Shown here piece by piece: positions 1-57,356 of a stretch of 57,356 nt of DNA. The stretch's first letter is position 1. Each line of letters starts with the position of its first letter. A program made the position numbers and the translations under genes. Source of the stretch: Alphaproteobacteria bacterium MarineAlpha5_Bin5 (GTDB lineage Bacteria > Pseudomonadota > Alphaproteobacteria > HIMB59 > GCA-002718135); contig PTKZ01000010.1 of the NCBI GenBank assembly GCA_002938205.1, positions 1 through 57,356 on the forward strand, written 5' to 3'. The notes under the pieces were generated by a model. That model worked only from the letters and a program-made list of their open reading frames with translations. It was not told the DNA's origin and did not search any database.

Positions 1-77
1 TGGCTTAAACCACAGGTTTGCTAAACCTGCGAAGGAAGTAATTCCTTCCGAGGGTTCGAATCCCTCTCTCTCCGCCA
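1..77 (+). tRNA. tRNA-Ser (GCT), 5' end cut off
   Basis: The window opens inside a tRNA. The anticodon loop TTTGCTAAA gives anticodon GCT, which reads AGC/AGT serine codons. A long variable arm (GAAGGAAG paired with its complement) is typical of class II tRNA-Ser. The T stem gaggg/ccctc encloses TTCGAAT, and the 3' acceptor strand tctctcc is followed by G and an encoded CCA at 75-77. The 5' acceptor strand and most of the D arm lie outside the window. Confidence 0.93.
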
Positions 78-89
78 TAATTTTTTAGA

Positions 90-962
90 ATGTTTTACGG
101 TAGCATACCAGCAGTTATAACACCATTTCAGGATAATGAAGTTGATTTTTATTCTTACGAAAGAATTCTTAATTATTTAATAAATAATGGGTCTAATGGA
201 ATAGTTCCTTGTGGAACAACAGGGGAATCACCTACATTAAGTCATGATGAACATAAAAAAATAATTGAAGAGACAATTAGAATTGCAGATGGTAGGGTTC
301 CAATAATTGCCGGTACTGGATCTAATAATACTAGTGAGGCGATTGATTATACCACTCATGCAGAAAAAGTAGGAGCCAATGCAGCTCTTGTAGTAACTCC
401 ATATTATAATAAGCCCACTCAAAAAGGTTTATTTAATCATTTTGAAGCAATAGCGAACTCAGCTAATATTCCTATTATTATATATAATATACCAGGTAGA
501 TCTGTTGTAGATATGACTATTGATACTATGATAAATTTATCTAAAATTAAAAACATCATAGGTGTAAAAGATGCCACTAATGATTTGTTTAGACCTTTGT
601 TAACAAAAGCGAAAATGGATAAAAATTTTTGCTATTTATCAGGTGAAGATGGAACAGCCCTTGCTTATTTAGCTCAAGGAGGTGATGGTTGTATTTCTGT
701 TACAGCTAATGTTGCACCTAAACTTTGTTCAGAAATGCAAAAAGCATGGAGAGATAAGGATATAAAAAAAACTCAAATAATTAATTTAAAATTATCAAAA
801 CTCCATCATGCATTATTTATTGAATCAAGCCCAGGTCCAGTAAAGTATGCAGCCTCTCTACTAAATTTATGTAAACCAGATACTAGATTGCCATTAGTTG
901 AAATTGATGAAATTACGAAAAAGATTATAAAGGAATGCTTAATAGAACTTAAATTAATCTAA
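90..962 (+). CDS. dapA: 4-hydroxy-tetrahydrodipicolinate synthase
   Basis: It condenses pyruvate with aspartate semialdehyde in the first committed step of lysine and diaminopimelate synthesis, in the cytoplasm. The 290 residues match the usual family length. The CGTTGES loop (T43, T44), the catalytic Tyr at 132, the substrate-binding Arg at 137 in IYNIPGR, and the Schiff-base Lys at 160 in GVKDAT are all present, so the enzyme looks active. The ATG at 90 lies 12 bases after the tRNA-Ser CCA end. smpB follows after 2 bases, so the two are probably cotranscribed; dapA next to smpB is a common alphaproteobacterial arrangement. Confidence 0.97.
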   Translation: MFYGSIPAVITPFQDNEVDFYSYERILNYLINNGSNGIVPCGTTGESPTLSHDEHKKIIEETIRIADGRVPIIAGTGSNNTSEAIDYTTHAEKVGANAALVVTPYYNKPTQKGLFNHFEAIANSANIPIIIYNIPGRSVVDMTIDTMINLSKIKNIIGVKDATNDLFRPLLTKAKMDKNFCYLSGEDGTALAYLAQGGDGCISVTANVAPKLCSEMQKAWRDKDIKKTQIINLKLSKLHHALFIESSPGPVKYAASLLNLCKPDTRLPLVEIDEITKKIIKECLIELKLI

Positions 963-964
963 TT

Positions 965-1411
965 ATGAAAATCATAGCTGCTAATAAGCGTGCAAATTAT
1001 GATTATTTGATTTCTCTTAAAGTAGAAGCTGGAATTGTTCTAACAGGATCTGAAGTAAAATCTCTTAGGGAAAATACAGGATCTATCAAAGAGTCATATA
1101 TTCAAGAAAAAGAAGGAGAGTTATGGCTTTTAAATTGCTATATTAAAAGGTATGCATCTTCTAGTGACACAGAAAATAATCCTATAAGAGAAAGAAAATT
1201 GCTAATTAACAAAAAAGAGTTTAATAAAGTGCAGGGTGCAGTAAAAAAAGAAGGTTTCTCAATAGTGCCAATATTATTGTATTTTAATGAAAAAGGCTTA
1301 GCAAAACTGACTTTTGGTCTAGGTAAGGGAAAAAAGAAATTTGATAAGAGAGAGTCAGAAAAAACAAAGGTGTGGAATAGAAAAAAATTAAGTTTGTTAA
1401 AAAATAATTAA
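965..1411 (+). CDS. smpB: SsrA-binding protein (trans-translation)
   Basis: SmpB binds tmRNA and delivers it to stalled ribosomes. The 148-residue protein begins with the typical N-terminal segment (ANKRANYDY), followed by the GIVLTGSEVKSLR motif and the EGELWLLNCYI strand. It ends in a lysine- and arginine-rich tail (KKKFDKRE...), which in this family becomes helical in the decoding centre. Length is slightly below the usual 150-160. It starts 2 bases after the dapA stop, which implies cotranscription. No tmRNA gene is seen in the window. Confidence 0.96.
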   Translation: MKIIAANKRANYDYLISLKVEAGIVLTGSEVKSLRENTGSIKESYIQEKEGELWLLNCYIKRYASSSDTENNPIRERKLLINKKEFNKVQGAVKKEGFSIVPILLYFNEKGLAKLTFGLGKGKKKFDKRESEKTKVWNRKKLSLLKNN

Positions 1412-1453
1412 TTTTTATTTACTTTTAACACAAGATAATTATAAGCTCTTCAA

Positions 1454-1897
1454 ATGGCTCGTATTACAGTTGAAGATTGCATAGATAAATTTGAAAGTAG
1501 ATTTGAACTTGTTTTAGTAGCTTCTAATCGTGCTAGAAAGTTGCATTCAGGCGATTCTCCAACAGTAGAAAAAGATAATGATAAAAATACAGTAATTGCG
1601 CTTAGAGAAATTGCTGAAGAAACTATAACAGCTGAAGAAATGAAAAATAGCCTTATAGAAGAATATCAAACTGAATCAGTGGCAGATGAAGATGAAGAAG
1701 AACAAAAATTAGAATATTCTAGTACTGAAGAAGAAAATGGAATTGATGAAGAAATAAACGAAAATGATTCTAAAGAAAATCAACAAGATCATCAACAATC
1801 TCAAGAGATTGAAAACAAATTACCAGAAAGTGTAATTGAAGATAACAGCCAAAATATTGAAGATAGAGATTTAAATTTAGAGAATAATAATTCATAA
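1454..1897 (+). CDS. rpoZ: RNA polymerase omega subunit with long acidic tail
   Basis: Omega helps fold and hold the beta-prime subunit of RNA polymerase. Residues 1-60 are canonical (MARITVEDC, then [12 protein letters not shown] and a VIALREIAE segment). After about residue 65 the protein continues into a low-complexity tail very rich in Glu, Asp, Asn and Gln. The total of 147 residues compares with 91 in E. coli; alphaproteobacterial omegas are often longer, but this tail is long even so. It sits between smpB and the ppGpp synthetase/hydrolase, matching the rpoZ-spoT order of many proteobacteria. The tail's role is unknown. Confidence 0.94.
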
Positions 1898-1905
1898 AAA
1901 CTACA

Positions 1906-1925
1906 ATACTACATTATCGTAGTGT
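1906..1925 (+). terminator. weak hairpin between rpoZ and the rsh gene
   Basis: ATACTAC (1906-1912) pairs with GTAGTGT (1919-1925) around a 6-base loop, giving seven pairs including one G-U, followed by AATATTTT. It ends about 11 bases before the next ATG. It could be a weak terminator or attenuator, or could modulate ribosome loading on the downstream gene. The low stem stability makes any role uncertain. Confidence 0.3.
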
Positions 1926-1936
1926 AATATTTTAAA

Positions 1937-4060
1937 ATGATTATTGAGAAGATCCAAGAACTTGAAAAGTTGACAGTATATTTAAAAGATTCAGAAAAAA
2001 AATTAATAGCTAAAGCTCTTGATTACAGTAAAAAAGCTCATCAGGATCAAATTAGGCAATCAGGAGATCCTTTTATAACTCATCCTGTAGAAGTAGCAAA
2101 AATTTTAACATCAATTAAGCTTGATGGGGCGTCCATTGCAGCAGGTTTACTACATGACACTATTGAAGATACTAAATCAACAATTAACGAAATAGAAAAT
2201 ATATTTGGAGATCAAATATCAGAATTAGTACAAGGATTAACAAAAATAAGTAAATTTTCTTTAAAAGCAAATCAACAAAAACTTGGAGAAAATTATCGAA
2301 AGTTGCTTTTAGCCGCTACAGAAGATTTAAGAGTGATTTTAATCAAGTTAGCTGATAGACTTCATAACATGCGAACACTTGAATTTGTAGATACAGACAG
2401 AAAAAAAATTAACACATCTATGGAAACTCTGGAAGTTTATGCTCCTTTAGCTCAGAGGCTTGGTATGAAAGAATGGCAAGATGAACTAGAAGATTTAGCA
2501 TTTATGACAATCAATCCAGAAGCCAGAAACTCTATTACAGAAAGATTATACTACTTTAAATCTGAAGATGAAAATATAATTGATGAAATTAGATATGAGT
2601 TAAAAAAAATTTTTTTAGATGAAGACTTAAATTGTAAAATTGATGGAAGAATGAAATCACCATACTCCATTTGGAATAAAATTAAGAAAAAAAATATATC
2701 TTTTGAACAATTATCCGATATTATGGCATTTAGAATTATTACTAATTCTACTAGAGAATGCTATAGATGCTTAGGGATCATTCATAGAAGATTTCCATAT
2801 ATTCAAGGTAGATTTAAAGATTTTATATCAGCACCTAAATCAAATGGATATCGGGCTTTACATACTTCTGTTATGGGTCCTAAAAATAAAAAAATTGAAA
2901 TTCAATTTCGTTCAAATGTCATGGAACAAATAGCTGGTTTTGGTGTAGCTGCACATTGGAAATATAAAGATCCAAAAAAAATAAGAGAAAAAGATACAAA
3001 AGAATATCAATGGATGCATGATTTAGTTGATTTAATGAATACATCTTCATCTCAAGATGAATTAATTGAAAATTCCAAAATTCAAGTTTTTCAAAATGAT
3101 ATATATGTTTTTACACCAAAAGGAGATGTTATTGAACTACCAAAAAATGCAACTCCAATTGATTTTGCCTACTCAATTCACAGCCAGGTTGGAGATAAAT
3201 GTGTTGCTGCTAAAATAAATGAAAAGTTGCAACCACTAAAGACAATATTAAGAAACGGAGATCAAATAGAAATAATTACTTCAGAAGAATCTCAACCTTC
3301 TCCTTTATGGGAAAGATTTGCAGTAACATCTAAGGTAAAATCTCAAATAAGAAGATTTTTTAGATCTAAAAAAAGAGATGAGTATGTTCATTTTGGTAAA
3401 GAAATTCTTACTTCTTTTTTTCAAAAAGAGAATTATGATTTGAATACTTCAACAGTAGAAAAAATTAATCATGAATACAAACTAAAAGATATAGACGATC
3501 TTTATGAATTAATAGGTTCAGGAAACTTAACAGCAATTTCCGTTATTAAAAAAATATATCCTGAATTTAATTACAAACCACCAAAAAAAATAGGAGAATC
3601 AAAAGAAAAATCAATTAAACTTAAAGGATTAACAGCAGGAATGTCTTATCATTTAGCAGGATGTTGTTCGCCTATTAAAGGAGATAATATAGTAGGCATA
3701 GTTACTGCAGGTATAGGAGTTGCGGTACATACTGTTGATTGTGAAACACTAAACTCATACTCAGATAATCCAGAAAGATGGCTAAATATCTCTTGGGACC
3801 AGTCAAATACGTTAAATACATCATCAAATGCAAGAATTAGTGTTGTTCTTAAGAATCAACCTGGAAGTTTAGGTAAAGTTACAACAATTATAGCAAAAAA
3901 TAATGGCAATATTTCAAATATCAATTTCTCAATAAGAAAAGTTGATTTTTATGAAATTATAATAGATATTGAAGTAAGAGACGCAAACCATCTTAAAAAT
4001 ATTATTGCTGCATTGCGACTGGTATCTGAAGTTTCTTCTCTCGAAAGAATAAAAGGTTAA
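1937..4060 (+). CDS. spoT: bifunctional (p)ppGpp synthetase/hydrolase (Rsh/SpoT type)
   Basis: It makes and degrades the alarmone (p)ppGpp that controls growth during starvation. Over 707 residues it shows an HD hydrolase domain (H49; HDTIED at 73-78; LADRLHN around 138-144) and a synthetase domain with RFKD at 292-295 followed by NGYRALHT. A TGS domain starts near residue 385 (VFTPKGDVIELP), and a C-terminal ACT domain spans about 635-705. The intact HDxxED motif argues for active hydrolase. The RFKD form is the one found in bifunctional Rsh/SpoT rather than RelA. As no second copy is visible, this may be the only long Rsh enzyme. acpS follows after 2 bases. Confidence 0.95.
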   Translation: MIIEKIQELEKLTVYLKDSEKKLIAKALDYSKKAHQDQIRQSGDPFITHPVEVAKILTSIKLDGASIAAGLLHDTIEDTKSTINEIENIFGDQISELVQGLTKISKFSLKANQQKLGENYRKLLLAATEDLRVILIKLADRLHNMRTLEFVDTDRKKINTSMETLEVYAPLAQRLGMKEWQDELEDLAFMTINPEARNSITERLYYFKSEDENIIDEIRYELKKIFLDEDLNCKIDGRMKSPYSIWNKIKKKNISFEQLSDIMAFRIITNSTRECYRCLGIIHRRFPYIQGRFKDFISAPKSNGYRALHTSVMGPKNKKIEIQFRSNVMEQIAGFGVAAHWKYKDPKKIREKDTKEYQWMHDLVDLMNTSSSQDELIENSKIQVFQNDIYVFTPKGDVIELPKNATPIDFAYSIHSQVGDKCVAAKINEKLQPLKTILRNGDQIEIITSEESQPSPLWERFAVTSKVKSQIRRFFRSKKRDEYVHFGKEILTSFFQKENYDLNTSTVEKINHEYKLKDIDDLYELIGSGNLTAISVIKKIYPEFNYKPPKKIGESKEKSIKLKGLTAGMSYHLAGCCSPIKGDNIVGIVTAGIGVAVHTVDCETLNSYSDNPERWLNISWDQSNTLNTSSNARISVVLKNQPGSLGKVTTIIAKNNGNISNINFSIRKVDFYEIIIDIEVRDANHLKNIIAALRLVSEVSSLERIKG

Positions 4061-4062
4061 AA

Positions 4063-4464
4063 ATGATTTTGCATATTGGAACTGATATAGTTGATATTCG
4101 TAGAATAAAAAAAGTTATTAATAAATATGGCAATAAATTTAAGATACGATGTTTTCATGAAGGTGAAATTTTAAGATCTGAAAGTAAAATAAAATCAGAT
4201 GAATCTTATGCTAAAAGATATGCTGCTAAAGAAGCTTGTGCTAAGGCATTAGGAACAGGACTAGCAAAAGGGGTTTTTTGGAAAGATATCGAGATAAGAA
4301 ATGATAAATTAGGCAAACCTAATATTTTACTTCATAATAAAGCATTAGAGTTTATAAAAAAAATGGGAAAAAATATTGAACCAAAAATTGAGTTATCTTT
4401 AAGTGATGAAAAGAATTATGCAGTTGCAAACGTAATTATTTATTCTAATGAAATCAAAAAGTAG
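4063..4464 (+). CDS. acpS: holo-[acyl-carrier-protein] synthase
   Basis: AcpS moves the phosphopantetheine group of CoA onto acyl carrier protein. The 133-residue protein has the N-terminal GTDIVDIRRI motif with the Mg-binding Asp at 8, and the RYAAKEACAKALGTG motif with Glu 57. Both are needed for metal and CoA binding. It starts 2 bases after the rsh stop, and its last 17 bases overlap the start of lepB, so translation of the two is probably coupled. The acpS-lepB-rnc-era-recO series is a well-known proteobacterial operon layout. Confidence 0.95.
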   Translation: MILHIGTDIVDIRRIKKVINKYGNKFKIRCFHEGEILRSESKIKSDESYAKRYAAKEACAKALGTGLAKGVFWKDIEIRNDKLGKPNILLHNKALEFIKKMGKNIEPKIELSLSDEKNYAVANVIIYSNEIKK

Positions 4465-5176
4465 TTTTTTTAGTAATATTAAATCAATTTCTTTAGCTAT
4501 TTTTATAGCATTAATTATCCGTTCTTTTGTGGCAGAGCCATTTAATATTCCTTCTGGATCTATGAAGCCAAATTTATTAGTTGGAGATTTTATTTTTGTA
4601 TCTAAATGGTCCTATGGTTACTCAAAACATTCACTACCTTTTTCTATTCCTATAATACCAAATAAATTTTTTTCTAAAGGACCAAAACGAGGTGATGTTG
4701 TGATTTTTAAGACTCCAGAAGATAATAGAACAGACTATATTAAAAGAGTCATAGGTATTCCTGGCGACAAAATTAAAATTATAGACGGAATGATTATGAT
4801 AAATAATCAATTAATATTAAGAAAGAAAATGGATGATTTTATTGATAATGACAATAATGTTTCACTTAAAAGAGTTAGAAAATACAAAGAGTTTTTTATG
4901 AATTATGAGATTGAAATTTTAGACATAATGGACAATGGTATAGTAGATAACACTGAGGTTTTTATAGTGCCAGAAGATCATTTTTTTGTAATGGGTGATA
5001 ATAGAGATAATTCTCAAGATAGCAGATTTGTAAATATTGTTGGATTTATTCCATATGAAAATCTCATTGGCAAAGCAAGATTTATATTTTTTTCTTTAGA
5101 AAATTCGAGATTTTTAGAAATTTGGAAATGGCCTAAAGCAATAAGGAAAAATAGAATTTTTAAAATAATCGAATGA
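4448..5176 (+). CDS. lepB: signal peptidase I
   Basis: This membrane-bound serine protease removes signal peptides from exported proteins. An N-terminal membrane segment (about residues 10-28) is followed by PSGSMKP with the nucleophile Ser 38. The general base Lys 99 is in YIKRVIG, and the box E motif GDNRDNSQDSR is present near the C-terminal third. At 242 residues it is of normal length for alphaproteobacteria. It overlaps acpS by 17 bases and rnc by 4 (ATGA), consistent with a tightly coupled operon. Confidence 0.96.
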   Translation: MKSKSSFFSNIKSISLAIFIALIIRSFVAEPFNIPSGSMKPNLLVGDFIFVSKWSYGYSKHSLPFSIPIIPNKFFSKGPKRGDVVIFKTPEDNRTDYIKRVIGIPGDKIKIIDGMIMINNQLILRKKMDDFIDNDNNVSLKRVRKYKEFFMNYEIEILDIMDNGIVDNTEVFIVPEDHFFVMGDNRDNSQDSRFVNIVGFIPYENLIGKARFIFFSLENSRFLEIWKWPKAIRKNRIFKIIE

Positions 5177-5886
5177 TTTCAAAAAAAAATATAAACCTTT
5201 TTGAAAAAAAAATTGGTTATGTATTTAAAAATAAAAATTTGCTAATTGATTCTCTTACCCACCCAAGTTTTCTATTAGATAAAAAAAACGATTCTAAATT
5301 AAGTAGATATGATTTTGAAAGATTAGAGTTTTTGGGAGATAGAGTTTTGGGATTAGCAATTGCTTCTTTAATATATAAAAAATTTAATAAAAAAAATGAA
5401 GGAGATCTGTCAAAAAAACTTTCTTATTTAGTGCAAAAGAATTTTTTACATAAGATAGCCATGGAGTTGTCTATTGATAAAATTCTAATTTTCACTTTTA
5501 AAAAGAAAAATGATAAAATGAATGTTTCAATCTTAGCAGATGCAGTAGAGTCTATAATAGGTGCAATTTATTTAGATGGTGGTTTTTCCAATTCTGCAAA
5601 ATTTATTAAAAAAATATGGGGACCTTACTTAGATATTAAAGAATCAAATTTGCAGGATCCAAAAACCCATTTACAAGAAATTTCTCAAAAAAAATATAAA
5701 AAACTTCCTGATTATAGTCTTCTCAAAAAAGAAGGTCCATCACATTCACCTATTTTTACCGTTTCCTTAAAAGCTCTTAAATTAAAAAAAATAAAAGCTA
5801 CAGGTACTTCAATTAGAGAAGCTGAAAAAAATGCAGCAATTACAGCTATAAAATTGTTTAATGAAAAAAAAATTATTAAGACTTAG
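5173..5886 (+). CDS. rnc: ribonuclease III
   Basis: RNase III cuts double-stranded RNA, including rRNA precursors. The signature ERLEFLGDRVL lies at residues 49-59 and the second acidic pair in LADAVESIIGA (D123, E126), so the catalytic metal site is complete. A double-stranded RNA-binding domain occupies about 160-232 (DPKTHLQEISQ ... ATGTSIREAEKNAA). Length is 237, as expected. It overlaps lepB by 4 bases and era by 26. Confidence 0.96.
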   Translation: MISKKNINLFEKKIGYVFKNKNLLIDSLTHPSFLLDKKNDSKLSRYDFERLEFLGDRVLGLAIASLIYKKFNKKNEGDLSKKLSYLVQKNFLHKIAMELSIDKILIFTFKKKNDKMNVSILADAVESIIGAIYLDGGFSNSAKFIKKIWGPYLDIKESNLQDPKTHLQEISQKKYKKLPDYSLLKKEGPSHSPIFTVSLKALKLKKIKATGTSIREAEKNAAITAIKLFNEKKIIKT

Positions 5887-6712
5887 TCTAGTAGGCAGAA
5901 CTAATGCAGGCAAGTCTACTTTATTAAATAATCTTATTGGAGAAATTGTATCTATTCAAAATAAGAAGATCAATACAACTCAAGAATTTATTATCGGAGT
6001 AAAAAATTATAATAATTATCAATATATATTTTATGATACCCCTGGTTTAAATTTATTAAAATCTAAAGATAAAAATAATAAATTTTTAAAACAAAGTTTA
6101 TGGAATGCTATTGATGATTCAGAAATAATAATATTTGTCATTGATTCAAAAAATATTAGAATATCATATTTAAAAAATGAGCTATTAAATTTAAAAAAAT
6201 TAAATAAAAAAATTTTAATACTTTTTAATAAAGTAGATTTGATTTCAAAAAAAATACTCCTTCCAATTATTAAAAAAATTGACATTGATTTAAAGTTAGA
6301 TGTTTATTTCACCATTTCTGCTAAATTTAAATATGGATTTGAAGATTTTCTTAATTATTTAAAAAAATATGCAAAAGAATCAAAATGGGCTTTTAATCAA
6401 AATCAAATATCAAATAAGGATGATATTTTTATTACAAATGAATGTACAAGAAATTCTATGTTAACTTTTTTACATAAAGAAATTCCTTACAATATAAAAA
6501 TAAAAAACATATATTTTAATTATTTAAAAAATGGTGATTTAAAAATCAAACAAAATATAATTATAAAAGAAAAAAGATATAAAAAAATAATATTAGGTAA
6601 AAGGGGTGAAAAGATTAAAAAAATTAGAGAATTTAGTCAAAAACAAATTAATAAAATTTTTGATTTAAAGGTTCATTTATATTTAGAAATAATAAATGAT
6701 AATGGAAAATAA
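5861..6712 (+). CDS. era: GTPase Era (ribosome assembly)
   Basis: Era binds the 3' end of 16S rRNA and helps mature the 30S subunit. The G domain has Walker A GRTNAGKST at 12-20, DTPGL at 59-63 and NKVD at 123-126. A KH RNA-binding domain at the C-terminus carries ILGKRGEKIKKI. The 283-residue length is slightly short but complete. Its start lies within the end of rnc (26-base overlap); starting here places the P-loop at the normal distance from the N-terminus. The sequence is very rich in Lys, Ile and Asn, as expected from the AT bias. Confidence 0.95.
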   Translation: MKKKLLRLSLVGRTNAGKSTLLNNLIGEIVSIQNKKINTTQEFIIGVKNYNNYQYIFYDTPGLNLLKSKDKNNKFLKQSLWNAIDDSEIIIFVIDSKNIRISYLKNELLNLKKLNKKILILFNKVDLISKKILLPIIKKIDIDLKLDVYFTISAKFKYGFEDFLNYLKKYAKESKWAFNQNQISNKDDIFITNECTRNSMLTFLHKEIPYNIKIKNIYFNYLKNGDLKIKQNIIIKEKRYKKIILGKRGEKIKKIREFSQKQINKIFDLKVHLYLEIINDNGK

Positions 6713-7418
6713 ATTTAAAGGCATTCTTCTTTATCGTAAAATTTCAAAAGAAAATAATTTGTTTATTAAATTTTTATCTGAAAATGATGAAATTATTACT
6801 GGAATTGTTTTTGGAGGTTTATCCTCAAAGAATAAAAATTTATATCAATTAGGTAATTTTTTTCAATTTAATCTTTCAAGTAAAAAATTAAATTTTCCTT
6901 ACAGTATTAAAGGTGAATTGGATCAACCTTATCTATCTTCAGTTATTAATGATAAATATAAACTTAATTGTATAATGGCAATAGTTGCTGTTTTGAACCT
7001 ATCTATAATTGAAGGTCAAAAAATTAAAGGTATTTTTAGCACCACTGAAAAAATGATAAGTTTGTTAATTTTAAAAAAAAATTGGTTAATTGATTTTATT
7101 AAATATTTATACAATTTATTAAAAATTATTGGTTATGATACAGATTATGAAAATAATTCAAAAAATCCATTTTTTGATATTGTTTCACTTAAATTTAGTA
7201 GTTTAAAAGACAATAAATCATTATTATTTCCTCATAAATTATTTAATGACAAAATATCAGTAAATTATGAGTCTGTTAAATTAGCTTTTATAATTTTTGA
7301 AGAAATTTTTCAAAATAATCATTTAATTAATATGAATCTTAAATTACCTATCAGTTTCATTAAGTTTAGAGATTTAATTTTAACATTTCTTAAAAATAAA
7401 AATGACAAAACTAATTAA
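6696..7418 (+). CDS. recO: DNA repair protein RecO
   Basis: RecO works with RecR to load RecA on SSB-coated single-stranded DNA. The 240-residue protein has the RecO N-terminal OB-fold pattern (GILLYRKISKENNLFIKFLSE...ITGIVFGG), then an alpha-helical C-terminal region. It lacks the zinc-binding cysteines that many RecO proteins carry, which is common in AT-rich alphaproteobacteria. Position directly after era supports the call. The start is either the ATG at 6696 or the one at 6702; both overlap the era end. It overlaps parC by 17 bases. Confidence 0.85.
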   Translation: MIMENKFKGILLYRKISKENNLFIKFLSENDEIITGIVFGGLSSKNKNLYQLGNFFQFNLSSKKLNFPYSIKGELDQPYLSSVINDKYKLNCIMAIVAVLNLSIIEGQKIKGIFSTTEKMISLLILKKNWLIDFIKYLYNLLKIIGYDTDYENNSKNPFFDIVSLKFSSLKDNKSLLFPHKLFNDKISVNYESVKLAFIIFEEIFQNNHLINMNLKLPISFIKFRDLILTFLKNKNDKTN

Positions 7419-9600
7419 TAGTAAAATTGATAAAATTCTTAGTGAAAAATATTTATCTTATGCAGTTTCAACAATAGTTTCCCGTTCATTACCTGATGTT
7501 AGAGATGGCTTAAAGCCTGTGCACCGAAGAATTATTTACTCTATGTATCAATTGAATTTATTTAATAATTCTTCTTTTAAAAAATCAGCAAGAATTGTAG
7601 GTGATGTAATGGGTAAGTTTCATCCACATGGAGATCAAGCAATTTATCAAAGTCTTGTAAGGTTAGCTCAAGATTTTTCTACTAGGGTAACTTTAATTGA
7701 GGGACAAGGTAACTTTGGGAATGTAGACGGTGATAATGCAGCTGCAATGAGATATACTGAAGCTAGACTTGAAAAAATAGCAAATTATTTTTTTGATGGC
7801 ATTGAAGAAGACTCAGTAATTTTTAAAGAAAATTATGATGGTCAAAATCTTGAACCTGAAGTACTACCAACTAAGCTCCCTAATTTGCTTTTAAATGGTT
7901 CTTCAGGGATAGCTGTTGGTATGGCAACAAATATCCCTCCTCACAATCTTAAAGAATTAAATGATTGTTTAATTACATTATTAAAAAAACCAGATTTTAC
8001 AAATACACGACTAATTAATATTCTTACAGGACCTGATTTACCAACTGGAGGGGAAATAATTTTAACTACTGATGATAAAAAAAATATTTATACAAAAGGA
8101 ATAGGTTCATTTATCATTAATTCAAAGTGGCATTCTGAAAAATTAAAAAATGGAATGTATCAAATAATTATATCAGAAATACCTTATCAAGTTAACAAAA
8201 CTAAGATTATTGAACAATTAGCAAATTTAATTAATATTAAAAAAATACCTTTAGACGATGTAATAGATGAATCAGATCATAATATTAGGATAGTATTAAG
8301 ACCAAAAAATAGAAATATTGATTCATTTAAGTTAATGAATTTATGTTTTAAACTTACTGAACTATCAATCAAATTTTCATGTAATTTTAATGTATTAGAA
8401 GATGGAATTATTCCAAAACAATTGGGATTAAAGGAAATATTAGAGCAATTTATCAAATATAGAAAATTAACAATAAGAAGAAAATCTAAATTTAATATAA
8501 ATAAAATTAAGTTAAGGTTAGAAATTTTAGAAGGTTTTTTAATTGTTTATAAATTCCTAGATAAAATTATTAAAATAATTAGAAAACATGATGATCCAAA
8601 AAAAGAAATGATTAAAAAATTTAAACTTAATTTAAATCAAGCAGAAGCAATAATGTCTATGAGATTGGGTTCATTAAAAAAACTTGATGAGCAGAATACA
8701 ATACTTGAAATTAAAAATCTAAAACAAGAATTAAATTTTCTCAATAAATTAATTAAAAATAGCAAGATCTTAGATAATTATATTATTAAAGAAATAGAGG
8801 AAATTAATAATTCGATACCAGACAATATAAAGCTTAGAAGAACAAAAGTATTATCAAAATCAAACCTTAATACTGAAGTTAAAATTGACGAATTTGATGA
8901 AATTGAAAAACTCACAATAATTATTAATAAAGATTCAACTATAAAACGTTTAAAGGATTATCTAGATATAGATCAAATAAGAAAAGATGATAATAAAATT
9001 AAATATGCCACACATATTTTATCTAATGAAAAATTATTAATTTTTTTGTCTTCAGGGCGAGTTTTTAGTTTAGATCCAAATATTTTACCTGGAGGTAAGT
9101 CAAATCCCAAATCATTTATTCAATTTATTGAAGCTGGTACAAATGATAAAATTGTTGGAGTTTTAAATGGAAACCAAAATACAAAATGCTTATTTGTAAC
9201 AAAATTTGGTAAAGGTTTTATAGCCCCTACACAGAATATGATAACTAATCAAAGAAAAGGAAAACAAATTTTTAATCTTAAATCTAATGATAATGTAGTT
9301 AGAATTTTAAATTATAATAAAACACATCTAGTTTGTGTAACAAAATTAGGGAAAATGCTAATTTTTGATACTAATATTTTACCAATAATGAATAAAGGTG
9401 TCGGTGTTCAACTTATAAAATTAAAAGAAAATGATAATTTATCAGATGTTAAGCTAATTAACTTATCAGAAGGACTTCAATGGTTAATAGGATCCAAAAA
9501 AAGAAGAATAGAAGATGTAAGTTTTTGGAATGGTAAAAGGGCTCAGGCAGGAAAAAAAATTCCTAAATATTTTAATAAGTCTATGAAATTTGATTCATAA
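7402..9600 (+). CDS. parC: DNA topoisomerase IV subunit A
   Basis: ParC is the DNA-cutting subunit of topoisomerase IV, which decatenates replicated chromosomes. The N-terminal DNA gyrase/topo IV A domain is clear ([38 protein letters not shown]) and the catalytic tyrosine is Tyr 118 in [11 protein letters not shown] coiled-coil arm follows, then a C-terminal region with shortened beta-pinwheel-like repeats. At 732 residues it is closer to ParC than to GyrA (usually over 850), and the C-terminus has no clear GyrA box. Residues 79 and 83, the quinolone contact positions, are both Gln. It starts within recO. Confidence 0.93.
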
Positions 9601-9640
9601 CTAATAAATTTAATTTTATTAAAATAGGTAGATATATTTT

Positions 9641-10756
9641 ATGAATGATAGAAAAAATAAATTAAACACTCAGTCAGTTCTTTCAATGAAAAGTTCCGGA
9701 TATTATTCTCAGAAAACTATTGGTGCAAAAATAGCTATTGATTCAATACAGCCTCTTGTTGAAAAAGCTTTTAAAGAAATTCCTAAAAAAAATATTTTAA
9801 GGATTGCTGATTTTGGCAGTGCTGACGGAGGTACGAGTCAGGAAATGTGGTTTAATCTGATTAAAGAATTAAGAGATAAAGATGATAGGCAAATTGAAAT
9901 ACTTTATACAGATCTTTCATCAAATGATTTTTCAACATTATTTAGAACAATGCAAGGTATGGAAGGCAATTCTCAGTTTGCATATCAAAATTTATTTAAA
10001 GATGTTTTTGTACATGGCTGCGGTACTGGCTTTCATAAACAATTAATGCATGATAACTCATTGTCATTTGGTTTCTCAGCAACAGCTATGCATTATGTTT
10101 CTGAAAAACCTTGTCATATACAAAATCATGTTCACATGGTTGGGGCAAATTCTGAAGAAAAAGAAAAGTTTAAAATTCAAGCATCAAAAGATTGGGAATC
10201 AATATTACTTAGTAGAGCTAATGAGTTGATCTCTGGAGGGAGATTTATTTGTATTAATTTTGGTATTGATGAAAAAGGAAGATATCTTGGCAATACAGGC
10301 GGACACAATATGTTTGATAAATTTACTTTTTATTGGAAATCTCTAGAAGATAAACAAATTATTACAAAAGAGGAATTTGTTGCTGCTACATTTACACAGC
10401 ATTACAGAACATTAGAAGAATTTAGAAAACCTTTTGATGACCCTAAATCAAATATATCAAAAGCCGGTTTACGGTTAAAGTCTTGCAGTACAATGTTAAC
10501 TGATTGCCCCTACAAAGTTAATTATGAAAACAATAAAAATTCTATAACTTCAAAACAATATGCTGAAAGTCTAATACCTACATTAAGAAGTTGGTCTGAA
10601 ACAGTTTTTAGAACAGCATTAAATGGTCGAGAAGAAAATCAAATTAATGAAATCGTAAATAAATTTTATAAAGCATATCAAGATGAAGTGGTTTTAAATC
10701 CAGAAGGACATGCAATGGATTATGTACATGTAATAATGGATATAGAGAAAATTTAA
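9641..10756 (+). CDS. SABATH-like SAM-dependent carboxyl methyltransferase
   Basis: This 371-residue protein matches the layout of the SABATH family (salicylate/jasmonate carboxyl methyltransferase type, Pfam Methyltransf_7), best known from plants. The family transfers a methyl group from SAM to carboxyl groups or ring nitrogens. I see an N-terminal MKSSGYYSQKT segment like the family's SAM/substrate loop, the SAM motif IADFGSADGGTS at 55-66, TDLSSNDF at 90-97 (family: NDLPxNDF), and FGFSATAMHYVSEKP at 143-157 in the place of the SxxSLHWLS motif. No signal peptide or membrane segment is seen. It lies 40 bases after parC and ends 1 base from the convergent TRAP permease. The family call is fairly firm; the substrate is unknown. 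Confidence 0.8.
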   Translation: MNDRKNKLNTQSVLSMKSSGYYSQKTIGAKIAIDSIQPLVEKAFKEIPKKNILRIADFGSADGGTSQEMWFNLIKELRDKDDRQIEILYTDLSSNDFSTLFRTMQGMEGNSQFAYQNLFKDVFVHGCGTGFHKQLMHDNSLSFGFSATAMHYVSEKPCHIQNHVHMVGANSEEKEKFKIQASKDWESILLSRANELISGGRFICINFGIDEKGRYLGNTGGHNMFDKFTFYWKSLEDKQIITKEEFVAATFTQHYRTLEEFRKPFDDPKSNISKAGLRLKSCSTMLTDCPYKVNYENNKNSITSKQYAESLIPTLRSWSETVFRTALNGREENQINEIVNKFYKAYQDEVVLNPEGHAMDYVHVIMDIEKI

Positions 10757-10757
10757 A

Positions 10758-13415
10758 TCAGAAATTAAGTGATATATCTGTATGTACTGAACGACATGCA
10801 GCTACAAATATAGCTTGTTCATTTGTTAATTTTTCTTGCAATCTAAGACCTATCGTGTCTTTGATTAAACTATCAAATTTAATTAATTTAGGAAGCAAAT
10901 CTTTTTCAGCTTTAGCCCTCCAATCTTTTTCAAACAAATAAATATTATTTGCTTCATCTATAAGAGAATTGAATTTATTAATTTCTAGATCATCTTTTTT
11001 CAAAAGTCGTCTAGCTTTTGAAAGTTTTTCTTTAATTAAATCAGCACCTGCTATTACATTAAGACTTTTTTCAATGGATTTAATTTTATTCATTGCTTCA
11101 TTTTTTGTTTCTTTTAATATTAATTCTTTTAAAATTATAATTTTATTTTCAAAGTTATTTAGTTTATTTCTATCTTCTATTATTAATTTTATGATTTGAA
11201 TGTTTTCATATACTGTATCTACATTTCTTCTATATTGAGTAATTGCTTTCTTATTTTTTAAAGATAATTCATTATATTGATCATGATCAACTTCCCAATT
11301 TGAAGGAATTTTATTAGACAATTTATCCTTTTGATTAATCAATTCATCAATTTGAAACTGTATTTTATTAACTTTGTTTGATAAATTCTCTCTTTCTAAA
11401 TATTTTTTTTCTTTTTCTAATTTTTTAATTTTATTATTTATTTTAAATATTTTTTTTTGAATTTTTCTTACTGATAAATGTAAAGATCGATAATTTTTGC
11501 TATATTCATTTAAATCATTTTGAGTTACTTTAATATTTTTCACAAGTTCAAAAGTTAAAATTGCATTAGTAAAAGTTTCTTTTAAAAATTTTTTATTATC
11601 TTTAGGTAAATAATTAAGATTAATAGCACTTAATTCATTTATATTATCTTTAATAATATCACCTTTAGTTTCATATATTTCAAATTTATATTCCTCTAGA
11701 CATTCTTGTAATCTCGGATTTTTAGGAGGAGGAGACACTTCTGATGTTAAGTAAGTTCTGTAAGGTAGATAATTAACTAAAGATGGATAATATCCTACTA
11801 TACCTAAACCTACTAACTGAAGAACAATAAACGCTATAGCACCTCTCCATATTTGTATAGTTGATACTGTTTTAGGGGCAACCCCTCTTAAATAGAATAA
11901 AGAAAATCCAAAAGGCGGTGTGAGAAATGAAGTTTGCATATTTACACCAATCATAACACCCAGCCAAACAGCAGTTACATTAGCATCAGTTTGTGCCAGA
12001 AGAATAGGAGCAATGATAGGTACAACAACAACAGCAATTTCAATAAAATCAAGGAAAAAGCCTAAAATAAATATTACTGCCATTACTACAATAAATTGTG
12101 TCCAAAAACCTCCTGGTAAGCTTGTTAAAAATTCAGTTACTAATTCTTCACCTCCAAATCCTCTAAATGCAGCAGTTAACATTGCAGCACCTACTAGAAT
12201 AATAAATACCATTGAAGTAGTTACACAAGTTTCTATAGCTACTCCTTTTAAAGTTTCATCAATTATTAAAGTTCTATAAAAGCTCCAGAAAACAGAAAAG
12301 GTGAGAGCAAAAACCGCTACACCAGCCAAAGTAATTCCTATTATATCATTATTACTTGTTATATCTTTAACTCGTAAATCAAAATTATTTATAAGAAAAT
12401 AGATTGCTATTATAGAAAGAACAGCGATTATAGAAGGTGTATAAGCATGTTTCTTTCCTTCATAAAGTCTATAACCACCCATAATTGTGGCACCTACTGC
12501 TCCAATTGCACCTGCTTGATTAACAGTTGCGATACCTAATATAATTGATCCCAAAACTATAAATATTAGTGTGAGTGGAGGAACTAAAGATAGAAATACT
12601 TTTTTAGCAAAACCAAAATCATAGTTGCCATCATAAGGTACAGGAGGAGCAACACTTGGTTTTATTCTAGCATAAACTAAAACGTAAATCATATACAAGC
12701 CAACTAGAACTAAGCCAGGAAAAAATGCTCCTAGAAACATATCTCCGGCACTAGTTGAAGAGACAGAAAAAGCGCCAGGCATACTAAATTCACCAGTAAA
12801 TAATTTGTATTCTGCTTGTCTTGCAGTATTAGCGACATCAGATGCACTTGCCAATTGGTCAGCAAGTATAATTAAAACAATTGAAGGGGGGATAATTTGA
12901 CCCAAAGTACCAGAAGAGCAAACAATACCACTTGCAAGAGATTTGTCATAATTATTTCTCAACATAGCTGGAAGCGAAATCAAACCCATAGCAACAACAG
13001 TAGCACCAACAATTCCTGTTGTTGCTGCAAGTAAAGCACCTACAAATATTACAGAAGTTCCAAGACCTCCAGGTATTGGTCCAAAAAGTTGTCCCATAGT
13101 AACCAATAAATCTTCAGCTATTTTTGATCTTTGCAACATAATACCCATAAAAATAAAAAGAGGTATTGCGATCAAAGTATCTCTTTCAACTTCCCAATAT
13201 ACTGCTCTAAAATTTGTAATTCCTGCTGATAACCATTGTATAGGACCATCTTGATGAAAATATTCACTAGCATTGCCTGCAAATAAATATCCAGCCAATG
13301 CAGCTAATAAAATTGTAAGAACAGCAGAACCTGGTAAAGAAAATGCAACAGGAAAACCTGATCCAAGTGCAATGATCATCGTTAAAATTAAAATTAATAA
13401 AAAAACAGTTTCCAT
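10758..13415 (-). CDS. dctM: TRAP transporter large permease (DctM type) with coiled-coil C-terminal extension
   Basis: It is the main channel-forming subunit of a tripartite ATP-independent periplasmic transporter, which uses an ion gradient. Residues 1 to about 560 are DctM-like, with many membrane segments and family motifs (IPLFIFMGIMLQRS, GIVGATVVAMG, SSGTLGQIIPPS, FFLDFIEIAVVVVPI, TPPFGFSLFY). From about residue 562 to 885 (bases 10758-11732) there is an unusual hydrophilic, Lys/Glu/Asn-rich tail with long heptad-like helices, predicted to lie in the cytoplasm. DctM proteins usually have about 430-600 residues. Its start codon overlaps the dctQ stop. Confidence 0.93.
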   Translation of the reverse strand: METVFLLILILTMIIALGSGFPVAFSLPGSAVLTILLAALAGYLFAGNASEYFHQDGPIQWLSAGITNFRAVYWEVERDTLIAIPLFIFMGIMLQRSKIAEDLLVTMGQLFGPIPGGLGTSVIFVGALLAATTGIVGATVVAMGLISLPAMLRNNYDKSLASGIVCSSGTLGQIIPPSIVLIILADQLASASDVANTARQAEYKLFTGEFSMPGAFSVSSTSAGDMFLGAFFPGLVLVGLYMIYVLVYARIKPSVAPPVPYDGNYDFGFAKKVFLSLVPPLTLIFIVLGSIILGIATVNQAGAIGAVGATIMGGYRLYEGKKHAYTPSIIAVLSIIAIYFLINNFDLRVKDITSNNDIIGITLAGVAVFALTFSVFWSFYRTLIIDETLKGVAIETCVTTSMVFIILVGAAMLTAAFRGFGGEELVTEFLTSLPGGFWTQFIVVMAVIFILGFFLDFIEIAVVVVPIIAPILLAQTDANVTAVWLGVMIGVNMQTSFLTPPFGFSLFYLRGVAPKTVSTIQIWRGAIAFIVLQLVGLGIVGYYPSLVNYLPYRTYLTSEVSPPPKNPRLQECLEEYKFEIYETKGDIIKDNINELSAINLNYLPKDNKKFLKETFTNAILTFELVKNIKVTQNDLNEYSKNYRSLHLSVRKIQKKIFKINNKIKKLEKEKKYLERENLSNKVNKIQFQIDELINQKDKLSNKIPSNWEVDHDQYNELSLKNKKAITQYRRNVDTVYENIQIIKLIIEDRNKLNNFENKIIILKELILKETKNEAMNKIKSIEKSLNVIAGADLIKEKLSKARRLLKKDDLEINKFNSLIDEANNIYLFEKDWRAKAEKDLLPKLIKFDSLIKDTIGLRLQEKLTNEQAIFVAACRSVHTDISLNF

Positions 13416-14392
13416 TAATTTGAATCTGTTTTTAATAATTTAGAAGAATTATTCATAAAAAAACTAGTAAATTGAATAAGCATGGTTAAGGCATAAATAG
13501 CAAGAAAACCTGCCATTAAATACTTAACCTGCATTCCATAACCACTCATAGATTGTTCAAAGCTTTTTATTGGAGCATTTAAGATGCATTGTTGACACCA
13601 CATACCTCTAAGTAAAATTGTTGCACAAATAGGAATGCCAAGAAATAATGAGCCAAGCAGATTTGACCAAGCTTTACCTCTTTCAGAAAACTTTGTATAA
13701 AGAATATCAACTCTTACATGACCTTCTTTTATTAAAGCATAAGAACTAGCAAATAAAAAAAGAGATCCATACCAGAATCTCACAAGGTCACCCATAAAAG
13801 TTTGTTCGTAAGAAAATATAAAACGTGCTACTACAATTTGAAATTCAGCAATAACAACTAAAAAAGCAAGCCAAAAAAATCCAAGAGTTTTAGTAAAATA
13901 GCCAATAATAAAGGCTAAAATTATTAAGGGAAAATGAATAAAAGATCCTCTGAAAGCAGATTTACCTAAATTCATTCCTAAATTTTCTCCAAATAAAGGT
14001 ATTAGAAAATCTTCAACTCTTAAAAAAGATAGAATCATGTCTACTATTCCTACAATTAAAACACCCCAAAAACATGATCTGATTATATAGGCTGAAAAAT
14101 TACTTAAGTATTCAGAATCCTTTTCTATTTTTATGTTGTTGTATAATTTTACGTAAACAAATGAAAATAATATAGCTATTATATAAATTAAAAACTGTAT
14201 CCAAGATTTATAAAATTCTTTTAAGTTTAATTCTTTATCGTTTTCAAAAAAAATATTGTAATTTGCAAAAAACCTATCAACTCCAGGAAAATCATACCAA
14301 AAATTTAATATATTATTTATTAAGAACGCAAAGGTAAGAAAGATTATTGACCAGCTAAATATTCTTATAGGATTATTAAAATTATTTATCAT
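13415..14392 (-). CDS. dctQ: TRAP transporter small permease (DctQ type), enlarged
   Basis: DctQ pairs with DctM in the inner membrane. The recognisable DctQ core lies at about residues 180-325 (FARFIF-like segment, FASSYALIKEGHVRVDILY, then further membrane helices). The first 170 residues hold about four additional hydrophobic segments not found in the usual 160-200 residue DctQ. Enlarged small permeases occur in the mannitol/chloroaromatic-type TRAP group. It shares one base with dctM and follows dctP across a hairpin-containing gap, so permease expression is probably lower than that of the binding protein. Confidence 0.87.
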   Translation of the reverse strand: MINNFNNPIRIFSWSIIFLTFAFLINNILNFWYDFPGVDRFFANYNIFFENDKELNLKEFYKSWIQFLIYIIAILFSFVYVKLYNNIKIEKDSEYLSNFSAYIIRSCFWGVLIVGIVDMILSFLRVEDFLIPLFGENLGMNLGKSAFRGSFIHFPLIILAFIIGYFTKTLGFFWLAFLVVIAEFQIVVARFIFSYEQTFMGDLVRFWYGSLFLFASSYALIKEGHVRVDILYTKFSERGKAWSNLLGSLFLGIPICATILLRGMWCQQCILNAPIKSFEQSMSGYGMQVKYLMAGFLAIYALTMLIQFTSFFMNNSSKLLKTDSN

Positions 14393-14424
14393 AAATAACG
14401 AAAATTCTTATTTATATAATTATT

Positions 14425-14449
14425 AAAAAAGCGGAGATTAACTCTCCGC
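14425..14449 (-). terminator. intercistronic hairpin/terminator between dctP and dctQ
   Basis: Read on the minus strand, GCGGAGA (14449-14443) pairs with TCTCCGC (14437-14431) around a 5-base loop, and is followed by a run of six T (14430-14425). This is a good intrinsic terminator shape and one of only two GC-rich hairpins I see in the window. Lying inside an operon after the binding-protein gene, it probably causes partial termination and protects the dctP message from 3' decay, giving excess binding protein. Confidence 0.8.
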
Positions 14450-14462
14450 TTTTAAATTTATA

Positions 14463-15569
14463 TTAAACTCCTAGAGCTCTATTTCTTTGTTTTAAATATG
14501 CTCCATCTGATAGTTTCATCCATGCTCCAATTTCAGCACGAGCATTAACAAAACTTTCATGAGTTCTTCTCGCAAGATCACTATGTTCAACAACTTCAGC
14601 ATATACTTCTGCAGATGCCTCTGAAAATGCATCATAAACATCATCATTGAATTCTTTTAACACAACACCTTGTTCATCAATCAATTTTTTAAGAGATGAA
14701 CCATTATTAGCATTATATTCTGACATCATAATATCATTTTCACATGTTGCTGCAGCTTCAATCATAGCTTGATCAGATGCTGATAAACTTGTTAGCCAAG
14801 ATTTATTACATCCAGCTGCAAGCATTGATGCAGGTTCATGCATTCCAGGATAATAGTAATATTTTGCAGCTTCATAGAATTTCATAAAAGCATCATTCCA
14901 TGGTCCAACCCACTCAGTTGCATCAATAGCACCTGAAACTAGGTTTTCATAAATCTGCCCACCGGGAAGTGACACTGGAGATGCTCCTAGTTTAGCGATG
15001 ACATCGCCACCTAGACCAGGCATACGCATTTTAAGTCCTTTAAAATCACTAGCTGAATTAATTTCCTTATTAAACCAACCGCCCATTTGAACTCCTGTGT
15101 TACCACACATAAAGTTTTTCAGGCCATAGCCATCAGCAAGTTCATCCCAAAGTTCTTGACCACCCGCAAATCTAATCCAAGCATTAATTTCAGAATAACT
15201 GAAACCAAATGGAACAGCAGTGAAATAAGCCCAAGCAGGATGTTTACCTTTCCAGTAGTAGTCAGCAGCATGATACATTTGAGCATTACCTGAAGCAACT
15301 TCATCAAATGAATCAAAAGCCCCAACACGTTCACCAGCAGCAAAGTATTCAACATTAAATCGACCATCACTTAAAGTTGATAATCTTTCAGCAAATCTTT
15401 GAGCTCCTGTACCAAGACCTGGAAAATCTCTTGGCCATGTAGCAACCATAGCAATGTCTACTCTATCAGCTGCTATAGCTGGAGCAGGAAAAGAGGATAC
15501 TGCTGCTGCAGCCGCACCTGCTAAGCCGGCTTTCTTAATAAAGTCACGACGTTTTACGTTTTTTTTCAT
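14463..15569 (-). CDS. dctP: TRAP transporter substrate-binding protein, TakP-like (DctP)
   Basis: A 368-residue periplasmic binding protein. The N-terminus has a twin-arginine signal (KRRDFIKKAG, hydrophobic Ala-rich core, probable cleavage after AIA near residue 33), so it is exported folded. The mature part resembles Rhodobacter TakP, which binds 2-oxo acids with sodium: NTGVQMGGWFNKEI, LKMRMPG (the Arg that binds the carboxylate) and IDATEWVGP (the sodium/substrate Glu-Trp). Pyruvate-like or branched 2-oxo acids are therefore plausible ligands, by inference. A strong AAGGAGG ribosome site precedes the ATG. Confidence 0.92.
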   Translation of the reverse strand: MKKNVKRRDFIKKAGLAGAAAAAVSSFPAPAIAADRVDIAMVATWPRDFPGLGTGAQRFAERLSTLSDGRFNVEYFAAGERVGAFDSFDEVASGNAQMYHAADYYWKGKHPAWAYFTAVPFGFSYSEINAWIRFAGGQELWDELADGYGLKNFMCGNTGVQMGGWFNKEINSASDFKGLKMRMPGLGGDVIAKLGASPVSLPGGQIYENLVSGAIDATEWVGPWNDAFMKFYEAAKYYYYPGMHEPASMLAAGCNKSWLTSLSASDQAMIEAAATCENDIMMSEYNANNGSSLKKLIDEQGVVLKEFNDDVYDAFSEASAEVYAEVVEHSDLARRTHESFVNARAEIGAWMKLSDGAYLKQRNRALGV

Positions 15570-15573
15570 ATTT

Positions 15574-15647
15574 CCTCCTTAGTTATATGAATTTTTATAA
15601 AATCAACATAACTTAAAAATGTTAAAAATAATAACAATTTTTTGCAA
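15574..15647 (-). promoter_or_regulatory. putative promoter and strong ribosome-binding site of the TRAP operon
   Basis: On the minus strand, TTGCAA (15647-15642) and TAACAT (15624-15619) are separated by 17 bases and match sigma-70-type -35 and -10 elements. The Shine-Dalgarno sequence AAGGAGG lies at 15580-15574, five bases before the dctP ATG. Few genes in the window have such a strong site. The promoter is an inference from sequence only. Confidence 0.45.
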
Positions 15648-15719
15648 GTAAATTAAATTTACCTTAATTGATTTAAATTAGAATAAGTGCTAATTAATGT
15701 TGTTTTTATTTGATATAGA

Positions 15720-16901
15720 TCAAAAAGCAGATAATTTAGTCTGATTACTGCCTAGAATTAAAGCGTGAATATCTTCAGTTCCTTCGTAAGTTTTAACAGT
15801 TTCTAAATTTACCAAATGCCTCATTATGTGATTTTCTTCTAACAGTCCATTTGCTCCCAATATATCTCTAGCATTTCTAACTATATTGATCGCTTTTTTA
15901 CAATTATTTCTTTTAAGAATACTGACTGCAATTTTAGTGTCATTATTTTTATCTATTTCTCTTCCAGTAAGGACACATGAGCTTAATGCTATATTAATTT
16001 CAGTTTGCATATCAGCTAATTTTTTTTGAATTAGTTGTTTAGTAGCTAAAGGTTTTTTAAACATGATTCGATTTTCAGAGTATTCTTTTGCGATTAACCA
16101 GCATTCACTTGCAGCACCTAGAGCACCCCATGAGATTCCGTAACGTGCTTTATTTAAGCAACTAAATACTGATTTCCAACCAGTAGTTTTAGGAAGAAGA
16201 TTTTCTAAAGGGACAATTACATTATCCAACATTATTTGTCCTGTTGGACTAATTTTTAAACTTGCTTTATTTTCTATTAGAGATGTTGAAAGACCAGAAA
16301 AACTTTTTTCTAAAATAAATCCTTTTATAGAATCTTTTTCAAGATTTTCAGATAAAGCCCATATTATAAACACATCTGCAATAGGAGCATTAGTAATCCA
16401 GTTTTTAATTCCATTAAGAACATATCCTTTAAGAGTTTTTTTATATGTAGTTTTCATTGAAGAAGGATCAGACCCAGCTTCACTTTCTGTCAAACCAAAG
16501 CAACCTATTTTTTCCCCATTAATAAGATCAGGTAAATATTTATCTTTTTGCTCTTCAGATCCAAAATTACTTATTGGATGTATAACAAGTGATGATTGAA
16601 CAGAAATCGATGACCTATAACTACTATCAATTTTTTCTAATTCATATGCGGTTAAGCCATAAGCCACATTATTAGTATCAGCTCCTCCATGAGAATTCAT
16701 TGTTTGACCTAGTACTCCTATAGATCCAAATAATTGGAATAATTTTTTATCAAATTTATAATTTAAATTGTTATATACAACTTTTGGTCTTAGCTCTTTA
16801 TCACAAAATTCTCTTATATTTTTTTGAATTTGCATTTCTTCTTCACTTAAATTATCAAATATATAAAAAGGATCAAACCAGTTATTTTGTTTCATAAACA
16901 A
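15720..16901 (-). CDS. gcdH: glutaryl-CoA dehydrogenase
   Basis: This FAD enzyme oxidises and decarboxylates glutaryl-CoA to crotonyl-CoA in lysine and tryptophan breakdown. The 393-residue protein fits the acyl-CoA dehydrogenase fold. Features specific to the glutaryl subgroup are the DSSYRSSISVQSS segment, whose Arg contacts the glutaryl carboxylate, FGLTESEAGSDP, and the catalytic Glu in TYEGTEDIH near residue 380. It lies upstream of dctP on the same strand but 150 bases away, so it may be a separate unit. The divergent rpiB starts 52 bases away. Confidence 0.9.
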   Translation of the reverse strand: MFMKQNNWFDPFYIFDNLSEEEMQIQKNIREFCDKELRPKVVYNNLNYKFDKKLFQLFGSIGVLGQTMNSHGGADTNNVAYGLTAYELEKIDSSYRSSISVQSSLVIHPISNFGSEEQKDKYLPDLINGEKIGCFGLTESEAGSDPSSMKTTYKKTLKGYVLNGIKNWITNAPIADVFIIWALSENLEKDSIKGFILEKSFSGLSTSLIENKASLKISPTGQIMLDNVIVPLENLLPKTTGWKSVFSCLNKARYGISWGALGAASECWLIAKEYSENRIMFKKPLATKQLIQKKLADMQTEINIALSSCVLTGREIDKNNDTKIAVSILKRNNCKKAINIVRNARDILGANGLLEENHIMRHLVNLETVKTYEGTEDIHALILGSNQTKLSAF

Positions 16902-16953
16902 TATCCATTATCATTTTTTTAATATAAATAACTATAGAAATTAATATATTAAT

Positions 16954-17373
16954 ATGAAAAGAAAAATTTTTATAGCATCTGATCACGCTGGTTATTCTTT
17001 AAAAAGTAAATTAATGGATAATTTTTCTAATTTGCTTACAGATTTAGGAACAGATACTGAAGAAAGTGTGGATTATCCAGATTTTGCCCATGAACTTACC
17101 AGTAAAATTAATTATACTCCAAATAGTTTAGGTATATTGATTTGTGGCTCTGGAGTAGGTATGAGCATTGCAGCAAATCGTAATAAAAATATAAGAGCTG
17201 GCCTTGTTCATAATTCAAAAATAGCAAAACTTATAAGACAACATAATAATGCCAATGTTTTAGTATTACCTGGACGCTTTATTGATATACAGGAAGCAAT
17301 AAAATGTGTAGAAAATTTCTTAAATACAGAATTTGAATCAGGTCGTCATAAAAAAAGGATAGATAAAATATAA
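16954..17373 (+). CDS. rpiB: ribose-5-phosphate isomerase B
   Basis: It interconverts ribose-5-phosphate and ribulose-5-phosphate in the pentose phosphate pathway. The 139-residue protein shows the family N-terminus IASDHAGYSLK, the active-site Cys at 64 in ICGSGVGMSIAANR, the RAGLVHN strand and the LPGRFI segment. It begins a plus-strand run (rpiB-glyA-nrdR-rib genes) and shares a base with glyA. The rpiB-glyA order is common in alphaproteobacteria. Confidence 0.95.
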   Translation: MKRKIFIASDHAGYSLKSKLMDNFSNLLTDLGTDTEESVDYPDFAHELTSKINYTPNSLGILICGSGVGMSIAANRNKNIRAGLVHNSKIAKLIRQHNNANVLVLPGRFIDIQEAIKCVENFLNTEFESGRHKKRIDKI

Positions 17374-18659
17374 TGTCAGATTTGTACTTAAAAGGAATAA
17401 AGGAAACAGATCCTGAAGTATTTGAAACACTAAAAAATGAACTAGAACGTCAGCAAAATCAAATAGAGTTAATTGCTTCAGAAAATATAGCATCTTTATC
17501 AACTCTAAATGCTCAAGGTTCAATTATGACAAACAAATACGCTGAAGGTTATCCAGGTAGAAGATATTATGGAGGATGTGAATATGTCGATAAAGCTGAA
17601 GAAATAGCTCTTGAAAGAGTAAAAAAATTATTTGATTGTAAGTTCGCGAATTTACAACCCCATAGTGGTGCTCAAGCTAATCAAGCGGTTTTTTTGGCAT
17701 TGTTAAATCCCAATGATACATTTTTGGGAATGTCTTTGGCTTCAGGTGGTCATTTAACTCATGGAGCAAAACCAAACATATCTGGGAAATGGTTTAATGC
17801 AATTCAATACGGAGTAAAAAAAGATGGAAATGATAAAGATTTAATTGATTATGATGAAGTAGAGTCATTGGCATTAGAACATAAACCTAAAATAATAATA
17901 GCAGGCGCATCTGCTTATCCACGATTTATTGATTGGGAGAAGTTTAGAAACATTTGTGATAAGGTAGGTGCGTATTTTATGGTTGATATGGCCCATTATT
18001 CAGGACTGATAGCTGGTAAACAGTATCCAAATCCAATACCATATGCTGATGTTGTAACTTCAACAACACATAAAACTCTTCGTGGCGCTAGAAGCGCTAT
18101 GATATTAACTAACAATGAGGATATTTATAAAAAAATTAATTCTGCTGTATTTCCTGGTTTGCAAGGAGGACCTTTAATGCATGTGATGGCAGCTAAAGCT
18201 GTATCTTTTGGAGAGGCATTAAAACCTGAGTTTAAAGAATATTCTAAAAATGTTATTTTAAATGCAAAAATACTTTCAGAAACACTGGTTAAAAGAGGAT
18301 TTAGAGTTGTTACAGGTGGAACAGATTCACACATAGTATGGTTAGATTTAACACCAAAAAATTTAACTGGTGACAAGGCTGAGAAAATTCTTGAAGAAGT
18401 TGGGCTAGCCTGTAATAAAAATGCTATACCTTACGATCCTAACCCACCTAAAATAACTAGTGGATTAAGATTTGGAACGGCAGCAGCTACTTCGAGAGGA
18501 TTCAATGAAAATGACTTTAGAAAAGTAGGTGAAATGATTTCTGATATGTTAGATAGCTTACAATTTAGCGAAGATGAAAAGAGAAAAGTTTTTGATAATA
18601 CAAGAAAAAATATATTAGAAATGTGTAATTTATACCCGATATACAAGGAAGCTTTTTGA
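17373..18659 (+). CDS. glyA: serine hydroxymethyltransferase
   Basis: This PLP enzyme converts serine and tetrahydrofolate to glycine and methylene-tetrahydrofolate, the main one-carbon source. Visible motifs are [36 protein letters not shown] and the PLP-binding lysine in [13 protein letters not shown]. The 428-residue length is normal. Its ATG overlaps the rpiB stop and its TGA overlaps the nrdR ATG. No glycine riboswitch is visible upstream, and there would be no room for one. Confidence 0.98.
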
Positions 18660-19111
18660 TGCGTTGTCCGTTTTGTAGTAATCAAGATTCTCAGGTTAAA
18701 GATTCTAGACCTACAGAAGACAATACAGCGATACGTAGAAGAAGAATTTGTGAACAATGTGGTTCAAGATTTACAACGTTTGAAAGAATTCAATTAAGAG
18801 ACCTAATAGTAATAAAATCTAATACACAAAAAGAAAGTTTTGATAGAGATAAAATGTTCAGATCTATATCTTTAGCTTTAAGAAAAAGAAATATAGATTC
18901 AGAAAAAATTGAAAAAATAGTTAATGCAATTGTTAGAAAGTTGGAAAATTCAGGAGATACAGAAATCAAAACAGAAATTATTGGTCAATATATTATGGAA
19001 GCTCTGGCTATCTTGGATCAAGTTGCATATGTGCGTTTTGCTTCTGTTTATAAAAATTTTAGAGAAGTTAAGGATTTTGAAGATTTTTTAGGTAATTTAG
19101 AAGATAAATAA
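18659..19111 (+). CDS. nrdR: transcriptional repressor NrdR
   Basis: NrdR senses ATP/dATP and represses ribonucleotide reductase genes. With the ATG at 18659 (overlapping the glyA TGA) the protein starts with the family-typical MRCPFCSN; a TTG three bases earlier is less likely. The zinc ribbon has Cys 3, 6, 31 and 34 ([13 protein letters not shown]), and an ATP-cone follows ([17 protein letters not shown] onward). Length is 150. It lies before ribD, as in many alphaproteobacteria. Confidence 0.96.
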
Positions 19112-19119
19112 ATTTTTAA

Positions 19120-20205
19120 GTGAAGTTAACACATCAAAAATTAATTAATCAAGCGCATGCTATAGCTAGAAGAAAATTTGGTACGACTTTCCCAAATCCA
19201 ATAGTAGGATGTGTAATAGCAAGGAATAAAAAAATTATATCTCAAGCAGTTACAAATAAATCTGGAAGACCTCATGCAGAAGAATTAGCTTTAAAAAAAG
19301 CAGGCAAAAAAGCAAAAGGCGCTTCTATGTATGTTACTCTCGAACCTTGTTTTCATAATTCTATTGCAGGATCATGTACTGATCAAATTTTAAGATCAGG
19401 AATTAAAGAAATTTTTATTTCCACTAGTGATCCTGATCCACGTACTAATAAGAAAAGTATAAAAAAGTTAAAATTAAACAAAGTAATAGTGCACACAGGT
19501 ATAGAAGAGGAGAAAACATTATCTTTAAATAAATTCTTTTTTGAGAGTTTGAAATTTTTAAAACCATATACAAAAATTAAAATGGCTATTTCTAAAGATG
19601 AAAAAATTGCGTGGAGTAATTATAAAAGTAAATGGATTTCTAATTCTAAAAGTAGAGATTATGCGCATAGATTAAGATTTAAAAGTCAGGCTATCCTAAC
19701 TACTTCTAAAACAATTATAAAAGATAATCCCAGGTTCACTATCAGAAAAAATGACAAAGTTATTAAACATATTACTATAATTATTATTGATAAAGATTTA
19801 AAAATTCCTTTAAAATCAAAGATATTAAAGGATATACATGAGAAAAGAATTATAATTTTTACTTCAAATAAAAATAAAAAATTCGATAAATTAAAAAGCA
19901 TTGGATGTGAAATAATTTTTTTAAAAAAAAATAAAAAAAGAAAATTAAGTTTAAAAAATATATTTAATAGAATTTACAAACTTAAGATTTATGACTTATT
20001 AGTCGAAGCAGGAGGTATATTTTTTACTAATTTACTTAAGAATAATTTAGTTAACGAAATTCATATTTTTAAAGCTAATTTTTCGATAGGCCAAAAAGGA
20101 AAACCTTTATTATTAGACAGAAAGTTAAATCAAGTTAATAAAAGAATCATCAAAAAAAGAAAATTTAATGATAATTATTACTATAAATACGTTATTAACA
20201 AATAA
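19120..20205 (+). CDS. ribD: bifunctional riboflavin deaminase/reductase RibD
   Basis: RibD carries out the deamination and reduction steps of riboflavin synthesis. The N-terminal deaminase domain has FPNPIVGCVI, HAEELAL (zinc His and catalytic Glu) and LEPCFHNSIAGSC (zinc cysteines). The C-terminal reductase domain, from about 145, has IKMAISKDEKIA and a late VEAGGIFFTNLL segment that matches the family GG motif. The start codon is GTG at 19120. At 361 residues it is full length. It overlaps the ribE ATG by one base. Confidence 0.94.
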   Translation: MKLTHQKLINQAHAIARRKFGTTFPNPIVGCVIARNKKIISQAVTNKSGRPHAEELALKKAGKKAKGASMYVTLEPCFHNSIAGSCTDQILRSGIKEIFISTSDPDPRTNKKSIKKLKLNKVIVHTGIEEEKTLSLNKFFFESLKFLKPYTKIKMAISKDEKIAWSNYKSKWISNSKSRDYAHRLRFKSQAILTTSKTIIKDNPRFTIRKNDKVIKHITIIIIDKDLKIPLKSKILKDIHEKRIIIFTSNKNKKFDKLKSIGCEIIFLKKNKKRKLSLKNIFNRIYKLKIYDLLVEAGGIFFTNLLKNNLVNEIHIFKANFSIGQKGKPLLLDRKLNQVNKRIIKKRKFNDNYYYKYVINK

Positions 20206-20795
20206 TGTTTACAGGTATAATTCAAGGATTAGGAACAGTAAAAAATTTTTCAAATGGTGTGTTAAAATTTTCTACTGATATAGATTTAAGTGATTGTAAG
20301 ATTGGTTCCTCTATATCTTGTAATGGAGTTTGTTTAACAATTATAAATATTGATAAAAAGGATAAAGAATTTATATTAACTGTTAATATAGGAGAAGAAA
20401 CAATATCAAGAACTATATTCAGTAATTACAAATTTAGTTTATCAAATAAGATTAATATTGAAAAATCATTAAAACTAGGGGATGAAATTGCAGGACATTT
20501 TGTTTATGGACATGTTGATTTAACAACAAAAATAGTAAATATAATTAAATTGGAAAAAAGCTGGGAGTTTATATTAAAAAAAGATATTAGAGATCAATTT
20601 AAATTTATTGTTGAAAAGGCTTCCGTTGCAATTAATGGCATATCTTTAACTATAGCAAAGGTTAAAGATAATTCATTTGCAATTTCAGTTATTCCACACA
20701 CATATTTAAATACAAATTTACATCTTTCTAAGATTAATGATTTAGTAAATGTTGAATTTGATTATCTGGCGAGATTTCAACAAAATAAATTATGA
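20205..20795 (+). CDS. ribE: riboflavin synthase alpha subunit
   Basis: It converts two lumazine molecules into riboflavin. The 196 residues form the usual two similar beta-barrel halves: MFTGIIQGLGTV with ISCNGVCLTI in the first, and GHFVYGHVDLT with VAINGISLTI in the second. The symbol ribE is used here for the alpha-type synthase (ribC in some organisms). It overlaps ribD by one base and the next gene by 4 bases, so the riboflavin genes form one operon. Confidence 0.96.
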   Translation: MFTGIIQGLGTVKNFSNGVLKFSTDIDLSDCKIGSSISCNGVCLTIINIDKKDKEFILTVNIGEETISRTIFSNYKFSLSNKINIEKSLKLGDEIAGHFVYGHVDLTTKIVNIIKLEKSWEFILKKDIRDQFKFIVEKASVAINGISLTIAKVKDNSFAISVIPHTYLNTNLHLSKINDLVNVEFDYLARFQQNKL

Positions 20796-21895
20796 TTAAA
20801 GATAATAATCAAATTAATCTATCTTCTATTGAAGAAATAATTGAAGAAGCTCGAAATGGCAAAATGTATATTTTAGTTGATGATCCTAATAGAGAAAATG
20901 AGGGTGATCTAATTATACCTGCGCAAATGATATCACCTGAATCAATAAATTTTATGGCTAAATATGGTAGAGGTTTAATTTGTTTAGCAATGACGAAACA
21001 AAGGATAAAAGAATTAGATTTACCATTAATGAATCCTAAAAACCAAACTAATGATTTAACTGCTTTTACTGTTTCAATTGAAGCAAAACATGGCATAACA
21101 ACTGGAATCTCTGCAGCCGATCGTGCACATACTATTTCAGTCGCAATAAACTATAATAAAAATAAAGAAGATTTGGTTTATCCCGGACATGTTTTCCCCT
21201 TGATGGCTTGGGATGGTGGAGTTCTTGAGAGAGCTGGTCATACTGAAGCAGCTGTAGATATCTCAAAAATTGCTGGCTTGAATCCTTCGGGAGTTATTTG
21301 TGAAATAATGAGTGATGATGGAACTATGTCACGCTTACCTGAAATCTGCTTATTTGCTTCAAAACATAATTTAAAAGTAGGAACTGTTTCTGATTTAATT
21401 AGATACAGGTTAAAGAATACGCAAATAGTTCAATTAATTTCTGAAAGACCTTTTGATAGTAAGATGGGTAAAGATTTTACATTAAAAATATTCAAAAATA
21501 AACTTTCAGGAGAAAAACATTATGCTTTAACCAAAAATATACAATCTGATTCAACTCCATATTTAGTAAGAATGCACAGATTAAATATAGAAAAAGATAT
21601 CTTTGCGGAAAAAAATATTTTTGGTGATGAAATTTTACATTCATTTAATTTAATTGAAGAAAAAGGTTCTGGAGCAATAGTTTTAATTAATAGTGATATA
21701 GCTCCAAATATTTACAAGGTATTTGATCAAAGAAATAAACAATCTAACAAGCTAGAACTTAGAGAATATGGAGTAGGTGCTCAAATTTTGAAAAATATTG
21801 GAATAAAAAAAATAATATTACTAACAAATTCTAATAAAAAAATTGTTGCCCTTGATGGTTTTGATATAGAAATAGTTCAACAAAAAAAAATATGA
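20792..21895 (+). CDS. ribB: 3,4-dihydroxy-2-butanone-4-phosphate synthase fused to a degenerate GTP cyclohydrolase II-like domain (RibBX type)
   Basis: Residues 1 to about 210 are a complete DHBP synthase that makes the four-carbon unit of riboflavin: DDPNRENEGDLI, RGLICLAM, RAGHTEAAVD and EIMSDDGTM. Residues 215-367 follow the GTP cyclohydrolase II fold (YLVRMHRLNI ... GSGAIVLI ... REYGVGAQIL). However, the zinc cysteines and most of the catalytic motif of true RibA are missing, so this half is probably not an active cyclohydrolase. Such RibB-RibX fusions are known in Proteobacteria. A separate ribA must lie elsewhere. It overlaps both neighbours by 4 bases. Confidence 0.92.
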   Translation: MIKDNNQINLSSIEEIIEEARNGKMYILVDDPNRENEGDLIIPAQMISPESINFMAKYGRGLICLAMTKQRIKELDLPLMNPKNQTNDLTAFTVSIEAKHGITTGISAADRAHTISVAINYNKNKEDLVYPGHVFPLMAWDGGVLERAGHTEAAVDISKIAGLNPSGVICEIMSDDGTMSRLPEICLFASKHNLKVGTVSDLIRYRLKNTQIVQLISERPFDSKMGKDFTLKIFKNKLSGEKHYALTKNIQSDSTPYLVRMHRLNIEKDIFAEKNIFGDEILHSFNLIEEKGSGAIVLINSDIAPNIYKVFDQRNKQSNKLELREYGVGAQILKNIGIKKIILLTNSNKKIVALDGFDIEIVQQKKI

Positions 21896-22293
21896 ATAAT
21901 AAAATATTAATTGTTTTATCAAACTATTATGAAGAGATTAGTGATAATTTACTTTCTGGCACAATAGAAGAAATAAATAATCATAATAATATAGAATATG
22001 AGATTGTTTATGCCCCTGGTAGTTTTGAAATTCCATATTTAATAAAAAAAAATATTGAAAAATTTGATGGTTTTATTGCCCTTGGATGTATAATTAGAGG
22101 TGAAACCTATCACTTTGAATTGATTGCTAATGAATGTTCACGCAAAATAATGGATATATCAAGTAAATATTTAAAACCTATTGGATTTGGTATTCTAACA
22201 TGTGAAAATGTAGAACAAGCTATTATTAGAAGTGACAAAAGTAAAAAAAATAAAGGTAGAGAAGCTGCTTTAGCGTGTATTAAGTTGCTATAA
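21892..22293 (+). CDS. ribH: 6,7-dimethyl-8-ribityllumazine synthase
   Basis: It joins the pyrimidine and four-carbon precursors to form lumazine, the substrate of riboflavin synthase, and usually forms large hollow assemblies. The 133-residue protein has APGSFEIPYLIKK, then LGCIIRGETYHFE with the catalytic His, and GFGILTCENVEQA. The short N-terminus lacks the extension found in icosahedral forms. Its ATG overlaps the stop of the previous gene (ATGA). Confidence 0.96.
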   Translation: MNNKILIVLSNYYEEISDNLLSGTIEEINNHNNIEYEIVYAPGSFEIPYLIKKNIEKFDGFIALGCIIRGETYHFELIANECSRKIMDISSKYLKPIGFGILTCENVEQAIIRSDKSKKNKGREAALACIKLL

Positions 22294-22301
22294 AAATTAT
22301 T

Positions 22302-22766
22302 ATGCAAAATTTATTAAAGTCTAAAACTAGGCTTGCGTTTATACAATACATATTTTTGTCACTATCAACTGATCAAGATTTAAAGAAAATAAAGGATGAT
22401 TTTGATAATTATTTCCATAATTTGGTTGTATCAAGTATCGAAGAAAATAAAGAAAACAAAATACAATATAACAAAAATTTTTTCAATAATCTCACAGATA
22501 ACTATATTATTTTTTTAAAAAAAAATGATATTAAATCTTTGATCAATTCATTTATAAATTTTGATAGAAATTTTGAGAAATGGAATATAATTAATCAATC
22601 TATAATTCTTTCAATAATAACAGAACTCAGCATAACTCCAAAAGATAAAATTAAAATTACACTTAATGATTATCTTAATATTGCAAAGAGCTTTATTACT
22701 TTAAAAGAACTAAAAATGATAAATGCTATCGCTGACAAGTTTTTAAATGAAAAAAAATATATTTAA
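22302..22766 (+). CDS. nusB: transcription antitermination factor NusB
   Basis: NusB with NusE (S10) binds boxA RNA and supports rRNA transcription. The 154-residue, all-helical protein is divergent. It keeps the N-terminal KTRLAFIQYIFLS pattern, and near the C-terminus STITELSIT-like and LNDYLNIAKSFI segments equivalent to the family's LRVAAYELL and EAVELAK helices. Position between ribH and thiL is the classic nusB site, which strongly supports the call. It overlaps thiL by 20 bases. Confidence 0.87.
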   Translation: MQNLLKSKTRLAFIQYIFLSLSTDQDLKKIKDDFDNYFHNLVVSSIEENKENKIQYNKNFFNNLTDNYIIFLKKNDIKSLINSFINFDRNFEKWNIINQSIILSIITELSITPKDKIKITLNDYLNIAKSFITLKELKMINAIADKFLNEKKYI

Positions 22767-23730
22767 TAATAAAATTACTACTGAGGATTTTATTATAGAT
22801 AAATATTTTTCTAAACTTAACTTTGGTAGATTTGAAACATTTAATTATAAAAATGATGCTGCTTTTTTAAAGTGTAAAAAAAATCATAAAATCATTACTA
22901 CCAATGATACAATCGTTGAAGGAATTGATTTTTATAAAAATAATGAACCTCAATCAATTGCTCAAAAAATTATTACAACTAATCTTTCTGATTTATCTGC
23001 AATGGGTGCTACCCCATATAGTTATATGTTGAGTTTATGTTTAAGTAGAAATATTGATTTAAATTGGTTAAAAAAATTTAGCTATCATTTATTTAAACTT
23101 CAAAAAAAATATAATTTTTTTCTCCTTGGAGGAGATTTATCTAAATCTAAACAACTTGTACTGTCTGGAACTTTTTATGGATATGCCAAGTCTAATTATA
23201 TTATTTCTCAAAATAAATTAAATATAAATGACGATATTTGGGTTACAGGTAATTTAGGAGAATCATACTTTGGTTACAAAATTAATAAATATAATAAATT
23301 TAATTTAAATAAAAAAATTCATAATTATTTTATAAAAAAATACTTATTCCCTGAACCATGTATGTTAGGATATAAAATTTCTAAATACTGCTCATCTGCA
23401 ATTGATATATCAGATGGTTTCTTTGGAGATTTAAATAAAATGTTAAATAATCAATTTGGAGCAGTTATAAATACAAAACATTTGCCAATTTCTGCATACT
23501 TAATAAAATTATTAAATAAAAAAATTATCAATTTAAATGAAGTTTTAAATTGGGGAGATGATTATGAATTGATTTTTACTGCAAAAAAATCACAAGAAAG
23601 TCTTTTAAAAAGAATTGCTAAAAAAAATAATACTAAAATTACTAAGGTTGGATATATAACTAAAAAACAAGGTATTTGTGATAATTTTTTCAAAGATATT
23701 GATTTTTGTAAATTTGATCATTTTGCCTAA
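22747..23730 (+). CDS. thiL: thiamine-monophosphate kinase
   Basis: ThiL phosphorylates thiamine monophosphate to the active cofactor TPP. The 327-residue protein has the AIR-synthase-like fold: YKNDAAFL (ATP/Mg loop), NDTIVEGIDF, TTNLSDLSAMGATP, LLGGDLSKS, and in the C-terminal half AIDISDGFFGDL and WGDDYELIFTA. The usual His of the VEGVHF motif is Asp here. Active ThiL fits the riboswitch-controlled ThiB-ThiP importer at 39659-42240. It ends an operon; hppA has its own spacer. Confidence 0.93.
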   Translation: MKKNIFNNKITTEDFIIDKYFSKLNFGRFETFNYKNDAAFLKCKKNHKIITTNDTIVEGIDFYKNNEPQSIAQKIITTNLSDLSAMGATPYSYMLSLCLSRNIDLNWLKKFSYHLFKLQKKYNFFLLGGDLSKSKQLVLSGTFYGYAKSNYIISQNKLNINDDIWVTGNLGESYFGYKINKYNKFNLNKKIHNYFIKKYLFPEPCMLGYKISKYCSSAIDISDGFFGDLNKMLNNQFGAVINTKHLPISAYLIKLLNKKIINLNEVLNWGDDYELIFTAKKSQESLLKRIAKKNNTKITKVGYITKKQGICDNFFKDIDFCKFDHFA

Positions 23731-23734
23731 AATC

Positions 23735-23784
23735 TTGATTTTTTATATAGTTTCTGTCATATGTCCGAAAAATTTTTCAAGGAG
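23735..23784 (+). promoter_or_regulatory. putative promoter and ribosome-binding site of hppA
   Basis: TTGATT at 23735-23740 and ATATGT at 23759-23764 are 18 bases apart, in the gap between thiL and hppA, and could be -35 and -10 elements. AAGGAG at 23779-23784 is a strong Shine-Dalgarno sequence 10 bases before the ATG. The separate signals suggest hppA is expressed independently of the riboflavin operon. Confidence 0.35.
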
Positions 23785-23794
23785 ATAAACTGAA

Positions 23795-25891
23795 ATGACT
23801 ATGATGCAAATTTTTATATTACTATGTGGTTTAGCAGCTGTGATTTATGGCTTAATTACATCAAGACAAATATTATCTTTGAGTACAGGTAATGAGAAAA
23901 TGGGAGAAATTGCAAATGCTATTCAAGAAGGTGCAAGAGCTTATTTAAATAGACAGTATATGACTATAGGAATTGTTGGTGTAATTATATTTATTTTAAT
24001 TTGGATTATTTTTGGATTATCTTCAGGTTTAGGATTTTTGATTGGAGCTTTTTTTTCTGGAGCAGCAGGATATGTTGGTATGAATATATCTGTAAGATCT
24101 AACGTTAGAACAACTGAAGCAGCTAGTTCTGGTCTTTCAGAAGGTTTGTCTGTCTCTTTTAAAGCTGGAGCAGTTACAGGTATGTTAGTAGCTGGCTTTG
24201 CTTTATTATCAATTGCACTTTACTATTTTATTCTCAATAATTCAGGTCTTTTTCCAGGAAGAGAAATTGTAGCACCTCTAGTATCTTTGGGCTTTGGTGC
24301 TTCTTTAATTTCAATTTTTGCAAGATTAGGAGGAGGTATATTCACTAAAGGTGCGGATGTCGGCGCTGATCTTGTTGGAAAAGTTGAAGCAGGAATTCCT
24401 GAAGACGATCCTAGAAATCCTGCAGTTATAGCAGATAATGTTGGCGACAATGTTGGTGATTGCGCTGGCATGGCAGCAGATCTATTTGAAACATATGTAG
24501 TAACAGTAGTGGCAACTATGGTATTAGCTTCTATCTTTTTTTCAGAAGTTACTGCTATGATGATGTATCCATTATCAATTGCAGGAGTTTGCATATTAGC
24601 AAGTATTGTAGGAACTTATTTTGTAAAATTGGGTAAAAGTCAAAATATAATGGCTGCTCTATACAAGGGTTTTGGAGTTTCTGCAATTTTATCTGCAGTT
24701 TTATTATATTTTATCACTGATCATGTAGTAGGTTTTGATAATGTATTTTTTATTAAAGAAAAAGCTTTTTCAGGTATGTCTCTTTTTTATTGTGGAATTT
24801 TAGGTTTAATAATTACTGGGTTAATCATATGGGTAACAGAATATTATACTGGCACTAATTATAGGCCAGTACAAAGCATAGCTAAAGCTTCTACCACAGG
24901 ACATGGAACAAATGTTATCCAAGGTCTTGCAATTAGCTTAGAGGCAACTGCACTTCCAGCAATTATCATAGTGGCTGGAATAATAGTAACTTATTCTCTT
25001 GCTGGTCTTTTTGGAATTGCTATAGCTGTTACAACCATGTTGGCATTAGCAGGGATGGTTGTAGCCTTAGATGCTTATGGTCCCGTAACTGATAATGCAG
25101 GAGGTATTGCTGAAATGGCTGAATTAGACGATAAAGTAAGAAAAACTACTGATGCCCTAGATGCAGTTGGTAACACCACAAAAGCAGTTACAAAAGGTTA
25201 CGCAATTGGATCTGCTGGGCTAGGTGCATTAGTTTTATTTGCTGCATATACTGAAGATTTAGAACACTTTGCATCAGATTCATCAAGTGCACTTTTTGGC
25301 ATTGACGTATCTTTTGATCTTTCAAATCCTTATGTAGTTGTTGGATTGTTAATTGGAGGTTTGCTACCTTTTTTATTTAGTGCTATGAGTATGACAGCTG
25401 TTGGAAGAGCTGCTGGAGCAGTCGTTATAGAAGTTAGAAGACAATTTAAGGAAATTCCTGGAATCATGGAGGGTACTGGAAAACCTGAATATGGAACATG
25501 CGTTGATATCCTTACAAAAGCAGCAATTAAAGAAATGATTTTACCTTCATTGTTGCCTGTTTTATCTCCTATAGTTATTTATTTTGTAATTTTGTTTATT
25601 GCTGGTAAAGCCGCAGCTTTGTCTTGTTTAGGTGCTTTATTATTAGGAGTAATTATAACTGGTTTATTTGTAGCTATAAGTATGACAGCAGGAGGTGGAG
25701 CTTGGGATAATGCGAAAAAGTATATTGAGGATGGTAATCATGGTGGAAAGGGAAGTGAAGCTCACAAAGCAGCAGTTACTGGTGATACCGTTGGCGATCC
25801 ATACAAAGATACAGCTGGTCCCGCAGTAAATCCCATGATAAAAATTACAAATATTGTAGCTTTATTACTGTTAGCTTCAATCGCTATTTAA
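23795..25891 (+). CDS. hppA: K+-independent membrane-bound proton-pumping pyrophosphatase
   Basis: It couples pyrophosphate hydrolysis to proton export, saving energy in slow-growing bacteria. The 698-residue protein has about 16 membrane helices and the substrate loops [43 protein letters not shown] and [14 protein letters not shown]. The determinant of potassium dependence reads GNTTKA with Lys, which marks the K+-independent proton-pumping class. The convergent bamE-like gene ends 1 base away, with no terminator between them. Confidence 0.97.
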
Positions 25892-25892
25892 A

Positions 25893-26324
25893 TTATGGGG
25901 TTGTAGGAGCTTGCTGAGGTCCTACACCCCCAAAGATTTTTTCTATTAACCCTCTTTTAACAACATTATTTTGAGTTTCAATTTTGGCTAAAGAAATTTC
26001 ATTTTTGTCTAGAAGATTATAAGCTTTTCTAGAAATTATATTATTTTCAGAATCTATTTCAAATACAAATAAATAACTATATTCGGTCTTTGAATCAAAA
26101 AAATTATTTTCAATAATTTTTTCTGTGTAATAAAATAATTTATTCTCAATTGGGTCTTCAAAACTAGGTTTGCCTAATTTGCTCAATAGATCTGTTTTAT
26201 TAGATACGTTTAAATTGTTTAAATTATCCTGATCAATTATTTTACCAGAATAAATAGTTTGTTGACTACAGTTAGTTATAAAACTAACTAAGATTATTAA
26301 AAAAAAACCTTTATAGAAATACAT
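25893..26324 (-). CDS. bamE: outer-membrane assembly lipoprotein, BamE/SmpA-like
   Basis: BamE is a small lipoprotein of the beta-barrel assembly machine. The 143-residue protein begins with a lipoprotein signal (hydrophobic core, then FITNCS with the lipidated Cys at 19). It keeps a weak SmpA/OmlA core: VSNKTDLLSKLGKPSFEDP followed by strands ending in FVFEIDSENNI. The call rests mainly on context: in alphaproteobacteria the omlA/bamE gene lies divergent from the ubiquinol-cytochrome c chaperone gene, exactly as here. Its ATG is only 6 bases from the divergent start. The C-terminus is Gly/Pro/Gln-rich. Confidence 0.72.
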   Translation of the reverse strand: MYFYKGFFLIILVSFITNCSQQTIYSGKIIDQDNLNNLNVSNKTDLLSKLGKPSFEDPIENKLFYYTEKIIENNFFDSKTEYSYLFVFEIDSENNIISRKAYNLLDKNEISLAKIETQNNVVKRGLIEKIFGGVGPQQAPTTP

Positions 26325-26330
26325 ATTATA

Positions 26331-26843
26331 ATGATATTACAATATTTTTTAAAAAAAGAAAACAAACAGAAAATTTATTCTGATGAAGTTTATATTAAAA
26401 TAGTTGATTTAAGTAGAGATCTTCTTAATAATAATGATTTTTTCACTATCAAAAACTACAGATCTTCTTTTGAAATTATTTCTATAATTACTATATTTTA
26501 TCTGAAGAATTTTAAAGAGTTAAAGATCAAAGATTACGATAAAGTTAATGAACATATAATTAACAATCTTGTAAAAGATTTAGATAATAGTTTAAGGGAA
26601 AATGGTATTGGAGATATGTCGATAGGTAAATATGTTAAATCTTATGTAAAGAAATTTTACTACCGATTATCTAAATTAGATATCATTCTTAATGATTTAA
26701 ATAATCACGATTTTCATAAATATCTTGAAGAATTAAAAATAATTAAGCAAAATAAAACTCATAATGTTTTAATAAAATTAATGCACATTTATAAGGAAAT
26801 ACATAATTCGTTATCAGTTAATAAAAATGTATTAAATTATTGA
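26331..26843 (+). CDS. ubiquinol-cytochrome c chaperone family protein (CBP3/UQCC1-like)
   Basis: The mitochondrial relatives assist cytochrome b during assembly of respiratory complex III. The 170-residue protein has the family core LDNSLRENGIGDMSIGKYVK followed by a FYYRL segment (about residues 85-115), which fits the consensus D..LRE.GVGD..VGK..K....FYGR. The N-terminus MILQYFLKK matches the usual basic start. It sits between the bamE-like gene and rpmF as in other alphaproteobacteria. The DUF177/YceD gene normally found between it and rpmF is absent. Confidence 0.82.
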   Translation: MILQYFLKKENKQKIYSDEVYIKIVDLSRDLLNNNDFFTIKNYRSSFEIISIITIFYLKNFKELKIKDYDKVNEHIINNLVKDLDNSLRENGIGDMSIGKYVKSYVKKFYYRLSKLDIILNDLNNHDFHKYLEELKIIKQNKTHNVLIKLMHIYKEIHNSLSVNKNVLNY

Positions 26844-26860
26844 AATTATTAAAATATTAC

Positions 26861-26888
26861 TTGCATTATATCTATTTTTCAATATGTG
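26861..26888 (+). promoter_or_regulatory. putative rpmF promoter
   Basis: TTGCAT (26861-26866) and TATGTG (26883-26888) are 16 bases apart. The -10 region lies in TTTTTCAATATGT (26875-26887), which is repeated exactly before rplM at 28882-28894. The predicted transcript would start about 4 bases before the rpmF ATG at 26899. Inferred from sequence alone. Confidence 0.4.
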
Positions 26889-26898
26889 AACCTTAATT

Positions 26899-27090
26899 AT
26901 GGCAGTACCAAAAAGAAAAACATCACCATCAAAAAGAAATATGAGACGTTCACATGATTCTATAAAATCAAAAAATATTATTGAGGATAAAGAATCTGGG
27001 GAGCCTAGGTTATCGCATACGATTGATTTATCAACAGGCATGTATAAAGGTCGTCAAATTCTTAAGCAAAATTCTGATACAAAAAACTGA
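26899..27090 (+). CDS. rpmF: 50S ribosomal protein L32
   Basis: A 63-residue ribosomal protein with the standard N-terminus [20 protein letters not shown]. It lacks the zinc-binding cysteines present in some L32 forms, as in most proteobacteria. The later [19 protein letters not shown] segment corresponds to the usual LSHHV...GYYRGRQV. It lies 7 bases before plsX, a conserved pairing. No Shine-Dalgarno sequence is visible upstream, and the likely promoter is almost at the start codon. Confidence 0.96.
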
Positions 27091-27097
27091 ATAAGAA

Positions 27098-28111
27098 ATG
27101 TCTAATAGACAAATATCCATTGCAATTGATTCAATGGGAGGAGAAAAAAGTCCATTTAAGACTTTGAAAGGTTCTGAAATTTTCCATAATAAATATCCAA
27201 ATGTAAAATTAATTTTATTTGGAGATCGCGATAAAATATCTAATTCAATTGAAAAAAATAATTTTCAGTTAAATAATTATGAAATTATTCACTGTGCTGA
27301 AAATGTTAATGATACAGATAATCCAAATACTATTTTAAGATCTAGAAAGGAAAGCAGTATATTTAAAGGTTTAAGTTATGTTAAGGATAATAAAGATTCT
27401 GGTTTTGTATCAGCCGGTAATACTGCTGCTATAATGATACTATCAAGGTTGATTTTAGGTATGATTGAAGGTGTTGATAGACCTGCAATTTGTTCAGATA
27501 TTCCAAATAAAAAAAATTTTTCATTGATGTTAGATTTAGGAGCTAATGTTATGATTAATGCTTCGAATTTGTTTCAATTTGCACTGATGGGGTATTCATA
27601 TTTTTCTATAATAGACCCTAATAGAGATACTAAAATTGGAATAATTAATATAGGTACTGAGAATAATAAAGGTTTTGAATTTTTGCAAGAAGCTGCTGAT
27701 CTAATTTCCAATAGTTTTTTAAAAAACAATTTTATTGGATTTGTTGAACCTCATAAAATCACTTCCGGTCATTGTGATATATTGCTTTCAGATGGTTACA
27801 CTGGCAATATAATACTCAAAACTGCTGAAGGATTATCTGATTTCATTACTTCAAACTTAAAAAATGTCTTTATAAAATCATATAAAAATAAAATTGCCTA
27901 CAAAATACTTGAAAGAGATTTAAGAGTATTTAGAGATCAAATTAATCCAGAAAAATATAATGGAGCAACACTTATTGGTTTGAATAGTATTTCTGTCAAA
28001 AGTCACGGAAGTGCCAGTCCGTTTGCATTTAGCTATGCTTTAAAAAAATGTTATAATTTTATAGAAAATGATTTAAATCAAAAAATTATTTCTAATTTTA
28101 AAACTTTATGA
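27098..28111 (+). CDS. plsX: phosphate acyltransferase PlsX
   Basis: PlsX converts acyl-ACP to acyl-phosphate at the start of phospholipid synthesis. The 337-residue protein has IAIDSMGGEKSP at the N-terminus, then SAGNTAAIM, LDLGANV, and GFVEPHKI with the late SDGYTGNIILKTAEG. It overlaps ihfA by 4 bases (ATGA). In most relatives fabH lies between plsX and ihfA; it is missing here. Confidence 0.95.
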   Translation: MSNRQISIAIDSMGGEKSPFKTLKGSEIFHNKYPNVKLILFGDRDKISNSIEKNNFQLNNYEIIHCAENVNDTDNPNTILRSRKESSIFKGLSYVKDNKDSGFVSAGNTAAIMILSRLILGMIEGVDRPAICSDIPNKKNFSLMLDLGANVMINASNLFQFALMGYSYFSIIDPNRDTKIGIINIGTENNKGFEFLQEAADLISNSFLKNNFIGFVEPHKITSGHCDILLSDGYTGNIILKTAEGLSDFITSNLKNVFIKSYKNKIAYKILERDLRVFRDQINPEKYNGATLIGLNSISVKSHGSASPFAFSYALKKCYNFIENDLNQKIISNFKTL

Positions 28112-28413
28112 CAACAAAATTAAATATAACAAGAGATGATATAGCAGAAACAATTCATAATGATTTTGGACTTTCAAAGAAAGATTGTTTGATATTAGTA
28201 CATGATATAATTCATATAATAATTTCTGGCTTAAATGAAAATGGATTAGTTAAAATTCATAATTTTGGGACTTTTAAATTAAAAAGAAAAAAAAGCAGGA
28301 TAGGAAGAAATCCTAAAACTAAAGAAGAAGTTATCATAAAAGAAAGAAATGTAATATCTTTTAAGCCAAGTAAAAAGGTATTGAGTTTTATTAATAATAA
28401 ACCAAATGAATAA
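28108..28413 (+). CDS. ihfA: integration host factor alpha subunit
   Basis: A DNA-bending nucleoid protein of the HU/IHF family. The 101-residue sequence has the dimer-forming helices (ITRDDIAETIHNDFGLS), HNFGTFKLKRKKSRIGRNPKT with the DNA-intercalating Pro arm, and SFKPSKKVLSFIN. The longer basic tail and the position between plsX and a MerR regulator support IHF alpha over HU. It overlaps the next gene by 8 bases. Confidence 0.92.
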   Translation: MTTKLNITRDDIAETIHNDFGLSKKDCLILVHDIIHIIISGLNENGLVKIHNFGTFKLKRKKSRIGRNPKTKEEVIIKERNVISFKPSKKVLSFINNKPNE

Positions 28414-28789
28414 TAAACAATATTACAATATTAAAGAAGTTTCAAAAATTTTAAATATAAAGGAACATGTTATTCGGCATTGGGATTCTGTTGATCCAAA
28501 AACAAAAAAAGTTAGAATAGAGGGTTTATCTGTTGGAAGAGGTGCGGGCAAAAGGTTAAAAAATGGCACACGTTATTTTAGCCAAAAAAATATAAATAAA
28601 TTAAAAAAATTAAAAGAAACATTATTTGATGAAGAATTTTCTAATAAAAGAATTTATTCTTTAAAATTGGCAAATAAAATTGTTTCAAATAATAAATCAA
28701 AAATTAATTTAAAAAAAATAGATAAAAAAAAATATGATTCAAAAGATTTAATTATGATTCTTAATAACTTAAAAGAAATATTAGATTAG
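28406..28789 (+). CDS. MerR-family transcriptional regulator
   Basis: A 127-residue DNA-binding protein. The N-terminal winged helix-turn-helix is clear: YYNIKEVSKILNIKEHVIRHWDS, then a basic GTRYFSQKNINKLKKLKE wing and recognition segment. The C-terminal part is a Lys/Asn-rich helix with no visible cofactor or metal-binding cysteines. A MerR gene right after ihfA is conserved in alphaproteobacteria, but its targets are unknown. It ends the plsX-ihfA run; rplM has its own upstream region. Confidence 0.85.
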   Translation: MNNKQYYNIKEVSKILNIKEHVIRHWDSVDPKTKKVRIEGLSVGRGAGKRLKNGTRYFSQKNINKLKKLKETLFDEEFSNKRIYSLKLANKIVSNNKSKINLKKIDKKKYDSKDLIMILNNLKEILD

Positions 28790-28870
28790 TAAAAAAATTA
28801 ACAAATTATTGAAGAAAATTGAAATTTGATTAAAAAATAGCGCTTTAATTGATATTTTTTATGTTTGTTA

Positions 28871-28899
28871 TTGACTTAATTTTTTTCAATATGTATGTG
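28871..28899 (+). promoter_or_regulatory. putative rplM promoter
   Basis: TTGACT (28871-28876) and TATGTG (28894-28899) are separated by 17 bases. The region contains TTTTTCAATATGT (28882-28894), identical to the sequence before rpmF. The predicted transcription start falls within a base or two of the rplM ATG at 28907, which would make a leaderless message. Inferred only. Confidence 0.45.
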
Positions 28900-28906
28900 C
28901 ACCGCA

Positions 28907-29368
28907 ATGAAAACTTTTTCTTTAAAAAAAGAACAAATTAAAAAAAAATGGCTATTAATTGATGCTAAAAACGCTGTTTTAGGTAGGCTAGCTTCTATAT
29001 CTGCAAATATTCTTAGAGGTAAACATAAACCCGATTATACACCTAATCAAGATTGCGGTGATAATCTTATAATTATAAATTCTGATTATGTAGCTCTTAC
29101 TGGCAAGAAGTTAGAAAATAAAATTTATTATCATCATACTGGGTATCCGGGTGGTATAAAAGATACTAATCCTGCAAAGATGAAAGTTAAAAATAAATCA
29201 GATAATATTATTAAACTGGCTATTAAAAGAATGATACCTGCAGGACCATTGGGAAAAAAACAATTATCAAATTGTAAAATCTATAGAGGTGAAAATCATA
29301 AACATGGAGCTCAAAATCCAACAAAATATGATTTTGCTTCAATGAATAAAAAAAATATTTATAAATGA
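28907..29368 (+). CDS. rplM: 50S ribosomal protein L13
   Basis: L13 is an early-assembly large-subunit protein. I chose the ATG at 28907 because the protein then begins [15 protein letters not shown] as in the family; an in-frame ATG at 28895 would add four unusual residues and sits within the likely -10 element. Motifs include [32 protein letters not shown] and [14 protein letters not shown]. It overlaps rpsI by 4 bases, forming the usual L13-S9 operon. Confidence 0.97.
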
Positions 29369-29799
29369 TTATGAATGATTTAGAAAATAATAATCAAAAG
29401 AGTTTAGATACAAAACAAAGATCTTATGCTACAGGAAAAAGAAAAAATTCAATAGCTAGAGTTTGGATAAAAAAAGGTAATGGGAAAATATCTATTAATG
29501 GTAAATCCTTAGATAGTTATTTTTCTAGACCAGTCCTTCAAATGATAGTTAATCAACCATTAAATATTATTCAAGCAGAATCTAATTTTGAAATTAATGC
29601 AACAGTTAAAGGAGGAGGCTTGTCAGGACAAGCAGGTGCATTACGTCATGGAATCAGTAAAGCTTTAAGCATATATGATGAATCATTAAGGCCATCTTTA
29701 AAAAAAGTTGGCTTATTAACAAGAGATCCAAGAGTTGTAGAAAGAAAAAAATCTGGATTAGCAAAGGCTAGAAGAAGCTACCAATTTTCTAAAAGATAA
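29365..29799 (+). CDS. rpsI: 30S ribosomal protein S9
   Basis: S9 contacts the anticodon loop of P-site tRNA through its C-terminal tail. The core is canonical: [45 protein letters not shown], and the basic end [17 protein letters not shown]. About 15 extra residues precede the core, as in other alphaproteobacteria. It begins with an ATGA overlap with rplM (a second ATG is at 29371) and is followed by argC after 3 bases. Confidence 0.97.
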
Positions 29800-29802
29800 A
29801 AT

Positions 29803-30831
29803 ATGATTAAAAAGTTAACTGTAGCCATTTTAGGCTCAACAGGTTACGTTGGTTTAGAATTAGTTAAAATTTTATCTAGACATCCTAATGTTTTGATTAA
29901 TTTTTTAGGATCAGAAAATTCACCCAATCAAAAGATAAGTGATTTTGATTCAAGTCTCAAAGTATTTAAACTACCGAATATTGATTTAAATATAAATTTT
30001 AATCCTAAAAATTCAGATGTTGTTTTTTTAGCACTTCCTCATGGCATATCTCATAAATATGTAAAAAATTTGTTTAATAAAATCAAAATTATAGATTTGT
30101 CAGCTGATTTTAGATTAAATAATATTCAAACATATTATGATAATTATGATAACGAACATTCTTGCCCTGAAATATTACAAAGTTTTATATATGGGTTAAC
30201 TGAAATTAATAGAAGTCATATAGAAAATTCTTCAAATATTGCAGTTCCTGGATGTTATCCAACTTCTGTATTACTTCCTTTAATTCCTCTTTTACAAAAT
30301 AATATGATTGATATTAAAAATATTATTATAGATTCTAAATCAGGGTATAGTGGAGCTGGTAAAAAATTTGATATTAGAAATATTAAAAACAAATTTGATT
30401 TGAATTTTTATAATTATAACACGAATATTCATAGACACATATGTGAAATTAAACAAGAAATGAATAATATTTCTAAATCAAATGTATCTTTTTCTTTCAA
30501 TCCTCATATCTTACCTAACTTTAGAGGAATGATGTCAACAATTTATTGTAATCTTATTAATAATATAAACCAGAAAGATGTAATAAAATTATTTTATAAT
30601 TTTGCTGAATCAAATCCTTTCATTAAATTATTTAAAAATGAAAAGCGGGCTGATTTTTTTTCTGTTCAAAATACAAATAATTGTATTATTAAAATATTTA
30701 ATCATATTGATGAGGATAAAATTATCATTGTTAGTTTAATCGACAATTTAATTAAAGGTGCAGCAGGTCAGGCTGTTCAATGTTTAAATATAAGTTATGG
30801 TTTTGATGAAACTATAGGTTTAAAAAAATGA
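29803..30831 (+). CDS. argC: N-acetyl-gamma-glutamyl-phosphate reductase
   Basis: It catalyses the NADPH-dependent third step of arginine synthesis. The 342-residue protein has the dinucleotide-binding start VAILGSTGYVGLELVK, FLALPHGIS, IDLSADFRL, the catalytic Cys in VPGCYPTSVLLP, the SGYSGAGK loop and the FNPHILPNFRGM segment. argC after rpsI is a known alphaproteobacterial arrangement. Its stop overlaps the ATG of a tiny lipoprotein gene (ATGA). Confidence 0.95.
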   Translation: MIKKLTVAILGSTGYVGLELVKILSRHPNVLINFLGSENSPNQKISDFDSSLKVFKLPNIDLNINFNPKNSDVVFLALPHGISHKYVKNLFNKIKIIDLSADFRLNNIQTYYDNYDNEHSCPEILQSFIYGLTEINRSHIENSSNIAVPGCYPTSVLLPLIPLLQNNMIDIKNIIIDSKSGYSGAGKKFDIRNIKNKFDLNFYNYNTNIHRHICEIKQEMNNISKSNVSFSFNPHILPNFRGMMSTIYCNLINNINQKDVIKLFYNFAESNPFIKLFKNEKRADFFSVQNTNNCIIKIFNHIDEDKIIIVSLIDNLIKGAAGQAVQCLNISYGFDETIGLKK

Positions 30832-31013
30832 GATTTTATTTTTTTTTAATTTTTTTAATTTTTTGTATATCATGTGGATATCCAGATATTGACACAGTTC
30901 CAAGTTTTGAAGATTTAAAATTAACTAAAGAAGAGTCTATTGATTTGTGTAAGCTGGCTTCTCCTGATAAAGAAGAATTAATAAAATGTATTGAATCTAT
31001 TGATAATGAATAA
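30828..31013 (+). CDS. small putative lipoprotein
   Basis: A 61-residue protein of unknown function. The N-terminus is a lipoprotein signal: MRF, a run of hydrophobic residues and FCISCG with the lipidated Cys at about 16. The mature part is only about 45 residues and acidic (SFEDLKLTKEESIDLCKLA...), with two more cysteines. It overlaps argC by 4 bases and hom by 8, so it is translated as part of the operon; the fit between two real genes argues that it is real. I do not recognise a family. Confidence 0.6.
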   Translation: MRFYFFLIFLIFCISCGYPDIDTVPSFEDLKLTKEESIDLCKLASPDKEELIKCIESIDNE

Positions 31014-32307
31014 AATCAAAGTATTAAATATTTGTGTAGCAGGTTTAGGTAATGTTGGCGCTGCATTAGTTTCATATATTACATCTAAGAAAGAAGAAAT
31101 AAAAAAAAAATCACAATTAGAAATAAATATAGTTGGAGTATCAGCAAAAAATAAAAGTAAGAAAAGAAACTGTGATATAAGTTCATTTCCATGGTTTGAT
31201 AATGCTTTAGATTTATTGTCTGTAAATAATTGTGATGTTTTAATTGAATTAATAGGTCAAGAAAAAGATTTAAGTTATGAATTAGTGAAGACAGCTTTAG
31301 AAAAAAAACTTCATGTTGTTACAGGTAATAAAGCTATGCTTGCTCTTTATGGAGGTGAACTTTTTAAAATAGCTGAAAAAAACGATGTTTTATTATTATA
31401 TGAAGCGGCAGTAGCTGGAGGAATACCTATAATTAAATTAATAAAGAATAATTTGTTTTTAAATAAAATTAAAAAAATTTCAGGTATTTTAAATGGTACA
31501 ACAAATTATATTTTATCAAAAATGCAAGAAGATAACCTATCATTTGATGAAGTATTAAAAATAGCTAAATCAAAAGGATATACATCAGATAAAGAATCTG
31601 ATTTAGATATAGGAGGTCTTGATGCAGCCCATAAATTAACAATTTTGAGCACATTAGCCTTTGGTTCTGAAATTGATTTTAGTTTAAATGAAACTACTGG
31701 GATTAATAATATTACAATTGAGGATATTAAATTTGCCAATCAACTTGGTTATAGAATCAAATTAATATCAGAAACTTCTTTAATAGATGGTAAAATCAAC
31801 GCAGTAACATGTCCAAGACTGATACCAAAGTTTAATCCCATTGCAAACGTAAATGGACCTCTAAATGCTGTAAACATTGAAACAGATCAACTACAAAATT
31901 TATTTTTAGAAGGGGAGGGTGCTGGCGGTAAGGCAACAGCAAGTTCCATTATTTCAGATCTTTATGAAATAGCTTCAAATACATCGATTAGTTCATTAGG
32001 TTTCTCAAGTTTAAATTTAAAAAAATATCTTAAATTTGAACATCATAATATTGAATCAAATTACTATGTAAGAATTATGACAAAAGATTTGCCTGGAGTT
32101 TTATCAAAAATTACTAGTTATTTTAATGAGTCAAAAATTTCTATTGAAAAAATTCTACAAATTCCAGATAATAAAGAAATAATCCCAATTATTATTTCAA
32201 CACATAGAATTAAAAGTAAGAAATTGATGAATGCAATAACAAAAATTCAATCCCTTAGTTTTGTTATGCAAAAAATATCAATTATACAAATTAATCAAGA
32301 TATTTAA
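31006..32307 (+). CDS. hom: homoserine dehydrogenase
   Basis: It reduces aspartate semialdehyde to homoserine on the way to threonine and methionine. Beginning at ATG 31006 the protein has about 433 residues; a TTG 15 bases upstream is possible but less likely. Motifs are NICVAGLGNVGAALV (NAD-binding), TGNKAMLA, EAAVAGGIPIIK, ISGILNGTTNYIL and SDLDIGGLDAAHKL. A C-terminal ACT domain (YVRIMTKDLPGVLSKI) suggests threonine feedback. The glpX gene often placed between hom and recJ is not present. Confidence 0.95.
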   Translation: MNKIKVLNICVAGLGNVGAALVSYITSKKEEIKKKSQLEINIVGVSAKNKSKKRNCDISSFPWFDNALDLLSVNNCDVLIELIGQEKDLSYELVKTALEKKLHVVTGNKAMLALYGGELFKIAEKNDVLLLYEAAVAGGIPIIKLIKNNLFLNKIKKISGILNGTTNYILSKMQEDNLSFDEVLKIAKSKGYTSDKESDLDIGGLDAAHKLTILSTLAFGSEIDFSLNETTGINNITIEDIKFANQLGYRIKLISETSLIDGKINAVTCPRLIPKFNPIANVNGPLNAVNIETDQLQNLFLEGEGAGGKATASSIISDLYEIASNTSISSLGFSSLNLKKYLKFEHHNIESNYYVRIMTKDLPGVLSKITSYFNESKISIEKILQIPDNKEIIPIIISTHRIKSKKLMNAITKIQSLSFVMQKISIIQINQDI

Positions 32308-32313
32308 AAAGAT

Positions 32314-34059
32314 GTGTTTCAAAGTAAATCATTATTAAAAAATAATTGGATACTGCAAAACGTAGATGAAAGATTAATTCTTTCACTTAGTCAAAAGAAA
32401 AATATTTCATATTTGCTATCAAAATTATTGATATTAAGAGGCATAACTTTGGATTCTGTGGAAGATTATTTGCAATCAAATATTTTAGACAATTATCCAA
32501 ATCCATTTAATTTAATTGATATGGAAAAAGCTATAAATAGAGTTATAGAAGGAATTAAAAACAATCAAAAATTTGGGATAATAGCTGATTATGATGTTGA
32601 TGGATCAACATCTGCTGCAATTCTTTACAAGTTTTTAAGTAATTTTACAAAAAACATTTCTTTAAAAATACCAAACCGCTTAACTGAAGGATATGGACCA
32701 AATATCAGAATTATGGATGAAATGCTTAATGATAATATTAAAATAGTATTTACATTAGATTGTGGAACAACTGCATTTAATATTATTGATAATATTAAAT
32801 ACAATGAAATAGATGTTATTGTAATTGACCATCATTTAAGCGAAACAAAACTTCCTAAAGTTCACTCAATTATTAATCCAAATAGAGTAGATGAAAACAA
32901 TAATTTTAATCAAATGGCTGCAGTGGGTGTAACTTTTTTATTTTTAATGGGATTAAGAAAAAAATTGAGAAATTTTAATTTAACTATGAGTAAAACTGAA
33001 CCTAATTTGATGTCATATTTAGATTTAGTAGCCTTAGGAACTATTTGTGATGTTGTTAAACTTACAGATTACAATCGTAGATTTGTTAAAAAAGGTTTAG
33101 AATTAATTAAACAAAGGCATAATAAAAGTATTTCGAAAATTATTGATAATTCCAAAATTAATTCAGCACCAAGTGCATCTGATTTGGGATACATTATAGG
33201 ACCACAATTAAATGCTGCAAGTCGTATTGATGACTCCTCTCTCCCTTCAAAGTTTCTGATCTCTAATGATATTAATCAAATTGAATCAATAAGTAGAAAA
33301 TTATTCTTATTAAATGAAAAAAGAAAACTAATTGAAAATAAAATTTTTGAAGAATCATTACAAGATGCTGAAAAACAGAAAAAATCAAAATATATCTTAG
33401 TTTATGGTAAAAATTGGCATAATGGTGTTCTTGGCATTGTAGCAAGTAGGTTAATAAGTTACTTCAATAAACCTGTTATAGTTGTATCTTTTATAAACAA
33501 TTTTGGAATTGGTTCAGCACGGTCAATTGACAATATTGATTTAGGTCAAATTATTTTAAATGCTAAACATCAGAAAATATTAATTGGTGGTGGAGGACAT
33601 TCAATGGCCGCTGGCATTAAAATAAAATATGAAAAATTAAATAATTTTATATCATTTTTAAATCAAAGTTTAGATAATTATGATTCAAGTTTATTTGATA
33701 AAAATTCTTATTATGATTCTATTATTTCAGTAAATGAACTAAACAATAACCTTTTGAAAACTCTTCAAAAGATGGAACCTTACGGTAGTGGAAACGCAGA
33801 GCCAAATTTTATAATTAAAGACTTAATTATAGAAAGTGTAAAAATTATTAAAGAAAAACACTTATTATTATTTTTTGAAAATAATCATGGTGAGATGTTA
33901 AAAGGTATTTGCTTCAATTGCATTAATAATCCTCTAGGAGAATATCTATTGAATTTTAAAAAGTATAAATTTAATTTTGGTTGTTCAATTACAGTAGATA
34001 ATTATAGTAATCAAATTCAACCTCAAATTATTGTTAAAGATGTTATGATAACCGATTAA
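32314..34059 (+). CDS. recJ: single-stranded-DNA-specific exonuclease RecJ
   Basis: RecJ degrades single-stranded DNA 5' to 3' in repair and recombination. The 581-residue protein has DHH-family motifs: ADYDVDGSTSAAIL, LDCGTTAF, DHHLSE, and a late GGGGHSMAAGIKI from the DHHA1 domain, followed by the OB-fold region (MEPYGSGNAEPNF). The start is GTG at 32314. It follows hom after 6 bases and is followed by tRNA-Glu. Confidence 0.95.
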   Translation: MFQSKSLLKNNWILQNVDERLILSLSQKKNISYLLSKLLILRGITLDSVEDYLQSNILDNYPNPFNLIDMEKAINRVIEGIKNNQKFGIIADYDVDGSTSAAILYKFLSNFTKNISLKIPNRLTEGYGPNIRIMDEMLNDNIKIVFTLDCGTTAFNIIDNIKYNEIDVIVIDHHLSETKLPKVHSIINPNRVDENNNFNQMAAVGVTFLFLMGLRKKLRNFNLTMSKTEPNLMSYLDLVALGTICDVVKLTDYNRRFVKKGLELIKQRHNKSISKIIDNSKINSAPSASDLGYIIGPQLNAASRIDDSSLPSKFLISNDINQIESISRKLFLLNEKRKLIENKIFEESLQDAEKQKKSKYILVYGKNWHNGVLGIVASRLISYFNKPVIVVSFINNFGIGSARSIDNIDLGQIILNAKHQKILIGGGGHSMAAGIKIKYEKLNNFISFLNQSLDNYDSSLFDKNSYYDSIISVNELNNNLLKTLQKMEPYGSGNAEPNFIIKDLIIESVKIIKEKHLLLFFENNHGEMLKGICFNCINNPLGEYLLNFKKYKFNFGCSITVDNYSNQIQPQIIVKDVMITD

Positions 34060-34105
34060 ATAATTTGATAAATTTTCTTTAATCTATATAAACCAAAAAA
34101 AGTAA

Positions 34106-34180
34106 GACCCCTTCGTCTATCGGTTAGGACACCAGGTTTTCATCCTGGAAAGAGGAGTTCGATTCTCCTAGGGGTCGCCA
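34106..34180 (+). tRNA. tRNA-Glu (TTC)
   Basis: A complete cloverleaf. The acceptor stem GACCCCT pairs with AGGGGTC, with discriminator G and an encoded CCA at 34178-34180. The anticodon stem CCAGG/CCTGG encloses loop TTTTCAT, giving anticodon TTC for glutamate. The T arm holds GTTCGATTC. The stop codon of the convergent quinone oxidoreductase gene begins at the very next base. Confidence 0.97.
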
Positions 34181-35164
34181 CTAAGTTTTCAATATTATTG
34201 AACCTGAACTTTTTCTCGATTCTAGAAGTTCGTGAGCTTTATCTGCATCTTTTAGATCAAAAATTTTATATATATTTGTTTTCAGTTTTTTTTCTTTGAT
34301 TTTATCAAACAAACTTGTTGAAGAAATTTTTAGCTCTTCTTTATTCCTAGTATAATGCATTAAAGTTGGTCTAGTATAAAATAAACTTTTAGGATTGAAT
34401 GTTTTATGAAGGTTTACATCATCTACCATCCCTGATGATTGTCCAAAAGAAACCATTAATCCCCTTGTTTGAAGACAACTTAAGGAAATTTTAAATGTAT
34501 CTTTTCCCACTCCATCATAAACAACAGGTACGCCAGAATTATTCGTAATTTCCATTACTCTTTCTAGCACGTTTTCTTTTTTATAGTTTATTACAAATTC
34601 ACATCCATTTTTAAGAGCTAAATCTGCTTTTTTTTCATTACTTACAGTTCCGATCATTCTACATCCAACTGACTTCGCCCATTGAGAAGCTATTAACCCA
34701 ACTCCTCCAGCTGCAGCATGAAATAATATGAATTCATTTTTTTTAATTTTATATAAACGTTCAAACAAATACTCAACTGTCATACCTTGAAGTAAAATTG
34801 ATGCAGCCTCATCATTTGTCAAAAATTCAGGAATTTTTACTACCTTTTCTGAATCAAAATCTCTTACTTCACAATAGGCACCAAGTGGTATTGTTGCGTA
34901 AGCCACCTTATCACCAACTTTAATATCCATAACATTATTTCCAATATCAATTACATCACCCGCAGCTTCTAAACCTAAACATATTGGTAGTTCGTTTGGA
35001 AGAGGATAAAGACCAGTTCTATGATATATATCAATGTAATTTATTCCAATTGAAGTTTGTTTTATTCTTATAAAATTTGGATCTAAAGAATCAGAAAGTT
35101 TATATTTTTGATATTCTAAAACCTTAGATCCACCTAATTTTGATATAACAACCCTATTAGGCAT
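34181..35164 (-). CDS. NADPH:quinone oxidoreductase (zeta-crystallin-like)
   Basis: A 327-residue member of the medium-chain dehydrogenase family without zinc. The quinone oxidoreductase pattern is clear: SIGINYIDIYHRTGLYPLP, LGLEAAGDV, the nucleotide-binding HAAAGGVGLIASQWAKSVG, then GVPVVYDGVGKDTF and ASSGSIIL-like end. It probably reduces quinones or enones with NADPH. It lies 20 bases downstream of the acetoacetyl-CoA synthetase gene on the same strand, and its stop abuts tRNA-Glu. Confidence 0.9.
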   Translation of the reverse strand: MPNRVVISKLGGSKVLEYQKYKLSDSLDPNFIRIKQTSIGINYIDIYHRTGLYPLPNELPICLGLEAAGDVIDIGNNVMDIKVGDKVAYATIPLGAYCEVRDFDSEKVVKIPEFLTNDEAASILLQGMTVEYLFERLYKIKKNEFILFHAAAGGVGLIASQWAKSVGCRMIGTVSNEKKADLALKNGCEFVINYKKENVLERVMEITNNSGVPVVYDGVGKDTFKISLSCLQTRGLMVSFGQSSGMVDDVNLHKTFNPKSLFYTRPTLMHYTRNKEELKISSTSLFDKIKEKKLKTNIYKIFDLKDADKAHELLESRKSSGSIILKT

Positions 35165-35184
35165 ACAAATTTTTTAAAATTTTA

Positions 35185-37119
35185 TTAATCATTTAATTTC
35201 TTATATATCTCTTCATAATATTTTAAGCAATCTGGATTAGATAAAGAACTTAGATTATTTACAGAATTTCCATTAATTACATCTTTAATAGACAGTTCAA
35301 CAATTTTGCCACTTTTTGTTTTTGGTATATCTTTTATTTGGAATAATTTTGAAGGTACATATTTAGGTGATAAATTATTGCGAATTTCTGTTTTGATTTT
35401 ATTTTTAATTTTATCACTAAGTATATAATTTCCTTTCATTTTTATGAAAAGTATAATTTCTGTATCATTATGTATTTTGTGTTCTACAGCAGCACATTCT
35501 TCAATATTGTTAATTTTTTCTACAACTCTGTAAAGTTCAGCAGTTCCTATCCTTACACCATTAGCATTTAATGTTGCATCTGATCTACCATAAATAATAA
35601 ATCCACCATTTTTAGTTTTTTCACAAAAATCACCATGATGCCATATTTGATTATATTTAGAAAAATATGTATCTAGATATTTTTTATTATTATTATCTTT
35701 CCAAAAATATAAAGGCTTAGAAGGAAAGGGTGTCTTGCAAACTAATTCACCTTTTTTTCCTACTATTGATTTACCATTTTCATCAAAAACATCTACGTCC
35801 ATCCCAAGACCAGCACATTGTATTTCTCCAGAATACACTGGTAACATTGGGTTTCCTAGCATGAAACAAGATACTATATCGGTACCTCCACTTATAGAGG
35901 CAAGATGTACATTTTTTTTTATATTTTTATAAACATAGTTAAAAGATTCATGCATTAAAGGGGATCCAGTTGAGGCGATTGTTTTAAGATAATTAAGATC
36001 ATATTTGTTATTAATTTTTATTTTATTTTGTTTTAAATGATCAATGTATTTTGCACCTGTGCCAAAAAAAGAAATTTTTTCAACATTGACTATATTAAAC
36101 AAATAATCAATTTCTGGCACAAATGGAGACCCATCATATAATACAATAGTAGCTTTTGAAGCTAAGCTAGATATTAACCAATTCCACATCATCCATCCAC
36201 AAGTAGTAAAATAAAAAATTTTATCATTTTCTCTGATGTCGCAATGTAATTGATGTTCTTTTTTATGTTGTATTAAAGAACCGCCAGATCCATGAACTAT
36301 GCATTTAGGGATTCCAGTAGTTCCACTAGAATAAAGTATATAAAGAGGATGATTAAATGGTAATTTAATAAATTTTTTATTTAAAATTTCATTTTCAAAA
36401 ATTTTGTTCCATTTAATATATTTAAAATTTAATTTATAATTTTGTTCACAACCATAAGGTATGATAATTATTTCCTTAATTGATTTTAATTCTTTAATTA
36501 TTTTATGAATATGTTGTAATGTGTTTATTTTTTTATTATTGTAAAAATAATAATCTGTGATTATTAAAATTTTTGGCTCAATTTGTTTAAATCTATCTAT
36601 TATTGCTTTTGGGCCAAAGTCTGATGAACAAGATGACCATATTGCACCTATTTGTGCGCAAGCTAAAAAAGATATTACTGTTTCAGGAATATTTGGTAGA
36701 ACTGCCGCAATCCTATCGTTTGTTTTAATTTTCTTTTTTTTAAAAAAATTCGATAGTTTAAAAACATTCTCCCTTAATTTTTTCCAAGACAATCTTCTGG
36801 ATAATTTTTTTTCATTATAAAATATTATGGCATCTGTATCATCATTCTTTAGTAAACAATTTTCAGTGTAATTTAAATATGAATCATTAAAGAATTTTTC
36901 ATTTATAAATTCATTTGAAGTTTCATATATTTGACCTTTTTTTAATCCACAAATATTTGTAAAGTTCCAGATTTTGTCCCAAAAATTGTTTTTATTTTCA
37001 ATACTCCATTTATGCAGATCATTATATGATTCTAAATTAAAATCTTTACTGATACTATTTTGAAATTTTTTTAAAAGACTATTAGTTGCAGTTGGGGACC
37101 ACAACTTTTTGTTGGGCAT
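35185..37119 (-). CDS. aacS: acetoacetyl-CoA synthetase
   Basis: This AMP-forming ligase activates acetoacetate to acetoacetyl-CoA. The 644-residue protein shows the adenylation motif YSSGTTGIPKCIVHG, then GGSLIQHKKEHQLHCD and FYFTTCGWMMWNW, a combination specific to acetoacetate-CoA ligases. The later HHGDFCEKTKNGGFIIYGRSDATLN and the catalytic Lys in PKTKSGKIVE are also present. It follows irr by 4 bases. With thiolase (54012) it suggests use of acetoacetate or polyhydroxybutyrate-type C4 units. Confidence 0.94.
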   Translation of the reverse strand: MPNKKLWSPTATNSLLKKFQNSISKDFNLESYNDLHKWSIENKNNFWDKIWNFTNICGLKKGQIYETSNEFINEKFFNDSYLNYTENCLLKNDDTDAIIFYNEKKLSRRLSWKKLRENVFKLSNFFKKKKIKTNDRIAAVLPNIPETVISFLACAQIGAIWSSCSSDFGPKAIIDRFKQIEPKILIITDYYFYNNKKINTLQHIHKIIKELKSIKEIIIIPYGCEQNYKLNFKYIKWNKIFENEILNKKFIKLPFNHPLYILYSSGTTGIPKCIVHGSGGSLIQHKKEHQLHCDIRENDKIFYFTTCGWMMWNWLISSLASKATIVLYDGSPFVPEIDYLFNIVNVEKISFFGTGAKYIDHLKQNKIKINNKYDLNYLKTIASTGSPLMHESFNYVYKNIKKNVHLASISGGTDIVSCFMLGNPMLPVYSGEIQCAGLGMDVDVFDENGKSIVGKKGELVCKTPFPSKPLYFWKDNNNKKYLDTYFSKYNQIWHHGDFCEKTKNGGFIIYGRSDATLNANGVRIGTAELYRVVEKINNIEECAAVEHKIHNDTEIILFIKMKGNYILSDKIKNKIKTEIRNNLSPKYVPSKLFQIKDIPKTKSGKIVELSIKDVINGNSVNNLSSLSNPDCLKYYEEIYKKLND

Positions 37120-37123
37120 TAAA

Positions 37124-37573
37124 TTAATTTTTTTTATCTTTAAGAGTTCTAATTCTTACAATAACATCTATGTTATGAAGTTGTAAACATGCCGGCATCG
37201 AAGGAATATTTAAATCAATGTTTTGAGTAGGAATATCTACGATCTTACCTTCATCTTCAATATATAAATGATAATGACTTTGCTTATTATTGCAATAAAG
37301 AGATTTGTTTTGATCAACAACAATTTCCCTTAAAATTCCAATGGCAGTAAATTGTTTTAAAGTATTGTAAATAGTTGCCATAGATATTTTTCTATTTTCT
37401 TTCTTAACTTCATCAATCAGATTATCAGCAGAAATATGTCTAGTTCCTTTATCAAAAATAAGTTTGGCTAAAATTCTTCTTTGTTTAGTAGCCCTTATGC
37501 CATTTTGTTCAATTTTTCTAATAGCATTGTTATATGCATTTGTAGGATCATATACTTTTATTGCCGAAACCAT
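37124..37573 (-). CDS. irr: iron response regulator Irr (Fur family)
   Basis: Irr controls iron and heme genes in alphaproteobacteria in response to heme status. The 149-residue protein has the Fur-type winged helix (GIRATKQRRILAKLIF, RHISADNLIDEV, ISMATIYNTLKQF) and the Irr-like continuation GILREIVVDQNKSLY, then SHYHLYIED. The N-terminal heme regulatory Cys-Pro motif of Bradyrhizobium Irr is absent, as in many Irr proteins. It starts 26 bases from a divergent hydrolase gene, so it may regulate that promoter or its own. Confidence 0.87.
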   Translation of the reverse strand: MVSAIKVYDPTNAYNNAIRKIEQNGIRATKQRRILAKLIFDKGTRHISADNLIDEVKKENRKISMATIYNTLKQFTAIGILREIVVDQNKSLYCNNKQSHYHLYIEDEGKIVDIPTQNIDLNIPSMPACLQLHNIDVIVRIRTLKDKKN

Positions 37574-37599
37574 CTTTATATATATAATTCATTATATTC

Positions 37600-38397
37600 A
37601 TGAAGTACATATATTCTGCAATTTTTCTATATTTTTTTATTGGTTTTATGCTTTATTTTTTACAAAGAAAAATCTTATTTAATGTAAGTAAAAAACCTAA
37701 TCCTCCTTCATTCTATAATTTAAACAAAGTTAAAGAGGTATTTATACCAACTCATGATAATTTAAATTTACTTGCTTGGCATTATAGAGGTTTGGAAACT
37801 ATGCCAATGCTTGTTTATTTTCATGGCAATTCTTTTGATATTGGAGAACGTGCTTATAGAATTAAAAGGTATATTGATAAAAACTGGTCAGTATTATTAG
37901 TAGCTTGGAGAGGTTATAGTGGCAATAAAGGAATACCGTCAGAAAAAAATTTATATATTGATGGAGAATCTACATTAAATTGGATTAAAAAAAATACACA
38001 TTTTCATTTATCAGACTTAATTATTTATGGTGAGTCATTAGGAAGCGGAGTAGCTGTCGAATTAAGTACTCGTTATAAGTTTTTATCAACAGTATTAGAA
38101 GCTCCATTTACTTCAATTGCAGATATTGCAAAAAAAAGATATAAAATTTACCCAACAAAATATTTGATAAGAGATAAATTTGATAACTTAACTAAAATAG
38201 ACAAAATTAATTCACCACTTTTAATCATTAGTGGAAAGAAAGATGAAATTGTTCCCTCAAAACATAGTGAAATATTATATAATAAAGCAAAAGTATTAAA
38301 AAAATCTGTTTTTATTGACGAAGCAATGCATAATAATTTATACGAATTTGGAATAGATAAATCAGTAATTAGCTTTATTTTAGAACTATGGAAATAA
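37600..38397 (+). CDS. alpha/beta hydrolase (BEM46/ABHD13-like)
   Basis: A 265-residue serine hydrolase of unknown substrate. A single N-terminal membrane anchor (about residues 3-22) is followed by the oxyanion motif YFHGNSFDIGER, the nucleophile elbow YGESLGSG, an acid in SGKKDEIVPS and a late His in EAMHNNLYE, giving a complete triad. The WRGYSGNKGIPSE segment is typical of the BEM46 group. The active domain probably faces the periplasm or the membrane. It overlaps nhaD by 10 bases. Confidence 0.85.
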   Translation: MKYIYSAIFLYFFIGFMLYFLQRKILFNVSKKPNPPSFYNLNKVKEVFIPTHDNLNLLAWHYRGLETMPMLVYFHGNSFDIGERAYRIKRYIDKNWSVLLVAWRGYSGNKGIPSEKNLYIDGESTLNWIKKNTHFHLSDLIIYGESLGSGVAVELSTRYKFLSTVLEAPFTSIADIAKKRYKIYPTKYLIRDKFDNLTKIDKINSPLLIISGKKDEIVPSKHSEILYNKAKVLKKSVFIDEAMHNNLYEFGIDKSVISFILELWK

Positions 38398-39689
38398 ATT
38401 TAACAACTTCTTATGTAGGTATTTTAAGTTTAATTATTTTTGTTATAGCCTATGCTGTTGTGATGGCTGAAGAATTTAGTCATTTGAGAAAATCTAAACC
38501 AGTAATTATTTCTGCAGCTGTAATATGGGCTATAATAGCCTTTAATTTTGCCTCTGACAAGACATATGCTCATGAAATAGAACATGCGCTAGAGCATAAT
38601 ATTTTAGAATTTGCAGAACTTTTTTTATTTTTGTTAGTTGCTATGACTTATATTAATTCACTAGAAGAAAGAAAAGTATTTGATGTAGTACGTTATCAAT
38701 TAACATCACGAGGCTTTAGTTTTCGCCAACTTTTTATATTTACCGGAATAATTACATTCTTTCTTTCTCCAATAGCAGATAATTTAACCACTGCTCTTGT
38801 TATGTGTTCAGTTTTGATGGCATGTGGTAAGGGAAATACTAAATTTATATCACTAGGATGTATAAACATTGTTGTAGCTGCTAATGCCGGAGGGGCATTC
38901 AGTCCCTTTGGAGATATAACTACATTAATGGTTTGGCAGGCTGGAATTGTAGAATTTTTTACATTTTTTAAAATATTTTTTCCTTCTGTAATAAATTATG
39001 TCATTCCTGCTACAATTATGTATTTTTTTATTCCAAATGAAAAACCTGAAGTTAGCACTGATAAAGTTTACATAAAAAGAGGAGGAAAATTGATTATATT
39101 TTTAGGCCTTTTAACAATATTTAGCGCTGTCAATTTTCATAATTTTTTACATTTACCACCAATGCTGGGAATGATGTTTGGAATGGGATTATTGGGATTA
39201 TATTCTTTTTATTTAAAAATTTCACATGAACCTTCATTTGAAGATCAAAAATTTGATTTCTTCAGAAATGTTTCCAAAGCAGAATGGGATACTTTGCTAT
39301 TCTTTTTTGGAGTAATTCTTAGCGTTGGTGGTTTAGGTTTTATTGGTTATTTATCTTTAGTATCAGAATTTTTATATGATGGACTTGGAGCTACAATGGC
39401 AAATACGATTGTTGGTGTACTTTCAGCTATAGTTGATAATATTCCAGTTATGTTTGCAGTGATTACGATGCAACCCGAAATGTCTACTGATCAATGGCTG
39501 CTAGTAACTTTGACAACTGGTGTAGGAGGAAGTTTACTTTCTATAGGATCGGCTGCAGGTGTTGCATTAATGGGCCAAGCAAGAGGTTATTATACTTTTT
39601 TTGGCCATTTAAAATGGACACCTGTAATTTTTTTAGGGTACATAGCTAGTATTTATCTTCATGTTTTGATGGCTGATTTACCTTTATAA
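38388..39689 (+). CDS. nhaD: Na+/H+ antiporter NhaD
   Basis: It exchanges sodium for protons across the inner membrane. The 433-residue protein has about 12 membrane helices and NhaD/ArsB-type features: FFLSPIADNLTTALVM, INIVVAANAGGAFSPFGDITTLMVWQAG and, in the second half, VLSAIVDNIPVMFAVI and GVGGSLLSIGSAAGVALMGQ. Its last 31 bases overlap the end of thiP on the other strand. Together with hppA it points to active management of proton and sodium gradients. Confidence 0.93.
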   Translation: MEINLTTSYVGILSLIIFVIAYAVVMAEEFSHLRKSKPVIISAAVIWAIIAFNFASDKTYAHEIEHALEHNILEFAELFLFLLVAMTYINSLEERKVFDVVRYQLTSRGFSFRQLFIFTGIITFFLSPIADNLTTALVMCSVLMACGKGNTKFISLGCINIVVAANAGGAFSPFGDITTLMVWQAGIVEFFTFFKIFFPSVINYVIPATIMYFFIPNEKPEVSTDKVYIKRGGKLIIFLGLLTIFSAVNFHNFLHLPPMLGMMFGMGLLGLYSFYLKISHEPSFEDQKFDFFRNVSKAEWDTLLFFFGVILSVGGLGFIGYLSLVSEFLYDGLGATMANTIVGVLSAIVDNIPVMFAVITMQPEMSTDQWLLVTLTTGVGGSLLSIGSAAGVALMGQARGYYTFFGHLKWTPVIFLGYIASIYLHVLMADLPL

Positions 39690-41248
39690 TTAAAGTTATC
39701 AATTACAAAAAAAATTATCATACAAAATATTAATATAAACCCAGCAACAAAAGAAGCGTCTTCAAAACGATAAACTGTAATTAATCTATATAAATATAAA
39801 GGCATTGTTTCAAAGTTTTGATCTCTGAAGAAAGAAATTATAGTAAAATCACCGAAAGTTATTACTGTTGAAAATGAAAAAATATAAAGAATATTTTTTC
39901 TCATTAATGGAAATACAATTATAAAGAAATTAATTAGATTTATTCTAAAAGAATTTTTTATGTCTTTGTAATCTAAATAAATATTTTTAAGATTGTTAAA
40001 AAGAATTAGTATTGAAAAGGGAATTAAGAACATTGAATTTATTAAAATAACTACAAAAAATTTAAAAAAATATATGTATTTAAGTTCTTTAAGTACAATA
40101 AAATAACCAAGACTAAATATGATAGGTGATACTATTATAATTGAAGAACTAAATAAAAATAAAAATTGTTGTAAAAAAATATTTTTATAATTTAAAACAA
40201 GTAAAAGACATATAATAAATCCTAAAATACTAACGAATAATCCTGTAATAATAGAAATTGTAAAAGAATTAATGAATGCGTTAATAAATTCATAATCATA
40301 AAATATTTTGAATGATATATTATATAAAAAATTAGAAAAAATTAATATTATGGGTGAAAATAAAAATATAGAGAATATTAATATTAAGATGATGTCTGAT
40401 AATTTTACAAAAAATATATTTTTGTGTGGATGCAGAAAGTTATTGATTTCTATTTCAAAAAAATTTGAACCTTTTAATTTATAAAAACCAATAAATACAA
40501 AAAAAATACATATAATAATTTGTATAAAACTTAATAGGATTGCTTTATTAAAATTTAGTTCAAATAATGCATATTGATAAATGGCAACTTCAATTGTAGA
40601 GTTTTTTGGCCCACCTCCTAAAGCCATAACAATAGCAAAACTTAAAAAGCATAGAGCAAAAATTATGGAAAATATTGTAAAAATGTTCTGCTTTATAACA
40701 GGTATTTCTAATTTTATAATATTAGCAATATAGGAAAGATTAATTGAGTTTGAGATTTCATAATATTTTATAGGAATATTATTTAAATTATTAAAAAAAA
40801 GTCTTGTTGCAAATGGAGTGTTAAGCAATATATGAGCAATTAAAATTGCTTTAATTCCATAAATAGATTCAATAGATATAAGGTTGTAAAAATTAAAATA
40901 AACATTAAAAAACCCATTGTATCCAAATAATTTGATTACTGAATAAACTATTAGTATTGTTGGTATAACAAAAGAAAAACCACATAAAGAAATTATTATT
41001 TTTATTATTTTTAAATTTTTATGTCTATTTAAAGCTAATGAAAAAGGAATTGCTAATAAACAAGTTATTAATGAAGAAAAAAATGCTTGGTATAAAGAAA
41101 AATATATTATTCTATGAGTGTAAGAATTTTTTAAAAAATTAATTATTAATTTTAAGTCATAACTTATTTTTGAAAAAATACCTACAAAAGGCAATAACAA
41201 TACAATGCAAAAAAAACTTAATAGGAAATAATTATATTTATTGTACAA
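39659..41248 (-). CDS. thiP: thiamine ABC transporter permease ThiP
   Basis: A 529-residue fused permease with about 12 membrane helices. Two halves each carry an EAA-like loop for the ATPase (around YYEISNSINLSYI in the first, DYKDIKNSFRI in the second). Its length is close to E. coli ThiP (536). Identity as ThiP rather than an iron permease rests on the adjacent thiB and TPP riboswitch. No thiQ ATPase gene follows; the convergent nhaD overlaps its 3' end instead. It starts 5 bases after thiB. Confidence 0.88.
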   Translation of the reverse strand: MYNKYNYFLLSFFCIVLLLPFVGIFSKISYDLKLIINFLKNSYTHRIIYFSLYQAFFSSLITCLLAIPFSLALNRHKNLKIIKIIISLCGFSFVIPTILIVYSVIKLFGYNGFFNVYFNFYNLISIESIYGIKAILIAHILLNTPFATRLFFNNLNNIPIKYYEISNSINLSYIANIIKLEIPVIKQNIFTIFSIIFALCFLSFAIVMALGGGPKNSTIEVAIYQYALFELNFNKAILLSFIQIIICIFFVFIGFYKLKGSNFFEIEINNFLHPHKNIFFVKLSDIILILIFSIFLFSPIILIFSNFLYNISFKIFYDYEFINAFINSFTISIITGLFVSILGFIICLLLVLNYKNIFLQQFLFLFSSSIIIVSPIIFSLGYFIVLKELKYIYFFKFFVVILINSMFLIPFSILILFNNLKNIYLDYKDIKNSFRINLINFFIIVFPLMRKNILYIFSFSTVITFGDFTIISFFRDQNFETMPLYLYRLITVYRFEDASFVAGFILIFCMIIFFVIDNFNYKGKSAIKT

Positions 41249-41253
41249 TTAAT

Positions 41254-42240
41254 TTATGATGCATTAAGCCACTCGTTTATCCACTCTTCTTTTCTAGCAT
41301 TTATTTCTTCAGGATCTAATTGTAATACTTTTGGTATTTCAAGAATATTAAATGCCTTTGGAAGATCTTGAATATTAGTAACTGGATACATAATATTTGT
41401 TGATGGAAGAACTGATTGAAAATCTTCAGAGATCATAAATTGCAGAAACTTATTTGCTATAAGTTTATTATTAGATGTTGCTAAAATGCCTGCAAATTCT
41501 ATTGATAAGTAATTTCCTTCTTCAAAAATAGCCGCAGATATATCATAATTTTCTTCAAACATAATATGTGCAGCAGGTGAAGTTGTGTAACTAAGTACCA
41601 TGTCTGCTTCATTGTTCATAAAAAAATTATAATATGCATCTGTCCATCCTTTGGTCACAGCAATAATTTTTTTATTTAATTTTTCCCATTCTTTTTTAGC
41701 ATTATCTCCGTATATTGCTTTCATCCATGTTAATAATCCCAAACCAGGTGTAGAAGTTCTTGGATCTTGGATAACTATTCTCGCATTAGTTATATTAATT
41801 AATTCATTCATTGATTTTGGAGGATTTCTTAGATTTTGGTTATTATAAACAAATGCAAAATATCCATAATTGTAAGGAACAAATATTTCACTATCCCATT
41901 TGGTTGGTAAATTGATTTTTTGATTTAAGTTTTCAATTTTATGATAGGTAAATAAATTCGATTTATTTGCTGCATCAAATAAATTCATATCTAGACCTAA
42001 AACTATGTCTGCTTTAGTTGATGGTCCTTCTAAAATTACTTTATTCAAAAGTGTTGCAGAACTATCTACAATAACAAATTCAAGCTCTGTATTAAATCTT
42101 TCTTCAAAAATTTTTTCAATTATTGGTCCAGGGCCCCATTCAGATATGAATGAATCATAAGTATAGATTATAAGAGCTTTAGCTTTCACCGATAAAGAGA
42201 AGAGTAAAAAAAAGAAAAAAGAAGAAGCTATTGTTTTCAT
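41254..42240 (-). CDS. thiB: thiamine-binding periplasmic protein ThiB
   Basis: It captures thiamine or its phosphates for import. After a Sec signal peptide (about residues 1-20), the 328-residue protein follows ThiB closely: IYTYDSFISEWGPGP, DIVLGLDMNLFDAA, VPYNYGYFAFVYN, QDPRTSTPGLGLLTWMKAIYG, VTKGWTDAYYNF and VLSYTTSPAAH. The start codon lies 4 bases after a GGAGG sequence that forms the 3' edge of the TPP riboswitch. With ThiL in the same window, imported thiamine monophosphate could be turned directly into TPP. Confidence 0.95.
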   Translation of the reverse strand: MKTIASSFFFFLLFSLSVKAKALIIYTYDSFISEWGPGPIIEKIFEERFNTELEFVIVDSSATLLNKVILEGPSTKADIVLGLDMNLFDAANKSNLFTYHKIENLNQKINLPTKWDSEIFVPYNYGYFAFVYNNQNLRNPPKSMNELINITNARIVIQDPRTSTPGLGLLTWMKAIYGDNAKKEWEKLNKKIIAVTKGWTDAYYNFFMNNEADMVLSYTTSPAAHIMFEENYDISAAIFEEGNYLSIEFAGILATSNNKLIANKFLQFMISEDFQSVLPSTNIMYPVTNIQDLPKAFNILEIPKVLQLDPEEINARKEEWINEWLNAS

Positions 42241-42305
42241 GTTTCCTCCGCTGGCATTATCCAGATCAGGTTAAAAGGGTATAAATCTCAGCATCAGCAC
42301 CCCTA
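42241..42305 (-). promoter_or_regulatory. TPP riboswitch (THI element)
   Basis: On the minus strand just before thiB, the conserved THI-box segments appear in order: GGGGTGCTGATGCTGAGA, ATACCC, ACCTGATCTGGATAATGCCAGCG and GGAGG. This is the TPP-binding aptamer. The terminal GGAGG is also the only Shine-Dalgarno sequence, 4 bases from the ATG, so ligand binding probably blocks translation directly; there is no room for a separate terminator. The outer P1 helix is not obvious in the flanking AT-rich sequence. Confidence 0.96.
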
Positions 42306-42388
42306 ATTAATAAGTATAAATAATAATTATTTAAAAACAAACTAAAAAGAATTGTTTTTAAGTTTTTTATCAATATAACCATTTTTCT

Positions 42389-42465
42389 CGGGGAGTAGCG
42401 CAGCCTGGTAGCGCACCTGGTTTGGGACCAGGGGGTCGAAGGTTCGAATCCTTTCTCCCCGACCA
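42389..42465 (+). tRNA. tRNA-Pro (TGG)
   Basis: A complete cloverleaf. CGGGGAG pairs with CTCCCCG, with discriminator A and an encoded CCA at 42463-42465. The anticodon stem CCTGG/CCAGG encloses loop TTTGGGA, giving anticodon TGG for proline. The T arm holds GTTCGAATC. It lies 84 bases from the riboswitch on the other strand. Confidence 0.97.
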
Positions 42466-42476
42466 TATTATTATTA

Positions 42477-42590
42477 ATGAGAAAATTTATATTATCTTTG
42501 ATTTTTATAATTATAATTATTTTTTTTCTTAGTTTAATAGTTGGTGTGTATTTTGATATTTTAGAAAAAAATTTTGTTTTTCAAAAATAA
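42477..42590 (+). CDS. possible 37-residue single-pass membrane peptide
   Basis: An ATG 11 bases after tRNA-Pro opens a 37-codon frame ending in TAA. The peptide starts MRKF, continues with about 20 hydrophobic residues rich in Ile, Leu and Phe, and ends in a short hydrophilic tail (DILEKN...), the layout of a small inner-membrane protein with a cytoplasmic N-terminus. There is no Shine-Dalgarno sequence. In such AT-rich sequence a chance Ile/Phe-rich frame is quite possible, so this is a candidate only. It fills the space before the convergent MFS gene. Confidence 0.3.
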
Positions 42591-42606
42591 TTTTAATTAA
42601 AACTTT

Positions 42607-43863
42607 TCATTTTTTATCATTATCCACTTTGATCATTAAAATTAAACCTATTGTAAATAATAATAGTAAAGAAGCTAATCCCAATTGTGGAGAAGAAAAA
42701 ATAAATGCTACAGTTCCATATAAAACAGGCCCTATAAAAGAGGTAACTTTTCCTGAGAAAGAATAAAAACCAAAGAATTCAAATTTTTTATTTTCTGGTA
42801 TAGATTTTGCAAAATACACTCTACTTGCTGATTGTACTGGTCCAAAAAAAGTACTTAAAATAATTGCTAATATTATGAATAAATTCTTTTGATCAACAAA
42901 TAGAATAATAAAACTTATTATAAAAATACATATTAAAGATAGTATAATAGTATTTTTTGATCCCAATTTATTTTCTATGAATGAAAATATACAACTCCCT
43001 ATTCCGGCAGCTATATTTGTTCCTATTCCTAACATAATTATATCTGTTGTGGACATTCCAAAAACAATTGTGGCATAGATAGCTGCAACTGCAAATATTG
43101 CATTAATTCCATCCATATAAAATAATCTAGCAATTAAAAACCAAACAAGGTTTTTGTATTTTTTTATTTCTTTAAAAGTAATTTTGACTTGTTTAAAAGA
43201 TTCTATAACAGAATTTTTTGTGTTTAATTCACCTAGACGAGATTCTTTTAGAATAATGAACAGGGGAAGAGAAAATAATATAATCCAAATACCTGTGATT
43301 AAAAAGCTAATTCTAATATTTTCATAACGATTTATATCAAGATTAATAATAGGTTCAGATGGTAAAAAAAATAACCCGTAATAAATAATAAAAATTACTA
43401 CTGTTCCTGCATAACCTAATCCCCATGCTAAACCAGATAATTTGGCAAAGTTTTTTTTATTTGTAATAAGTCTTAATTGGCCATTATAAAATATTTGAGA
43501 AATTTCATAAGCTAGATTTCCAATAAATATTAAAATAATAATAATAAATAGGTTTATTAGGTTTGGCTCAGCAAACCATAAACTAATCGCAATTAGAGCA
43601 TATATTGAAGTTGTAAAAACTAACCATAGCTTTGATTTATTTGTTTGATCAGAGATACCTCCAACTACTGGACTTATTATTGCAGCCAGTAAACTTGATA
43701 ACCCAATTGTCCAAGTCCAAAATAAAGTTCCTTGATCTGGATTAGGAGATAAAACATCAACAAAATATCTTGAAAAAATAAATGTAATAATAATTGCAGA
43801 CCAAGCAGAATTTGCCCAATCGTAAAGGGCCCAAGAAAATTTTACCTTAAATTTTTCATTCAT
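42607..43863 (-). CDS. MFS transporter, UMF1/Atg22-like family
   Basis: A 418-residue protein with about 12 membrane helices. The N-terminus has the family mark SWALYDWANSAWSAII, followed by SPVVGGISDQTNKSK, the MFS loop between helices 2 and 3. Members resemble the fungal vacuolar amino-acid exporter Atg22, but bacterial substrates are largely unknown. It is 7 bases downstream of a metallophosphoesterase gene on the same strand, so the two may work together, for example by processing and moving a phosphorylated solute; that is speculation. Confidence 0.85.
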   Translation of the reverse strand: MNEKFKVKFSWALYDWANSAWSAIIITFIFSRYFVDVLSPNPDQGTLFWTWTIGLSSLLAAIISPVVGGISDQTNKSKLWLVFTTSIYALIAISLWFAEPNLINLFIIIILIFIGNLAYEISQIFYNGQLRLITNKKNFAKLSGLAWGLGYAGTVVIFIIYYGLFFLPSEPIINLDINRYENIRISFLITGIWIILFSLPLFIILKESRLGELNTKNSVIESFKQVKITFKEIKKYKNLVWFLIARLFYMDGINAIFAVAAIYATIVFGMSTTDIIMLGIGTNIAAGIGSCIFSFIENKLGSKNTIILSLICIFIISFIILFVDQKNLFIILAIILSTFFGPVQSASRVYFAKSIPENKKFEFFGFYSFSGKVTSFIGPVLYGTVAFIFSSPQLGLASLLLLFTIGLILMIKVDNDKK

Positions 43864-43870
43864 AAATATA

Positions 43871-44776
43871 TTATGAATAGTATTCTAATTTTGTTTCAGA
43901 TTGAGGCAATCTTTTATATTTTTCAATATAATTATGAAAGTGGATAGTTGTGGAAAAATTATCTGAAAGAACTACTCCATATTGAGATGGTCCCTCTAAT
44001 ATTACTATATTGTCATAAGTATCAGACATTTCTTTAATCATATTGTTATTTATCTGATTATTTTCCTTCATTTTTTTTAATTCACTTAAGCTGTAATTAA
44101 ATTCAGTGAAAAAATTTTTTACAGAGTGTGTAAAGTGACTTCCGCCTATAGTAGTGTGAGGTATATTGTTTTGAAAAGTAGTAGATGAAATATGTACGTG
44201 ACCTGAGATAATATGTCTTATATTAGAATGAGTTTTTACTGTATTAAAAAACTCATCTGGATTTTCTAAAGCAATCAGATCAATATAAGGGCTTTTAATT
44301 TTTGCAACATGATGGTGCATTATTATCGTGGTAGGCAATTCATTATTTTGTTGAATATGATTTTTTAACCATTTTAATCTTATCTCACATAATTTACCTT
44401 CACCTAATAAGTTTTTATCAAAAGTATCTAATATAATTATTCTTTGATCCTTAATATCAATAGTTTTTTGTATAAATCCATTCTCATCTGAATATTTTTC
44501 GTTAAAAACTTTTTTAAAATTATTTCTGTTGTCATGATTACCTATAGTTAGGTATATTGGTATTTTTAATTTAGGTATAATTTTTTTGAATCTTTCGTAT
44601 GATTCAATATCACCTCTGTCGGTTATATCACCTGCATGAATACAAAATTCTGCATCAGGATGATCATTATTTATACTTTCAATAGCTAAATTTAGGCGTT
44701 CAAATGAATCTAATCCATTACAATTTTCATTATCTGGCACTAAATGTGTATCGGATATTATAATAAACTTGAGCAT
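43871..44776 (-). CDS. calcineurin-like metallophosphoesterase (CpdA/GpdQ type)
   Basis: A 301-residue phosphodiesterase. All metal motifs are present: IISDTHL near the N-terminus, HAGDITDRGD, TIGNHDNR, the IMHHHV His and SGHVHIS. This set fits class III cyclic nucleotide phosphodiesterases and glycerophosphodiesterases such as GpdQ; sequence alone does not decide between them. No signal peptide is seen, so it acts in the cytoplasm. It heads a two-gene unit with the MFS gene; the divergent SDR gene starts 96 bases away. Confidence 0.87.
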   Translation of the reverse strand: MLKFIIISDTHLVPDNENCNGLDSFERLNLAIESINNDHPDAEFCIHAGDITDRGDIESYERFKKIIPKLKIPIYLTIGNHDNRNNFKKVFNEKYSDENGFIQKTIDIKDQRIIILDTFDKNLLGEGKLCEIRLKWLKNHIQQNNELPTTIIMHHHVAKIKSPYIDLIALENPDEFFNTVKTHSNIRHIISGHVHISSTTFQNNIPHTTIGGSHFTHSVKNFFTEFNYSLSELKKMKENNQINNNMIKEMSDTYDNIVILEGPSQYGVVLSDNFSTTIHFHNYIEKYKRLPQSETKLEYYS

Positions 44777-44872
44777 ATTTTGATTATGTATCCATAACTT
44801 TACATGTTTTTAACAATTTTATAAAAAAAAATTATATAGTTTTTTTTTTGTGCTATTTTAATTTAATATTTC

Positions 44873-45610
44873 ATGAAAAATTATAGAAGATTTGAAAATA
44901 AAAAAGCTCTTATAACAGGTGCAAATGGAGGTATTGGAAGTGTTCTAATAGAAGCTTTAAAAAAAGAAGGAGCTTTGGTAGCAGCGACAGATCTTGATAC
45001 AGAAAATCTAAAAGCAGATGCAAAATTTAACGGTAATTTATTAGATTCAGAATTTTGCGATCAACTTCCAAAAAAAGTTTTTGATCAATTTAATGGTCTA
45101 GATATTTTATGTAATGTGGCAGGAGTAATTACTAGAGGTAAAATAAACGAAGTAACAGATAAAGATTATAATCTTACAATGAAAATAAATGTTGAAGCTC
45201 CTTTTAGATTATGTAGAGCTAGTATACCTTTAATGAAAAGTGGTAGCGCAATAGTTAATGTTTCTTCTTGTTGGGGGTTGCGTCCAGGCCCTGAGCACCC
45301 TTTATACGTTATGTCAAAAGCAGCAATCGCATCTTTAACACAATGTTTAGGTTTGGATCATGCTCAAGATGGCATTAGAATTAATGCTGTGAGCCCTAAT
45401 GAAGTAAATACTCAAATGTTGCGTAGTGGCTTTGAGATAAGAGGATTGGATCCTGATAAAGCAATTGCAGAATTAGATAAATCAGTACCACTAGGCAGAA
45501 TTGCAGTACCAAAAGATATTGTTGATGTTATATTATTTTTATTATCTGATGAATCTAGATATATGTGTGGCTCTGTTGTAGAAGTTAATGGAGCAAAACC
45601 AGTTTCATGA
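44873..45610 (+). CDS. short-chain dehydrogenase/reductase (first of two)
   Basis: A 245-residue classical SDR. It has the nucleotide-binding TGANGGIG, the NVAGVI strand end (family NNAG), the catalytic Ser in NVSSCWG and Tyr-Lys in YVMSKAA. An acidic residue in ATDLDTEN after the second strand favours NAD over NADP. The substrate is unknown; sugar- or hydroxyacid-type alcohols are typical. It overlaps the second SDR gene by 4 bases, so the pair is cotranscribed with the following deaminase-like gene. Confidence 0.9.
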   Translation: MKNYRRFENKKALITGANGGIGSVLIEALKKEGALVAATDLDTENLKADAKFNGNLLDSEFCDQLPKKVFDQFNGLDILCNVAGVITRGKINEVTDKDYNLTMKINVEAPFRLCRASIPLMKSGSAIVNVSSCWGLRPGPEHPLYVMSKAAIASLTQCLGLDHAQDGIRINAVSPNEVNTQMLRSGFEIRGLDPDKAIAELDKSVPLGRIAVPKDIVDVILFLLSDESRYMCGSVVEVNGAKPVS

Positions 45611-46344
45611 CTAATTTAAAAAATAAAGTTGCTCTTGTAACAGGAGGTTCTTCAGGTATTGGATTAGCGACAGCAAATCTACTAGCTAAAAAAGGAGCAA
45701 GAGTTTTTTGTGCTCAAAGAACAAAATCTTCACACGAGGATATTTTGATTGATCTAAAAGATTTAGAATCTCCTAAAAAAATCATATCAGAAATTCAAAA
45801 TAGTGCAGGTCGATTAGATATATTAATTAACAATGCAGGAATCATGAAAGAAAATACATTAGAGGACATTACTTTACAGGAATGGAACGAACACATAACA
45901 GTTAATTTAACTGCACCTTTTTTATTAATTAAACACGCTTTATTTCTCTTAAAAAAAAATAAAGGATCAATTGTTAATATAGGATCAATAGAAGGAATAG
46001 GTAATAATCCTTGTCATACTGCTTATGGAGCATCCAAAGCTGGTGTACATGGTTTAACAAGAGCAGTAGCGGTTGATCATGGTTCTAAAGGAATTCGCTG
46101 CAATGCTGTAGCACCTGGCTGGATCAATACTCAATTAAATGAAAATTTCATTAAAACCTTAAGTAATGAAAAGATTTTTAAAGAAAAATTAAATTCTATT
46201 CACCCAGTAGGCAGAGTAGGCAAACCTCTAGAAGTTGCGCAATTAGTATGTTGGCTTGTTTCTGAAGAAGCAAGTTTTGTAACAGGTCAAGTTTGGACAA
46301 TAGATGGTGGAAGAATGACAAAATTAAGTTTACCAGATATTTGA
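45607..46344 (+). CDS. short-chain dehydrogenase/reductase (second of two)
   Basis: A second classical SDR of 245 residues: TGGSSGIG, NNAGIM, catalytic Ser in NIGSIEG and Tyr-Lys in YGASKAGVHG, ending with the common VTGQVWTIDGG segment. The residue pattern after the second strand (CAQRTKSS) has Arg and Ser, which favours NADP. It differs clearly from its neighbour, so the pair is not a recent duplication. Different cofactor preference could allow the two to act in opposite directions on one substrate; this is inference. Confidence 0.9.
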   Translation: MTNLKNKVALVTGGSSGIGLATANLLAKKGARVFCAQRTKSSHEDILIDLKDLESPKKIISEIQNSAGRLDILINNAGIMKENTLEDITLQEWNEHITVNLTAPFLLIKHALFLLKKNKGSIVNIGSIEGIGNNPCHTAYGASKAGVHGLTRAVAVDHGSKGIRCNAVAPGWINTQLNENFIKTLSNEKIFKEKLNSIHPVGRVGKPLEVAQLVCWLVSEEASFVTGQVWTIDGGRMTKLSLPDI

Positions 46345-46393
46345 TTATTTTTTTCAGATATAATTTTATCTATTTTTATGTTACTTTTTTATA

Positions 46394-48226
46394 ATGATTA
46401 AAATGCAAGAAAATTTAATTAATAGATTTTCAGTTCCTAACCTATCAAGTTGCACTATTGAGTTAGCAAGTGTTGCTTCGAACAAAACAGAACCTGACTT
46501 AGTATTAACTAATGCAAGAGTTCTTTCAACTTATACTGATAGATTACTTGAAAATAAAGAGGTATGGATTTCAAAAGGACGGATTGCTTCTATCAAATCA
46601 TCAGGGTCACATAAAAATTATTTTTCAATTAATAAAAATAATATTTACGATGTAAACAACAATATCTTAGCTCCTGGTTTAATTGATCCTCATATGCATA
46701 TCGAAAGTAGCATGATGACTGGATGTGCTTATGCAGAAGCAGCTTTATTAAATGGCACAACAACTATTTTCTGTGATTCTCATGAAATAGGAAATGTTTG
46801 CGATATTGAAGGTATAGAATGGATGTTAGATGATTGTAGGGAAGCACCACTATCAATTTTTTTAACACTACCCAGTACAATACCTGCTACTAACAATACA
46901 TTAGAAACAGCAGGAGGTGATTTGACAGCTCAAAAAACATCTATTCTTTATGATAAGTGGCCAGAGATTTTAGGTTTAGGTGAAAAAATGGATTTTGTTT
47001 CTGTTTGCAACGGAGATGAAAGATCTCATTCTATAATTGCTGAAACATTAAAAAGAAATTTGCCAGTAAGTGGGCATGTTTTTGGACGTGAATTTGTAGC
47101 TGCTTATGCTGCAAGTGGTGTATCCGATACTCATGAAGCGGAGGAAAAATTATTTACAAATGATTTATTAGATGCAGGCCTTTGGATTTTTTTAAGAGGT
47201 GGAAATCCAAAAACACCATGGAATAGTATTGCAGAAGCAGTAAAGGTGATAACAGAATATGATGCTAGCACAAAAAGAATTTGCGTATGTACTGATGATA
47301 GAGACGCTGATGATTTATTTAATTTTGGTTTAGATTGGGTAGTAAGACAAGCAAATAAACTCGGAATAAATAAATCTATAGCTTGGTCAATGGGATCTCT
47401 TCATCCTGCTACAAGATATAATATAGATTCAGATTATGGTGCCTTGGGTCATAGTAGACGAGCTGATATTGTAATGATTGATGATAATTTAGAAGTTCAT
47501 AATACTTGGCTAGGAGGTACGCTAGCTGTTGAAGATAAAAAAATTACGTCAGTATTAGATAATCAATTGTCCAATAATAGATATAAATATCCAGAACGGG
47601 CTTATAATACAGTTTTACTACCTAAAGAAATAAATTTTATACCTGAAATTCCTAATCAATCTAAATTTAAAATTAATGTAATTAAAACAGAATTGCCTGG
47701 AATAATGACTTTTAAAGAAACTATCAATATTGATAATAAAATATCTGATTGGACCGATACTATGAAAAAAAATAATTTATGCCATTTGTGTGTAATTGAA
47801 AGACATGGAAAAAATGGAGAGTTTGCCCATGGTTTTTTGAAAAATTTTAATTTAAAGGAGGGCGCAGTAGCTAGTAGTGTGGGACATGATGCTCATAACA
47901 TTATTGTATCTGGTTTAAACAAAAAAGATATGAAATTAGCTGTAGAAATAATACATGAATATCAAGGTGGAATAGTTATTGTTAATAATGGAAAGTTAAT
48001 TTCAAGTGTAAAATTACCTATTGCTGGTTTACTTTCTGATAAAAAGGCTACTGAAGTAGCTAATGAGAATAAAATATTTAAAGAAAATTGGGATAAATCT
48101 GGTTGTACATTGCCTTATATGGGTTTCAATCTTTTGCCTTTATCAGTGATTCCTAATTTTAGAATTACAAATAAAGGTTTAGTTGATGTTAATACTATGA
48201 AAATTATACCATTGTTTGAATATTAA
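46394..48226 (+). CDS. adenine-deaminase-like amidohydrolase, divergent
   Basis: A 610-residue metal-dependent hydrolase with the overall layout of bacterial adenine deaminase. It has LAPGLIDPHMHIESS (metal HxH), DSHEIGNV (family DPHEIANV), SGHVFGREFVAAYAASGVSDTHE (family DGHAPGL...AGI.SDHE), CTDDRDADDL and a C-terminal domain with SSVGHDAHNIIVSG. Several usual residues differ (LPSTIPAT for PSCVPAT, SGHVF for DGHAP). It may therefore deaminate adenine or a related ring compound. Nearby apt at 53497 also handles adenine. The start is ATG 46394 or 46403. Confidence 0.78.
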   Translation: MIKMQENLINRFSVPNLSSCTIELASVASNKTEPDLVLTNARVLSTYTDRLLENKEVWISKGRIASIKSSGSHKNYFSINKNNIYDVNNNILAPGLIDPHMHIESSMMTGCAYAEAALLNGTTTIFCDSHEIGNVCDIEGIEWMLDDCREAPLSIFLTLPSTIPATNNTLETAGGDLTAQKTSILYDKWPEILGLGEKMDFVSVCNGDERSHSIIAETLKRNLPVSGHVFGREFVAAYAASGVSDTHEAEEKLFTNDLLDAGLWIFLRGGNPKTPWNSIAEAVKVITEYDASTKRICVCTDDRDADDLFNFGLDWVVRQANKLGINKSIAWSMGSLHPATRYNIDSDYGALGHSRRADIVMIDDNLEVHNTWLGGTLAVEDKKITSVLDNQLSNNRYKYPERAYNTVLLPKEINFIPEIPNQSKFKINVIKTELPGIMTFKETINIDNKISDWTDTMKKNNLCHLCVIERHGKNGEFAHGFLKNFNLKEGAVASSVGHDAHNIIVSGLNKKDMKLAVEIIHEYQGGIVIVNNGKLISSVKLPIAGLLSDKKATEVANENKIFKENWDKSGCTLPYMGFNLLPLSVIPNFRITNKGLVDVNTMKIIPLFEY

Positions 48227-48259
48227 TTAGGTATTAAGTAGAAGTAAAAAATATTTTAT

Positions 48260-48706
48260 ATGTCAATTGTTTCAAATATTTGCATTACTTCTGAATCTGG
48301 TAAAAAAATGGAAGAAGTATCTGTTGTTAATGTACTAGCAAATAAAGGCATAGTTAATGATAGATATTTTAAGGAGAACAATAATCCAGATACCCAAATT
48401 ACATTAATTGAAAGTGAAAATGTAAATTATTACAATAAAATAGCTGGTACTAACTTTATAGCAACTGATTTTAGAAGAAATCTTATTACAAAAGGAATTA
48501 ATTTAAATAAACTAGTAGGCAAAGAAATAATAATTGGTCAAGTTAAAATGAAAGCCCATAGGTTATGTCATCCATGCAAATATTTGCAAGATTTGCTGAA
48601 CCAGAAAGATTTAGTAAAAAAATTGTTAGACAGAGGTGGATTAAGATGTGAAATATTATCTGATGGTAATATAGCAATAAATGATAAAATTAAGATTATT
48701 AATTAA
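48260..48706 (+). CDS. MOSC-domain protein
   Basis: A 148-residue protein made almost entirely of a MOSC domain, the module that binds sulfur or molybdenum cofactor in related proteins. Segments visible are TQITLIESENV, DFRRNLITKGINLNKLVGKEIIIG, and MKAHRLCHPCKYLQ with the conserved Cys (the likely sulfur carrier). A small stand-alone MOSC protein may serve a molybdoenzyme or detoxify hydroxylated purines; neither is shown. It lies 33 bases after the deaminase-like gene and 10 before an amidotransferase-like gene. Confidence 0.85.
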   Translation: MSIVSNICITSESGKKMEEVSVVNVLANKGIVNDRYFKENNNPDTQITLIESENVNYYNKIAGTNFIATDFRRNLITKGINLNKLVGKEIIIGQVKMKAHRLCHPCKYLQDLLNQKDLVKKLLDRGGLRCEILSDGNIAINDKIKIIN

Positions 48707-48716
48707 ATATTAATTT

Positions 48717-49415
48717 ATGAAAACTGTTTTATTTGTTTTTCACCAAAAAAGTTCTGAAGCAGGAAGTATTGCTAAAAAATTTAAAACAAGAGGATTTGAT
48801 TTTGAAATTGTTCGCCCTTCTTTAAGTGAAACTCTTCCAGAAGATTTAAATAAATATCAAGCAATAGTAGTTTTTGGAGGGCCAATGAGCGTTAACGATG
48901 ATGCAGAATATATGAAAAAAGAAATTGCATGGATCGGGAAAGTATTAAAAACAAATATTCCTTTTTTAGGAATTTGTCTGGGTGCTCAATTGATTGCCAA
49001 ATATTTAGGGTCTAAAGTTGAAAAAAACTTTGATGATCTATCTGAAATTGGATTTTATAAAATTGAACCTACATCAAAAGGTTTAAAAATGTTTGAGTCG
49101 CAGAACATGTTTTATCAATTTCATTCTGAAGGATTTGAGTTACCATCTGGCTGTGAATTATTGGCAAAAGGAGATATTTTTAATAATCAAGCATTTAAAT
49201 ATAAAAATTGTTATGGCTTACAATTTCACCCAGAAGTAAATATATATTTACATTTAAAATGGTTATTTTTAGTATTTATAAAAAAACCACATGTATTATT
49301 TAGAAAAGGAGCTCAAAATTTTTTGTATCAATTAATATTAAGATTAAGATATAATTCTTCAATTTCAAGATGGCTCGATAATTTTTTGGATAACTATTTG
49401 CTAAAAGAACTATAA
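48717..49415 (+). CDS. class I glutamine amidotransferase-like protein
   Basis: A 232-residue protein with a stand-alone GATase1 domain like that of GMP synthase. It shows VVFGGPMSVNDD, the nucleophile Cys in LGICLGAQLIA and the catalytic His in QFHPEV; the Glu two residues on completes the triad. It could release ammonia from glutamine or hydrolyse gamma-glutamyl bonds. The C-terminal 45 residues are rich in aromatic and hydrophobic residues and may bind a membrane or partner. It ends the SDR-deaminase-MOSC run. Confidence 0.85.
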   Translation: MKTVLFVFHQKSSEAGSIAKKFKTRGFDFEIVRPSLSETLPEDLNKYQAIVVFGGPMSVNDDAEYMKKEIAWIGKVLKTNIPFLGICLGAQLIAKYLGSKVEKNFDDLSEIGFYKIEPTSKGLKMFESQNMFYQFHSEGFELPSGCELLAKGDIFNNQAFKYKNCYGLQFHPEVNIYLHLKWLFLVFIKKPHVLFRKGAQNFLYQLILRLRYNSSISRWLDNFLDNYLLKEL

Positions 49416-49500
49416 ACATAAACATTAATAATATATTTTATCATGGGTTGTTTAATCTAAAACCTTAATTAAAATGAAATATCAATAAATAAATTATATT

Positions 49501-50625
49501 ATGAAAAAATTTTTAATAAAATATTCCAATCAAATTAACGGATATATTTTTATTTTGCCGGCTTTTCTAATTATTAGTTTATTTGGTATATTTCCAGTTT
49601 TTTTTGGTATGTACATGAGTGTTCATAAATGGAAAGTATTTAAAGGTAGATTTTTAGGATTTGAAAACTATGAAAGAATTTTAGGAGATATTAGTTCTTT
49701 TTGGTTATTTATTTTAGGACTTTTAATAATGATCTTTTCTTATTGGTTTTGGTCTGAGTTTAAAAATAAATTTAAGAGTAAATTTTTAACCTTAATTTTT
49801 TCAATAATTTTTTTAATTTTTAGTTTGTTCATTATTAATTATAGTTGGTCTTCAATGTTGGAATCAGGAGATAAAGATTTCCTATATTCTTTAATATATA
49901 TTTTTTATTATTCTTTTTTTGCAATAACATCAGAAGTTGGTTTAGGTTTATTAATCGCTTATGCGCTTTATCAGAAATTAAAAGGTAAACAATTTTTTCA
50001 AATGATTTTGCTTTTTCCTTATATTACACCAGCGGTAATGGGCGGAGCTGTATTCTTTCTTATTTTTGGTAAAGCTGAAAATTCTCTTTTAAATGAATTT
50101 ATTGGATTATTTGGTTTTGATCCACAGATGTGGTTATTTGACAAACGTAAATTAACTGAAATTTTTTTTGGTATAAAAATTGAAGGTTTTTTTGCAGGAC
50201 CAAGTTTAGCATTAACAACATCAATATTATATGGAATTTGGTCTTATACTGGTTATTACGCAATTATATTACTTGCTGGATTATCTATTATTCCATCTGA
50301 TTTATATGAAGCTGCAAAAGTTGAAGGAGCATCAAGATGGCAAACATTTATTAAAATTACTGTACCGTTGTTAATGCCAATTATATTTTTTCTTTTGTTA
50401 ACAGGATTTATTAATTCATTTCAGGCATTTAATCATATTCTTGTGATGAAAACTTCATCAGCTGGAGAAACTATGGATGTTGTGACAATTGAAATTTTTG
50501 ATCATTTTTGGGACAGAGTAAAATTTGGATATGCTGCTGCTGAAGGAGTAGTCCTATTTATTATACTTAACGTCTTGGCAATTTCGCAATACGTAATTTT
50601 TAGAAAGAAATTAAGTTATGATTAA
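49501..50625 (+). CDS. CUT1-type ABC transporter permease (MalF/UgpA-like)
   Basis: A 374-residue inner-membrane permease. The N-terminus crosses the membrane early (FILPAFLIISLFGIFPVF), and two extra segments near residues 75-125 make it longer than a typical 290-residue permease and closer to MalF. The ATPase-binding EAA loop is clear: DLYEAAKVEGASRWQTFIKITVPLLMP. It probably imports a sugar, polyol or glycerol-phosphate-like solute with the next two genes. It overlaps the second permease by 8 bases. No ATPase gene accompanies it. Confidence 0.92.
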   Translation: MKKFLIKYSNQINGYIFILPAFLIISLFGIFPVFFGMYMSVHKWKVFKGRFLGFENYERILGDISSFWLFILGLLIMIFSYWFWSEFKNKFKSKFLTLIFSIIFLIFSLFIINYSWSSMLESGDKDFLYSLIYIFYYSFFAITSEVGLGLLIAYALYQKLKGKQFFQMILLFPYITPAVMGGAVFFLIFGKAENSLLNEFIGLFGFDPQMWLFDKRKLTEIFFGIKIEGFFAGPSLALTTSILYGIWSYTGYYAIILLAGLSIIPSDLYEAAKVEGASRWQTFIKITVPLLMPIIFFLLLTGFINSFQAFNHILVMKTSSAGETMDVVTIEIFDHFWDRVKFGYAAAEGVVLFIILNVLAISQYVIFRKKLSYD

Positions 50626-51463
50626 ATTTTCTAATAGAGAATTAATTATTCCTTACATTATTCTTTTTCTAGTAATGTTTTTATCAATTTACCCTTTGCT
50701 ATACATGATTAGTACATCTCTTATGACTTCAGGTGAAGCTGCAAATCAATACATGTTTCCCAAGAAATTAATGTTTGAAAATTATGCTGAAGTTTGGAAA
50801 TCAAATAATTTTCAAAAATATACGATTAATAGTATTATAATTAGTTTTGTAGTTGTAACAGGAGTTTTGTTCACAAGCATTCCCGCGGCATATGCTTTTG
50901 CTAAAATTGAATTTCCATTTAGAGATATTATTTTTTATGGATTATTAATTTCTTTAATGATTCCTGAAATTATTGCTTTATTGCCTCATCTATTAATTAT
51001 CAGAGGAGATATATTCCCTTTACCTTTTGGTCCTTCTTGGATGAATTCATTGCAGGGGTTAACAGTTCCTTTTTTTGGTAATGTGTTTTTAATTTTTTTA
51101 TTAAGACAATATTTTAAAAAAATTCCAAATGAATTGTGGGATGCAGCAAGAATGGACGGAGCTACCCATTTCTTTTTTTTAAGAAAAGTAGTAGTACCTA
51201 TGAGCATGCCTATAATTGTTACGGTAGCTTTATTTGCATTTATTTTAGCATGGAATTCTTTTGCTTGGCCTCTACTTATTCTTACAAGAGATGATTGGTT
51301 CCCTGTGACAGTTTCTATTTATAGTTTTATAAGAGAGGTTGGAGCTAATTATAACTTATTGATGGCAGCTTCATTAATCTCAATAGCCCCAGTTCTTTTA
51401 TTGTATTTTTTTACCCAACGATTGTTTTTAGAAAGTATTTCAAACTTTGGTTTAAAACAATAA
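50618..51463 (+). CDS. CUT1-type ABC transporter permease (MalG/UgpE-like)
   Basis: A 281-residue permease with about six membrane helices. It has the MalG-type periplasmic loop (MFPKKLMFENYAEVW) and the EAA loop ELWDAARMDGATHFFFLRKVVVPMSMP. Length is normal. It pairs with the MalF-like gene just before it; the binding protein gene follows after 100 bases. Specificity cannot be read from the permeases. Confidence 0.93.
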   Translation: MIKFSNRELIIPYIILFLVMFLSIYPLLYMISTSLMTSGEAANQYMFPKKLMFENYAEVWKSNNFQKYTINSIIISFVVVTGVLFTSIPAAYAFAKIEFPFRDIIFYGLLISLMIPEIIALLPHLLIIRGDIFPLPFGPSWMNSLQGLTVPFFGNVFLIFLLRQYFKKIPNELWDAARMDGATHFFFLRKVVVPMSMPIIVTVALFAFILAWNSFAWPLLILTRDDWFPVTVSIYSFIREVGANYNLLMAASLISIAPVLLLYFFTQRLFLESISNFGLKQ

Positions 51464-51476
51464 ATTGTTAACAATT
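51463..51476. promoter_or_regulatory. perfect 14-base palindrome between permease and binding-protein genes
   Basis: AATTGTTAACAATT begins at the last base of the permease stop codon. Its perfect two-fold symmetry could be an operator half of a repressor site, or a weak hairpin. Short AT palindromes arise easily by chance here, so support is weak. No gene or strong promoter element is otherwise visible in 51464-51563 except a GAGGGG ribosome site near 51554. Confidence 0.25.
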
Positions 51477-51563
51477 AAATGTAATAAATATTTAATAAAT
51501 CTAGCATTTTTAAAGTAAAAGTTTATCTATAAATTAGGTGTATTATTTACTGAGGGGTGTAAT

Positions 51564-52886
51564 ATGAAAATAATTAATAAGTTTATATTTTTAACCACTA
51601 TTTTTTTATCAACTCATTTATTTGCTGTAACTGCTGCAGATATTGAAAATGCTAATCCAGAAGGACAAACTGTTGAATTTTGGGTTCAGTACTCTGATGA
51701 AAGATTAGATGCCATGATGGCAAGAGCTGAAAGATTTGAAGCAGAAACAGGAATTAAAGTTAATATCACATACAAGGGTCATTACGGTAAGGTTCAATCT
51801 GCTATGATGACAACGGCAGGAACTTCTGATCAAGCTGATGTAGCTCGAGGTTATGGAAATGCTGCTGCAGATATGTATCAAATTGGTGCCGCTATTGATC
51901 AAAATATTTTAGCCAACAGTGCTAAATGGGGAGTATCACAAGCAGATATTGATGATTGGGGAGCAAACTGGGAGGTTGGTTTTTCAGCATACTTTGATGG
52001 CAATCCAAAACTTCTTCACGAAGTGGGAAAATCAATTGAAGTTGTATATTACAACAAAGATTGGTTAAATGAATTAGGTTTATCTGAACCGCAAACTCCT
52101 ACAGAATTTTCAGAAGCTGCTTGTGCCGCTACTAATAGTAATTTTAGTGCAAAAGTAGGAGATACAGCAAGCTTAGGCTATGAGATTGATACTGATGCTA
52201 GTAATTTTGCTGCTTGGGTATTCGCGCATGGAGGCGATGTATTTGATTACAATGCTGGACAATATATTTTAAATAGTAATGAGGTCGTTGCAGCTATGGA
52301 ATTCATACAAGGTATGGCTAATAAAGGTTGTGCACAAGTAACTAGAGATAAGTATGCAGATCAGAAATACTTAGGTTTAGGTAGCAATCTTTTTGCGCTA
52401 GGATCAACTTCTGGAATTACCTATTTTCAAAGTGCGATAGCTGATGGATATAATGGTAATTGGGAAATCTCAAAAGTACCTCATACCACAGCAGATCCAG
52501 TTATGAATTTGTATGGCGGTGGTTTAATCATGGGTAATACGGGTAACGCTGATAAAATGGTAGCTGCTTATCAATGGATGAAATACATTACTAATGCTGA
52601 AAACTCAGCTGTTTGGTCGACAGAAAGTGGATATGGTTTTGTAAGAACTTCATCCGCAGATCACCCATTAATAGCTGAAAAAAGAAAACAGCTCCCTCAA
52701 TATGATAGGTCTCTAGGTTTAATAAAATATGGAAAAGGAGAACCTTCTGTTCCAGCTTATTATTCAGTTAGAGGTGAGATTGAAAAAGCATATGCGGGAA
52801 TTATTAATGGTGATGATATTATGTCTACCTTGAACGCATTAAATGATGAGGCTAATGCTATTTTAGCTGATGCAATTGCAAATTAA
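51564..52886 (+). CDS. CUT1-type ABC transporter substrate-binding protein
   Basis: A 440-residue periplasmic solute-binding protein of the family that includes maltose- and glycerol-phosphate-binding proteins. A Sec signal peptide (about residues 1-24, ending near FAVTAAD) is followed by VEFWVQYSDERLDAM, FEAETGIKVNITYKGHYGKV, EVVYYNKDWLNELGLSEPQTP and later GGGLIMGNTGNADKM with the typical KWMKYITNAENSAVW-like helix. The ligand is unknown. Unusually it follows the permeases, and a strong terminator comes after it. Confidence 0.93.
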   Translation: MKIINKFIFLTTIFLSTHLFAVTAADIENANPEGQTVEFWVQYSDERLDAMMARAERFEAETGIKVNITYKGHYGKVQSAMMTTAGTSDQADVARGYGNAAADMYQIGAAIDQNILANSAKWGVSQADIDDWGANWEVGFSAYFDGNPKLLHEVGKSIEVVYYNKDWLNELGLSEPQTPTEFSEAACAATNSNFSAKVGDTASLGYEIDTDASNFAAWVFAHGGDVFDYNAGQYILNSNEVVAAMEFIQGMANKGCAQVTRDKYADQKYLGLGSNLFALGSTSGITYFQSAIADGYNGNWEISKVPHTTADPVMNLYGGGLIMGNTGNADKMVAAYQWMKYITNAENSAVWSTESGYGFVRTSSADHPLIAEKRKQLPQYDRSLGLIKYGKGEPSVPAYYSVRGEIEKAYAGIINGDDIMSTLNALNDEANAILADAIAN

Positions 52887-52906
52887 ATAAATTCTTTATT
52901 ACTGAG

Positions 52907-52933
52907 AAGGGTGGTTTATAACCACCCTTTTTT
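52907..52933 (+). terminator. intrinsic terminator after the ABC binding-protein gene
   Basis: AAGGGTGGTT (52907-52916) pairs perfectly with AACCACCCTT (52920-52929) around a three-base loop, followed by more T (to 52933). This is the most stable hairpin I see in the window. It ends only three bases before the ATG of the next gene, so that gene depends on readthrough or an internal promoter. Confidence 0.88.
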
Positions 52934-52936
52934 ATT

Positions 52937-53500
52937 ATGATTATAATTTGTTCTCTTCATGATCTTAATTCAGTATGTGAAAGCATTAACCCAAAATTCC
53001 TAATATCTGTAATTGATCCTGGATATGCTCCTGAAACTCCAAAAAATGTTTCTAAGCATTTAAAACTTGGCTTTGATGATATAATTAAAATTAGTAATGA
53101 AAACCATATATTCAGAAACAATACTGATGAAATTCCTCAACTACCACCAAATGAAGATCATATTAGTGAAATTATTAATTTTACTCACGATTGGATTCCT
53201 GAAGAAGATATAGTCATACATTGTTGGTGTGGAGTATCCAGATCTATGGCTACAGCAACTTATCTTTTATGTAGAGAAAACCCTTCAAAAATTGATCAAA
53301 ATATTAAATATTTAAGAAAAATTGCACCTCATGCTAATCCAAATAAATTAATGATTAAATATTTTGAAAAAGAATTAAATCTAGGAGATAAAATAACACA
53401 AGCATTTAATAATTATCCCTATACAATTACTTATGATTGTTCTTCAAATTTCGCGCCTGTTACTTTATTTAATGTAGATGAAATGAGAAATTTTAAATGA
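52937..53500 (+). CDS. Cys-X5-Arg protein-tyrosine-phosphatase-like protein
   Basis: A 187-residue protein with a phosphatase P-loop: HCWCGVSRSMATA, in which the first Cys and the Arg form the Cys-X5-Arg signature, with Ser after the Arg. The preceding DWIPEEDIVIH strand fits the dual-specificity phosphatase fold. A clear general-acid Asp loop is not evident, so activity is uncertain. It may act on a phosphoprotein, phosphoinositide or nucleotide. It overlaps the apt start by 4 bases, so the two are translated together, suggesting a link to nucleotide metabolism. Confidence 0.75.
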   Translation: MIIICSLHDLNSVCESINPKFLISVIDPGYAPETPKNVSKHLKLGFDDIIKISNENHIFRNNTDEIPQLPPNEDHISEIINFTHDWIPEEDIVIHCWCGVSRSMATATYLLCRENPSKIDQNIKYLRKIAPHANPNKLMIKYFEKELNLGDKITQAFNNYPYTITYDCSSNFAPVTLFNVDEMRNFK

Positions 53501-54012
53501 AAGAATATGTAAGAACTATTTTAGATTACCCAGTCAAAGGTATTAAATTTAGAGATATAACAACTTTATTGCAAGACTCTGGACATTTTAAAAGAGTAAT
53601 AGATGAAATGACAGATCCTTGGAAAGACAAAGAGATAGATGCTGTTTTAAGTATTGAATCACGTGGATTTATCATGGCAGGAGCAATAGCATATAATATA
53701 GGTGCTGCTTTCATACCTTTAAGAAAACCTGATAAACTTCCAGGAGAAACCTTTAAAGTTTCTTATACTTTAGAATATGGTTCAACTGAGATGCACATTC
53801 ATAAGGATGCACTCGATAATCATAAAAATTTATTAATTATAGATGATTTGCTCGCAACTGGAGGTACGGCAATTGCAGCGATTGATTTAATTAATATGTT
53901 TGAAAATAAAAATATTGTTGGAGCAGGTTTTATTATTAACCTTCCACAATTGAAGGGTAATAAAAAACTTCAAGAAAAAGGAGTTAAGATACACTCATTA
54001 ATGGACTTCTAA
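53497..54012 (+). CDS. apt: adenine phosphoribosyltransferase
   Basis: It salvages adenine to AMP using PRPP. The 171-residue protein has YPVKGIKFRDITTLL, IESRGFIMAGAIAY, FIPLRKPDKLPGET and the PRPP-binding LLIIDDLLATGGTA, all hallmarks of Apt. It lies between the phosphatase-like gene and thiolase, overlapping the former by 4 bases and sharing one base with the latter. The adenine-deaminase-like gene 5 kb upstream would compete for the same base. Confidence 0.96.
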   Translation: MKEYVRTILDYPVKGIKFRDITTLLQDSGHFKRVIDEMTDPWKDKEIDAVLSIESRGFIMAGAIAYNIGAAFIPLRKPDKLPGETFKVSYTLEYGSTEMHIHKDALDNHKNLLIIDDLLATGGTAIAAIDLINMFENKNIVGAGFIINLPQLKGNKKLQEKGVKIHSLMDF

Positions 54013-55151
54013 TGAAGAATGCAGTTTTAGTTGGATTTAAAAGATCGCCTTTCACAATAGCAAATAAAGGTTTGTTAGCTGGCGTAAGACCTGAGGATAT
54101 TTTATCTCAAGTAATTAATGAATTACTCAAGACAACAAAAATTAATAAAGAAGATATAGAGGATATTATAGCAGGTTGTGCTTATCCTGAAGGAGCTCAA
54201 GGTTACAATATTGCTAAAATAGTCTCCTTTATGACTGGTATGCCTGAACATGTCGGAGGAATGACAATTAATCGTTGGTGCGGATCATCCATGCAAGCAA
54301 TTCATAGTGCAGCTGGTGCAATTTCAATGAATGCAGGTAAAGTTTTTATTTGTTGTGGTATAGAGTCAATGACATCTGTGCCAATTAATGGACTAAATTA
54401 CTCTCCTCATCCAAATCTCATTAAAGACCAACCAAATGTTTATTTATCAATGGGGCTTACAGCAGAAAATGTTGCCAATAAATTTAATATATCCAGAAAA
54501 GAACAACAAGAATTTGCAATTCAAAGCCACTCTAAGGCATTTAAAGCTCAATCATCAAATTTATTTGATGAAGAAATTACAGTTATTAAAAATCTAGAAA
54601 CTGAAGTATTAACTGATGATGCAATAAGACCAAACACTAATCAAGAAATTTTAGATGGCCTTAAATTAGTTTTTGATCAGAATGGAACAGTTACTGCTGG
54701 TACCGCTTCACCTCTAACAGATGGTGGGTCAGCAACTTTGGTATGCGAAGAAGAATATGCAATCTCAAATAATCTTCCTATTTTAGCAAGAATTAAATCT
54801 ACAGCAATTAATGGATGCCCTCCAGAATTAATGGGATTAGGTCCAATTGGAGCATCTTTAAAAGCTCTAAAAAGAGCAGAATTAGATATTAATGATATAG
54901 ATATAGTAGAATTAAATGAAGCTTTTGCGTCACAATCAATTGCTTGTATAAAGGAACTCCGCATTAATCCTGATAAAGTTAATATTGAAGGAGGGGCAAT
55001 TGCAATTGGTCATCCACTAGGCGCAACTGGAGCTAGAATAACTGCTAAAGCAGCCTATCTAATGAATAAACAAAATAAACAATATGCTTTAGCTACCCAA
55101 TGTATAGGCCTTGGCCAAGGTATTGCAACAGTGTTAGAAAAAGTTGTATAA
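54012..55151 (+). CDS. acetyl-CoA acyltransferase (thiolase, FadA type)
   Basis: A 379-residue thiolase that cleaves 3-oxoacyl-CoA or joins acetyl-CoA units. The catalytic residues are in RWCGSSMQAIHSAAG (nucleophile Cys), GGAIAIGHPLGATGAR (His) and QCIGLGQG (second Cys), with NEAFASQ also present. It is somewhat shorter than typical 390-400 but complete. It is followed after 2 bases by a long acyl-CoA dehydrogenase, indicating fatty-acid beta-oxidation. It shares a base with apt. Confidence 0.94.
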   Translation: MKNAVLVGFKRSPFTIANKGLLAGVRPEDILSQVINELLKTTKINKEDIEDIIAGCAYPEGAQGYNIAKIVSFMTGMPEHVGGMTINRWCGSSMQAIHSAAGAISMNAGKVFICCGIESMTSVPINGLNYSPHPNLIKDQPNVYLSMGLTAENVANKFNISRKEQQEFAIQSHSKAFKAQSSNLFDEEITVIKNLETEVLTDDAIRPNTNQEILDGLKLVFDQNGTVTAGTASPLTDGGSATLVCEEEYAISNNLPILARIKSTAINGCPPELMGLGPIGASLKALKRAELDINDIDIVELNEAFASQSIACIKELRINPDKVNIEGGAIAIGHPLGATGARITAKAAYLMNKQNKQYALATQCIGLGQGIATVLEKVV

Positions 55152-55153
55152 TT

Positions 55154-56935
55154 ATGCAAGTTTATAAAACGCCAGTCAGAGAATATAGATTTTTACTAGA
55201 AGACTTTTTAGATTTAAATAATAATAAAGTTTTAACAGATAGAAGTTTAGAGATTGATGATCTTTTAATGATAATAGAAGAAGCTTCTAAAATGTGTGAA
55301 GAAACTCTTTTACCACTAAATGCTATAGGTGATTATGAAGGATGTGTATTTGAAAATGGTAAAGTTATAGCACCGAAAGGTTTTAAGGAAGCTTATAAAG
55401 TTTTTTCTGAAAATGGCTGGCAAGGTATAAAAGTGAAAGAAAAATATGGCGGTCAAGAACTTCCATATATTATGAATATGTTTTTGGATGAAATGGTCAG
55501 TTCTACAAACATGTCTTTTGGCCTCTATCCAGGTTTAACAGCTAATGCAATCGATGCAATTGAGAAAAGTGCAGCTGATGAATTAAAACAATTATATCTT
55601 CCGCATTTAACTTCTGGCAAATGGACAGGGACCATGAATTTGACAGAACCGCAGTGTGGAACTGACCTTGGTCTAAGTAAAACCATGGCAATACTCAATG
55701 ATGATGGGTCTTATAATATTACAGGAACAAAAATATTTATTACTTGTGGTGAACATGATTTAAGTGAGAACGTAGTACATTTAGTTTTAGCAAGAACACC
55801 AAATGCACCTAAAGGAATTAAAGGCATAAGTCTTTTTCTTGTCCCTAAAATACTTCCTCATAAAGATGGCACCCTTGATAAACCAAACAATGTTAAGTGT
55901 GGATCAATTGAAAAGAAAATGGGAATTAAAGCAAGTCCGACATGTGTAATGCATTATGAAGATGCAAAAGGGTGGCTAGTTGGTGATTTAAATAAAGGGA
56001 TGAAGGCTATGTTCATTATGATGAATGGCGCAAGATTATTTGTAGGCATTCAAGGCATTGGTCTTTCAGAGACAGCATTTCAATCATCATTGCATTACGC
56101 AAAAGAACGTCTTCAAGGTAAGTTATCTGAAAGTGAAAATATAGCTGATCCAATTATTGTTCATCCAGAAATAAGAAAAAACTTAATGTTTATGAAATCG
56201 ATGAATGATGGAATTAGAGGATTAATGATTAAAGCAGGTCATGCTTTTGATTTAATAGACACAAATCAAAATCAACAATTAAATGAATCTTCTGAAAATT
56301 TGATAGCTTTGTTAACACCTATTTTAAAATCTTTTGCAACTGACAAGTCTATGGAAATTACTAATCAAGCTTTACAAATATATGGTGGTCATGGATATAT
56401 TACTGATCATGGAATGGAACAATTAGTTCGTGATGCAAGAATTACACCGATCTATGAAGGAACAAATGGGATTCAAGCATTAGATTTAATTGGTAGAAAA
56501 TTTAATATTCATGATGGATTAATTATCAATCAATATCTAGATGTTATTAATAAATTTCTAGATAAACATAAAGACAACTCAAAGATGGATAAATTTATCA
56601 GATTGTTTGAACCATCTTATAATGACTTACGGGAATGTATCAATTTTATTAAACAAATAGATGTTACAAACTCTCAAGAAATTAATTCACATGCTGTAGA
56701 TTTTTTAAATATATTTGCTCTTGTTGCTGTAGGTTTCACTTGGTTGGAGTTTATAAGTATTTCCTTAAATAAAATTGAGGATAATGAAGATGATTTTTAT
56801 CTTTCAAAGATCCAATTAGGGGATTTTTATTTGACGAAAGTTATTTTTGAGACTCAAAAATTTAAAAATAATATTTATTCCTCTGGTAAATTGTATAATA
56901 ACTTTCAAGATAAATATTTTGAATTAGGAAAATAA
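55154..56935 (+). CDS. acyl-CoA dehydrogenase, long form
   Basis: A FAD enzyme that introduces the first double bond into acyl-CoA. I chose the ATG at 55154, after the thiolase stop, because an upstream in-frame start would lie inside the thiolase gene; this gives 593 residues beginning MQVYKTPVREYRF. Motifs are MNLTEPQCGTDLG, KIFITCGEHDLSENVVHLVLAR, LQIYGGHGYI and the catalytic Glu region PIYEGTNGIQA. The extra C-terminal helical domain marks the approximately 600-residue subgroup common in alphaproteobacteria. Confidence 0.93.
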   Translation: MQVYKTPVREYRFLLEDFLDLNNNKVLTDRSLEIDDLLMIIEEASKMCEETLLPLNAIGDYEGCVFENGKVIAPKGFKEAYKVFSENGWQGIKVKEKYGGQELPYIMNMFLDEMVSSTNMSFGLYPGLTANAIDAIEKSAADELKQLYLPHLTSGKWTGTMNLTEPQCGTDLGLSKTMAILNDDGSYNITGTKIFITCGEHDLSENVVHLVLARTPNAPKGIKGISLFLVPKILPHKDGTLDKPNNVKCGSIEKKMGIKASPTCVMHYEDAKGWLVGDLNKGMKAMFIMMNGARLFVGIQGIGLSETAFQSSLHYAKERLQGKLSESENIADPIIVHPEIRKNLMFMKSMNDGIRGLMIKAGHAFDLIDTNQNQQLNESSENLIALLTPILKSFATDKSMEITNQALQIYGGHGYITDHGMEQLVRDARITPIYEGTNGIQALDLIGRKFNIHDGLIINQYLDVINKFLDKHKDNSKMDKFIRLFEPSYNDLRECINFIKQIDVTNSQEINSHAVDFLNIFALVAVGFTWLEFISISLNKIEDNEDDFYLSKIQLGDFYLTKVIFETQKFKNNIYSSGKLYNNFQDKYFELGK

Positions 56936-56937
56936 AT

Positions 56938-57243
56938 ATGACAATTAAAATTTACAAACCTTCTAAAACTTCTATGCAGTCAGGTCAGGCTAAAACAAAA
57001 TTATGGTTAGCTGAATATATTTCTGAAGTAGATGAGATAAAAGATACTCTTATGGGTTGGAATAGCTCTTTAGATACAAAGTCACAAATAAAGATTTTTT
57101 TTGAAACAAAAGAACAAGCAATAGAATGGGCAAAAAAGAATAATCATCAATATTTTGTTTATGAATCAAAAAATAGAAAAATAAAACCTAAAAATTATGC
57201 ATCAAATTTTGATTATAATCGTAAGGAACCTTGGACTCACTAA
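56938..57243 (+). CDS. NDUFS4-like accessory protein of respiratory complex I
   Basis: A 101-residue protein with the conserved region of the NADH-ubiquinone oxidoreductase accessory subunit NDUFS4 (ETC complex I conserved region). It shows IYKPSKTSMQSGQAKTKLW, GWNSSLDTKSQIKIFFETKEQAIEWAKKN and KNYASNFDYNRKEPWTH at the end. In alphaproteobacteria this small soluble protein stabilises the NADH-binding arm of complex I. It is 2 bases after the acyl-CoA dehydrogenase and before tRNA-Arg. Confidence 0.92.
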   Translation: MTIKIYKPSKTSMQSGQAKTKLWLAEYISEVDEIKDTLMGWNSSLDTKSQIKIFFETKEQAIEWAKKNNHQYFVYESKNRKIKPKNYASNFDYNRKEPWTH

Positions 57244-57291
57244 TTTATTAAAACTTCTTTTCTTATTAATAGTATGATAAATAATAATTAA

Positions 57292-57356
57292 GCGCCCTTA
57301 GCTCAGTGGATAGAGCATCGGTTTTCTAAACCGAGGGTCGAAGGTTCGAATCCTCC
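57292..57356 (+). tRNA. tRNA-Arg (TCT), 3' end cut off
   Basis: The 5' acceptor strand GCGCCCT, the D arm GCTC...GAGC and the anticodon stem TCGGT/ACCGA with loop TTTCTAA give anticodon TCT, reading AGA. The T arm GTTCGAATC is also present. The window ends before the 3' acceptor strand, so the gene is incomplete. Confidence 0.93.

Follow-up and report, generated by a model that had tools for sequence, protein, structure and literature searches.

A SABATH-fold methyltransferase of a separate bacterial subfamily recurs beside TakP-type TRAP transporters in alphaproteobacteria

What does a SABATH-type methyltransferase do in a small alphaproteobacterial genome, where its gene meets that of an organic-acid transporter end to end? 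SABATH enzymes have, to our knowledge, been studied almost entirely in plants. The window, i.e., the whole stretch of DNA analysed, comprises 57,356 nt of contig PTKZ01000010.1 from Alphaproteobacteria bacterium MarineAlpha5_Bin5. The host had been called streamlined in a sequence-only reading of the locus, a description that fits its 1.58 Mb assembly (55 contigs, 92% complete) and the GC content of roughly 21-36% across the window. The gene is as follows:

9641-10756, plus strand: SABATH-fold SAM-dependent methyltransferase (PF03492), 371 aa, single copy in the genome (ORF, Pfam and predicted structure)

The open reading frame begins with ATG and is intact, with no internal stop. The Pfam search that the sequence-only reading had called for gives a single match for the translated aa sequence, to PF03492 Methyltransf_7 (102.4 bits, the family cut-off being 29.8 bits; E 3.6e-29; profile positions 12-331 of 335), and no other methyltransferase family scores. 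Among NCBIfam models no match to a methyltransferase was found at E 1e-3, and no curated equivalog was passed. The 14 control genomes contain no PF03492 gene. The ORF lies exactly where the sequence-only reading had placed it, and its assignment to the SABATH type is borne out by the Pfam match and by the fold of the predicted structure.

An AlphaFold2 model of the enzyme was built from 46 homologues (pLDDT 89.4, pTM 0.88) and superposed on solved structures with Foldseek and VIA-align. SABATH structures take all the top ranks, and residues 6-371 are aligned. The alpha-helical cap, which had been singled out beforehand as the element to look for, is present in the model and included in the aligned region. 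The mycobacterial fatty-acid O-methyltransferase (FAMT; 5f2k, 5f2n, 5f2o) superposes with a Z of 38.8 and an rmsd of 2.3 over 346 residues, and the plant SABATH structures with Z of 28.8-33.1 and rmsd of 2.4-3.3 over 308-334 residues; the next fold group reaches a Z of at most 19.4. FAMT is also the closest solved sequence (E 4e-20), followed by plant SABATH enzymes, and it is the sole bacterial SABATH among the solved structures matched. Identity by structure is nevertheless only about 20-21% to FAMT. The plant enzymes SAMT (1m6e), IAMT (3b5i) and LAMT (6c8r) share PF03492, the whole fold with its cap and the SAM-site segments with the window enzyme, but are 16-19% identical to it, and the window gene is bacterial and lies beside TRAP transporter genes. 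The caffeine-pathway N-methyltransferases (2efj, 2eg5, 6lyh, 8uzd), whose substrates are purines, have the same fold, a fold thus able to methylate nitrogen. Since the SABATH structures rank first with a clear gap in Z and the cap is present, we consider membership of the protein in the SABATH homologous family settled at the level of sequence and model.

Residues were mapped by a profile alignment of the subfamily to SAMT, IAMT, LAMT and FAMT (1m6e, 6c8r and 5f2k among the structures), with residue roles taken from the LAMT and caffeine-synthase papers. Two segments of the SAM site are:

9809-9838, plus strand: SAM-binding motif I region DFGSADGGTS (residues 57-66), aligned to SAMT ADLGCSSGPN; D57, G59, G64, T65 and S66 invariant
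9911-9928, plus strand: SAM-site segment DLSSND (D91-D96), matching the DLPGND segment of plant SABATH enzymes

T26, D57, D91, D96 and F131 align with SAM-site segments and are invariant in the 46 homologues. It should be noted that motif conservation in the best 80 of 353 relatives is partly circular, because these loci were found by two of the motifs. They are also present in homologues L027-L039, found by the Pfam profile alone, with the exception of the remote L026, in which the motifs differ. Judged from its sequence, the enzyme is probably catalytically active.

The 353 relatives come from a scan of species genomes; the best 80 of them are almost all alphaproteobacterial, many of them marine, and include single-cell genomes, SAR116/Puniceispirillum, Rhodobacteraceae, Amorphus and Acuticoccus. 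The family had been described as sparse in bacteria, and in the sampled sense this holds: a PF03492 gene is found in 12 of 384 other alphaproteobacterial species and in 4 of 398 genomes of a phylum draw (window included), though 38 of about 100 species of the window's own genus carry the enzyme. Sampling of sister genera and of the order's other families gave no carrier. By alignment and model the window enzyme is assigned to a separate, uncharacterised bacterial subfamily of SABATH-fold methyltransferases, mainly alphaproteobacterial; this analysis found no characterised member of it. No papers tying the family to alphaproteobacteria, marine bacteria or AEGEAN-169 were found in the open-licence literature, which is weak evidence. 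A window-genus locus, at 72% identity, also occurs in a record titled "Euryarchaeota archaeon isolate ARS96" (L062), probably a mis-binned contig.

The neighbour on the opposite strand is a complete TRAP transporter:

10758-13415, minus strand: DctM large permease, 885-aa long form with a C-terminal extension; its stop codon is 1 bp from the methyltransferase stop
13415-14392, minus strand: DctQ small permease, 325 aa, with a long N-terminal part (Pfam)
14463-15569, minus strand: DctP binding protein of the TakP alpha-keto-acid class; six TakP ligand/sodium residues matched

The best solved relatives of the DctP are TakP (E 5e-72) and others that include a "ketoacid-binding protein". TakP binds sodium-pyruvate via Tyr100, Gln156, Arg177, Glu214, Trp215 and Glu240 (PMC1839085), and the window DctP keeps all six, as Y105, Q161, R182, E219, W220 and E245. 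From this relatedness and the intact set of ligand residues the transporter is predicted to import 2-oxo acids, i.e., to be a TakP-type alpha-keto-acid system. This supports the earlier suggestion of a neighbour that imports small organic acids, and makes it more specific. The window system differs from TakPQM of Rhodobacter sphaeroides (2hzk, 2hzl) in that the two DctP proteins are 37% identical and the window DctM is the 885-residue form with its C-terminal extension. In addition, the TakP paper (PMC1839085) has no word for a partner methyltransferase, whereas the window TRAP adjoins one. The enzyme and TRAP genes are convergent in the window genus and do not form one operon.

The DctM extension is an observation in its own right. 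About 310 residues past the transporter domain have no Pfam match, and matches that span all or most of the long-form DctM are present in 31 of 385 alphaproteobacterial genomes; the long form therefore represents a widespread, apparently unannotated TRAP variant.

Within the genus, enzyme and transporter occupy a variable site between two constant genes:

7402-9600, plus strand: parC (topoisomerase IV subunit A), constant upstream flank (locus comparison)
15720-16901, minus strand: acyl-CoA dehydrogenase, constant downstream flank (Pfam and locus comparison)

The region 9600-16901 is a swap site that holds one of two alternative TakP-type TRAP alleles. Allele A consists of the enzyme and the TRAP with the 885-residue DctM; allele B is a different TakP-type TRAP, with a DctP about 40% identical and a short DctM, and has no enzyme. 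In complete loci of the genus the allele-A TRAP is always accompanied by the enzyme, and allele B never. Enzyme and allele-A DctP occur together in 35 of the genomes searched, and in the three enzyme-only and four DctP-only genomes a contig end falls within the locus or next to it. On a tree of the flanking dehydrogenase the enzyme label needs nine changes, at least six of them forced by supported branches, and all five supported independent pairs agree on the link between enzyme and TRAP allele (sign test, p 0.0625). Protein identity between the window and genome G105 is uneven along the site (parC 65%, enzyme 69%, DctM 85%, DctQ 90%, DctP 97%, dehydrogenase 70%), and the site is therefore a mosaic produced by recombination. 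Three genomes of other genera (g4, g5 and g7) have allele A with no enzyme found: the slot of the enzyme holds nothing in genome G149 and a 3-hydroxybutyrate dehydrogenase-like gene in G143, and the contig of G144 ends inside DctM. A remnant of the enzyme was sought in the G143 gap and was not found. The G143 slot gene (L135:13329-14117) passes NF009093 and sits in the exact place of the methyltransferase, beside the same TRAP allele.

The link extends beyond the window's genus. Among distant alphaproteobacteria there are four gene orders in which the enzyme directly adjoins a TakP-type TRAP; in the GC-rich loci (Amorphaceae and genome G189) genes were called by tblastn and GC3-based calling. 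In the window genus the enzyme faces DctM-DctQ-DctP. SAR116 has DctP-DctQ-DctM-enzyme in one direction, with a long DctM 54-55% identical to that of the window over about 886 residues and a DctP 68-72% identical. The order in Amorphus coralli is DctQ-DctM-DctP-enzyme, of which DctM-DctP-enzyme was identified in Acuticoccus mangrovi. G189 has enzyme-DctP-DctQ-DctM, with an enzyme that is only 41% identical. Two additional DctP proteins that were tested are again of the TakP class; in the Amorphaceae DctP two of the six ligand residues are changed (Glu to Asp and Trp to Phe). The window-genus and SAR116 associations fall into non-sister clades of the enzyme tree. At the genome level, among 385 alphaproteobacteria, the long-DctM TRAP is present in 9 of 13 genomes with the enzyme and in 22 of 372 others (Fisher p 2.5e-8); counted by genus, the only and rough way in which relatedness was handled, it is present in 5 of 8 with the enzyme and in 19 of 268 without (p 1.5e-4). 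In several of the co-occurring genomes the two lie on different contigs. The suspected connection between enzyme and transporter is stronger than the sequence-only reading had supposed, with independent support from gene order, from alleles within the genus and from co-occurrence among genomes. A SAR116-type TRAP-enzyme cluster is also found in L111, a record titled Porticoccaceae (a gammaproteobacterium), through either horizontal transfer or mis-binning.

The reading that we prefer, at an even chance of being right, is that the enzyme beside the TakP-type TRAP methylates an imported small acid of the 2-oxo or hydroxy type, or a close derivative, and that the product is most likely the methyl ester. 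Several observations count against it. The natural ligand of TakP itself is not established (PMC1839085). The allele-B DctP keeps the same keto-acid residues though it is never found with the enzyme, and allele A occurs with no enzyme found in genera g4, g5 and g7 (three genomes). In the class, 22 of the 31 genomes with a long-DctM TRAP are without the enzyme, and in many lineages the enzyme has varied neighbours and no TRAP nearby.

This last observation, together with the interchangeable alleles at the parC-to-dehydrogenase site and the clear sign of recombination in the G105 identity profile, also favours a simpler account, in which the enzyme, as a carboxyl methyltransferase of the ordinary small-molecule kind, esterifies an endogenous acid, and in which its adjacency to the TRAP is hitch-hiking at a recombination hot spot. 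However, hitch-hiking leaves unexplained why the adjacency arose independently in SAR116, Amorphaceae and G189, where the chromosomal surroundings differ, and why enzyme and TRAP co-occur on different contigs. We regard this account as unlikely, though it deserves serious weight.

The remaining neighbourhoods of the enzyme are relevant to the substrate. A second recurring context has an M19 dipeptidase and an uncharacterised protein of ~550 residues, often with an Ldh_2 dehydrogenase, a family that acts on 2-oxo and hydroxy acids. It is found in family f66, in Amorphaceae (together with the TRAP) and in L133, and without Ldh_2 in L100, L103 and L119. In a third context a malonyl-CoA synthase-type CoA ligase adjoins the enzyme or lies close by, together with gamma-glutamyltransferase, DUF1330 and RraA-like genes, and on a Rhizobium plasmid the enzyme lies beside a D-amino-acid-oxidase-like gene. 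Most of these contexts point to pathways for small oxo, hydroxy or amino acids, without naming a substrate. A proline-betaine/hydroxyproline pathway was considered for the M19, Ldh_2 and aldehyde dehydrogenase neighbours and was set aside, as neither a paper nor an NCBIfam model above cut-off was found for it. The ~550-residue protein (L122:6455-8119, L115, L116, L119, L181-L183) has no Pfam or NCBIfam match and occurs in several distant lineages.

The residues that line the substrate site are a further guide to the chemistry:

9725-9727, plus strand: Ala29 codon, at the position of SAMT Gln25, LAMT Gln38 and FAMT Gln31 by profile alignment; Ala in 46/46 homologues
10091-10096, plus strand: His151-Tyr152, at the site of the plant SABATH substrate-binding His-Trp pair (LAMT H162-W163)
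10586-10597, plus strand: R316-S-W318-S319 of the cap helix; Trp318 invariant in the subfamily, Ala in FAMT
10709-10729, plus strand: C-terminal H357-A-M-D360-Y361-V-H363, the polar residues of which do not vary within the subfamily

LAMT grips the carboxylate of its substrate through H162, W163 and Q38, and its mutants H162A and W163F are almost inactive (PMC10420828). Of this trio the window enzyme keeps only the His, shared with LAMT and IAMT; in the profile alignment the Gln is replaced by Ala29 and the Trp by Tyr152. His151 is kept in all 46 aligned homologues, and position 152 is Tyr in 43 and Trp in 3. Trp318 and the polar C-terminal HxMDYxH are specific to the subfamily in comparison with plant SABATH enzymes. 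The sequence-only reading had held that all characteristic segments are present. For the SAM-site segments this is correct. Of the three residues that hold the carboxylate, however, two have been exchanged, and the label "carboxyl methyltransferase" therefore cannot be transferred by homology.

The alignment of His151 with the carboxylate-binding LAMT His162 speaks for the preferred reading, esterification of an imported acid. In such a mechanism SAM would be bound in the conserved Rossmann site, and His151 would hold the small acid beneath the helical cap, where Tyr152, Trp318, Tyr361 and further invariant polar residues would stand in for the plant Gln and Trp contacts. Methyl transfer would proceed by direct attack, the mechanism of other SABATH enzymes. 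The substrate would be a small 2-oxo or hydroxy acid brought in by the TRAP, or a close derivative. We infer catalysis, the use of the TRAP solute or its derivative as substrate, the carboxylate as the methylated group and any role of the product.

The same residues bear on a second alternative, that the transported acid is methylated away from its carboxylate, at N, S, O or C, as the caffeine-branch SABATH enzymes methylate a ring nitrogen. Since two of the three contacts are lost, with only the His kept, and LAMT W163F is nearly inactive, the carboxylate may not be the target, and nitrogen-methylating SABATH enzymes are known from tea and coffee structures. However, the known N-methyltransferases, unlike the window enzyme, keep the His-Trp pair (PMC11709435), so that loss of the Trp does not point to nitrogen. 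We consider this alternative improbable. A bolder form of it, to which we give about as little credence, is that the subfamily dropped the plant carboxylate grip, transfers the methyl group to another atom (S, N, O or C) of a transported 2-oxo or hydroxy acid, and constitutes with the TakP-type TRAP an undescribed import-and-methylate module in ocean bacteria. A DMSP-type S-methylation role for the enzyme would be speculation.

It is quite unlikely that the enzyme belongs to the mycobacterial FAMT group and esterifies free or 3-hydroxy fatty acids: FAMT (5f2k) is the nearest solved structure by sequence and fold, but at the low identity given above, FAMT Gln31 and Trp155 correspond to Ala29 and Tyr152, FAMT Gln154 to the invariant His151 of the subfamily, so that the FAMT residue set is not seen, and the neighbours concern short acids, not lipids. 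Least probable of all is a degenerate, non-catalytic homologue kept for another role, as the altered carboxylate contacts might suggest, since the SAM site and many pocket residues are invariant down to 39% identity and the frames are open in all genomes listed.

Two points are worth following, the recurring link to a transporter and the changes in the acid-binding site. As a distinct branch in which this site is rebuilt, the bacterial subfamily would show the reach of the chemistry of the SABATH fold, and its repeated place beside keto-acid TRAPs gives a short list of substrates open to test. Since small-genome marine bacteria and SAR116 are among the carriers, a methylated product could matter for the turnover of small organic acids in the sea.

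Elsewhere in the window, a 529-residue ORF with no Pfam match at E 1e-3 (39659-41248, minus strand) lies directly downstream of a minus-strand gene (41254-42240) that is preceded by a TPP riboswitch at 42226-42314 (minus strand, 60.3 bits).
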